From Parelaphostrongylus tenuis (lineage: Eukaryota > Nematoda > Chromadorea > Rhabditida > Metastrongylidae), in the NCBI GenBank assembly GCA_019055375.1, contig JAHQIW010006084.1:41837-105836 (forward strand): a stretch of DNA of 64,000 nt, read 5' to 3'. Numbering within the stretch: position 1 is the first letter of the stretch; each line of letters begins with the position of its first letter. The notes beneath the pieces were generated by a model, which saw only the letters and a list, made by a program, of their open reading frames with translations, searched no databases and was not told the origin of the DNA. This document shows, piece by piece, positions 1 to 64,000 of this stretch. The translations under genes and the position numbers were made by a program.

Positions 1-119
1 TCGTATCAAAAAGACAGTGTAATGTTAGGCAACTGAACGTTTCCATTTTTGCTATAGTGATTACGTTATAGAAGTACCTTCACTACTACTGAAACCAACA
101 AACGGCACAGAAGACCTGC

Positions 120-215
120 GCTGAAGCGTCGCGGCAGGACGTCGAACCGGATACGTTCTTGTCGATAACCGGCATCGTTAACCAAGCGGCATTCCGGGCC
201 ACCCCCACTTCGAGT
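120..215 (-). repeat. tRNA-derived SINE head (degenerate)
   Basis: Read on the minus strand this contains a pol III A-box-like stretch (TGCCGCTTGGTTAACGATG) followed about 30 bases later by a B box (GGTTCGACGTCC). The same arrangement recurs at 4,780-4,870 and 23,395-23,495, so it is a dispersed SINE head rather than a tRNA gene. No cloverleaf can be drawn. Confidence 0.5.
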
Positions 216-2137
216 GAGTGTCATGGGCCTATTGCACACAAAGTGTTAATCACGCTCTAGCTCCAGAATTTAGAGCTTTTCAATTTCTACCGAAACTTAC
301 CGTCATTGATGAGATATTTACGACACATCCTTTATTTCGTTGGATCATACCAGGTAGAATATACTCAATCATCTGTAAAAAAAATTTGGAATATATTTTG
401 GTAAGAATCATTTGTAAGAGAGTTCAGAATGTTAAGAACAGGAAGCGGAGTAAAATAAAGGAGAAAATATTTAGAAAAAAAATACATACTCAGAAGGACA
501 TTTGAACTCTCTGAGAATTCAATGCATGAAGATCAAATTTACCTTAACATTAGACATTAAATTGACACGTAGAATTTTTGTCGCTAACTGCTCTGGTAGT
601 TCAACAAAGTTTCCAACTTGATTCGGAGCGATGCCAGCGCAATTGACTGCAAGTCATTATCGGTCATGGTATAATCTGATGATGCTCATAGCTGTTTTGT
701 TCACGAAAACTCACTGAGAATGCCGACATCCAACGTCCTCAGTTCTTGTGGAAGGTTAGAATAGTCGTCATATTCGAAATCGAACACGGCCGTCTTGCAA
801 ATGGCGTCATAACGTCCGACCAAAATCGTAAAGAAATTGAAGCGGGTCCAAGAGGAAATATTTTCAAAGTGAGAACTGTGTCCCTCAAATTTTCAACTGG
901 ATGTGGCTTTGTGACAAAAACAACACTTCCTATCGCACATCTTCATCGACTCAATTATAAACTTGTACCTGCATGTTGAGATTGTAAAACTCAAAATATC
1001 AAATGCACCGCTTCTAGTTACAAATAGTTTCACAGTTGCGAAAAAAAGCTTATAAGTTGACTGCAATCGATCAATTGTCAAACAATAAAAGATGAGTAGT
1101 CATAAGAAGAAAATTGTACCTATACAGAAATGATATGAAGGTATAAAAAGGCATCTGATCTTCCGATAGAGGTACCAAAAAGTGGGTGATTAAATCAATA
1201 GCTTCGTGTATAGCTTTTACAAATCTACTGCCTAGAGCCGAGCCATTGAAGATCTCCTTTCTGTATGAATGCCATAGAATTATAGTCGAGATTAATGTTC
1301 CTGTATTCTTAAAAGCAGCCGAATTAATGCGTTCTTAGGCATTCATTTGATCGATTACAACAGTGCTGGAGGAAGGGATCAAACCAGCGAATTGTTGATC
1401 ACTTTTTTCCTAATAACCCCTGCGCTGCGCTGCCCTGCCAGTTTTGATTAGTTTTGAATGGTTCACCAATATTATCATATCGTATTTGTCATGGAATTAT
1501 CCAGCATATACAACCGAAGATTCAAAGCGTCAGAGATTATAGGTAAATTTCTGTCGCCTTAATCGATTCTTAGTGATGTGTAAATTTGTATGCGCACTCG
1601 TCTGCTCACTTGGAACGACGTCTATGCTTCTGTATGCCCACAGTGCTCAGTGGTCTCGTTCGCTGGACATGGTTTGTTCACTAGACTTTTGTAGTCATTC
1701 AATAGCCTGTAGAAAACAGATTTTATGCTGTGCTTGGCTAAAGGAAGCACTGCGCTGTAGAATCAAAAAGCAAGGGACATTGCCTTTGCATAGAGTCGGC
1801 GGTCTTAGCGATCTGGTATCTCACGGAATGTTCGACATCAGTTTGGCAAATGGTTCACAGGTTTGTAACTTTTGATCGACAGAAACACTTTTGGGTATCG
1901 ACTGGAATGAGAGTATATCAAAACTACAAGGTAACAGCGTAATTTTACTCATTGAAAGTGAACAACTCCATTGAATGCTGAGCACATATGATTACATTTT
2001 GTTTGAGGGATTTTCTCTACACACATGAGATTGATGTCGTTTAAAAACATGGAACGATGAGCAGAAGATCGTACACAACCTGAGGAAGTTGCAGAGGCAC
2101 TAAAGGTACGTGAATACTAAGTAATAAAAAGACGATA
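216..2137. other. gene-free stretch
   Basis: I see no coding exon, RNA gene or repeat I can name here. Open frames are short (100 codons at most) and none resembles a known family. Confidence 0.5.
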
Positions 2138-2485
2138 TATATACCCATTAATGTGAAGTGATGTGCAAAACACTTGCGTCAGAAGCGACTCGAACGAATT
2201 TCACCCTATGCAGGGCGCGTTCTAACCCGTTGCACCACCGACCCCTGTTTTGCCACCACTCTTTCTACGCTACAACGCATCTACGATTTGACCGTTGACG
2301 GTTGGCTGGTGAGAGTTAAATGCGTTGTACAGTAGAAAGAGTGGTGGCAAGACAGGTGTCGGTAGTGCAACGAGTTAGAGCACGCACCCCCGGATAGAGT
2401 GAAATGTGAATTCGAGTCTCCTTTGACGCAAAAGTTTTGCACATCACTCTACATCATTGGGTATATCCATAATATCATGCCACAG
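2138..2485. repeat. foldback element with two divergent tRNA-like arms (FB1)
   Basis: The two ends are inverted copies of each other, with outer ends GTGATGTGCAAAAC and its reverse complement, and arms of roughly 150 bases. Each arm contains a tRNA-like promoter pair: an A box resembling GGTGCAACGGGTTAG and a B box GTTCGAGTC. The left arm reads leftward and the right arm rightward, so the two heads meet in the centre. The same architecture is seen at 10,757, 52,120 and 57,033. It is either a MITE that captured a tRNA-like SINE or two SINEs joined head to head. Confidence 0.65.
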
Positions 2486-4779
2486 CTAAAATCGGTTAAA
2501 TAAAAATAATGTTGTTCCATCATTCGATACCCAAAATCTGTTAGCATGACTGGGTTCAATGTCGATATCGACTACCCAGGCCGAACCGTTGACGGTTGGT
2601 TGCTGACTGATGCGTTGTAACATGGGAAGAGTGGTGGCAAAGCAAAACGTTGATCATAAGAAGTTACCGCGTCGCACGTTTTTCCGGGTTACACAGACGG
2701 CGGACAAACTATTGTATGCACGTTGCAGCCGTGATCCAATGACAACCCGTCCAGACGGCACCTCGACGGAAAATGGCCATGTTCCCGGAAGTTTTGAACA
2801 TACTTTTTAGTCTCCTCTAGTCTATTGCACAAATACATAAAGCTTTATGACCAACTTTATTCCTTACATCTTTTATTAGAGGAATGGTAAGTCCCTCACT
2901 AATGATTCAATTAACACGCTCCCAAAGACACCCACTTTTTTGCCATCCCACTTTTTTGCCATAAGCGTCTTAACTCCACCAGGAGTCATATGCGCACTGT
3001 CTTGCAACGAGATTGATAAAGATGTAGCGCGTCAAATTCTTAAGACCGCACTTGCACTTTTAGGCTCGCTGATTGAAAAAAAGGCTTCAAAACAGGTTAA
3101 GAAGTGCTATAAAATAACTTAAATTTCAAATAAACTTAAACTTAGATAGAAAATAAGGATAGTGAGCTTGTACCAGGCAAGTCTTAATTACTCGAATTTA
3201 CTTGGATGGCTAGTCTGCACTGGTAGTACGAGCCCCGGCACAATTTCTATGTGCTTTGCCTCGTGCAATTATCGTCCATGGTGGTGGTCTTTTTGAAACA
3301 TGGTGACGTAGGCGAGGCCTATTCTGTATATCCAAATTCGCCTATCATCTGCGGATGCACATGGTTAACGTTAGCCACAAACATGTCCGTCCATCTTTTG
3401 GATGGCTTTCCAAGAAGACATTTGATTTCTCTTGGAGTCTATACATTCCTTTTTCATCCATCTGCCATCTGATCTTCTCACTGTGTGACCAATGCATCTG
3501 CTTTTCGCTATCGATGCTTATGATTCTGGATTCCGAAGATGTGGTAGTCTTTGAAGATCTGAGTTGCACAAAGCGGTTAGACATTGTCAGCGTCGACTAC
3601 ATTTGAGAAAACATCGATTAAGCACCGTGTTAGTGGTGCGCAGAAATCTTGACATCGTTGTAGTATCAGCGCACATTTTTGCTGCATAGCGAAGCGCTGG
3701 GAGAAATTGAAAAGGTGAGCACGGAGTTTGGAGTGCACTATTTGCGGCCCGTGGTACTCTCCTCCTCTCTAATTCCTCCTACGTGATGTTTTCCATGATC
3801 ACTGGACGTCTACGATGCACGTACGAGGTGCTTTCAATCGTCCACAGATGAAGCTCAAGGACATGTGGCCATTTAGTTGAGCTTTAATCTTGACGAAAAT
3901 GAAGCCTTGAAATTGTTGATTAGATGTGGTCTACATGGTATTTTACCGAAATTAGTTTGATCGACTTTTTAAACTTGCGAATGCATGGTGTCTCTATGTT
4001 TTACCCATTTGATTAGTGTCTTAATCAACATATTACTATTCTAAAGTATGATGGGAAAAGTTTGCAGAGTTCATATCATCGATAAAGGTGAGAAGTGCGT
4101 GTAATGGATATACATCAAGCCAGAAATAATGCGCTTTCAAATCAAACCTTTATATTCGTTCGCATTATCTGTTCAATAAATAAGGCATAGATAATGTTTC
4201 CACCAGCTACCGAACTTTCGAATTCGTAAATTTCTAAAATCTACTACATTTTGCTGAATGGTTTTCTTTCTGAGTATCAGTTTATTGTCTTATCCGTTAC
4301 CAGTTAGGCTGTTCAGTAATAAACCCTTTGATAAAGACAGATCCGTGACGCTTGCCCAGTCCCGCCTCCGCACGCAGTGGCGGAACAGTTTATAGTGCCG
4401 AGTAATTAGTGGTGTCGGCCGTTGCAAAAGGGATTGCTGGTTTGATCTCTTTCTATGACATTTTATAGGAGGTTTGGTGGTATTATTTTCGAGTGTCGAT
4501 TAGTATTAAAGGTTCATTTATAGACGTGATCATAACAAGGAAAAGCGCCCAATTGTATTACAAATCAATTTTCCACATACAACATCGTCGAAAGCATTGC
4601 ACAGTATGGTCGATTATACGTTGTACTCCATGGTTCCATGTTTCGCATCAAAAACCAGCGAAATGTTCAACAACTAGGCGTTTTTGGACACTATAATTAG
4701 TTTATACAACGATCTTCAACTAATCTGCACCAGAGGACGACATTAGCAACTTATTATGGGACGTCGTGGAAAGAATCGA
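2486..4779. other. gene-free stretch
   Basis: Nothing recognised. An open frame of 79 codons on the minus strand at 3,345-3,584 has no family resemblance I can name. If the dehydrogenase gene at 4,973-5,415 is intact, its later exons should lie in this stretch or further left, but I could not find them. Confidence 0.45.
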
Positions 4780-4870
4780 ACCAGCGAGCTTCATCCCTAT
4801 GGCCGACATTAATAACCACTCGGCACGACAATTCGATCATGGCGCGCGGTGAGTTGGTATTGTGCTGAGG
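4780..4870 (-). repeat. tRNA-derived SINE head
   Basis: On the minus strand an A box (GTGCCGAGTGGTTATTAATG) is followed by a B box (GGTTCGATTCTTTCC). This matches the SINE heads at 120-215 and 23,395-23,495. It lies just downstream of exon 2 of the dehydrogenase gene, so it probably sits in that gene's second intron. Confidence 0.6.
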
Positions 4871-4972
4871 GCTAGCGTACTCAAAGGATTGACTACGTGA
4901 GGAATAATCTTCCAAAAATAGACACTAGACAGACTTAAAGTAATTTAGAAATCCTGTATCAAGTATACTCAC

Positions 4973-5415
4973 CCATCTCTTTCACTACGGTTTCGAGCTT
5001 TTGACGATTTCTTCCGATTAAGTAAAACTTTCTAATTCCTCGAGATTTCGCTAGCTCCTCAATATATGCCCTACCGATACCATCAGTGCCTCCAGTTACT
5101 ACTACAAAATGGAATTTCGGAGTAATTTGAAGAAGAAGGAGATTATTGTGAATTTGTAAGTAATATATTGCAGCAATCATTAAAGAACTACAACACCTAG
5201 CTTTTTTATACAAAATAAATCAAAGAAATTGATGGATAAGGTAAAAATTACATTTTTTTACCTGTCCATGAGTCCTTGAGGTGGTCCAGGTTGTAAACAG
5301 GTGTAAGTATGTGTACGCAAATACATTTAGCAATAATGAACAAGAACTTCAACAATCGTACGACTAGATACGAAGTGAAAGCGTAAGAACAACAAGACCA
5401 CAGAATATTTAACAT
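4973..5415 (-). CDS. membrane-anchored short-chain dehydrogenase/reductase, N-terminal two exons
   Basis: Two minus-strand exons join in phase. Exon 1 is 5262-5415 (ATG at 5415, 51 codons plus one base, donor G|GTAAAA). Exon 2 is 4973-5101 (acceptor TTTTGTAG, donor G|GTGAGTAT). The product starts with a hydrophobic segment at about residues 16-40 that could be a signal anchor. After a short linker (LDHLKDSWT) comes the Rossmann nucleotide-binding motif [10 protein letters not shown], then a helix ([11 protein letters not shown]) and a beta strand (KFYLIGRN). A hydrophobic N-terminus followed by W-x-VVTG is typical of the 17-beta-hydroxysteroid dehydrogenase / 3-ketoacyl-CoA reductase branch (HSD17B12-like, ER membrane). 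The NNAG and YxxxK catalytic exons were not found. The gene either continues through small exons to the left or is truncated. The family call is firm; the substrate is unknown. Confidence 0.75.
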
Positions 5416-7229
5416 TGATCCTAAACGATCAGTATCTCAAAATCAAATAACATTGGGTGGGCGCTTGGCAAGACTTGATGTAACTTTTATCATAGACTGT
5501 CACAGGAAATCCGCTCGAGATTGGAATATATCTCGTCACATAAATCCATCTTATCAGTTTTATGCGGTGACATATAGACTTAGGGTTGAAATCTACTTGA
5601 CGATTAGGTTTACAACGCTGCATCAACTTCAAGATTTTGCCAAAAATCAGGAAAAATTCAAAACATACGCTTGGTCTGTTCCACCTATTTAATGTCAAAA
5701 TTTATTAGAGTTGACTAACTTTTTCATCTACTACACAAAGTCCTATCCACGGTGTTCAGCCTCTCGGGAAATTTTGCTTGATCGCGGTATTTTACAAGTT
5801 TCTGGGTATACCGCAATGAACTATGTGGAACATGAAATATTGAAAACATTCGGCAAGGTATATATAAAGTTGAGATTCTGGAGGTAGAAGAAGAGGAAAA
5901 ATTGCACGAATTTAGCAGTTTCCGTCGATCAAAACCATTTGTAAAAATCAGTAGAATTTCCGAGCACTTCGAAAAGATCCGTTTTACAAGTCTGTGGGAG
6001 GATACCAATAAAAATGAATATTACAATAGGGAAAGGAAGAAATGTGATCGAATGCAAGCAGAGATGAAAATGAGGCGTAATAGTCAGCAAGTAGTTGTAC
6101 ACTAAAGTATAGTTCTGATTCGAACAATTTTTATTCGGCTTATTCGAACTGTGATTTAATTTCCAACGCTGGAAGTGCTTTCATTTCCAATTGGCAGATT
6201 TCTAATAGGCTGTAATAAACTGCCAATCCCAAATTGTGGTCAGAGACCAGAGTCAGAACTATTATTGCTAAGATTCGGTCTATTTTCGCAGGTGAACATC
6301 GATTGACCTCGATGAGATTGCGGGCGCAGTCATCAAGGGCATTATATAAGTTTGCAAGAACTGAGAGTTGTTTTATGTCACTATTTATAAATGCTTTCGA
6401 CGTTAGTGGAGAGTTTTGGGCACATCAAATTTACCTAAGCCTAAGCCTTTCGTAATTTCTTATTCAAAGAAATCAATTAAAACATAGTTCAAAATTTCCT
6501 CATGAATTCCTCATTAGAGCCATGTTTTATTTTCGTTGTACTCGAAAATATAAACGTTGCATAGCTTAAAAGAAACTGCTTCATAAGAGAGATAAATGCA
6601 GACATTAATAAAGTAGGGCGATCTTGTTACGTAGCTGCACAACTGGGTCTCATAAAAAATACGGTTTTCAAAGAACGAAACGACAATTAAGACGAAAACT
6701 ACAATGAGGACGAACGACTGGCTGTGGACAAACGACTCGAATCGGCTTTGGAGACGAGGATGTCGAACGATAGCCAAATGAAATTTCCATAACAGCCTCG
6801 TGCCATTAGTTCAATCGTCACGGAAAAGAAATCATTGATTGATAATGGCGACTTTAACGGAAAGTCAGTTTTCAGAATACGACGTCGAATGCCTAACAAT
6901 TGATTGATGTTTTGAGCTTGTAGGTGTCGGGAAGTAGCTAGATGATTTCAAGCAGTCTTGGCATACACAGTAATATGGCTAACAGATGTATCAAGTCACT
7001 CAAAATAATTCCAAAAAAGATTGCTTCAAGCCTAAACGAGGTTGGTGTGCCAGGGTCATACACCGGTGTTCCGGAGGTTTCGGCCTCCTTGTCAGTGACC
7101 CCCGCCCCACATTAAGCCCTGCATTGTAGCAAGGAGGTAGGCGTATGTGGTGATGACATAGTATACAATGACATTGGTCCATCACCACCGCTCAGTCGAT
7201 GGATTTTGGCTTTTAGATCAAAACTGATT
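5416..7229. other. gene-free stretch upstream of the dehydrogenase
   Basis: No exon recognised. The only distinctive part is a locally GC-richer piece at about 7,020-7,190 containing GGAGGTTTCGGCCTCC, a short palindrome. It looks like a repeat, but I see no second copy in the window. The promoter of the minus-strand dehydrogenase should lie just right of 5,415; no element is evident. Confidence 0.4.
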
Positions 7230-7352
7230 CATAAGATCGACTGTTTTTGAAACCTCGCAAAAATCTACCAACCTCGTTTAGGCTCAAAACTTTCTTTTCG
7301 AGAATTAATTTCGAATGTTTCTTGCGAGGTTTTAAAAGCAGTCGATCTTATG
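7230..7352. mobile_element. small hairpin MITE
   Basis: The ends are inverted repeats of about 31 bases with two mismatches. The left end starts CATAAGATCGACTG and the right end is its complement (CAGTCGATCTTATG). Total length is 123 bases with no coding capacity. A related fragment (AAAAACAGTCGATTATT) lies near 12,146. It is probably a deletion derivative of a DNA transposon; the parent is not in the window. Confidence 0.75.
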
Positions 7353-8582
7353 TATCAAGTCACTATTGCTGCGTTCACACTTCACCCCGGCTGATGGCAC
7401 TTTGCCAATTCTGGAAGGTTGGAAGGCACGATGAGCTCACGGCATGGCATCAAACTTGGAACTGATCTTGATTAGGTTGGATGGTTCCCTTCAACCGCTT
7501 GATGATTATTGGAGGACCGATGGCAGAAGGTCGTGGAAAATGACGGCCCTTGTTTTGGAAAGTAAACATCTCTTCAACTCTTTTCAAAAAATTCATGCTT
7601 TTATGCTATACTTTAAATAATGCTGATATTGATAACAATTTATCAATACAGTCATCAACAAGCAACAACCTGTAATAACAACGTCAAACAAAAACACAAA
7701 TGGCACAAATCTTCAGCTATGCATAGGCATCTCTCGGTACTTTTCCGTTATCCTCACCCTGTTTGAGCCTTTTGGTAAAAACGTATTTTTTGTTTCATTT
7801 GAAGTGCAAATGACCAATCGTTAGCTAAAATCAAATGAATCCGAAAGATGTATTTTACTGTTTAAATGGCTTGTTATTGTGTTGTAATAATCGAAATAAA
7901 AATTTGCTTCACATTGTGCATCCTTCTTTGACTACTACAGTGTAATGAAGAGTTCTGTCTAGAAATAAAGTCACGTTGGAAATCGTCGAGATTCAAACAA
8001 TTGAATATTATTAAAAGTCTAGCGGAGAAGATATCTGCCAAGAATTCTATGTGGTTTTAAACCTAGATTTGCTAAACAATTTCGTGAGACTCATGGTTTA
8101 AGCAAAATGATAGTGTACTGAGATGATGGGAAAATGATCTTGTGGGAACTATAGCTTTCAATAGAACATGTTAGAGATTAACAAATTCTATGGATTGAAA
8201 ATTACTGTATAATTTTGCAGCGTGAAAAATGTATGATTTCGAGACCTACACAAAAGTTAGGACCCCACAGCAAATACATGCTTTCAGTGCCTCCAAATGT
8301 TGTATTATCCTTATGGCTGCAATATTAAAAATAATGAGGAAGGACTCGAAATGAAAAATCAAGTAGAGCTGTTAGGTCCGAAAAGGAATGCTTAGTCAAC
8401 GGGCTTACATTGCTTTAGGCGGACTGCATAATCCTAACGATATACTATACAAGAGTTGCATCATTGATTTGTTAGAGGTCAACTTTTTGCTGGTTTCCAT
8501 TTATATCTCCATTTTAACAACAATAAGGAAAAGATCAGTCAGAGAAACTAGCATGGATAGGGGGGCACTATAAGACTTTTAG
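7353..8582. other. gene-free stretch
   Basis: AT-rich sequence with no recognisable exon, RNA gene or repeat. Confidence 0.45.
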
Positions 8583-8805
8583 GACAGTGGCCGAGTGGTG
8601 TGATGCTCGTCGCGGCGTGGCGCGGGATGTTTCCCACGCCCTAATACTCTCTGGAAGTCATCATGAAACACCACATGAAATTCCACAGCCATTCTATCCC
8701 TGAAATTGCAAGAGGTTGTGATCTACAGGTATTCATGTTCAAGAAGAAAACGAAACATCGGGATCCATACAGTGGGTAAAAATTGTGAGACCGATCAAAT
8801 AAAGT
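8583..8805 (+). repeat. SINE B copy
   Basis: Starts with the A-box-like head GTGGCCGAGTGGTGTGATG and ends near GGGATCCATACAGTGGG. It shares layout with the copies at 33,665, 37,404, 45,935 and 55,883 (plus) and 28,437, 51,175 and 55,365 (minus). The head resembles a tRNA-Ser/Leu D arm. The tail shared with other copies is a G-ATCC-CACA-TG motif. Confidence 0.65.
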
Positions 8806-10756
8806 GGTAAAGTGAAAAAGGTAATACTTTCAGTTTTGCCAAATTTTAAACAAGAAATGCCACTGTTTTTGGACATAAGGTTCACGCGAATCTTCGGATT
8901 CACTAGATGCTTCACAGTATTCGTAAACTATGTTCCTGAGATTCCAAGTTTAGCTCGCATCTCAGCAGTCCTATGGTTCCATTTCACACCTTTCTCTCCC
9001 GTTAAAACGAAAATCAGCCAGCAAAGTAAGTTAAAGATTTGATTCCAAACTTTAGAGCCAGTTTAATTTATAATTAGGTGGTCTTCCATATGAAAGTGAA
9101 AACAGGAGTTTCACCATAAAGTTCACCATTGTTCCTTGGTGTGCCGTTTGGTATACAAATAAAATTTTACATCTTGGGCTTCGGATTTTGTGATCTTTGA
9201 AAAAATCTGGAAAGTACACTCTATGCATGTTTAGAAAATAAGTGCTCATGATAAAAGTCTTTAAAGAAATCAGCCAAAAGACGATGACTTTTCTTTTTTT
9301 TCTCATTTTAAGGCAGTATTTCTTTCAAAAAAAAAATGAGAAAACTTGGTAAATTGTTCTTGACAACACATCGTCAAATCAATCAGTTTATTGGAAGTAA
9401 AAGAGTTACTTGCTTTAAGAGGCAAAAAACAGTGTTCTATAAATCAGTGACAAAAGCTTATATCAGGCGTTGTATCAATTGCATAGAAACGAAATAGGAG
9501 AATTCCGTTACCGCAACTCTTATACAGTCTAATTGCTAAAAATTTTATCTTCCTTGCAAATCTACATATTATTTGTAGCATGGTGTTTCCTTTTTTTAAA
9601 AATTGTTCATTTGATTTATTTTGAAATTTAAACCAATACTGTCGACGTACTCAGAAAATATCTCGTCATTTGCCATATTTTTCACCACATGAAGGTTTTG
9701 CTGAATTTTGTTGAACTCTTTTCCATATTTTCTCTGAATCAAATGTGTTCGCAATGGTGTCATATGGAAGATGAATTTTGATTTTTACATTGTTTACGAC
9801 ATGTCAGCAAACAAAACAGAAGGATCGCTGCGGCTGCAGCAACCGCTATTGTTATGGAAGAATTTAGTCGTTAGGTGGAAAGCAATCTTTCTAGTCGGTC
9901 GGTGGAAACGCGCTTTGCATAACCGCAGAAATGTAAACACGACTATCTCGGGATTTCGAAGAAAACTACACTTAATCAGCATTCATTATGTGAGCAAACA
10001 AACAAGTCAACATGTCCTCACTTCGCAAACAATGTTCCATAGTACGGCCCCATGTGTGGAAGGCGCTCACAAGTTAACAAATCATACTGCAGAAGTGCTT
10101 AGCTTGCAAAGATGTGACGACATGCCATTCAGGCACTTAATGAATTACGCCACATATCCCTTTTTTAAACGTAGCCACCATAAAGATATACACACTATAA
10201 CAGGCTGTTGTCATAGAACATATTAGCTTCCTATTGTCTCTTGATCTACAGAATTAGTCTTTTTCTTTCTTTTTTGAACCACTACCGTTCGTGTTAAATG
10301 ATGCGCTTCGAGCCATTGCAACACGTGGATTTTTCGTCTGACAGAGTGGGGGGGTCGACCGGCAGACGAGGCGAACTATGAACATAATGTTGTAGTTTCA
10401 TAATAAAATTCGGACTTTTACCTCCGCTAGAGGAGTTTCGTGGTTAGCAGAAAAGAGATTATTAATAGAGGAACCTCAAGAAGGCTGTCGGTAGAAGAAA
10501 CAACGCCAATGTTTTCCTATAAACTATGAAACAATCATTTATTTCTCAGTAGTGATTATTTGTCTAATAAGGAAATCATGTTTTGAGGTACATTGTATAT
10601 CATGAATCTCTTTTCAGAGGTCTGTGCACTCTGATCTGAGAAATTGTTATGAATTGTGTGCCCAACCGCCAAAGGGATTTGTCTCGTCAGCCATATTGGC
10701 ACTGATTCTGGTTACGCTGACAAATATTGGATTTGAGTGATCAACAGAAATTTCTT
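8806..10756. other. gene-free stretch with one uncharacterised long open frame
   Basis: The 151-codon plus-strand frame at 9,771-10,226 is the longest in the first 17 kb. It has no family resemblance, no signal peptide and no repeat, and its composition (many K, R and H) does not argue for or against coding. A short hairpin (TTTTTCTCATTTT against AAAAATGAGAAAA) lies at about 9,295-9,345. I would not call a gene here. Confidence 0.35.
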
Positions 10757-10990
10757 TTATTTAACCGCTTTTCTAGCGACGGTATGATGTTACGGATATA
10801 TCCAATAATGTTGAGTCATATGAGAAATTCTGAACTTTGGACGGGACTCAAACCCGCATCTCCTCCTCCTTGCGGGGGAAGTGTGCTAACCACTGCAGCA
10901 CTACGGTTCTTTTTCTGCTATCACTCTTTCAGAAAAAGCGAAGCACTGGTGCAACCTTCAACCAAGGTCCAAAACTCCGCATATCTGCAA
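10757..10990. repeat. foldback element with tRNA-like arms (FB2)
   Basis: The left end starts TTAACCGCTTTTCTAGCG and runs through a minus-strand tRNA-like unit (A box GTGCTGCAGTGGTTAGC, B box GGGTTTGAGTCCC). The right arm repeats the outer part in inverted form but is shorter and more worn. The extended left end matches the element at 57,033, which starts TTAACCGCCTTTAGCTG. Confidence 0.6.
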
Positions 10991-13900
10991 CATTTATAGA
11001 TCATACCAATGTCGAAAAATCGCTAAAAATTTCTTGGCAATCACATAACTTTAAAGGTACATCATTATAAACTGCAGAAGGTTAGTAAACAACTGTGACC
11101 AGGAACTGTCGTCGTAGTAACCTCTTTCGCCTATGTAGAAAGAGCTATAGAAGTGAACTGGAATTTTCATACGGCTCACGCACAGTGCGTAATCAGCGAT
11201 GATATATTATGACAACCAGACAAACCATGGGACGATGGTAGCCACAACTCCAGCCTGTGAATCTAAGTAAAACTGCGATGTTAAACGGCGGAGTGTTAAT
11301 AATTAAGCGGTTTGTCGGTTAGAACAACCGATAACGGAAGAGTGCCAGTTCTTTTTATTCAATGGAGATTTTTTTCTCCTTTGTGAAAAGAAAAAGTTCA
11401 TGTTCCCTTCATTATTTGATGCTCCACGATTTTTAAATGCTCATATAGCTTGGATACATGTGTAACACATATGTGTAAAGGAAAGGCTCGCGATTACCTT
11501 GCAATTATAGTACTTTTGGCATTCAGTCATTAGTAAAAAGTTGTACAAAACATATGACGAGTCGAATCCCTTGCCGTCAACATTGTTCATTATATACTAC
11601 ACCCAGTAGAATACGCATCTTTATCGAAGAAGTTCTCTACAAAATGATGAGTGGGTCCATCAAAGCTTATAGAAATCTTTTCAGTGACCTTCCAACTTTT
11701 TCTAAAGCTACGGCTTCTGAGATGTATAAATTTTGTTACACAAGTGCAATAAACTGGTTGAGAAGTTTAAGCGACGGACTAGCTGCTCTGATTGTGAGAC
11801 ATGATCTTCTTCTTGATAGCATTATTTTGAGCTTTTCTTGAGATGTGCTATGGCACTTATACGATACTAAACGTACGTTTCGCTTCGAATTCATCAGTGG
11901 CGCGGTGTCTTCCGTGTGAGCCACTGCGTTGTAAGGGAAAATACCCTTTACAAATAAAGGAACAGACAATGGAGATGTTACAGTGCGCAGGATGAAAAGA
12001 TTACTTCACTACAGAGAACAAAAGGCACCGTGTTACAGATGAAATTGAATGGGCGAAACGTATCTAGCACATCACGTGCCACGACATTCCTCATGAAAAG
12101 CTTAAAATATGCTATCAAATTATACGTTGTTACAAATGAGGTCTCAAAAACAGTCGATTATTAATATCTTTTTTTACTGGCGCAACGCACTGAAAACCTC
12201 AAAAAAAAAACAAACTTACTGTCAGGATTTTTGTTTTCCATGCTACCAGATGGCTACTAAAATTTTGCTGTAAAACCGAGCATAAACAAAAGCTGAGCAT
12301 AAAAAGCGCTCCGGAAGCAAAATGTAATCTTTTCTTATCACACCACAACGACAAGGCCTGTCATAAACCAAGCCCAGTGTTAAAACCATTGATTTCAGCT
12401 GTCGGATGACAACTACAAATACAATGCAATCTGTGTCCGACGAGAAAACTACGAAAGGCCAATGTATTTTTCTAATGTGCACTTGGTCCCTAAAAGGTTA
12501 ATGCGGTCATCGTGAAAAGCTGTTGAAACGTTGAAAACGCCAGTTGGACAGTATTTACCAAGATCTTTGGTCATCATTTTCAAATAATATAGCAGTTGAC
12601 CTCACTTTCCATTAGTCAAAGTAGTTTTCTTAGAAACCTGATAGTATGGGCTACGGGAAACTAGTGCAGTTTATGACCGCGCGTGTAGCAAAATACCATT
12701 TGTGGCATTGCCTAGTGCTGACTTCTTCTTGCTTTTGATCTCCATTTGGAATTTACAAGAAAGAAACTCAATGAGAGGTTTGTATGACTGGAATTTTGAG
12801 TTTGGAACGGTTTCTGCGGAAGAAGACTAGAGGGACAGTCGATTTGTGAGTTCTAAATCATGGAGGAATGTAGTGTTGATACCATTTTCATTCATTAGGC
12901 GTTACAGCAAAGCACCATTTAATGTCTGATGACAACTTATAAGATTGGGTCTTTTGGAAGGTGAAAGCAAACTGTCTTTTTGAGTGTACCGTTGTAGGTC
13001 ATCCAGCACGAGCCATGTTTGGCCGATACGATATGTTAACAAATCTTGTTAGGTGGTAATTGTTCCAGCTGAAGTAGCTTCATTTCTCTTTCTAAACATC
13101 GCATTATAGTGCTGCAGATAAGATTTCAAATTTTTGAATAGATATACATTGTAGAACTTTTGAGATCTTCGTCGATCACCTCTTGTAACTGTACGTCTTC
13201 ACTGCTTAGTCATGAAACACATAAAAAACGACGTGAGTTGATTTTCCATTCACATTGTGAGAAGATTATAGGCATATTCAGCTTTGAGCCTTTTCGATTT
13301 GCTGCTATATTTGTCACTTGCAGTGAAAATTACTGCAATCCGCGGTTTTTTCACAGGAAGGTAAAAGCTTTTTTGTATTGTCACGATAAAACGCTAATTT
13401 TTCGATGAAACGTATGAATTTCAAATCGAGATTTTTGATTCCATATTGTTTTTGAAAGCAGGTGACAGTTTTGTAAAGTCATGCTTGGATCTAAATTGAT
13501 GGAGCAACAGCTCGACTGCAAGACAATCACATCTTGAACCTCTAACATACTCTGGATGTTGAAATTCTCGAGCATTCTGAGGAAAACGATTACCGATTCT
13601 TGAATAATGATATAGAATGATCTCTTGATCAAGTTGAACTTTTGCTTACTGTCAATTTTTTCTCCTACAGAAAACTACGTTGTGAAAGGATGCTGAGATA
13701 TGAGTCAAATTAGAATCTAAGGTGGCTTCGAACCCGCGCCTGTGCCGCTCTCTGAGATTACAAAAACGGTGCGCATAATTTGAAGATGCATTTCAGGCTC
13801 TGACTCTTGTACGTATCTCACCATCCTCGTGATTTTGCTCAAAATGCTTGTAGAATAAAGAGTTTCCTTTTTACAAACAGACCATGACAATAATTTTTTT

Positions 13901-16900
13901 ACAGTATCAAGCTGAATCAACACTGTACAAACAAGGTGTTCTCATCGAATAGTGTATAAAAGGCAAGCTGAGGTGTTAACAAAATATTACTGCTGGTTTT
14001 TTCAGGATTTAAGTCACGCTATTAATTTTTCAATTGCTAGTTGCGTGCAGCGTGCATCCGGATATAAATTCATAAATCTAGAAATTGCTCCATTGACACA
14101 TAAATTTCCAACCTTTGCCCTTCATCAGAAGCACAATTTAGATTGTCTATTTCGGCTGTACGGATTGGAAGCACGTGCACTGGAGCTTGTATCTATGTGG
14201 TGGTGAAATAATCAAGAAAATCTGTCGTTAAATTGACTTCAAAAATATTGAAATGCATATCTGACATTGATTTTCAAGCATTTTCGAGAAATTTTTAGTA
14301 GTGTATTGTAACTTCTGTGTACACAAGTGAACAACCAAACGTTGTTTACAACTGAAAAACATCAAAACATATTTCAAGCAAAAAAAGACGAATACAAAAA
14401 TTCTTCAAACTCACATCTTTGATCCTGGCAGAAGTAAACTTGGAATTACACGGAAACATCAAAACTCAACTCTGCAGCACGAGTTATGGCTTAATTATCA
14501 TCTGGTAAAAGAGATAAATAGAAAATTGGGTTTGCTTTCGAATTCCGTTATGGCCCATACTAAATGCTTAGACCGCTCTCGAAGGAGTTCGTCGAATAAT
14601 AAAATGTCAGTAAAATTTTTAGAGCTAGGAGTTTTTTAGATTTTGTGCTGGAGATATGAGCCTTCGTAGTGAAGAAGGTCGAAAGTCTCTTTCAAACGCT
14701 GGAGAGAGTAACCTATAGGCGGCAGTTGAGACTGTTTATTTGAGAATTTTTGTATTGTAGAACAATCGAGAATTCACAATTCAACAATCACTATTTATTT
14801 TAATAAGTTGAAAAGCTCGATAAGTTAATGGCACATGGACTAAATGGAGCGGAAGCAAAATCCAGTGCAAAAACCGACGAGGTTCAGTTCAGTGATCGAA
14901 ATAATTGAGCTTTCACGCTTTATAAATGTCAAATTTGCATAAAATAAATAGTTTTGCTATCTTATTTGGAATTTTTGAAGTGAAGCAGCTAAGCAAATGT
15001 CTGCAGTCGTAACAGGATGATCACAGAGGAAAAATGATGTCAGGAAATCCAATAAATTTCATTAAAAGTCGCAGGGCTTATATCCAGGCATGGTCTGAAG
15101 AAAAAGCTCATTCTCTCTGCATATCATCTCACTACGATGTTGTATACTTAACATAAAAGTTGAGGAAGTTGGGCAAGAAAGTACTTCCGTGTTCCGTGAG
15201 CCTCTTGGTAGTCAATTACTACTTTTTTGCACCTTAACAGCTAGGTAATTAAAAAAACTCTACGATGACAAAACAAGTAAAATACATCTTAGTACTGGTC
15301 GTTTTAAGAACTTCAAAATATTACCTCTTCGAAGTTGATGGTGGTTAGGGAAAGACTTGAAAACTACAACGGTTGTTAGTTTGAATAATAAGGATATGCT
15401 AGAGCTTATATAATACGTTTCATTATTGCTCGTCGTTTTTTTTTCATTAACTCAACATTCGTCGGGTTCACTACATTGGAAACCCGGTAGTACGAAATAT
15501 TGAAATTACAGAGGCAAAAGAAAATGGATCTGAAGAGAAATCTACTATCAAAAAATTTGCAGATTTCCAGCGGGGTTAGTTAGGAACGTTTTGAGATTTT
15601 TCAAGAAAATTATTTCTATCACGGACTTTCACTGATTAAGGAAGATATCTTCCGCTTCCGTCGTGTTGCTTCGATTGCGAGCTATAATAGATAATCCTTG
15701 AAAAAATGTAGTTCAAATATCTTTGCCACATGCGAAACATTTCCCTACCTACTCATCGAGATGTTTGATATTAACAGCACTATAAATGAGCATAAACTTG
15801 GAACAAGTGTACATTTTATGACAGACAAATATAAAGTCAATGAAAAAAAGGTCTAGTAGTTACAATGTTTTTCATGGCAGTCGCTAAACTGAAGGTGATT
15901 AGCACGAGGTACGGTACCTCATTAGTAGGTGGAAAACAGTAGCTTTATTTAAGGTGTAGATAGACTATGTTCTTTCACTATTTAACGATACCAATTCACC
16001 AACTATTCCGATACGAAATACAGTTAGTTTATAGAATCATATTAGGTTTTCTATCAACTCTTTAAATGCTCTAAGCTCGTCAGTTATGTTTCCTTCTGCT
16101 TCTGAATAGTGAATCTGAAATTATCCCAATAACTTTCCTCTTTGTGCAGAATGCATTTATTTGCGATATAAATATTACCGTCGGTTAAAGACAGCACTGG
16201 AATCAAATAAGAAGAACCTCATATAGATTTACGCCATTTGATTCCGTGTTATAAAAACTCAGCAAAGCGCAGATGCTGTAATCGTCTACCGAAACGGACT
16301 AAGTTTCACGGAAGGAATACATTTCAAAGAAAAGTAACAATCAGTGCGACATATCAGAGCACAAAAGATCTAAATTTGTTTAATCAGTATTTAGTTTCAC
16401 TTGGTTCAACAGCCCAAGAAGCATTAAACATAGACAAAGCTTTGATTAAGGTTCGGGAAAAAAATCACATTCTTTAACGCTTCTCCTGTGCTACACTTCG
16501 AGTACTGAATGAATAAGGAAGTGGTTGCAATCCCTTGAATTTGAATTTTTCTCTTACTTCAAATATCGTGACAAAAATATACACTTAACTCTTCATATTA
16601 CTAGATGCTAGAACACAAGTAATCACGCAGAGGACTAGTAGATGATGAGAAAATATTCAAAATATCTACTTTGATAACCTTCACCTTTTTCTGAATCCAA
16701 GATTTCTGTTTGCATTCGGTAGATAACATCCTTGAGGTCTTATTTAGCTATTTTATTCACTTTTTATTTTCTAATTCTTAGCACAATACGCCATCAATCC
16801 GATGGCGCAATTCTGTAACACCGAGAAATTGTTCTCATTTTCCTCCACTTCAACGAATAACCACTGGAAAAGGTGAGTATAATTACATGTTCTGTGCAGT

Positions 16901-17785
16901 TGCGGAATCTTGAAAATTCTTGAGTTGTGATTTTTGTCTTGTTCCATTCTTAAAATTATTCACTTATAAACTTACTATTTCATTGAAATATTGATCGTTT
17001 TGTGTAAACTAGCTAGTTACTGAATAAAAAACATTTTGGATTTCGCAGGCAATAGAAACGAGTTTTGTTCCTTCGTAACATGGATGATGAGATGATCAGG
17101 TAAATGCCGATCGTGTGCTTACAAAGTCCATAACTTCTATGCGTCAACGACGTTGTGGTTGGAATCGTTGTGCGCGATTAGCATATCGGGTGCGCAGCTG
17201 TCCGAATATTTCAAGTCACTCGCACTGACAAACTGCATGCCAAATTAGCATAGCAGCGATATGCATCAGCCATATTCTGGCGACTTGAGCATGATAACTA
17301 TACCACCCTATGTTGCTAGCTTTGAAATCTGGTTTGAAATTGATGCAGTTGAAAACTCTGCCTTTTCTAAGCCGCAGGCATTTTTGTGCATAGTTAGTAC
17401 TCAGAATTTATCTGACATACCGGGATAACCTATATAGAAAGTGTATTGAATTGCATCCTAGTCTATCAGTTTTCGTCTCATTGGTATTCAATAGAGGAAA
17501 AGTAAACTTATTCATTAGAATGTCTTCTATTTAACAATCTTAAACGAGGATACACTAATGATCTTGAGATCGACAAGAGTTCCAATGATGGCGTAAATAT
17601 GGAATATCTTGGGAATAGCCTCAACTTGTGGTTCGGGTTGATTAGAGCTCGGGTTGCCTTTTCGTAATTGCGTCATCGATCGCCTTTTGCGACACTGGAT
17701 ACGGTATTGACTCGGCTGGCTAGGGCGCTGATTCGCCAGTCTCAAGATGGGCGGAGTCGGGACAATTGAAGCGGATTGAGCTCTA
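10991..17785. other. gene-free stretch upstream of unc-3
   Basis: 6.8 kb with no exon I can support. An isolated B-box-like piece (CGGGTTCGAAGCCACC, minus strand) lies near 13,720, and a MITE-like fragment near 12,146. The stretch would include the promoter region of unc-3. I could not identify specific sites by eye. Confidence 0.45.
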
Positions 17786-27044
<9,259 letters not shown>

Positions 27045-27859
27045 GCTATCTGCGATTCCTGGGCATTTGAGGAAAGGCGTATTTTTGGAATGGATCAGGA
27101 ATCTTGATCTGTTCGCACCTCCTCTCACCTCATTAATGGGTCTGGTCAACGGACGGAACTCTCCGTGGTTTTGATCTTATTGAAAGTGTTATTTTATGTT
27201 ACAATCACCGAATGATTTTTTCGCTAGTCCTTATTTACGAATGTATCTAGAGAAGATGCGAAATATCTCGTAGGTGCTAATCTTAGTGCATCGCCAACAT
27301 TATATGGAGATTTAGATAAATATCATTTACTTTAGTTTGGTAGTGAGGACAGTGACATCCCATAATTAATGCAATAGATCATGCTCATTTCTTCGCTTGA
27401 TAATGATTTCCATTTGAGTATTGTTCTTTCAATTAAATGGTGAATTGTATAGACTGATTATGTTTATTTTTACATCAAGTTCTGCAAGGGATATTTATCT
27501 GACCGATTCTCATGTATTGAAGTGCAATTCAAAACTTGGATGAATTCAAAGTTTTCATCACGTTGAGCAATCAGTATTCGCCACAGGTTAGAGGTTCCTA
27601 TACTCTAAAAATTTAGCAGCGAGAAAGTCTCACAGAAGCTGGGCAAAGCTATGGCACGTTTTTACCACTGTTTATCCAAATCTAAAGCACTGCGTGGCAA
27701 ACTTTATAGAAACGAATCGCCGACTGAGTGTTTCTGCAGATAACGCTTCGAGTTACTATTGTTGCCTAACAAACTGACAAAGTAATATTATAACTCCCAG
27801 GACCGACTTTCTATTAACCTCGGCATAGTTGGAATAAATCAATAGTTAATTTCTGACAA

Positions 27860-27970
27860 GCAGTTCCAAGGTTGGTAATAACAGCATTATTAAACACTAG
27901 TAATGCAGCCCAATAACCCAGTACATTGCCTAACGTTTCGACGAGTTTCGCCTTCTTCAGTGTTTGGAAA
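27860..27970 (-). repeat. retroelement end with hammerhead-like core
   Basis: Minus strand reads CTGAAGA, then a GGC/GTC mini-stem, then GAAAC. This is followed by GTTAGGCAATG and a terminal stretch ending ATTACTAGTGTTTAATAATG. A second copy lies on the plus strand at 28,790-28,912. CTGANGA...GAAA is the hammerhead core, but the flanking stems I and III do not pair convincingly, so I call it a relic. Confidence 0.4.
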
Positions 27971-28139
27971 GTTCAAACTGATTTGCAATCCACTCAGTCA
28001 AAAACTTTTACATCTCCGACAGAGAAAGGTAGGAAGCAAATTTTGGATCGCGAAGTTAAAAGCTTTGTTTTAGAACACTCATCGTTTAGATGTTTTGGAT
28101 CTTCCAATTACACGTTGGAGAACAGCCACATAGACTCAT

Positions 28140-28355
28140 TGCATAAGTGAGACTGTGCTTGACTCAGGTCAAGACGAAAAGTTTAAGTTATGGTAGGAGG
28201 TCATGTGTGATTACGATACAATCCTCTTTGCTGTTCATATTACTACTTTTGTAAAAGGCTTACAGTAAGAAGAGTGCCTCATAATCACGTGTGACATCGC
28301 ACCATACCACAGACTTATCTTCGCGATCTGAGTCAGGCACAGTCTTACTTATGCA
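28140..28355. mobile_element. 216-bp MITE with 31-bp terminal inverted repeats
   Basis: Left end TGCATAAGTGAGACTGTG, right end the complement of TGCATAAGTAAGACTGTG; the match continues to about 31 bases with three mismatches. There is no coding capacity. The interior is also partly self-complementary (TCATGTGTGATTACGA against TAATCACGTGTGACAT). Confidence 0.75.
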
Positions 28356-28436
28356 CTAACTTTGAGTGGCTGATATTCAATATATAATTATATTTTCTTC
28401 TTTATTCTTAATTTGATCCATCATCACAGTGTTTCT

Positions 28437-28641
28437 TCACTGTGCGGATCCAGTACTTCTAGCATTTAATCTATTCTTCGTTCTCTTCTTGAACGGCGTA
28501 GAATACTGGTTGATCGATAGCCTGGCTGTGGCGTACCATTGGGCATTGTTGTTGACCACCGGAGAGAGTTTGGGGGATAGAGCTCGCGGCTCCACGCGCG
28601 CTATGACGACCATCATAATCACTCGGTCACGGCGCCACCCA
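28437..28641 (-). repeat. SINE B copy
   Basis: On the minus strand the head reads GGCGCCGTGACCGAGTG and the tail AGTACTGGATCCGCACAG. The tail matches other SINE B copies at 51,175, 55,365 and 37,620. Confidence 0.65.
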
Positions 28642-28789
28642 ATAATTGGAAGATCTAGAATGTCTTGACGGTTACTGTTCTAGAACGGAGCTTTTAACTA
28701 GGTAATCCAAAAATTGTTTTTACGCTTAATCGGCGGGGTTTTGAATGTATTTGATGGGCAAACTTCAGATCAGGTTGACCTTTCCAGTC

Positions 28790-28912
28790 TCTGAAAAAGA
28801 AGACGAGATTCGTCAAAACGTTAACCACTGCAATATTGTACTGTTGTATTGCATTACTGTGCTGTTGTATTGTACTGCATTACTGATATTCAATAAAGGC
28901 TGTTAAAACAAA
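28790..28912 (+). repeat. second copy of the hammerhead-like retroelement end
   Basis: Reads CTGAAAAAGAAGACGAG, a TTCGTC stem partner and AAAACGTTAAC, followed by GCATTACTGATATTCAATAA and AGGCTGTTAAAAC. It is homologous to the minus-strand repeat at 27,860-27,970. The GAAA box has changed to AAAA, so it would not be active. Confidence 0.4.
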
Positions 28913-30780
28913 TGTGTGCTTCGCAGGAAATAAGACCACTGCCAAGTTGACAAAGTAACAAAGTAGCAAGTCGTTATTTCCACCTTCTTTTTCACACCGT
29001 AGATAACTGAATTTGTCAATTCACCGGCTTTACTGGTATGTATGGTCTGGTTCCAGAGTTCCACATTAAGAAAAATGTCCTGTTCTAATCAACCATTGCG
29101 CTCATAAGTTGACCATATCCGCTCCATTACAATAACCATTGCTCTGATATTTGATGGCTTCGAAAGAGGCTTTTACTAATGCGCAATCCTTGTTACCAGA
29201 TGATCTACCATATCATTTTGGTATTATTGATAATAATTTTGTGCTTCAATGTTTGAATTAATAGCTCCTGCAAACAATGTCCAACAGTGCTTTTCAAGTA
29301 TTGAGGAGTAAAAGTAAAGCTAATATGACACCAAATTATAGTTTTTAATGGTCGGAAAGCAGTTATTTCTTAATCAGTGGCCTAAAATTGCTTGCAAAAA
29401 TGAGCGAAGGCTTTGGAGAGGCCCAAGAAAAACATAGCTATGGAGAAAGTAGAAAAACCGGTACCTGCTTCAACGATATCAAATATTTTTCGAGCTTGAG
29501 CAGTGTAAACTTGTAGATGAGTAATAAGTCAGCTATATTTAATGAAATATCTTTTGACTGTCTGCGCTAGTAAATTTCCCCTGGTCAATTAGTTTAATAT
29601 AGAAGAATGCAGTCAAAAAGATATAAAAAGCAAACTCAGATAGTGTTATTCGTAAAATATAGTGAAAACACAAAAAGTTCAATTTGTCATGTTGTTATTT
29701 CGCTTAAAGTTTAGACAGATACATGATACATAGTCAAGGCACCACCAAAAGAGAATGGATGAGACAGCGACGCGTTTGGAAGAAAGAAAGGAACACGAAG
29801 AATGAACACTGCAAATAATATCGGACTTCTGCAGGTCAAAGATAAATGCGGCGAATCTTTGAATGCTACTTCAGTTATATTTCAAAGAGGTGGACACGTT
29901 CTATAGCATATTCAACTAATAATTAGCTCACTAAATCAAATATGACCTTCATAGACCTATTTTCGACGCCTTAGAAATTAATATAGCGAAAGAAAAATAA
30001 CAATATTCGAACTAGAATTAGGTGTCTGCTATGAACTCAATTTCATATTACTGACGTTTACAAAAATCCGACTGACGAAAGGAATGAAGAGCTCGTCAAA
30101 GATTTCATTTCTTAATTCCATGGTAAGTGCGAAGTGAAACGTTACTACAAGAATGTTGAGATAAGGGCAAAGCACGGAATATGATGCGGCTTAAAACCTG
30201 CAGTTATCCTTTACAGAGGCTCAGATGTTGCACCAACAAGTCTTCAACAGCGACGTTGACAATAACTTTAACATATCTTAGTTTGATTCCGATCTATACT
30301 TCTAGGACGATTCCCCAAGGCGGATGATTGCTGATAGCAATGCTCTGGTTGAACATGGATGAAAGAAAAAAGTGAGGGTACCGACGGTGTAGTGTTGTAA
30401 CATGTTAGTCTCCGGGAAAGGTATTCGTAAGTTGCAAACCACGCCAGACTCCGAGTTCTGCTCGTAACTCAGGGTACCTGAAGTTGAGTCAAATATACAA
30501 CACTCAAATGCCGACTTTTTCGAAATAGTACCTCTCAAAATCAACGTAATGGGTTGAAATTGAGATAAAACATTGATGAGCTTGGCAGAGTTGCTAACAT
30601 TTCATTATAGGTAAATGACGAATAGTATGGACGATCTTAACTTGGCAGTTCATATTCGACTATGAAGGTCAAAATAGGTCATATCAAAATGCAACGCATA
30701 ATTTTGCTACGATGTTGCACAGGACCCGCGCAAAACTTTCGGTCCTTGTGGACACGATGGTTTCCAACAGTAAACGATAG
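28913..30780. other. gene-free stretch
   Basis: AT-rich, with no exon or repeat I can name. Confidence 0.4.
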
Positions 30781-30842
30781 TTATCCGATAATTAAAATAC
30801 ATGAGTTAAATAATAATTATCCGATAATTAAAATACATGAGT
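30781..30842. repeat. two tandem copies of a 26-base unit, period 36
   Basis: An identical 26-base unit (starts TTATCCGATAATTAAAATAC) is present at 30781-30806 and 30817-30842. It directly precedes the Tc1/mariner-like relic. Confidence 0.8.
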
Positions 30843-30849
30843 GGTAGAC

Positions 30850-31745
30850 AACATAAAAGATAGTTGAATTGCACAAGAAGGAAATGAAAACGGCCGATAT
30901 TGTTGAAGCCGACCAGTTTCAAACCAGCAAGTGTTTAGTGACCCGTGAAACGTCTCAAAGAGACTAGAGGGACTGATGACCGTTCTCGAGAAGGTCTTCC
31001 AATCAACTCGTCTACTCCGGAAAACATTCAAAAGATCCATTGCCAAGTTCAGCAAATCCGGAGCTTTCGATGCGCAAAATGGCTCGGGAAGCGCGGGATC
31101 AGCAAACGCAGTCTCCGAAACATTGTCAAAAAGAAACTGGAGCCGCGAAGTCCGAAGACCTCTCATGTTCGTTTTCTGAAGAAAAAGTTGAACGAAGAAC
31201 GGTATTCGAGGAATCGTCAAATGATTCGTCTAATCGCTGGTGCTCGTTTGTCGAAGGTGCTTCTCACGGACGAGAAAATTCACTTTCAAATAACCCCACA
31301 ATCGTCAGGATCAAGGTCAACTTCCTAAGAAGGATCGGCAGAAGTCTGCAGTAGCAAAAATCATAGGCTGCAGCTATTTTCCGGTCTCTGCGATGGTCTG
31401 GGTAGGCATTTGCGCCACTGAAAACACGGTTGGTCTTCATCAGCGGAAACGTCAAAATCTACTCTACCAGCCATTAGTAGCAAGTTTTATGGCGCGGCGT
31501 ATTGGAGCCTTGGAGTACTCAACGCTTTGGCGCCGTCAAATTTACGCTCCAGCAAGACTGGGGTCCTGCGCGTTCGGCTTGCTCAACGACTGCTATCTGT
31601 CAAGAAGTGCTTCCAGGTCTTTAGGATAAAGGCATTCGACTGTCAAACTCGCTGTACCTCAACTGAGTGGTTTACTCCGTGTGGTCTTTACAGTAGGGAA
31701 AAGTCTCAGCCACGCGCTCGTAACCACTCTTTTAACTGAATGAAT
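30850..31745 (+). pseudogene. decayed Tc1/mariner-superfamily transposase
   Basis: Three-frame reading recovers an ordered transposase. First comes an N-terminal helix-turn-helix start (VELHKKEMKTADIV), then a second HTH (GISKRSLRNIVKKKL). The first catalytic-Asp region follows (AGARLSKVLLTDEKIHF), then the MVWVGICAT strand, the LQQDWGPA block with the second Asp, and a worn SVWSLQ segment. At least four frameshifts and several stops break it, and the third acidic motif has degenerated. Cut-and-paste DNA transposases of this type excise and integrate at TA dinucleotides. It is close to the DDxD type common in nematodes. No terminal inverted repeats were identified. It is inactive. Confidence 0.8.
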
Positions 31746-31884
31746 TTATTTGCTTATACAGTATTTTTTTACTGCTGAAATATCCAAAAAAAAACTTTTC
31801 GCCCGTCCTTTTGGCAAAAACTGTGATAACAATGTGACTAAGACGTATCGAAACGACAAAATTTTGAATGATTCAACTCTTGTG

Positions 31885-31990
31885 GCAACATTCTACCGCC
31901 ATATTACTTTCCATAGGACAGGTCTTTCAAACACGCCGTATTAGTTCTACAACCTCACCAGTCGATGGGACTCAAAAAAACAATTTCGAT
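31885..31990 (+). repeat. short dispersed repeat shared with block ends
   Basis: Contains GGACAGGTCTTTCAAACACG and, about 25 bases later, TTCTACAACCTCACCAGTCG. Homologous stretches lie at 36,790-36,890 and 48,570-48,670, near the right ends of duplicated blocks A and B. Confidence 0.55.
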
Positions 31991-32109
31991 TTCGTTGAAA
32001 TAGCAAACCGCGCGACTTTTTTTCTTATCTCGCTTATATTTCGCTGGACAAAACTCGTTCCTTAGAGTACTTGTATTCTTTCGATAGCATAAGTCTCAAA
32101 GGATTCAAA

Positions 32110-32420
32110 ATTATGTTTGTCTTTAGAAAAGCTTTATTGACAGCGCTGTAGCAGGAAAAAACATTTGTGTTTTACACGTCGTCGAACAGAGCTTTTTCTC
32201 TAAATTACTAGTAGTCTAAAAGCATATGTTTCGCGGATTTCAGTGCTGCCCTTACATTATAAAAAAAAAACCGTTTCCGTATCCGCAGTGTAGGAAAGAA
32301 AATGAAACCAAGTTTTACGTATCTGGCAGGCTCGTTTACCTGTTAACCCACGGACTGGGCAGCGGACGACCGATCGATGTCCTGACTCATTAGACATGTG
32401 GGATGCAACTTGTTTTCAAC
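32110..32420 (+). repeat. end of the intron-13-type DNA element
   Basis: Contains CAGCGCTGTAGCAGGAAAA and AACATTTGTGTTTTACAC, homologous to the 25,968-26,735 element and, in reverse orientation, to 42,170-42,480. Only one end is clear here. Confidence 0.4.
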
Positions 32421-32574
32421 TATGGATTGAAAAAACGGCTATGTTTATCTGTGGCCAAAGATTTAAGCTTCTGAATGATTATTAAGAGTCCTAGAAAACT
32501 TCGTGTATAGCGAATGACATCAGTTCAAAAAAAGACTGATACAACCGAAATTTTTGAAGTAATAATGCCTCAGA

Positions 32575-33053
32575 ATGATCGTAGTGAGGAGGATAAAGAG
32601 CATTCGATCCCTTTTCTATCTTTTCGACTTGACGGTTAGCCCTGCTCTAACGTTCGCAGCACAAACCAGGTCGCCACGTAAGCAGGGTAAAAAAATCACT
32701 TGCAGCGTTTGGGCGTGTAGTCGAAAGGTCGATGCTAGAAGTTTTCCATATTTTGAAAATGAGAGGAACATCCGAAGTTCTGACCTTCTGAACGATGGAC
32801 GATCGAAGACGCTGTTCTACACGCCAAGCTAACGAAAATAAGATGGGCAGAATACGTATACGGCTCAACGACAACCAATGAGCGCGAGCCATTACCGATT
32901 GGACTCCTCAGATGTGAAGCGCTCCTCTAGAAGACCACAAAGTTGATGGTCCGATGTCTACTCTTGCATATGATAGGGAAAATGGAAGTGTTGTTGGTGT
33001 CCTTTTGAGTCACTCAAAAATCAGCCGCGCGACAGGTGATACAGGTGGTACGC
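32575..33053 (+). pseudogene. 3' fragment of an RTE-type retrotransposon
   Basis: Translation gives LTFAAQTRSPRKQGKK and, in the other frame, RKVDARSFPYFENERNI, corresponding to the C-terminal part of the RTE polyprotein at 58.8 kb. The sequence ends in the element's tail repeat (ACAGGTGATACAGGTGG). It is heavily mutated and 5'-truncated. Confidence 0.7.
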
Positions 33054-33220
33054 AAAGCCACTCTCTGACACCGGCAGCCTCATAAAGCTCTCGAAACTGA
33101 CATTAATTGACTCGAACAAACACTGCCTTGGTCGATACGGTAATAGTGCTACTAAAATCACACCGCATATCCAGGCCGACTATTGGACATCAGAATACTA
33201 GGCGTTCTGGAAAAAATGAA

Positions 33221-33292
33221 GCACACGACCGGACTCGAACCGGCAATTTTCTGATTCAAAATCGGACGCTTTATCCATTAGGCCATGCGAGC
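33221..33292 (-). pseudogene. tRNA-like gene, Arg-type body with TTG anticodon loop
   Basis: 72 bases; the minus strand starts GCTCGCATGGCCTAATGGAT. The anticodon loop is TTTTGAA (anticodon TTG), and the T arm is GCCGG-TTCGAGT-CCGGT, well paired. The body matches nematode tRNA-Arg(TCT), and the homologous unit at 43,518 still has TCT. Acceptor and D-stem mismatches suggest a pseudogene inside a larger repeat. Confidence 0.6.
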
Positions 33293-33664
33293 TACGCTAC
33301 TAGGCGATAGTTTTTTTTTTGGTTATCAATACTAACGCATCTAAACAAGTAGAATTGCATAAGATGTTCAGTTAGTAAAGGAAACCAAGTTCCACGTGAT
33401 AACGTTAGATTCTTTTCAGGCTATAAGATGAACTGTGATCCAGACATGGAGGAAACAAATGTTTCGTGCATTCTGAGACAGTAAAATTAATCAAATACCA
33501 CGCCGATATTTTTTTCAAGTCCAAGAGAAAGCATCCAGCTGGCAGAAGCTTTCAGAAGCGTTAGCAAACTACATTAGCTTCTTCAGCTTCGTAATTAACA
33601 CGCTTTCACTTGATGAATGTCAGTCTTTATTGCCACTATACTACTGTACAGAAACTTTTTTTTG

Positions 33665-33920
33665 GGGAGGAGAGAAGGCTGTGGCCGAGTGTTGTGATTC
33701 GCAGCGCGAGGTGATCACCATTCCTCCTTCTACCCAACGCTTTCTGGCAGTCAACAATGAACGCTTTGTGGAACGCCACGGCCAGACTATCTTCTAGATT
33801 GAAAGAGTTCGTGCTCAGTCAGTATTCCATAACATTGAAGAAGAAGACGAAGAACGAACTGCATGATAGAAGTATTGGAATCCGCTCACTGGAAAGAAAA
33901 ACTGTGAGAGGGATCGAATA
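33665..33920 (+). repeat. SINE B copy (block A)
   Basis: Head GCTGTGGCCGAGTGTTGTG, tail AACTGTGAGAGGGATCGAAT. The orthologous copy in block B starts at 45,935. Confidence 0.6.
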
Positions 33921-34138
33921 AGTAAGCGAAAGAAGAAATCAAGATGTTATAAGAGTTATTTGGACAACTTCACTGGAAACTCAAAATCAAAGTGGTGAAG
34001 TGTAAATATTTAGAAACGTCATTAAGATGTGAGGAATGTATTAAGGAATGCACCATGCAATATTGCTCCGAAGAAGTACGATGTGATGGATGCGACCGTA
34101 AAAATGAGGCAGGTTAAGGGTGACCTTCTGACGCTTAA

Positions 34139-34990
34139 ATCGATGAATTGAAGGCTCCTGTAGGAGCAGATACATACACAACTGTTGAAGAAGTTGAGAA
34201 AAGTCTTTATGAGCGCCTAAACTGTCTCGGTCTATGCCGAAAAAAATTTAGAAAGTCGCAGATACTCAACAGGTGGTGATGCCCAAACCGAATCACATGA
34301 AAGAAACTACCGCTCTGAGATATCGTCAACGCATCTAATGCACAACCAGAAAGACTTGTTTCTTGACTATACTGTAACGCAGGACAAGAAATTAAAATCT
34401 CTGACAACCGGTGACGGTCGGCTGAGTGGTTGGACCGCAAAGAAGCGTCCCATCACTTTCTGAGGAAACTCCTTCAAATGTATGTTTTGTTTCATTTGAT
34501 GGTGCCGGTGATTTCATATATCACATGCTCTTAAATAAGAGTGAAGAGATCGTAACATAGGAGCAATTCTAATTAAATCAACCAAAAAGTTGGAGAGCTG
34601 TGACACGCATGGGTCAAGTCAGCGAGGCCAAACCTGAAGAATGAAAAGAAAAAAACACATTACATCATCGATGCCTTAGAAGTTGAACGGACAAAAAATG
34701 AGGTCTATTTCTTTCACCATACTTGCCAAACCTCTCGTATAATGACTACCACTTCTTCATGCATCTCGATAACTATCTGAGTAAAAACTCTTTTTAAACC
34801 AAGGCGAGCCAAAACTGCCTTCCAGGATTTATCCTTGAAGTGCAGAACTCCATGCAACCAATACGAATAAACTTGTTCTTCGTTAAGGAAAAAGGTCTAG
34901 ATTTTGATAGTCTTTCTTTCCGTTAGCAGAACTTTTAAGAACTTGAATACTTGCAAGCGAAAAGTTAGGCTGAAACCAGCCACTGATCTT
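34139..34990 (+). pseudogene. dead mariner transposase (block A)
   Basis: Three-frame reading gives DELKAPVGADTYTTVEEV (second HTH region), RSAEWLDRKEASHHFLRK, matching the YDNRRRSAQWLDRDEAPKHF-type catalytic region, and YLPNLSYNDYHFFMHLDNY, which is the YSPDLSPTDYHFF motif holding the third catalytic Asp. Asp residues before the YDN motif and in the HDNARPH motif are lost to stops or substitutions. Order and spacing fit a full-length transposase of about 340 residues from the mariner family. No intact frame exceeds 80 codons. It is paralogous to 46,360-47,190. Confidence 0.85.
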
Positions 34991-35524
34991 AGAACGACCT
35001 GATAGCTCATATCGGTTACTTAGGGTAAGGCGTGTTTGAGTTAGTGATCCTAATCAGACATTGTCATTAACAAGCAGCGATCGAAACCAATTTGCATCAA
35101 TTGATATTGTCAGCCAGGGCTTCGTAGTACTATCCCATCGTGAGTTTCCGCTGCTGGTTCTGCCATCTGTGGAATGCATAAGGGTTTTGAAATTCTACAG
35201 TCCTATTAGCAATCCCACCATAACTAGCCCACACTAAATTTGTTGAGTGCGATTGAAACCACTGAAATTTATAAACTTCCCTACAAGACGATTTTCGAGG
35301 ACTCAAAGCACATACCGATTTCATTCGATTGGTTTAGAGCCAATGTTTCCAATAGGAAAACGAATGAACAAATGGAGCTTTTACAGAATTACATGACGAT
35401 GTTCATTGATATAAAGATTATGCTTGAATATGCTTCTACTATGTCGAAAATCTTGAAAACTTGATCAACTAACAAAATATATCCTTTCATTATTATTCGA
35501 GCCAACGTGTCATGTGGTCTGGTA

Positions 35525-35587
35525 AGGCTCTTGTACAGCCCGAGACACGTGTTTCGTCCTTACAGACTCATCAGCCGGGCAGAACCC
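35525..35587 (-). ncRNA. hammerhead ribozyme, left arm
   Basis: Minus strand. Core CTGATGA, stem II GTC-TGTAAG-GAC, then GAAA. A minimal stem III follows (A-U and C-G pairs closed by ACGT), then cleavage triplet GTC with the predicted cut between 35544 and 35543. Stem I is GCCCGG with TCGGGC (six pairs), then an internal loop, then GGGTTC with GAGCCT (five of six pairs). The asymmetric stem I loop (T against TGTACAA) facing the stem II loop is what natural fast hammerheads use for tertiary contact. Confidence 0.88.
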
Positions 35588-35759
35588 GTCGTCTGTCGAT
35601 CGTTTTATATACCAGCCAGCTAGCAATCGAGTGCGAAAACACTCTGTGTTAGGTGAAAATTTCGCTTGACATAGAGTGTAAAACGTACGTCGTCGACAAC
35701 TCTCTATAAGGAGTGTAACGCTCCCGAGAGAACTGACTGTAAAAAGATCGACAGACGAC

Positions 35760-35822
35760 GGGTTCTGCCCGGCTGATGAGTCTGTAAGGACGAAACACGT
35801 GTCTCGGGCTGTACAAGAGCCC
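35760..35822 (+). ncRNA. hammerhead ribozyme, right arm
   Basis: Plus strand. Outer stem I is GGGTTC (35760-35765) with GAGCCC (35817-35822). Inner stem I is GCCCGG (35767-35772) with TCGGGC (35804-35809). CTGATGA is at 35773-35779, stem II at 35780-35791, GAAA at 35792-35795, and triplet GTC at 35801-35803, with the predicted cut after 35803. All core nucleotides are present and all 12 stem I pairs form (two are G-U). This is the best-conserved copy in the window. Confidence 0.92.
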
Positions 35823-36884
35823 TTACCAGACCACATGACATGTTGGCTCAAATAATAATGAAAGGATCTATTGAAATTTGAGCGTGGTCTTAATAAAGCA
35901 CTCGAAGGAAAGGTATAACAAAATATAGTCAATTTTGTAGTAAAAGCTCTGCCTCCAGAGAAAGTTAATATTGAAGGGATACCGTAAGTCGTCTATGCGA
36001 TAGATGTGACTAAGTAAAGTTTCTTATATACCTCTCATGTTTTCAGCTATATAGTTTCGTTTCGCTTTCTCAAAAAAGCAGTTTCGTCAAAAAGTTTAAC
36101 TGTGCTTACAATTTTCTCAGATGACAAAGCACATCCACTTGTCTGAATTAAATTTCTAAGAAACTGTACGAAACCTGAATCTTGATTTGGTATTCACAAA
36201 CTCCAATAACACCGCGAGAAAAATCGTGTTTTGCAAGACAAAAATCCGTTTGCTCAACCTTTTTGCGACCGCCGTGGACCTACCTCCTTCAAATCTTTAA
36301 CTTCCAACATAGCAACAGTGAACGATGTGCTCTACCTCCTCTACATCTCTTACTCGCAGCGTGAGAACACACTGAATACAGAGGAGGTGGAGCAGACCGT
36401 CCAGTGTTGTCACGCTAGGATTTAGAGAGTAGGTGGGGTCTACGATCCCCATAGAATTAACCCTCCGTGGACGTCTGCTGATTGTTTTCACAAGCGGAGC
36501 ACGATTTTCAAATTTCAACTACGTTTTTTATCTTTGTTTCCGAAAAATTGAGCTTTTTGTGATACTTTGATGCTGCATGATTTCCTCCACACGCATATAC
36601 TTGTGCTTAATTAGTTGCGCAAATTAATTATAAAATCAAGGCAAATGCAGTTTTAGAATGTGATCATAGATTTCAGTGAAAGACTACCACATACTATGTT
36701 CAGTGGTTTCATAGGTAGCAAAATCGTGGAAATATTGTCAAGAGAAGTGTTAAAACGGCTAAATTTTAAATAAAGCGACCATCGTAGAGACGGCCATTTC
36801 ATCGTGCTGGCAGAGTTTTCTCAAAGACAGGTCCTTCGATTGCTGTCGTAATAGTTCTACTCCATCACCAGTCAATGCAGAAAC

Positions 36885-36892
<8 letters not shown>

Positions 36893-36916
<24 letters not shown>

Positions 36917-36921
36917 TATAA
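36893..36921. repeat. TA microsatellite
   Basis: About 14 TA units, followed by ATACATATG-like variants up to 36,990. It adjoins the 3' tail of the inverted SINE A at 36,996. Confidence 0.85.
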
Positions 36922-36995
36922 TCAAACGTTTATGTAAGAATATAAATGTACATATATGCATATATATAATGTACAAACTTACATATGTATATGAT

Positions 36996-37295
36996 TGAAT
37001 AAAGATCAAAGCTCTCTGCGTTGATCAATCCCTGAAAAAAGCGCCGTGCAATTACCTTCAAATTGTTACTTTGTCTGAGGGGATTGAATGCATATCTGGC
37101 CTTTACAATGACCGCGGTGGCCTATCGCTGAATCGAGTTAATTCTGATTATCCTTCCAGACTAATCTGGGACCAGTTTAGTACCAATTTACAGACTTCGG
37201 AAAATTGGATGGCTTGATGATCCGTGAGAGCGAGATCGAACGATTGATTTCGTGCAACGCAGAGCACCTCTAACCACTGCACTACATACGCTCTC
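36996..37295 (-). repeat. SINE A copy 1
   Basis: Minus strand starts at 37,295 with A box TAGTGCAGTGGTTAGAGG and B box CGTTCGATCTCGC about 35 bases later. The tRNA-unrelated body runs through TCATTGTAAAGGCCAGATAT and ends CTTTGATCTTTATTC next to a microsatellite. The family has at least seven copies in the window, nearly all on the minus strand. Confidence 0.8.
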
Positions 37296-37403
37296 AATGC
37301 TGTCAATAATTTCCTAGGACCTGATCAAGTTGTTTCTCTTGTCTATCCATTTGAACAATCTAACCAAATATGAGGAGTGGAGAGGAGCCGTGGGGGAGCA
37401 AAG

Positions 37404-37650
37404 GGGTTGATGGCTGAGTGGTTATTGATGTTCAGTGCAGGATTGATCCCCTCTCAACAGTTTCCGGTAATCATTTAACTAACGCCCTAAGGAAAGCCTC
37501 AGCCACGCCATCCTCGAGATTGCAAGAAAATCTGCTTTATCAGTATACAACAGCGTTCAAGATAAGGCGAAATCCTCAAGCAAGCGGTGATTGCGAAGAG
37601 ACGAATCGAATGCTCGAAGTACTGGGATCCACACAATGAAAATGAGATAC
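37404..37650 (+). repeat. SINE B copy
   Basis: Head TTGATGGCTGAGTGGTTATTG, tail GTACTGGGATCCACACAATG. Its tail faces the tail of the inverted SINE A at 37,685. Confidence 0.7.
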
Positions 37651-37684
37651 GAGTCGTGTGAAATTAGAATGAAGACATATGTAT

Positions 37685-37990
37685 GTATAAGGGATAAATT
37701 ATTATGTTCTTGGCATACATCAATACTTGAGGGACACGCCATGCATTGGCCTTCATTAGGCATCGTTTGAGGTGATTGAACGCATATCTGCTTTTTACAA
37801 TGACTCGTGGTAGTCTATTGATGTTTCAAGCCTGTGCTGCTGGTCTCTTAGACAAGTCTGATATCAATCTGCCGATCACGTAGGGATGACAGGTTTAGTG
37901 GGCCCTAGGAATGTTATCACCATCGACAGTCGATTAATCAACCACGTGTGTATTGCAGAGCACCTCTAACCACTGCGCCACACGTGCTTC
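37685..37990 (-). repeat. SINE A copy 2
   Basis: Minus-strand head GCGCAGTGGTTAGAGGTG with a body homologous to copy 1 (GATATGCG..., CATGGCGTGTCCC near the tail). The B box is worn. Confidence 0.75.
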
Positions 37991-38034
37991 GAATAAATAA
38001 GTAAAAATGTACATATTGTTCAAATATTGTGTAC

Positions 38035-38170
38035 ACATAATATCTACATACATATGTACACACAGGCATATACATGTATATATGTATATATATAATATAT
38101 ACATGCATGTATATATATGCATCTATATATGTATATATATATATACATATAGATATATATATATATATTT
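38035..38170. repeat. TATA/TACA microsatellite
   Basis: About 135 bases of TATATG and TACATA variants. Long open frames on both strands here, rich in Tyr, Ile and Cys, are products of the repeat, not genes. Confidence 0.85.
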
Positions 38171-38345
38171 GATGCTCGAAGTAAACGATCAAATTTCGCC
38201 AATATTCCAGTTTTGGGCTGTATTTCTCAGTCCTGGTCTGCTGTCTTCCTTTTCTGGTATTGCTCATAAAGCCGTTTTAAGGTCACCAATTCGAGCTGTT
38301 GGAGCGGTACTTCTTTCTGATCTTTCCACTAGTTATGGTTTTACA

Positions 38346-38560
38346 AATCGTGAAATCACTCCTTCGGACTGAATATAATCTTTCAAGTTCTTGTACAGCA
38401 GAGGATAAAAAATAGCTGTTTTGTAGGTGAAGTCGCATCTTAAAACATCACTGTAAGTCATTCTGTCCGCTTTTTTCATCACCTCTGATAAGAAAATTCC
38501 GCCATCCATCAGAGTGTTCATTAATATGTAGCCATTGAAAAATTGGCTATAGTTCGCTTT
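38346..38560 (-). CDS. possible single coding exon, family unknown
   Basis: A minus-strand frame runs from an acceptor candidate (ACTATAG at about 38,550) through QFFNGYILMNTLMDGG, VMKKADRMTYSDVLRCDF and YPLLYKNLKDYIQSEG to a possible donor (TTT|GTAAAA near 38,346). The composition looks protein-like (mixed hydrophobic and charged, no low complexity), unlike the surrounding frames. I do not recognise the family and found no neighbouring exons. It could be a lone exon of a decayed gene. Confidence 0.3.
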
Positions 38561-38924
38561 CTATACTGTTCTTCAGAAAATCGTCGTCTCGAATGTTTTA
38601 AAAATGAGATGTACTTTTTTTTCCTAGAGTGGTGCTATTCTTGGCATGCTTGGGTACACTTGTAAGAAAATACCGGAAGCGAGGCTGAAAATTCTTTTGT
38701 TCCTGGTTTCGATTTCTCAGCACGATCAGCGATAATTGGCGTTCCTCTCTTTGACATTGCTGGTCTTCTACTGAGATCTTTTCTAAAGTTATTGTATGTA
38801 TGGTATCTGTTTCTGATCTTATACAACTTTTCTAATATATTCAGATTCCGTATGTTCGATTATGCTGCTCATATAGAAGGAACATTATTTGGAGTGTAAG
38901 TTTTTCTTCTTTTTTTTTGTGCGC

Positions 38925-39005
38925 ATACGGCGTAGTGGTAAAGGTGACTTGCGACGCACATAGGATCGGTGGATTGATGTCTTGCTCGAGAATCACAAAG
39001 CTTTT
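38925..39005 (+). repeat. tRNA-like SINE head
   Basis: CGGCGTAGTGGTAAAGGTG resembles an A box. A weak B box (GCTCGAGAATC) follows about 55 bases later. No body is clear. Confidence 0.4.
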
Positions 39006-39009
39006 CATC

Positions 39010-42000
39010 CGGTTAGTGAATTGGTACAAAGCTTGCCTATGAAGTTAGCAGCATGGTACGTCCCTCAAGAATTGATCAGCGCCGGCACTTTACCTTCGAT
39101 TTGGCTGCGAGTCCTAGCGTATCTTCTATTCGTTGCATTGCTTTGCAGAGGTGGTTGAATGCTAGTCGACTTTGTCTCTTATGAAATTTTAGTATGCATG
39201 TGTCAAGCAATTTCTAGCTTTCACTACTGGCAGTCGTCGGCTTTTGCATAACAGATAGAGCGTTTACCAACCAGCATTAGTACCACTTTGCCAGTCCCCG
39301 GAGAATCTGGAATGATTGGTACAAAAGGTCGACCTAGCGATCATAAATTGCACGGCATTGTTAACCATTGGTTTTCTTCCATTCTGTAGGCCTCAGTAGT
39401 TAGAAAAATGTTGTGGGCTTTTTTCTGTTTATTAGAAACACAAAGGCAGTCATTTACGTTATAGGAGATATCAATGGAGTGGTGTTACAAATATAATCTG
39501 GAACAAAATATTTTAGATTTTATGCACTTGTCGGCCAGGATCTCATCTGGAATCGATTTGGCAGGCGTGTTGAGCATGCTTATGGACACTTAAGGCGGCA
39601 ATAACACAATATATATTATTCCGTAATAGTTTTCTCATATTTCTTGTGTAATTTTCTAAACAAGGATACTAGATAGATTCATACTATTTGAGAAAGGTTA
39701 GCCTCACTGCACACAGGGTTTGCACTTCAACAATGCTTATATGATCAAATGGCGCCATAGTAGCGCTTAAAAGTGATAGCTCAAAATTCAGAGAGCAATA
39801 CTCGGACAGCCATGAACTATTCCCACTACCACTATACGGTCTTTCAAGTCGATCACAACCTCATTCAGTACTTTCGTTTTGTAGTCTATATCGTCAACAA
39901 TTCGGCAAGTTGTAAAGTAGCAGAGCGGTGCTCAGGGACTTCGAGGAAGAGCAGATATACTCGATCGGAAAGAATAAACTTCTACATGCTCAATAGATGG
40001 AAGAGCCATAGAGGGTCGAGGTGAATTGTAAAACAGCAGCGAGGAATGCATTCACTTCTCTTACGACCACTGATCAGTTGATGAACATGGAATAAAATGA
40101 GTGGCATGAGCAAAGTTCCGCATCATAGAGGATTTCTTATGAAGGAGAACGGAAATCTTCAAAATCGATATTACCTGGATGAAGGGGTTTTTAACATTGT
40201 GTTAGGTTTGCAGTTCAAATTTGGAGAAATAAACTGGACCGCGACAACGATCATCAACACTAGGATTTATCGCACTATCAGATTTCCATGCTATGCTAAA
40301 AATTGAAAATTTACTGCACAGTTGCTATTCAAACTTCATATGCCCTTGGTTTGGCGGAGTATGGTGTCTCAAAAGCCATCAAATTCATCTTCAATAAACT
40401 ATGTAATCCATATTGAACAAGTATAATTGAAAATGATAAGAACAGACTTTGCATGGTGAGGCTCAAAAAACTAAGTTTATTTTCAACAAGAACAACCCGC
40501 ACATGTAGGCACTGAAACATGGGACTAACAATGTGTAAGAAACAAATCATAACTTGAAATTCGCGACTAAAACTGCATTGGTGCTGATAGCAAGGTTTCT
40601 AACGATTTCAGAATGCTTCTGCATGAAAGTGTTCTCTAAGAATGCTCAGTTATGGTGCTAGTGCAAGATCGTCCTGAAATGACGGACTGTTTGGATAGTG
40701 CTTGATCCATCAAAATTGATAGAATAGTCTTGCTGTCTATTCTGGTGTGATTCCTCAGATTCCGTATACAGCAGCAATATCTCTGTGTACAACACTGGGT
40801 AACTATCGTTACACACGCATCGAACCACTGACGTCAATCAACTGGCTGGAGAGCACATAAGAGTTAGAAGTCCCTTCAAGAGCCTCCAACCCCACAATCA
40901 AACTCAATCCCGCTGGCATCACCAAGAAAACTAGAGGTAAGGTAGATACCGTTTACCCTAAAACAACAGTGTGCCGGACTAATAAGATTTCTAATGGTCC
41001 TTGTGTCATCGAACCTGGAGAACCCACTGGGCAACTCTAGTCTGCGAAATGAGGAATGTAAGGGAGACTTTCCTGGTGCATACTTGGCTGACAGGATTAA
41101 CACAATACAGGATAACATGAGAGAAATAGATTTCAATTTAAGACATTCACAACTTGAGCCTTATGTTTTATAAGAACACGAACAAACAGCTGTCTTGTAA
41201 AGAGATTGCGCATATGATCGTTAACGCGTTTTGCCGATCTCCGTTATGCGTCGGCCACCCTGAAGAAATAATATATGTCGGAGGAAAAAAGCAAGAATCA
41301 TGAATAAAAGTTCTGTGTAGGGTCCTCACTAAATCGAAGGTCTGAGGTTTATAAAGTTTTAGATAAAATCAGACCGTAATCGAAACATATGATCTAAGGA
41401 AAACACGCAAATATGTTCGCAAACTTGCTTAGAAAAGTGGACCCAATTCAGAAATAATTGACAAGAGAACAGTGGTAGGCTTTAGATTAATATGTACCAT
41501 GATTGAGAGAGATAATTGCGTCTTTACCGTGTTTTCAAAAAACTTCCACTCCATTTTGACCGGATGGTCTCAGATGTCATTAGAATCTAGCACACTACTC
41601 ATATGAGACAGAAGAACCGTGATCACAGAAAATCTTTGTAGCTGGAGGGATCGATCTTGCTACACCATGTCCACTTGGCTAAAAAGATTTTAAGAGCGGT
41701 CATTAGAATCCCACTTTGATCCGCCTTATATTTCCTTGTTCTTACGTCGTTCATCTTCACAAGCCTGTGGAACGTGGAATATTGAACACAGAAAGGAACG
41801 ATAAGAAAAAAATTTGGTTCAGATTGTTTAACGCGAAACAGATGAAGAATTAAGTTCTTTCGCTGGACAAGAAATTTTCATACGTGTTAGTTATGACTCA
41901 AAGCTCAAATCTCTGGCTAGTGCGCTACGTAGCCGCTTTTTGTGAAGCCCCTTCTATAACGCCGTAAAATTCAACATAAAATTATGTTCTACATCGGCCG

Positions 42001-42169
42001 CGCAATTCAACTGCTACTTCGCTGGAAACACGCAAAGCACATAAACGCGTACAGGAAATCTTTTATTATCAGATCCAGACGTTTAATGTGGAGTTTCTTC
42101 CAAAGCGGAAAAACAATTCCTAACTGACTAACATATGCCGCACTTCCATATGGCTAATGGAAGGGTCAG
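39010..42169. other. gene-free stretch with one signal-peptide-like frame
   Basis: I see no supported exon. One minus-strand frame at 40,876-41,136 (86 codons) begins with a hydrophobic, signal-peptide-like N-terminus (MKSISLMLSCIVLILSAKYA) followed by a short polar region with three Cys. No homology is recognised and no conserved splice sites surround it, so I do not call it a gene. Confidence 0.35.
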
Positions 42170-42480
42170 TCGATCGACGGCTGTGTTAAAACCTGTCGCA
42201 CCTGCCCTGGCCCCCCGTCCACCTCCTCACCCCATAGATTAGTCAAGATACGCATGCTCGCGTATATGATGTCAAACTTATTTTCCTTGCTGCACTGCAG
42301 AGAAACGGTTTTTCCAGAAAATAAGCATAGTTTTGGAATCTTTCAACCTTAAGCTATCGAATGATTACTAATAGCTAAAGAAGGAACTCTGTGATGAGAG
42401 AAAAAGACGTGTGTGGAATACAAATGTTTTCCTTTCGTTGGAGCGTTATAGTGAAGACTTTCCTGAAAAAAGCCTACCTA
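42170..42480 (-). repeat. end of the intron-13-type DNA element, inverted
   Basis: The minus strand reads AACATTTGTATTCCACAC and CAGAAAAACCGTTTC-like stretches matching 32,110-32,420 in opposite orientation, including a GC-richer GGTGAGGAGGTGGACGG segment. Confidence 0.4.
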
Positions 42481-43184
42481 GAGCACTAGCAAGAGATTTG
42501 AGTATCGAATGATTTTTTTACACTCTTATGGAAAGTTCTTGTACAAAGAAAAAGGTCGTTTCTCCATTGTTTGACTCTAACTGAAAAGAACCAAATTTGA
42601 TTAGATACAACAATTTCTAGCACACCCGGTAGATGGACGATGAACCAAATTCAGCTAACTTTTCCTAACACAAGTCGTCCTATACGTTCTTCTCACAGGG
42701 AATCTCCACTACAATTTGCAGGACCTGAAAATTCCACTACTTACGACGCGTGTTTATATCAATTGAAACTGTCTGAACATACATCTCCACTTTCGTTCCA
42801 TTCGCTGATCGTTGGTTGAAGTCAATATGCGACGTTGGCAGAAACAGTGTCAAAAAGAGCCGCCCGAACTGAATCGAGACAAATTTGTTGTGAGCTCTGA
42901 AATTCACACAATGCAGTCAACAACAACTTTCCCAATAAAAAAGAAGGACACTGGAAGTTCCAAACAGGTCAAAGTAACGCAAAAGCAATATAATATTTTG
43001 AACTGGCTACTCCACCACTGATTGAGACTGTGGCATTCAATGGAAACATTCCAACCGATAGTAAGATGGCTATCATGATTAAAGCTATTCATAGGTGCCG
43101 ATTTATATGAAGTAGATTTTAGAATTCCATCAGTCTATACTGAATTCTTTTACGCCAAGTCTTAAACATAGTGGATCGGATTCA

Positions 43185-43835
43185 AACAAGCACTCTGAGT
43201 ATTCGAAACGGCCATTGGTCAGTGAGAATTCTAACACACCCAGAGGCCGACACTTGAAGGTGAGCATACTTCGCGTTCTCAAAAGCATGCACACGACTGT
43301 AATCCAGTTGCAAACTTCTAATAAAAAGGCAGACGCCTCATCCATAAAGCTGCACAAGTCACTCCGCTTACAACGACAATTTTGATGACACTTTAAAAAC
43401 TGACACTAATTGACTGGAACAAATACTCTGCTTCGTCAAGTTAGTGTGACTAAGATTACATCACTCTTCCAGGCTGACTATCGAACATTGTAATGCTACG
43501 CGTTTTTAAAAAAGCAAGCCCACGGCCGGGGTCGAACCGACAATCTTCTGATAAGAAGTCAGATGCCTTATCCATTAGTCCACGCTGGCTGTTGGATTGC
43601 ATTCTCACTTACTACTTTACTAATGCTGCGATATCAACATTAACACGTTCGAACGAGCACGCTGAGTGTTCAAAACTGTTACTGACCAATGAGAATTCTA
43701 ACATCCTCAGGAGCCGTCATTTGAACGTTGATGTACTGCGCGTACGCAACACTACGCACATGACAGAAATCGAATCGTAAACTTCCAGCTAAAAGTCAAA
43801 TGCCTTATTCATAAGGCTATGAAAAACAGAAGTAT
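43185..43835 (-). repeat. tRNA-Arg-derived tandem units
   Basis: A unit of about 470 bases occurs twice (43,185-43,360 and 43,655-43,835 are homologous: GAGTGTTC, AATGAGAATTCTAACA, ACTGCGCGT). Each ends in a worn tRNA-Arg-like stretch (GCCTTATTCATAAGGC or similar). Between them lies the best tRNA-like copy at 43,518-43,589. The segment 43,400-43,600 is homologous to 33,090-33,300. Confidence 0.6.
43518..43589 (-). tRNA. tRNA-Arg(TCT)-like gene, probably a pseudogene
   Basis: 72 bases on the minus strand. Acceptor GCCAGCG with CGTGGGC (one A-G mismatch). D arm GACT-AATGGATA-AGGC (one mismatch). Anticodon arm TCTGA-CTTCTTA-TCAGA with anticodon TCT (Arg, AGA codons). T arm GTCGG-TTCGACC-CCGGC (fully paired with one G-T). 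The two stem defects and its location in a repeat make activity doubtful. Confidence 0.55.
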
Positions 43836-43869
43836 GGAAAGGGTGTTAAAATCTCAGAACCAAACTAGG

Positions 43870-44032
43870 CTACCAAAATCAGAACGGACTAAAGTGACGA
43901 TTTTCACTTATAACGCACGAACGCTTGCATACGAATCCGGCGTAAAAGATTTACTGATGCACTAAGTAGGATTAGTCAGTCACGACATCATTCGTCTGAC
44001 CGAGACGAGAAGACCCCACCCAATCAAAATTT
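43870..44032 (+). pseudogene. RTE endonuclease N-terminal fragment
   Basis: Reads TIFTYNARTLAYESGVKD and then HDIIRLTETRRPHPIK, the first strands of an apurinic-type endonuclease with the catalytic Glu of TETRR. It is cut off at about 44,032 where a mariner relic begins. Confidence 0.75.
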
Positions 44033-44034
44033 TC

Positions 44035-44540
44035 TATAGGATGGTTTTTATAAAACTTTGAAGATGGCGACTTTTGTATCCAAAAAACACCTTTTTGATT
44101 TGCTGATCCGCAATTTGAACTTGGTCATTTCAAGTGGTAATCTGACGGTGCAATGTCGCGAGAGTAAGGCGGGTAAAGAAGAACCTCCTAAAACCTCCTA
44201 CGTCAACTCTTTTATGACGTCTTCGACACTTTTGCAACATAAAGTCGAGCGTTATCATGCAGCAAGTTGCTAAATTCGTGTCGTTTTGATATTTCAATAT
44301 GATTCTACAATACAATTTCATGGCCTTGGTATCGTTCAATTGCGCATTTTCTTGCGAACATCTTGGTGCAAAACTTGCCTATACCTGCTTCCAGATGGCG
44401 CTCGCTCCAAGCTCCATTAGTCTTGGGCGCCGCTTTACTAACATTTCCCCTACGCGCCATTTGTGCATGAGTAGCAAGCGAATTGTTCAAACAAAACCTC
44501 CATCTTAAAGCAAGTTTAGGGAAGTTTTGCACCAAAATCT
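44035..44540 (-). pseudogene. dead mariner transposase, C-terminal half
   Basis: Minus-strand three-frame reading gives HDNARLYVAKVSKTS (second catalytic Asp of the HDNARPHVA motif) and YPPYSRDIAPSDYHL (third catalytic Asp motif), separated by the expected distance. The N-terminal half is unrecognisable. It lies between two pieces of the same RTE element. Confidence 0.75.
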
Positions 44541-44789
44541 TCGCAAAATGCGCAACTGAACAATACCAAAGTTAAGCAATTCAAATTACTTTAGAATAAT
44601 AAATCTTTAAATAATGTTCCGCCAAGTGACGTTTCTCTGACACGAAAGTCATCTTCAAAGTCCTATGAAAACCATCATTTAAAATATTTTGTACATAAAA
44701 ACATATGATAGACAGCGTTTTTTAACGCACTTTCAGTCGAAAAAAAAAAGAACTTGCATACCTTCGCTTTAGTTATTATTGCAGCAAAA

Positions 44790-45490
44790 AAAAAACGGTG
44801 GAGTTATATATGTTCACCTAATAGTATCGTCCTTATAACACCAAACATCAACCAGGTGGAACAAAAATTGACCGATCCCGCCTGTGAAAAGATTGGTCTC
44901 CGACTAAATCTAACGAAAACGAAGTTTATGGGGAACGGATGGATTTTGAATGACCAATTTGTGCTCAATGAAACAAACATCTCCGAATGCTCTGGTTATG
45001 TCTATCTATGTCGTGAAGTCAACAAGATGAACGACCTAGTTCTAGAGTTTAGCAGGAGGATGTGAACCCCTTGAGTAGCGGAAGGGTATCGAGGATGTAG
45101 TGAGGTGGACATGAACATCCGATTCCGTGTTCACGTTTTCAACTCGATGGTTGTCCTCGCTGTAACGTATGCAGCAGAAAGCTGGTCGCTACGGAAGCAG
45201 GATAAAAGATCACTTGGTGTCATTGGACGCGCAGTCGGAAGGTCGTTGCTAGGAGTAACCCACACTTTGCAAATACGAGAAAGATCCGAAATTTTGATCT
45301 ACGTCAACGATTAACGATCGAAGACGCCGTTTTACAAGTCAAGATAACGAAAATAAAGTGGACAGAACACGTAGTGCGTTCCAACGACAATTATTGCGCC
45401 GTTACTCACTGGATTCCTCAAATGTGAAGTGCTTCTTGAGAGGATCATCGACTTAATGGTCCGATTTCTTCAAGAGAAGCTCAGAAAAAG
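44790..45490 (+). pseudogene. RTE retrotransposon 3' half, fragment
   Basis: Reads VLITPNINQVEQKL, GLRLNLTKTKFMGNG, NETNISECSGYVYL, then after a frameshift VTYAAESWSLRKQDKRS and GLLGV-like segments. This is the thumb and C-terminal region of the RTE polyprotein. The frame starts just after where the catalytic FADD box would be. It joins directly to the tRNA-like end of block B at 45,505. Confidence 0.8.
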
Positions 45491-45934
45491 ATATGATGAA
45501 TTCGAATTCAGATGCCTTATCCATTAGACCATGCGGGCTGCGCTCCTAGGATTGGTTACCAACACTAACGCGTTTAAACAAGCAGTATAGTAGAACATGT
45601 TTAGTAAAGAAAACCAAGACGCACATAGGCCTTTGGATCGTTTTTACGTCTTAAGATATAGTGTGATCTAGACATCGAAGAAAAAAAATGCTTTTCGCAT
45701 TCTGAGACAGCAAATTCAATCAAGAACTGAGTCGACATCTTTCCTAGTCTAAGAGAAAGTATTCAGCTGGTTGAACTTTATAGAAAGGTTAGAAAACCAC
45801 ATTACGTTCTTCAGCTTTCGTAATTAACACGAATTCATTTGATGATTGTTAGTCTTTATTGTCACTATACCAATAAACTTCTATTTCTTTTGTTTCTCTT
45901 TTTTTTGGATGGGGAGGGGGGAGGGGGGAGAAGG

Positions 45935-46140
45935 AGGAGGTCGTGGCCGAGTGGATGTGATTCGCAGCGCGGGCTGATCATCGTTCTCCCCTCCTTCCTC
46001 ACTCCGACAATCTCCGGCAGTAATTAACGAACGTTTTCTTGAAGGGCCAGGCTATCCTCCAGATTTAAGAAGGCGTGTTTAACCAGTATTCTACGACTTC
46101 CAACAAAAGGACATACTGTGAGACGGATCAAATAAAGTGA
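45935..46140 (+). repeat. SINE B copy (block B)
   Basis: Head GTCGTGGCCGAGTGGATGTG, tail GAGACGGATCAAATAAAGTG. Preceded by a purine-rich GGGGAGGGGGGAGGGGGGAG tract. Confidence 0.6.
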
Positions 46141-46359
46141 GAGGAACAAGAATTTAAACTTTTATAGCAGTTATTTCGACAGATATACTAGGAACCCAAA
46201 CTCAGACGTGGTGAAGTGTAAATAGTTAGAAACGTCATAAAGATATGGGATGAGAAATGTGTTACTGAATGCACCACTCAACGTTGCTCTGAAGAAGTAC
46301 ATTGTAATGATTCTGATCGTGAAGATAGCAGATGTTGAGGATGACCTTCTGACGATGAA

Positions 46360-47190
46360 AACAATGAATTGAAGGCTCCAGTTAGAGCACATAGATGCAC
46401 AACTGTTCAAGAACTTGAGAAAAAGTCATTGCAAGCACCTGAACTGCTTCGGTCTGAGCAAAAAAAAAAGTTTAGGAAGTCGCGGATGCTCAACAGGTGG
46501 TGATAAACGAACCGAATAAGTCAAAGAAATAACCGTTCCGAGATGTCGTCGACGCTTCTAATGCAGAGCAAGAACGACTTGTTTTTCGACTAATTCTAAC
46601 GCAGGACAAGAAATACAAATCTCTGACGACCGGTGACGGTGGTATGAGTGGTTGGACCGCGAAGAAGCCCTCCACCACTTTCTAAGGAGAAAACGCCCTC
46701 AAAAGTACACATGCTCTCAAATGCCAACGAAGAGATCACAACAGCGAAGTAGCTCCAGTTATGCCACAAAATGGATCAAAACTTGAAAAGCTAAGACACA
46801 CATGGGTCAACTCAGCGAGGTCAAACCTGGAGAACGAGAAGAGGAAACAAATTACACTAGCGACACCTTAAAAGTTGAGCGAACTAAAATATGACAGCCT
46901 ATTTTTTTCACCATACTTACCAAATCTCTCGCATAACGACCATCACTTCTTAAGGATATCGATAACTTTCTGAGAAAAACGCTTCAAAAACCAAGGCGAG
47001 TCGAAAATGTCCTCAACGAATTTATCTTTGGAGTGCAGAACTCCATGCAACCAACACAAATCAACTGTTCTTCGTTAAGATGAATGTCTAGACTTTGACA
47101 GACTTTCTTTTCGTTAAGAGAACTTTTAAGAACTTCAATACTTGGATGCAAAAGATACGTTGAAACCAGCCATTGATCTTCGAACGATCT
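46360..47190 (+). pseudogene. dead mariner transposase (block B)
   Basis: Homologous to 34,139-34,990 throughout. Recognisable pieces include the EWLDREE-like catalytic region near 46,640 and the NLSHNDHHF-like third-Asp motif near 46,925. It is broken by many stops and was presumably already dead when the block was duplicated. Confidence 0.75.
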
Positions 47191-48046
47191 CATAGCTCAC
47201 ACCGATTACTTGGAGGAGGGGTGTTTGAGTTAATGATCCTAGTCAGACATTGTCATTAACAAGCGACGATCAAAGCCAATTTGTGTCAATTGATATTGTC
47301 AGTTAGAGCCTTCATAGCATTATCCAATGGTGAGTTTCCGCTGCTCGTTCTCCGATCAATGGAATCCATAAGGACTTAAAAATTTCACAGTCCTATCAGC
47401 GATTCCAACATATCCAGCCCATAAAAAATTTTGTTAAGTGTACTAAATACTACTGGAATCTATGAATCTTTTAATGCAAAACGATTTTCCAGGACTAAAA
47501 TCACATAACGCTTCCATTTGATTGCTTGACAGCTAATAATTCAAATGTGAAAACGAATAAACAAGTGAAACTTGGCTCAGAATTACATGACGATGTTCTT
47601 CGATGTTGAGTTTATATTTTAATCTACTTCTACTACGCCGGAAAGTTTGAAAACCTGCTAAACTATCAAAAATAGTCGATTTTATTGTTGAAATTCTGCT
47701 TCCAAAGAGGCTCAAATTCAAAAGGGTACCGCAAAGAACCATCTGTTCGATGGATGTGATAAAGTAAAGTCTCTTCTATATACCTTTCCTGTTTTCAGTT
47801 ACTCAACTAGAACAGTTATCGACGAATTGTTGTCAGTTTTGAAAAAGCCAGTTTCGTTATAAAAGTTTGACTGTATTTATGATTTTCTCAAATGACAAGG
47901 TACATTCACTAGTTTGAAATGAATTTCCAAGGTACTAAACGAATTTTTGATTTCGTTTTGGTATCCACAAACTTCAGTGAAACTGATGGAGAGAAAAACC
48001 ATTTTGTTAAATAAAATTCCCGCCTGTTTAAGCCTTTCGGGATCGT

Positions 48047-48222
48047 GGGATCCACCGCCTTTGCATCTCTAACCTCCAGCGTGGCAACGCTGAAAGGTCT
48101 GACCCACCTCCTTTGCATATCCAACCCGCAGCGTATGAACGCACTGAATGTAGAGGAGATGGAGCAGAGTATCCAGCGCTTTCACGCTGGGGGCTAGAGA
48201 TGCAGAGGAGGTGGGTCCACAT
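48047..48222. repeat. inverted repeat inside block B
   Basis: Arms at 48,047-48,095 and 48,175-48,222 pair around CTTTGCATCTCTAACCTCCA and its complement. A third related piece lies between them. Block A has the same layout at 36,265-36,450 but is more diverged. Confidence 0.6.
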
Positions 48223-48739
48223 TCCTAACAGAATCAACCCTCTGCTAACGGCCGCTGATCGATTTTCCCAAGCAACGGGCGATTTTGACAATCCAGCGAG
48301 ATTTTTATCTTTATTTCAGAAAAGACTGAGTTTTTGTGATACTCTGATGCGTCATAATTTTCTCTACAGGCATATACCTGGGATTAACTAGCTACGCAAA
48401 CTACCTATTGAACGAGGACTAGTGCAGGCCTGCACCCGCACCTTGTCATAAATTTCAGTGAAAGGCTACCACAGGCTTATACTCACTGACTTGACAGACA
48501 GTAAAAATCGTGAAAATAATGTCAAAAGACGTGTAGAATAGACAATATTTTGAAAAAGTAAACATTTGTTGTGACGGCCATTTCATCCTCCTGCCATACT
48601 TTTCTCAAAGACAGGTCTTTCAGATGTTGCCGTAATAATTCTACTCCCTCACTAGTGAATGCGGAAACTAAAACAAATTCCATATCGCCGAACTAGAGTG
48701 CGGCATTTGAGTATAGACAAAAATGTATGCAGGTAAACG

Positions 48740-48880
48740 TCTATGCATAGATATACGTATATATATATGCATATATATCATGCACATATACATGTATGTA
48801 TATATATATGTATATGTATATGCACATGCTTGTGCATATAAATACATGTACAAATATATATGTATATATAAAAGAATAAA
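48740..48880. repeat. TATATG microsatellite
   Basis: About 140 bases of TATATG and CATATA variants adjoining the tail of the inverted SINE A at 48,885. Confidence 0.8.
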
Positions 48881-48884
48881 GGAT

Positions 48885-49161
48885 AAAGCTCTCGGCATTG
48901 ATCGACCCTTGAAATGTGCCATGCATTCGTCTTCAATCTTTAACTTCGCTTGAGATGATCGAAAGCATATCTGGCATTTCAGTAACTCGCGGTGGCCTAC
49001 CGATGTATCAAGTCACTGCTGCTATCTATCAAGCCAGACCAGTCTCATGTTAATTCACCAATCCCGGGGATGAAAAGCCTGGTAAGCCTTGAGCGCGTGA
49101 TCGTGCCATCGACAACGTGTGCCTCGTAAGGCATCTCTGCGCGCTGTGCTACATGCGCTCT
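48885..49161 (-). repeat. SINE A copy 3 (block B end)
   Basis: Minus-strand head GAGAGCGCATGTAGCACAGC. Body and tail (GAGAGCTTTATCCTTTATTC) match copy 1, which ends block A. Confidence 0.75.
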
Positions 49162-49642
49162 CAAAGACACATATGTGTATTTCTTTGTTTGCATGGCAAT
49201 TTTTTCTACACATGGGCGTATTTACCTGATCATAAACATACAGAAGAAAACAGCACTAAAGTTGCTCCATCCGCGAATATTCAAAAACAGCCTCTTAGTT
49301 CCTCCATATCCAACTTGGTGCGAAGGTTCACAGATAGCAAATCTGAAAATCATTAAAAACATAATTCTCTTTGAATAAATGAAAAGACATAACAATGTTA
49401 ACTGATCCCGAAATCGCTCCTGCTAATTATCATTTTGGTGTTTGATGGAATCATCATGCAAAGCCAACATTTTGGATGGCACTCCGAGTCGTCCAATCTA
49501 ATTAATTAACAGAAGATTGTTAGGTAGCAAGGAGAACAAATTCTACTCAAAAGCCATTAGAAAGTGAAAAGATACCGCTTCCTCAACGACTGTGATGGGA
49601 GCTCCTGCTACATGACCATTTGTTAGAATGCGGGTAAAGTGA

Positions 49643-49949
49643 TTTACAGGCGAGATATGCATTCAGTCACCTCAAATGATGCCAGATGAAGTTGAATACA
49701 TGCCCCCCCCCCCCCCCCCCCCCCCTCCAAAGGGGCTGGTCAACATCGAGAGCTTCATTCTATATCTTTTAACCTCTTTTGCTAGGGATATGTTGTGATG
49801 TTGTTTTTTAGGATGTAACTGCTACTGGCGACTACATACATCATCGTGTTTTGCATCTTCTTCATCGCTACTCGCACATAGCATCGTCCCTGATATTCAA
49901 CTTCATCTGGCATCATTTGAGGTGACTGAATGCATGTCTCGCCTTTGAA
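49643..49949. repeat. inverted SINE A tail arms around a 23-base poly-C tract
   Basis: A 56-base arm at 49,643-49,698 (TTACAGGCGAGATATGC...) is repeated in inverted form at 49,894-49,949. Between them is C23 at 49,703-49,725. The right arm belongs to SINE A copy 5. The G-rich strand of the tract could form a quadruplex. Confidence 0.75.
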
Positions 49950-50117
49950 ATGACTCTTGGCGGCCTACCGATCTATTAAGTTGATCCAGACAAAGCTGAC
50001 ACCAATTCAACAACCCTGGAAGGACCGAAGGCTTGGTTAATCCTAAGCGTGAGATCGAACCATCGACTATTTGTGTCGAAGAGCACCTCTAACCACTGCA
50101 TCACACGCGCTCTAACA
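49894..50117 (-). repeat. SINE A copy 5
   Basis: Minus-strand head GAGCGCGTGTGATGCAGTGG and B box GGTTCGATCTCACGC. It lies downstream of Era-like exon 3, probably in an intron. Confidence 0.8.
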
Positions 50118-50383
50118 ATGAGAGATAAATTACGAGATATAATCAAAAACATGACATTCTGCACCAGAAGTGTAAATGGTCCACCATGAACTGCCAACAT
50201 CTCAGGCACTAATATCATAGTGAGCATTCCATTCAGGAAGAGAGATTTCAATGGAAAACACTGAAATGGCCGAGTACCCTACTAAGTGCAATTTCAAAAG
50301 CCACATCTCTCCGAATTTCTCCATGCATTAGTTTGCCAAGTAAAACGGAATACCGTAAAAATGAGATGGCAGAAGCAACATAC

Positions 50384-52520
50384 CTGAACTACAAGAATGT
50401 GCTCGGCTTTCTCAAGAACATTTTCGGCTTCTGTCAAGACTTTATTGTGATTGTGGGTCATTGTTTCTCTTGCATGACGTTGACCAACGGTTCCAGGGCT
50501 GTCAATCAGAGTTAGCTGCACGTTGTCCTCCGTCAACATGGCATTCATATTCTAAACTACTTAAGATACAAAAACAGAGTTCAACAACAGCATTGATACA
50601 AAACAGGTGAGAACTTCGAAGTGAATGATGCTTCAGAACGATCGTAATCCAATCTCAATTACTGACTTCACAGAGATTGCTTTCAGCGAAAATGTGTAGC
50701 TAACTGATAGAGCATTTTAAACGACATAACAGGAAGCACAACAATTCAAACGATTCCTTTTCTCTCAACATCTGTTTTCTTTAAACACTCGTTTTCACAT
50801 TTATTGTGTGTATCGCAGCACATTTAACATTCAATACTTCTTGCGCCTATCATTCGATTGAGGAATTCGCTTTTATGAACGTCGTAGCGTACTGGTCGGA
50901 TAGCATCTCCTTGCCATCTCGAGGACAGTCGGACTGGGATTTCCTTTAAGGCTTTGATTCACTGTTTGAGACAAAGTTCTGATTGGAGGGAGATCAACCC
51001 CGCATCGAACATCACAAGCTACCAGACGAGATACATAAGAATTATTTTCTATCCACAATCTCTCATATCAGTTACGACACATAAAGCAAAAGCTTCAAGA
51101 ACATCGGGAACTCGTTATCGCTACTCATCGCAAAATTTACTTTCTTATTTTATTTGGTCCGTCTTCAAAGAGTTTTGTAACTGTGCAGATCCCAGTACTT
51201 CTAGGATTCAAATCGTTCTTCCGCCTTGTTCTAAAATGTCGTACAATACTGGTTGAGCATATTTCCATGCGATCTCAAGGATAGCCTGGCTTCCATAGGG
51301 CGCTGTGGATTGCCCTACGGCAGTGTTGAGAGGCAGGTTTAGCAGGCGCGCCGATACGAGCATCACAACCACTCGGCCAAGGCGTCCCCCATTACTTCAT
51401 TGTCTTCCACTCTTGAGTCTTTCTGTTGCTGATTTTCCATCTGACAAAGATCTTTCGCAGTGTTTTATTTCTCAGTTTTCTATAACTATTCAGCCGCAGA
51501 AAATGAAACGCCCTAGACAAATTGTCTAGACAGGATTCCGAGTGTCTCACGACTCAGTCGGGCACCTTCCCCATCTGTTAGTAGCGCTTTCGCAATCAGT
51601 TTACGTAAACCAATGATTGCTTTGCCTAGCGTTCTGAGTGTATTAAAGTCTCTAACTGCGAATACCAAGAAATATAACGGACGAAAGAGCGTTTCTGTCA
51701 TCATACGAAAAAAGGTTCGACTTCATAAATGATGTTATCTCAGTTAAGAATTTCTTGTTATATCTGACTAAATAATACACTGTAATTCAAGCTTTAGCTT
51801 TTCACAAATGATTAAATGACTCTGGAGATATGCTCCGAATTTTCGCTGCAAATTGCCGGATTTCACTAAAAAATGCGATGAACGGTATCCTCATTTACTT
51901 ATGGCATTAGAAAAAAAAACATCGTACCTGAGTTGTGGTGTCCATTTTGCTACTCACAGAAGAAACAGCGGCTCGTACGAGTTGATTTGTAAGCAAAAAT
52001 TTTCCGACATTCGGAGCACCGATTATGGCAACATCGAGACCGCGCTGAACAGACGGAAGCCGAGCACTCAAAGGCAAAACAAACAAACAGGTTTCTTATG
52101 AGATTCAACTATCCATATAATAAGGCTGAGTGACATGCAAAACGTTGAACGTCGGGCGCGACTTGAACCCGCCGTCTCGCCCTTTCAGGGGTGATCGCTC
52201 GTATCGCAGAAAGAGTGTTAGCGGAACAAGAACAGCGGTAGTGCAACGGTTATCACACGGCCTCATAAAGAGTAAGAAGCGGGTTCAAATCCGGCCCGAG
52301 TTCAGCAGAGTTCTGCATATCACTCAGCATTATTAGCTAAGCAATTATGGTATAATTCTACTGCTAAAAAGACAATTGAATAGGGATTTAATAGCAATAA
52401 CGAGAGGTTAAAACCGAAACTTACAGTAGTTGTAGAGCATAATCGCTCTGAACACGCAAGCAGACCGATTCGATTACCTCTGAACGACTTTGACAAGCAC
52501 CTGAGAGCGTTCGTATACAT
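50384..52520 (-). CDS. Era-like mitochondrial GTPase, first three exons; likely decaying
   Basis: Three minus-strand exons, all phase 0: 52425-52520 (ATG at 52520, 32 codons, donor GTAAGT), 51928-52044 (39 codons, acceptor GTTCAG, donor CAG|GTACGA), and 50384-50551 (56 codons, acceptor TTTAG, donor CAG|GTATGT). Exon 1 encodes an Arg/Ser-rich, acid-poor presequence (MYTNALRCLSKSFRGNR) typical of mitochondrial import. Exon 2 has the P-loop as GAPNVGKF; the expected residue after GK is Ser or Thr, which binds magnesium. Exon 3 has the DSPG switch II motif and the start of helix 2. ERAL1 binds 12S rRNA and assists small mitoribosome assembly. No NKxD motif or KH RNA-binding domain was found. A possible later piece (49,577-49,636, ILTNGHVAGAPITVVEEA) abuts a SINE fragment with no acceptor. 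The family call is firm; intactness is doubtful. Confidence 0.75.
51175..51390 (-). repeat. SINE B copy in Era-like intron 2
   Basis: Minus-strand head ACGCCTTGGCCGAGTGG, tail AGTACTGGGATCTGCACAG. A second, headless SINE B-like piece lies at 50,870-51,010. Confidence 0.65.
51513..51685 (-). CDS. exon-like open frame in Era-like intron 2, family unknown
   Basis: After an acceptor-like ATGACAG the minus strand encodes FRPLYFLVFAVRDFNTLRTL and LTDGEGARLSRETLGILSRQ before a stop. The composition is protein-like. Its phase does not fit exon 2 of the Era-like gene, so it is not an obvious alternative end of that gene. I do not recognise the family. It could be a lone last exon of another gene or a repeat remnant. 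Confidence 0.3.
52120..52337. repeat. foldback element with two divergent tRNA-like arms (FB3)
   Basis: Ends GGCTGAGTGACATGCAAAAC and its complement. The left arm has a B box on the minus strand (GCGGGTTCAAGTCGCGCC). The right arm has an A box GTAGTGCAACGGTTATC and a B box GGGTTCAAATCCGG on the plus strand. It lies in intron 1 of the Era-like gene. Confidence 0.75.
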
Positions 52521-52589
52521 TTACAGCAGTAGAGAACAGTACATGACAACACGTAAGTCAACGTGTCCCCACCTAAAACTAAGCCATGC

Positions 52590-52760
52590 ATATACTGTAC
52601 ATACCTATATATCTATGTATACACATACACGTATACATATACACATATATACATACATTATACACATATAAACGTATACATATGTATACACACATGCACA
52701 TGTACACATGTGTCAAGTGCACACACGTATGTGTATGCATATGCATGCATGTATTTGTAT
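52590..52760. repeat. ACATAT/GTATAC microsatellite
   Basis: About 170 bases of six-base-like alternating purine-pyrimidine repeats (TACATA, CACATG). Overlapping open frames on both strands are artefacts of this. Confidence 0.85.
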
Positions 52761-52786
52761 GATATACTCCCAATTGGTTTATCTTC

Positions 52787-53115
52787 TCAAATGGGAGGTG
52801 TTCCGGGTGTCGAACTGCGGAGTACAGCGGGGGTTCAATCCCCTTCCCCCTAGGGTTACCCAAGCCAAAAAGGAGTCAAACATTTTCACCGGAAAGCCCA
52901 GCCAGGAGTAAACCGTATCAAAAAAGATCGCTGTCTTCGTAGCTACTAGTCGTATGGTGGTGATCTCCCTCTGATCCACAAGAGTTGGTGACTTCCCCGA
53001 TGTAATCCACGTGAGGAATCCCCAGTTAAGTTTAACTCTGGACTTCAGGGAACGAAACAGTTAAACCAGCACAGTTCCTGTGCTGGGCCCGTACAAATCG
53101 TGAAAACGGACCGTC
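52787..53115 (+). repeat. SINE C copy 1
   Basis: Head GGGAGGTGTTCCGGGTGTCG, B box GGGGTTCAATCCCC, body including GGTGATCTCCCTCTGATCCA and AACGGACCGTCCGCATGTCC, tail running into a TATATG microsatellite. The second copy is at 53,690-54,035. Confidence 0.75.
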
Positions 53116-53119
53116 CGCA

Positions 53120-53240
53120 TGTCCAGGTATATGTGTATATGCACGTATATATATGTGCATAGGTACATGTATATGTATATATCTGTATACACATGTATAA
53201 ATACATGTATATATATATATACATGTGTACATACGCGTTG
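53120..53240. repeat. microsatellite between SINE C and inverted SINE A
   Basis: About 120 bases of TATATG, GTACAT and similar units; it links two SINE tails. Confidence 0.8.
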
Positions 53241-53284
53241 TATGCTTGCGTACACGTATACACCATAGATGTATGAATGATACA

Positions 53285-53575
53285 CATAAAGGAAAAAGGA
53301 CAAAGCTTTCGGAGTTGATCAAATCCGGGGGATGCGCTATACATTCGTCTTTATTTAGCTTCGTTTGAAGCGATTTCAATACGTGCCCCGCTTTTCAATG
53401 ACTCGAGTTGACCTATACAATGACGTGTAGAGTTAGTGCTCTGACCCTCCCAAACAAAAGTGATACCAAGCTGCCGACTCAGGAGCGATCGAAAGCACTC
53501 TGACTTTGGGCGAAGGATCGAAACATCGACCACGTGAGTGTCGGAGGGCACCTCTAACCACTGTGCCACAGTTAT
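53285..53575 (-). repeat. SINE A copy 6
   Basis: Minus-strand head GTGGCACAGTGGTTAGAGG, B box TGTTTCGATCCTTCGC, tail GAAAGCTTTGTCC next to the microsatellite. Confidence 0.75.
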
Positions 53576-53689
53576 ACATATTTACATATTATTCATATGT
53601 ACACGTAAAAATATACACATATGCACACATACATATTTGTTTATCAGATCTTAATACTTTTTATAAATTCCAAATGTTTCACTGCCTCG

Positions 53690-54035
53690 TCGTAGCTGAG
53701 AGGTGTTCCTGGATGTCGGACTACGAAACAAAGCATGGGGTTCAACTCCCAACCCCAACGCCCACCCAAACTGAAAAGGAGTCCGACGTTCCCATTTAGA
53801 GGCCCAGCTAAGAGTAAATAGTACCAGAAATGACCCCCATTTTGGTGGCTGTTAGTTGTCAGGTGGTAATCTCCGTCTGATCCACGAAGGCCGACGACTG
53901 CTCTAATGTGGTGACGACCTGAAGAAGCTCCGGCTGGGCTTACGTCGGGACTCCAGGGAACAAAACAGCTAAACCTTCACATTTTGATTTGCTGGGGCCC
54001 TCACCATCAGTGTAGACGGACCGTCCAACTATCCA
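53690..54035 (+). repeat. SINE C copy 2
   Basis: GAGAGGTGTTCCTGGATGTC, B box GGGGTTCAACTCCC, GGTAATCTCCGTCTGATCCA and GACGGACCGTCCAACTATCC in the same order as copy 1. The tail runs into a pure TA tract. Confidence 0.75.
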
Positions 54036-54042
54036 AGCACGT

Positions 54043-54101
<59 letters not shown>
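54043..54101. repeat. TA microsatellite
   Basis: Nearly pure TA repeat, one GTA interruption, between SINE C copy 2 and the inverted SINE A at 54,110. Confidence 0.9.
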
Positions 54102-54103
<2 letters not shown>

Positions 54104-54109
54104 GTAACA

Positions 54110-54332
54110 CATCATTCGCAGCATCGTTTGAGGTGATCGCATGCATATCTGGCCCTTACAATTACTTCCGGTGGACTATAGCTGCATCGAATCAGTGCTG
54201 CTTATCCTCCTGGACAAGTCTGACATCAATCTATCGGCCTCCGAGAGATGGAAGGCTTGATGAGTCCAGGCGAGGGATCGAAACATGGACCACGTGAGTG
54301 TGAATGGGCACGTCTAACCACTGCACAACAAT
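54110..54332 (-). repeat. SINE A copy 7
   Basis: Minus-strand head GTGCAGTGGTTAGACGTG, B box TGTTTCGATCCCTCGC. Homologous to copy 6 in the head (GACCACGTGAGTGTG on the plus strand). It abuts the RTE tail at 54,341. Confidence 0.75.
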
Positions 54333-54340
54333 GCCCATAC

Positions 54341-54852
54341 ATCACCTGTATCACCTGTCGTCCCGTTGATCGTCGAGTGACTCGAGCGGGTACCAGCAAC
54401 TCTTCCATTTTTCCCTATCGCGTGCAAGAGTAGCCCAGTGGGTCCTCCTTGCTCTAGGAATTCGCTGAGCATCATATTTTTCTTCCATCGCTTTCGTGAA
54501 GAAATCGGACCAACGGGTCAGTGGTCTTCCTTTAGAGCGCTTGACGTCCCGAGGAATCCAGTCGGTAACGGCTCTCGTCCATCGGTTGTCGTTGAAGCGC
54601 ATCACGTGTCCGGCCCACCTTATTTTCGATATCATGGCGTGTAGAACGGCGTCTCTGATTTTCGATCGTTGACGTAGGTCGGAAGTTCGGATCCTTTGTC
54701 TCATTTGCGAAATACGAGATACTCCTTGCATCGACCTTTTGACTGCGCGTTCGATAACGGCAAGTGATCTTTCATCCTGCTTACGTAGCGACCAGGTTTC
54801 TGCTGCATACGTTAGGGCAGGGATAATTGTCGCGTCGAAAAGGTGGGCACGG
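54341..54852 (-). pseudogene. RTE retrotransposon 3' end of a twin-primed insertion
   Basis: Open minus-strand frame of about 168 codons (RAHLFDATIIPALTYAAETW to the stop), including RWAGHVMRFNDNRWTRAV and GRPLTRWSDFFTKAMEEK. This is the C-terminal region of the RTE polyprotein downstream of the reverse transcriptase, ending in the ACAGGTGAT tail repeat. The 5' side stops at 54,852, where element 5' sequence begins in opposite orientation. Confidence 0.85.
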
Positions 54853-55312
54853 CCCACGGACCTCCCTCTTTGAGGGATCCCGCCCGGTTAGTCGCGAGGG
54901 CACGTGGCGCGTCCCCAGGTGGTGGATAGGGGAATAAAACGCAAACCAAAAGCGACCGTGTGCTTCCCAGAGACGCAGGTGAATTCAGGGGACGAGCTCC
55001 CTGCTTCTGCAGTGCCGACTTGACAAAACTCTATTTCTACGAGTCATGTCGGCCAAAATCCTGCAATCAAGCGGCTGGGAAGTACATGGGAGGCGGTTAG
55101 GAGTCGCCTCCAACAAATAAGCTCCTCCCGCTCCTCCGAGAGAGACTGGCAAGCTACTCGTGAGTACCCAGCCCCCACGCTTAGAGCCTGGCAAGCTACA
55201 CGTTGTGTATCAAAAATGCCAAAAACAGTAACAAATATGGGCCTCATTCCCTGACCCCGAAAGAGCCCCTGGTACGGCAGCGCCAGGTAGGACGAGTACG
55301 GAGAGGCTGCCC
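54853..55312 (+). mobile_element. inverted RTE 5' untranslated region
   Basis: Starts CCACGGACCTCCCTCTTTGA, exactly the 5' end of the element at 58.8-62.0 kb (there on the minus strand), and runs to about 55,312. The two copies share the whole segment, including the CCAGGTGGTGGATAGGGG and GAGAGACTGGCAAGCTAC parts. Its 5' end touches the truncated 3' piece head to head. Confidence 0.85.
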
Positions 55313-55364
55313 ATACATATTCTTATTTATTTCATTTACACAACCCGCCATCACAATTTTTTTT

Positions 55365-55580
55365 TTGGTGCGGATCCCAGTGCTTCTAGAATTTGATTCG
55401 TTTTTTGTCGTCTTCTTGAATGACGTAGTGTATTGGTCGAACTCGAGCAAGTGTTCTTGCAGTCTCGAAGATTGCCTTGCCGTGACGCGCTCCTGTTGAG
55501 TGCCGGAGAGTGTTGGGGGTTGAACTTGAGTCCACGCGCGCCTCGACGAGCATCACAACCACTCGGCCGCGGCGCCCCCG
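55365..55580 (-). repeat. SINE B copy
   Basis: Minus-strand head GGGGGCGCCGCGGCCGAGTG, tail GAAGCACTGGGATCCGCACC followed by A9. Confidence 0.75.
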
Positions 55581-55584
55581 TACG

Positions 55585-55713
55585 CATATGCGTACTATTA
55601 TGTACACACATATATGAATACACAAATACACACATATGCACATACGTATTTACTATATTGCACTATTGATATACATATAGCTTACGGCCGGGAGAGGGGG
55701 GGGGGGGGGGGGG
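55585..55713. repeat. microsatellite and 18-base poly-G tract
   Basis: ACACATATG-type repeat at 55,590-55,675, then G18 at 55,696-55,713. The tract is followed by a SINE-like piece with B box GGTTCGGTCCCCTCC to about 55,830. Confidence 0.8.
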
Positions 55714-55882
55714 CAAGAACGGAAGGTGCAGGTTCGGTCCCCTCCTCCGCCCAACAAGCTCCTTTTGTGAATGAAATGCATGCGAGAAAGCCGAGCGAAT
55801 GCTAAGAAGTGCTGGGACACGCACAGTAGTACATGACCAAGGGTCGTAATACATATCCATAATTATTACTGTCGAACTATAT

Positions 55883-56125
55883 GGGGTGGCCGAGTGGTTA
55901 GTGATGTTCGGTGCGGGGTTGCGCCTCGCAACACTCTATCCGGCAATCGATCAGCGAACGCCTCAACGTGGTTACACCTGAGACTGTGAGGAGATCTACC
56001 CGGCCCGTAATTCTATGACCAGTTTGAAGTCGGCGAAATCCGCCAGTAAACGATCAATTCCAGGAGATCGATCGAATGCCGGAAGCACAGCGGTCCGCAC
56101 AATGAACTCTCAAGACGGGTTGTGA
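55883..56125 (+). repeat. SINE B copy, best head
   Basis: Head GGGGTGGCCGAGTGGTTAGT followed by GTTCGGTGCGGGGTTGCGCC. Tail AGCGGTCCGCACAATG. An ATATAC microsatellite starts 30 bases after the tail, at 56,158. Confidence 0.75.
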
Positions 56126-57032
56126 AACACAGAATTTAAATAATAAAGAGATTATTATAAGATGTACATATATACTTATACATGTTCACGTATATACATA
56201 ATGTGTAGTGGGCAGATATACATGGGTGTATACATGTGTATATGGAGTATCCATGTATATATCATGCGTATACACACAGATTGAGAGAGCATTGTAACAC
56301 CTGAGTGCATTAGACATGACTGAGACAAAAAAAAGAAACTATAGTGAATAAAAAGTCAGAGGTCTCATAAAACTGGATGTAGCCATTAATGTTGTGCCTT
56401 GGGGGTCGTTCAAACGGCAAGGCAACACCGCGTGGGAGCGCTGCTCAGTTCGGACCCGGGCACGATATCTTCACAGCGGCCCACAAACACTCTCAACACT
56501 TTCATCTTTTATTTATTATCTGTTCGATTTTAATGGCTGAGAGCGATGCGAAATACAACGACAAAAAAGCTGCCCTACAACAAGAAATTGGTGGCTGACG
56601 TGGAGTGGGTTCGATCTCCACGACTGCCCTTTCCGAATGTTCACATGATTGCGCTGCACCATCGCTTCACTGAACTGAATGCTGATTTGTGATCAACAAA
56701 GATTACTCTCGCTGATAGGTAATTAGTGATAGTAACCAACAGGGCTAGAATATGAGAGCCAGACAGAGCGCAAGTCTCGATGGAGCAGCGCGTAACAGAT
56801 GAGCCCGCGGAAAGCGTAGTCGGGGTTCGAAGCCGCCTCTTGTTAGGTGCTAAGTTCTGCTCGTATTTTAGCATTTTTGTAGTATTTTTCTAATACTAAT
56901 GACTGAGATACTATTGATACAAGTAGAGTTCCATGTGAGGTCTTTGAACTGCAGAAGGACGAGTTAATTTCGCCTAATTTCTTTTTCCAGTGAACGACGA
57001 GTGATATCAATCAGAATTCTTCTTCTTAACCG
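56126..57032. other. gene-free stretch with tRNA-like pieces
   Basis: Microsatellite at 56,158-56,280. A B-box-like piece (GGGTTCGAAGCCGCC) near 56,828 and a GTGGGTTCGATCTCCAC piece near 56,607 suggest further worn tRNA-derived repeats. No exon recognised. Confidence 0.4.
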
Positions 57033-57235
57033 CCTTTAGCTGTGGTATGATGTTACAAATATATATCCAATATAGCTGGGTGATATGCAAAATTCTGGAG
57101 GTCAGACGGGATTCGAACTCGCGTTTCATCTTTTCCGGCAACGCGTTTTAACGGCGAGCGTGAAGTGCGGGTTCGAACCCCGTCTGACCTCCGGAGTTTT
57201 GCATATCACTCAGCAGTATTGAGAAGGTGATAATT
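57033..57235. repeat. foldback element with tRNA-like arms (FB4)
   Basis: Starts TTAACCGCCTTTAGCTGTGG. The arms share GGAGGTCAGACGGGATTCGA and its complement (CGAACCCCGTCTGACCTCC), so the stem is nearly perfect for about 40 bases. Both arms carry B boxes; the centre is short (about 50 bases). This is the most compact copy. Confidence 0.8.
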
Positions 57236-58094
57236 CAGAATATTGTGTTTCCATACGACGTTCTTCACACCTGCTTTGGTGATCTCAGCACATTTTCAAT
57301 TCGATTAGCTTCCTCGTCATCCACCATCCACGAGGATTCGTGCACTTTTGCCTAAGGATACAGTTGCTGCTCCAGGATTTCTGACTTTTCCATAAATGCA
57401 GCTGAATAGTGCTCATATCGATTCTCGCTGGAATCCTTGCTTGGTCGTGCTACGGCGTAAATGAAAAATTGCACAACACTGCAAAGATGAGAGACTTAAG
57501 AAGACCGGTACTGGGTCGACATGGAACCTGACTCCTGATGAACGGCAGCACTACCAATGCGCTATGCGTCCTCTATATCCAAGATAAGGAAAATCGGGAA
57601 TGCCATGGTAGGTGAGCTGGATACAAGGGCAGATAAATTAGTAGACAAAAGTAGATAATAATTAATACTGAAAAGTTAGTGGTGGTAATTAACTTCGTCG
57701 TGATTCCTGTCCTAAAGCGGAAAGGTGACATTGTAAGTGTTTCATTTAGCCAGTGCTTTGATGTCAATGCATAAAGCCTAGTGATAAATATGAGAGAAAT
57801 CTTTAACATTTCATAAATTCTATTAACCAATTGGGGCAGCTGCGTTCCTCTGAAGACCAAAATTTCTTCCCAAATAGGTTTTACGATGTTTTCAAGTTCG
57901 TCTGTACACTTCATTAAGTAGGCGTAGATGTATGATTTTTAGGATAGTCAAATTATCCCCGTTGCAGCACCAAGGTAATCTAAAAGAATAGTTATATTAC
58001 TGTACAGTTGAAATAAAACGTGAATTTGATCTGAGAGAGCACCAAGATTTTTCCTGTGCTTATAAAAATAAACGCAGAAATCTGCACCGAACGA
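57236..58094. other. gene-free stretch with one uncharacterised open frame
   Basis: A 113-codon minus-strand frame (57,573-57,914) starts MKCTDELENIVKPIWEEILV and has two hydrophobic stretches. I recognise no family and find no convincing flanking splice sites. It may be a lone exon or chance. Confidence 0.3.
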
Positions 58095-58393
58095 TAAAGA
58101 GTAAAGCTTTCGACGTAGACCAATCCCTGGATGATGCGCCATGCTTAGTCTCCATTTTCTAACTTCGTCTGAGATGATTTAATGCATATCTGGCTTCTAC
58201 AATGACTCGCGGTGGCCTCCCGCTACAACGAGTCAGCGTTGCTTATCTTCCGAGACAAGTCTGAGACCAGTCTTGTACCAATTTACCGACCCCAGAGGGA
58301 TGGGTGGCTAAGTGGGCCATAAGCGCAAGATCGAACCATCGACATTGTGTGCGACGTAGAACACCTCTAACCACTGGCTCCACACGCGCTCTT
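58095..58393 (-). repeat. SINE A copy 8
   Basis: Minus-strand head GAGCGCGTGTGGAGCCAGTG, B box TGGTTCGATCTTGCGC, tail GAAAGCTTTACTCTTTATCG. Body matches copies 1 and 3 closely. Confidence 0.8.
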
Positions 58394-58769
58394 TCTCTAA
58401 GCGATAGTGGAAACAAAAACTCAGATACATGAAAGATATTCAATAGAAGCGAATAAGTCCGAAAAGTTCCTTGCCAATGCAATATAACTCGGTCAGGAGA
58501 GATAGCCAAGATTACTAATAAATAAGCTCTGAAAACGCTTGGTGCTCTTATAGCTCAAACTCTTGTTTGTTCCAGTTATTGAGTAAAGATAACTATTCTT
58601 ACAGAATATCTTGACACCGTAACAGGCATCAGTAGATTATCCCGAAAATAATTTATCCAAAGTTACTTTCTGAAAAGTTCAGACGAACGTGAAAACATTC
58701 AAAACCTATTTGGAAAAGAATTTTGGTGCTCAACGAATTGCAACTACAGCAAGGGATTTATCACCTGTA

Positions 58770-59330
58770 TCACCTGTAGTCCCGTTGATCGTCGAATGAC
58801 TCGAGCGGGTACCAGCAACACTTCCATTTTTCCCTTTCGCGTGCAAGAGTAGCCCAGTGGGTCCTCCTCGTTCTGGGGTTTCGCTGAGCATCATATCTTT
58901 CTTTTATCGCTTTCGTGAAGGAATCGGACCAACGGGTCAGTGATCTTCCTTTGGAGCGCTTAACGTCCCGAGGAATCCAGTCGGTAACGGCTCTCGTATA
59001 TCGGTTGTCGTTGAAGCGCATCACGTGTCCGGCCCACCTTATTTTCGATATCATGGCATGTAGAACGGCGTCTCTGATTTTCGATCGTTGACGTAGGTCG
59101 GAACTTCGGATCCTTTCTCTTATTTGCAAGATACGGGATACTCCTAGCATCGACCTTTCGACTGCGCGTTCGATAACGCTCAAGTGATCTTTCATCCTGC
59201 TTACGTAGCGACCAGGTTTCTGCTGCATACGTTAGGGCAGGGATAATTGTCGAGTCGAAAAGGTGGGCACGGAGTCGGATGTTCTTTTTCCTCTTCACTA
59301 CATCTTCGATGCTCTTAAACGTTCCCAAGC
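58770..59330 (-). pseudogene. RTE polyprotein C-terminal region
   Basis: Two overlapping frames (FKSIEDVVKRKKNIRLRAHL, then after a one-base shift ERIRSSDLRQRSKIRDAVLH and RWAGHVMRFNDNRYTRAV) to the stop at 58,770. One frameshift lies near 59,160-59,230. The region is conserved in family members but its function is not established. Confidence 0.85.
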
Positions 59331-59591
59331 CGCTCGTTTCCTACTGCTCAACTCTGGAGCTAGGTCGTTCATCATGTTGATTTCACGACCTAGGTAGACG
59401 TAACTGGAGCATTCGGAGATTGTCGTTCCGTTGAGCGTGAATGGGCATTGGGAACCCATCCGTGCCTCATGAACATCGTTTTCGTTAGATTTAGTTGGAG
59501 ACCAATCTTTCCACAGGCGTTATCGACATCGGTCAACATTCGTTCCGCTTGACTGATGTTTGGTGTTATGAGAACGATATCTTAGATGGTT

Positions 59592-60660
59592 TTATTGTCG
59601 ACCGTCAATTTTCATTCTCATATCGTCCCATTCTAATGTTCGCATGACGCTTTGTAGGGTTGCAGTGAATAGTTTTGGCGAAATTGTATCGCCTTGTCGA
59701 ACACCTCTTCTTACGTCAATGGTGATATTGTTGTAGAATGGAGATATTTTGGTCGTGAAATCTTTATAAAGCTCACGAAGTATCATTATGTACCGAGTAG
59801 GGACGCCCTGGTTATCCAGAGCCTCTATAACCGCTTCTGTTTCCACTGAATCGAAGGCTTTCTTCAGATCGATGAAAGTGAGACAGAGTGGTTGTTTGTA
59901 CTTTCGTGGAACTTCAATGAGTCTTGTAATCGTGTGGATGTGGTCTATGGTACTAAATCCTTTTCGGAACCCTGCTTGTTCGCATGGCTGTCCTTCGTCC
60001 AGTGTTCTGTCAATCCTGTTTAGGATGACTCGAGTAAAGAGTTTATAGACAACGGACAGCAAGCAGATTGGGCGATAATTGCCTATGTCGTGAAGGTCTT
60101 CCTTTTTGAACAACAATACGGTCTTGCTGGTTTTCCATTGAATAGGGACCTTGCATTCTGACAGGTAGCGAGTGAAGAGCCGAGCCACGGTGTTGATGAG
60201 AACTGGCGGCAGGTTCTTCAGGTGTTCTGGTCTAATCCTGTCTGGACCGGGTGTTGTTCTGTTCTTCACCGACGATTAGCATGTCGATTTCGAAGGGGAC
60301 CGTGGAACGACATATTCGTCCTCTTTCAATTTATATGACGGTAAGAGGACATGGCTAGCGAAGAGATCCGAGTAGTATTGGTGGATGATTTTCTCCATAG
60401 CCCTTCTCGAAGCTGTAAGTGTCCCGTCAGGGTATCGGAGTGCAATCATCTTGGTCTTATAGTTGGCGAAGCCTCGCTGGGCTTTGCAATGCTCTTCCCA
60501 GCTTCTGCAGCTTCTGCCATAACTGCTGCTCTTCTCTCTTTGAGGTCTTCTTTTATCGCTTCTCTGCAGCGTTTCGCAAGTTCGGACGTAAGGTTTCGGT
60601 TGCCTGCAGCTCGTGCGATTCCACGTTGACGTATCAGCTCGAGTGTCTGCGGAGACAAGC
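59592..60660 (-). pseudogene. RTE reverse transcriptase domain, catalytic box deleted
   Basis: Recognisable motifs in order are RTTPGPDRIRPEHLK (RT1), NYRPICLLSVVYKLFTRVI (RT2), GFRKGFSTIDHI (RT3), LTFIDLKKAFDSVE (RT4, first Asp), and RRGVRQGDTISPKLFTATL (RT5). The frame ends at DGRQ plus a stop, and the following bases skip the LRFADD-type motif: about 15 bases that should encode FADD are missing before the IVLITPN-equivalent segment. Upstream, 60,446-60,658 encodes the linker (LELIRQRGIARAAGNRNL). Without the paired Asp residues it cannot polymerise. Confidence 0.9.
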
Positions 60661-60825
60661 GTCTCTTCGTGACCTTAGGACTTCTCGGCTTTCATAGCGC
60701 TAACGTGAAGATGTTCAACGAGTCGTTCGTATTCTTCTCGATGTTGTCGACAACGGTATCTTCCAGAGAGCTGACTAATGACATGAAGACATCCCAGTTT
60801 ATGGTAATTCTGAGACTTCATTGTT

Positions 60826-61590
60826 TCAATTTACGGCTTTCTCTCCTCTCCTCGAAAAATGGAACGTTTCACAAAGGAGGCGATAGTCTGATCCCGTGTA
60901 GAACTTAGGAACAACAGCGACATCGGTCAGGCAAAATCTTCGATCTACTAAGATGTGATCTATTTCGTTATGGAACTCTCCATTGGGAGACTCCCACGTC
61001 TGTCGCTGAGAAAGAGGCTTTAGGAATTGAGAGTTACCATGGATGGTTTGGGTCGTCATGATAAACTCAGATTGCCTTTCACCCTGTTCATTCCATTCTA
61101 GTCCGTGGGTCCCTATGTGACATTCTTCAGACGTTCTTCTAGGTTCAATTCTTGCGTTAAAATCTCTAACAATGACCTTGAAGAATGTATGATCTTCTCT
61201 GAAGAATTTTTCGAGGTCCGTGTAAAACGCTTCGACTTCGTCTTCGTCATGGCTTGATGTTGGTGCGTAAGCAACAAAGATGGTCAAAGCCGGCATAGAA
61301 CCACATACATCGTTTCAACCGTAATCGTCCGATACGGGTTGTTAGTTGTTCGAACGAATCAATGCTCACGGTCAAATTCGATTTGAAGAGGACGCCAACG
61401 CCGCCGACACCTCTGCGATCGCATGTACCAAGGAACAGTTCTTCTCCAGTGTCATAAACAGCGTGAAAAGGATGGCGCCTTCTCGTCTCAGCCAGGCCAA
61501 TGACGTCGTACCTTATGCTTCTTGCTTGAATCAATGGATCTTCTACAGCGGATTCGTGAGCAAGGGTTCTTGCGTTGTAGGTTCAGATCG
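60826..61590 (-). pseudogene. RTE apurinic-type endonuclease domain
   Basis: Frames 61,534-61,247 and 61,296-60,826 overlap by a frameshift. Motifs: YNARTLAHESAVED (catalytic Asn), YDVIGLAETRRRHP (Glu), GVGGVGVLF, VRDFNARIEPRR (Asp, Asn; the Gly normally before DFN is Arg), NEIDHILVDRRF (Asp), and GSDYRLL where SDH is expected. The His-to-Tyr change removes the catalytic base, so target nicking would be lost. Confidence 0.9.
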
Positions 61591-62034
61591 TCATTTCAGT
61601 CCGCTTCGATCTTGGCAGCCTATCCGTACCTCGCTCCTACCTGGCGCTGCCGTACCAGGGGCTCTTTCGGGGTCAGGGGAATGAGGCCCATATTTGTTAC
61701 TGTTTTTGGCATTTTGATACCCAACATATAGCTTGCCAGGCTCTAAACGTGGGGCTGAGTACTCACGAGTAGCTTTCCAGTCTCTCTCGGAAGATCGGGA
61801 GGAGCTTATTGCGTTGGAAGCGACTCCTCACCGCCTCCTATGTACTTCCCAGCAGCTTGATTGCAGGCTTTTGGCCGGCTTGACTCGTAGAAGTAGATGC
61901 GTCTGCTGGGAAGCACACGGTCGCTTTTGGTTCGCGTTTTATTCCCCTATCCACCACCTGGGGACGCACCACGTGCTCTCGCGACTAACCGCGGGGATCC
62001 CTCAAAGAGGGAGGTCCGTGGACTCTCACTATAA

Positions 62035-63664
62035 CTAAGTTTATATCAGGCTTTCGTTTATTTCAATTAATTTAGAGTTGACATATGTGGGAAAAGTTGA
62101 AAAGTGGATAGTGGGGGAATTCTGAACAACTGTGTTTGAGTAAAGGGCTTGGATCATTCACATTCCACAAACTATTGGTCAGAAATATGTGTCGCCTGAA
62201 AACTATTCATTAGTTGTCCCTTATTCGCACTCAAGAACCGAGAACATGTATTTTGTTCTTTTTGTGGACATTTTGATAGTCATTTGATAGCTTAAATCTC
62301 GAGAATTTGAGCGGTGAATCATATTTCTGGAGTCTTTTATTTTGGCGCTGTGACAGAAAAATAAAATGCATTTCAGTTAGAAATTTTTGGCTGAGAACGC
62401 TTTTTCTCAAAAAAAGGATTTGGTAATTATTCGATGGCACAAATTTCGACGAATTTAATAGTGTTTTTGGTTATCCAAAAAAGAAACTTTTTGTTGCTCT
62501 GCAACGCTGAAATTGGTCCTGCAATTGCGGGGAGACTAAAACGTGAATTTGCTCCTTTATAGACGGCATAATCAATCTAGCTCTACTTCATTTGACCGAG
62601 GTAATCTCTGTTCTTCTGCAAAAGAACTCTGTTACAAGAAGCAATTATATATTTTTACTGAATGTAGTGGAATGAACTTTATCATTTCAAAATTGAATCT
62701 GCACACTTTGTCAACCAAGGATGTTTAATCATAGTTGATATATCGACCTTCCTCGAGAAAGCCTTGAGACGACTAAGAGCATTCGAAGTCATATGTGAAT
62801 GGAATAACGAGATTTATAATGAATAATAACTTGATGGAGCTGTCTCAACTCATCTGTGACAAAAGGAAGTACTATGAAAGGAGGATACCTCGCCAGACAA
62901 AGATCCCTAGCCAATGATGCAACAACTTTCGTTCCACGATTTCACCTTCCTCGAACAGTTTTTTGTGGACGCAAAAAAGATTCGAGAGAAACAGAAATTT
63001 GGTCAGCTTGAGAACGAACGTCAACAATAGGTATCCATAACAATCGTCTTTCTCCATGAGGCATCAGAAAACGGAACAAAGCACTGATCGATTTCGCCAA
63101 GGCATGTGTGGAATATGGGTCTTGCGCTGAACCTGTAGAGGAACGTTGATGATGGCTTATGGGAAAAAGAATCTATCTCCATTTCTTTCTTGTGCTTCCG
63201 CTATTTTCTCTGCATCATTTCTACCTTGGATTTCCGTTCGTATCAAGAAAAAACGAACTGAGCGCTACAGGTACTGGGATTCATTCGGTGAAAAAAGAAA
63301 CACACTGAAGGTAGATCAGTTAAGTGTTAACAGTACTACTGTATTCAATTAATGCTCTTTCTAGCGAACTCGGTACTTTCTGTCAGAAAAAGCAGCTTTT
63401 GATACACAATTCCGTATTTGCTTCTTCTCTAAACTAAACTAACATCCAAGGACAGATCTGAATTAAAACCCACGTATACCATGCGAAAATAATGGTAATT
63501 TTCAATCGTTCAAACAACGGACCCATTTACCGGTGAAATTAATTGATGAAGATCGAGATTATTATAATATACAGATTTCGCCAATGACAGACACGATCTC
63601 CTGCTGTGCAACTGTGAGATCTTGACACAAAGCTCCGAGATCTTGCTCTTGCAATTTTCCTCAA
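62035..63664. other. gene-free stretch
   Basis: No exon or repeat recognised. Minus- and plus-strand frames of 60-70 codons near 62,540-63,350 have no resemblance I can name. Confidence 0.4.
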
Positions 63665-64000
63665 ATGCCTTCATTATTATCTGAGCCAACTCGTCATGTG
63701 GTCTGGAAAGGGCTCCTGTACAGCCCCATACACGTGTTTCGTCCTATCAGACTCGTCAGTCGGGCAGAACCCGCCGTCTTCCGATCCTTTTATAGTCAGT
63801 TCTCTCTCGAAACCGTACGCTCCCTACAGAGAGCTATCAAAGACGAACGTTTTACACTCTATGTCAAGTGAAATTTTCAACCAATACGGAGATTGTACAC
63901 TCGATTCTTCTTTGACTGGTATTTTAAACTTCGATAGGTCACTGTAGAGAGAGTAGGTTCCCGAGAGAACTGACTATAAAAAGATCGAAAAACGGCGGGT
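63665..64000. mobile_element. second hammerhead foldback element, truncated by the window end
   Basis: Starts CTTCATTATTATCTGAGCCA, matching the left end of the element at 35,482. The arm with its ribozyme runs to about 63,795. The centre is longer and partly different (ACACTCTATGTCAAGTGAAA is shared). The opposite arm begins at about 63,975 (AAGATCGAAAAACGGCGGGT) and continues past the window. Confidence 0.85.
63710..63772 (-). ncRNA. hammerhead ribozyme, element 2
   Basis: Minus strand. CTGACGA core (position 7 is C, which the consensus allows), stem II GTC-TGATAG-GAC, GAAA, minimal stem III, and triplet GTA with the predicted cut between 63729 and 63728. Outer stem I is GGGTTC with GAGCCC (all six pair); inner stem I is GCCCGA with TGGGGC (five of six). 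Length and layout are identical to the 35,760 copy. Confidence 0.85.

Follow-up and report, generated by a model that had tools for sequence, protein, structure and literature searches.

A multicopy foldback element with predicted hammerhead ribozymes in the nematode Parelaphostrongylus tenuis combines retrozyme features with the insertion marks of Penelope-like elements

Animal retrozymes and Penelope-like elements (PLEs) are both known kinds of element. Animal non-LTR retrozymes have been described as repeats of 150-450 bp without coding sequence, carrying a type I hammerhead with a short stem III and a tetraloop; they occur as tandem copies, and their target duplications, when present, are longer than 4 bp (Cervera and de la Pena 2020, PMC7229834). 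In the main text of that paper no word beginning with "nematod" is found. The GIY-YIG PLEs are known to form head-to-head inverted copies with an optional tail of 30-40 bp, short duplications and a hammerhead (PMC3846280, PMC11167929); bdelloid Penelope copies, also head-to-head, have a 31-bp tail at one end and, in the examples given, duplications of 8-10 bp (PMC3846280). The hammerhead of PLEs has been reported as a minimal form without helix III (PMC7761336). In vitro, an anole PLE protein cleaves both strands of the target and extends them, reverse transcription starting inside the template, and the tail corresponds to the stretch between two reverse transcription start sites; in this system the hammerhead was dispensable for insertion and no read ended at the cut site (PMC11167929). 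Reviews consider PLEs and Terminons to be likely movers of animal retrozymes, or else regard LINEs or PLEs as possible movers, and the ground offered in the available text is co-occurrence (PMC7761336, PMC11722881). A literature search, outside of which most subscription papers fell, returned nothing on nematode or foldback retrozymes; within the same search we came across no published case of the combination reported here for a nematode, nor of insertion marks shared between a retrozyme and PLEs that would tie the former to a Penelope-like enzyme.

The sequence analysed, hereafter the window, is a stretch of 64,000 nt of a P. tenuis contig. It contains a foldback element and one further member of its family, with the following features:

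35470..35481, no strand: left target site duplication TAACAAAATATA, 12 bp (direct repeat)
35482..35915, no strand: whole foldback element, 434 bp
35482..35607, minus strand: left arm, a 5'-truncated antisense unit (unit position ~143 to ~270) with its 3' end outward and no tail
35538..35580, minus strand: predicted type I hammerhead, RF00163 (model R1 match 35518-35593; predicted cleavage 35544|35543)
35608..35739, plus strand: sense-oriented core separating the arms; the inversion junction lies at its left end
35609..35915, plus strand: full-length sense unit (unit positions 11-317 of 320)
35767..35809, plus strand: predicted type I hammerhead, RF00163 (model R1 match 35754-35830; predicted cleavage 35803|35804)
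35867..35915, plus strand: tail of about 49 nt at the right end, the other end being tail-less
35916..35927, no strand: right target site duplication TAACAAAATATA, 12 bp (direct repeat)
63652..64000, minus strand: second family copy, about 80% identical, with a partial inverted arm, ended by the contig end (hammerhead 63723-63765)

The inverted arms are 99% complementary over 82 nt (35526-35607 with 35740-35821) and 94% complementary over 52 nt (35476-35527 with 35821-35872). Since the left end at 35482 pairs with 35866, positions 35867-35915 form a right-end extension of about 49 nt, close to the 50 bases or so given in the preliminary description of this locus; the 12-bp target duplication proposed there is an exact TAACAAAATATA repeat on both sides of the element. 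The element is apparently non-coding, the one stop-to-stop frame of at least 120 aa over its 434 bp being a frame of 160 aa that crosses both arms, and it is not an autonomous PLE, as it lacks a frame with reverse transcriptase and GIY-YIG.

It had been proposed that each arm carries a hammerhead, on opposite strands, and the Rfam check returned one above-cut-off match per strand, each scoring 34.9 bits (E 5.5e-5), a narrow margin over the RF00163 gathering score of 34. The cleavage positions given earlier, 35804 on the plus strand and 35543 on the minus strand, are consistent with the placement of GTC in the sequence. In the predicted fold a 6-nt bulge, UGUACA, on the 3' side of stem I is followed by a second 6-bp helix; this distal stem I helix is backed by covariation, and an alternative distal stem I version covaries too. 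Stem III of the window element has 2 bp, counted in the alignment, and an ACGU loop. When the ribozyme alone was folded by energy, stems I and II were present and stem III was absent (z -0.04 against shuffles); because this fold is no better than that of shuffled sequences, the case for the ribozyme rests on the covariance model and on covariation; the arms are presumed to be catalytically active. For the plus-strand RNA of the whole element a single rod is predicted (-300.5 kcal/mol, z -33.6) in which both ribozymes are paired away, so that foldback copies probably yield little new RNA. Under this model the competition between self-cleavage and arm pairing that had been suggested for the element is plausible, and the foldback RNA could feed RNA interference.

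The search for further copies that the preliminary description had called for was performed on the source genome (481.5 Mb, 5105 contigs) and revealed a repeat family found across it, the foldback query giving at least 116 matches (40 scored of 4266 first-look candidates). Given these copies and the second one at 63652-64000, whose hammerhead scores 31.2 bits with RF00163 and is thus under the cut-off, the window element is more than a chance arrangement. The element set comprised 39 loci and the window, eight duplicate loci and a contig-end piece being left out. The basic unit is about 320 nt long and corresponds to window positions 35609-35918 together with a linker of 10 nt that separates direct copies; it contains one hammerhead, with the cut predicted at 205|206. 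Among the 40 elements longer than 250 nt, 36 are head-to-head foldbacks and four are single or direct-tandem units (L009, L010, L013 and L016), a foldback share that is inflated because the copies were found with the foldback as query. Two same-strand hammerheads 316-322 nt apart are present in 5 of the 40 sources (L017, L018, L019, L020 and L026) and absent at the window copy, a spacing expected from a tandem or circular template. The window unit is 98.1-98.7% identical to the four non-inverted copies and to the foldbacks L011, L012, L014 and L015, whose junctions are quite unlike that of the window; the remaining foldbacks are about 91-97% identical to it. The family resembles the animal non-LTR retrozymes (PMC7229834) in its type I hammerhead with a conserved core and a short stem III, its multicopy and apparently non-coding unit of about 320 nt, its direct tandems and its target duplications, which exceed 4 bp when present, and differs from them in that most of the copies found are one-tailed head-to-head foldbacks with a 12-bp duplication.

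Target duplications were scanned in 45 clusters, five of them fragments shorter than 250 nt, with matches below 86% identity dropped, except for the window, and the cut second copy of the window left out. Exact flanking repeats of at least 12 nt border 22 of the 40 elements (12 nt in 12, 13 in 6, 14 in 3 and 17 in 1), as compared with 1 of 197 mismatched flank pairs used as control, and no duplication of 8 nt or more was found in 12 of the 40 elements (16 of the 45 clusters). A tail of about 46 nt is present at exactly one end in 28 of the 36 foldbacks, the outer ends lying at unit positions 255-293 and 305-320; five foldbacks have tails at both ends and three others are otherwise truncated. 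Duplications of at least 12 nt accompany 17 of the 28 one-tailed foldbacks and none of the five two-tailed ones (Fisher p 0.018), and therefore a second route or a later rearrangement exists for the latter. The single and direct-tandem copies, which have no inversion, show the same tail end and are flanked by repeats of 12-17 bp (L009, L010 and L013) or 9 bp (L016).

Model R1 found 105 hammerheads in 260 kb. Over 78 arms the hammerhead core is conserved, and the most variable positions are N7 (T in 69, C in 8, A in 1) and the cleavage site H17 (C in 67, A in 6, T in 3, a gap in 2 and G in none), positions at which the hammerhead is known to tolerate change; the core changes are not all independent, because they partly track subfamilies. 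In the covariation alignment, made of 48 of the 85 distinct sequences, partly picked by similarity and with distant subfamilies included, 92.1% of the stem cells are paired, as against 18-53% when the stem alignments are slid, and the covariation score of 0.218 exceeds that of shuffled alignments (0.138, sd 0.009), none of 500 shuffles reaching it. Random drift of the stems and core across copies had been raised as an observation that would speak against the proposal; the conserved core and covarying stems found argue against such drift and, as far as sequence comparison can tell, for a ribozyme under selection. Viral contigs scanned with the ribozyme pattern gave no match.

In the set of 36 foldbacks the position of the inner junction on the unit shifts from copy to copy. 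When oriented by the tail no two junctions are identical, two pairs lying within 3 nt of each other (L019/L034 and L040/L043); if orientation is ignored, the number of pairs this close is eight, and one of them consists of the window and L018. As no two of the 36 inner junctions coincide, the foldbacks look made anew at insertion, and it is probably insertion that generates the foldback, the replicating unit being something else; with one ribozyme per strand, a single foldback would be unable to release an RNA of unit length. Apart from L014 at -77, tail-side inner ends fall between -19 and 166, and the sum of the inner coordinates (inverted inner end plus sense inner start) falls at 138-167 (mod 320) in 33 of the 36 foldbacks, the exceptions being L011, L012 and L015. 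This constant sum points to joining along one pairing axis, with the caveat that the foldback query may favour copies with arms of equal length. Core self-complementarity as the cause of the constant sum appears weak, since globally it is not above that of shuffles (z 0.7) and, when gapped self-complementarity is scored for 160 axes, the one at sum 152 shares third place. Minor and major arms differ in composition at p<0.01 in 1 of 125 columns, at the arm's end. When each minor arm was compared with its own major arm and with other elements, the best match was usually a near-consensus arm of another element, an outcome that fits one template as well as two.

A search of the same genome with PF01541 (GIY-YIG) gave at least 150 matches above the cut-off (150 scored of 1723 candidates), in frames of up to 902 aa, a number of them arranged as head-to-head pairs. 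These include the following family:

L056:1803-4481, plus strand, and L071-L090: Penelope-like family, head-to-head pairs with one tail each

L056 has an 893-aa open frame with RVT_1 (1.1e-11) and GIY-YIG (2.4e-7); among the best 120 of 124 hits to its residues 300-893 are relatives in Ancylostoma, Necator, Haemonchus and other nematodes, several of which carry RVT_1, PF26215 and GIY-YIG. In all 11 head-to-head pairs chosen from this family the tail is at exactly one outer end, and target duplications are 12-13 nt in eight of them and 8, 8 and 10 nt in the others, the maximum among 110 mismatched control pairs being 11. The 3' UTR has a minimal hammerhead-like motif, read by eye, with CTGAAGA...GAAACGTC at the ends. 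The retrozyme-like element and this PLE family thus agree in three respects: the length of the target duplication, the asymmetry of a single tail and the head-to-head layout of the copies. The element is like the PLEs described in PMC3846280 and PMC11167929 in its head-to-head copies, single tail of about 30-50 nt, short target duplications and hammerhead; it is unlike them in that the window element has no reverse transcriptase or endonuclease and keeps a 2-bp stem III in a fuller type I hammerhead. The initial view of a minimal non-autonomous Penelope-like or retrozyme-like element is borne out by the unit of about 320 nt with its 12-bp duplications, single tail and head-to-head copies, and this class gains from the presence in the same genome of an autonomous-looking PLE family with the same three insertion marks. 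Two results count against a Penelope helper: the PLE and element tails are weakly alike (local alignment, shuffle p 0.012), and BLAST of the unit against L056 gave nothing below E 0.97.

It is likely, in our assessment, that the family is a non-autonomous, retrozyme-like nematode retroelement whose insertion relies on Penelope-like machinery, with cDNA primed on both strands. The replicating form would be an RNA one unit (about 320 nt) long, which the hammerhead frees from tandem copies and which is probably circular, and the PLEs of the same genome may supply the reverse transcriptase and the GIY-YIG endonuclease for insertion. A staggered target cut would produce the 12-bp duplication, reverse transcription would be primed from both cut strands at two template start sites about 46 nt apart, and the two antisense cDNAs would join at their 5'-truncated ends; the product would be a head-to-head foldback with a tail at one end, which is the structure seen in the window. 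Direct copies running past one unit may derive from tandem or circular templates. The dispensability of the hammerhead in the anole system and the lack of reads ending at its cut site there (PMC11167929) count against this explanation, as do the two-tailed foldbacks and the elements with no duplication of 8 nt or more.

Other routes to the same structure have to be weighed against joining of two cDNAs. A retrozyme may form its foldback by snap-back, the antisense cDNA folding in the core and priming its own second strand, which would explain why the inner-coordinate sums stay constant in 33 of 36 foldbacks despite a variable tail-side inner end, as one pairing axis predicts, and agrees with the tied third rank of the axis at sum 152; self-priming has also been proposed for the bdelloid Penelope elements, there with an antisense template (PMC3846280). 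Copying of this kind should reach the tail at both ends, however, whereas 28 of the 36 foldbacks have it at one end only; the core is globally no more self-complementary than shuffles, and annealing of two cDNAs on the same axis gives equal sums, which the foldback query may in addition favour through equal lengths. We consider snap-back possible but doubtful. That a single master foldback was transcribed, copied whole and is the ancestor of all the others is improbable: the length is fairly constant (18 of 25 two-part copies measure 425-456 nt) and a few junctions are near to each other (the two pairs within 3 nt), but no junction is shared among 36, the minor and major arms differ, as noted, in a single column at the arm's end, and the copies nearest to the window unit are four without inversion and four foldbacks whose junctions are unlike its own.

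The mover may likewise be of another kind. Broken pieces of an RTE LINE lie in the window at 58770-61314 on the minus strand (58.7-61.3 kb), about 2.3 kb from the second family copy, and the reverse transcriptase piece at 59592-60275 is closest to Angiostrongylus cantonensis (87%), with Necator, Nippostrongylus and Ancylostoma proteins also near among the best 120 of 2124 hits, matches that point to a strongylid nematode related to the lungworms. This proximity would suit a retrozyme moved by RTE machinery in place of Penelope-like enzymes; one-tailed head-to-head copies with 12-bp duplications are nevertheless the marks measured on the PLE copies of this genome, and an RTE mover seems unlikely. 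Foldback DNA transposons and MITEs are small elements with long inverted repeats. The family resembles them in both respects, and its short target duplication would also fit a transposase recognising terminal inverted repeats, but its ends are asymmetric, with one tail in 28 of the 36 foldbacks, 4 of the 40 elements have the same tail end and flanking repeats (12-17 bp in three of them) without any inversion, as single or tandem copies, the junctions vary from copy to copy and the hammerhead is conserved. A DNA transposon of this type is very improbable.

A non-autonomous ribozyme element and a coding PLE family thus carry, in one genome, the same marks of insertion: a duplication of 12 bp, a single tail for each head-to-head pair, and truncated ends that meet on the inside. 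Insertion marks that match those of PLEs suggest how such ribozyme elements move, and since the marks are shared, the mover can be tested biochemically with an existing type of assay (PMC11167929); the distinct junctions may record how Penelope-type enzymes join two cDNAs. As a tentative generalization, for which we hold rather low confidence, Penelope-like enzymes might be the long-sought movers of animal retrozymes, the template being a ribozyme-cut and probably circular RNA of 320 nt primed on both strands at sites about 46 nt apart; each insertion would then create a new foldback by joining two antisense cDNAs on a common pairing axis, and the foldbacks, with the ribozyme buried in a rod, could act as sources of double-stranded RNA against the family.

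Some further observations were made on hammerheads outside the main set. The whole-genome Rfam hammerhead search returned 31 matches, 20 of them above the cut-off (74 scored of 119,811 candidates), a list that is a partial sample, because the window's own matches are absent from it. Seven of the 31, all above the cut-off, were chosen and represent a second hammerhead family (L049-L055). An inverted self-match contains or overlaps the hammerhead in L050-L054 and lies beside it in L055, and none was found in L049; L052 is tailed at one end and shows a 12-nt repeat, AATAATATCTTC. One tail of the second family, selected by eye, is similar to the first family's tail (0 of 1000 shuffles), and a tail motif like TTTGAGCGnGGTCT is common to both. 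Within the first family, the element at L011:2910-3870 is nested in a bigger inverted repeat (413 nt, 97.6%) for which no target duplication was found, and the outer parts of this repeat contain two further weak hammerheads of 29.2 bits each. In L013, L017, L024, L026, L031, L039 and others, young hammerhead copies have older ones (about 72-89% identical) no more than a few kb away, and the older ones have different stem II sequences, such as GATC/GATC.

As for the rest of the window, matches to miRNA models at 38031-38177, 48738-48872 and 52586-53263 are below the cut-off, appear by eye to be TA-rich simple repeats and are likely artefacts. Two tRNA genes were identified by ARAGORN and the Rfam tRNA model, a Gln (TTG) gene at 33218-33293 and an Arg (TCT) gene at 43516-43590.
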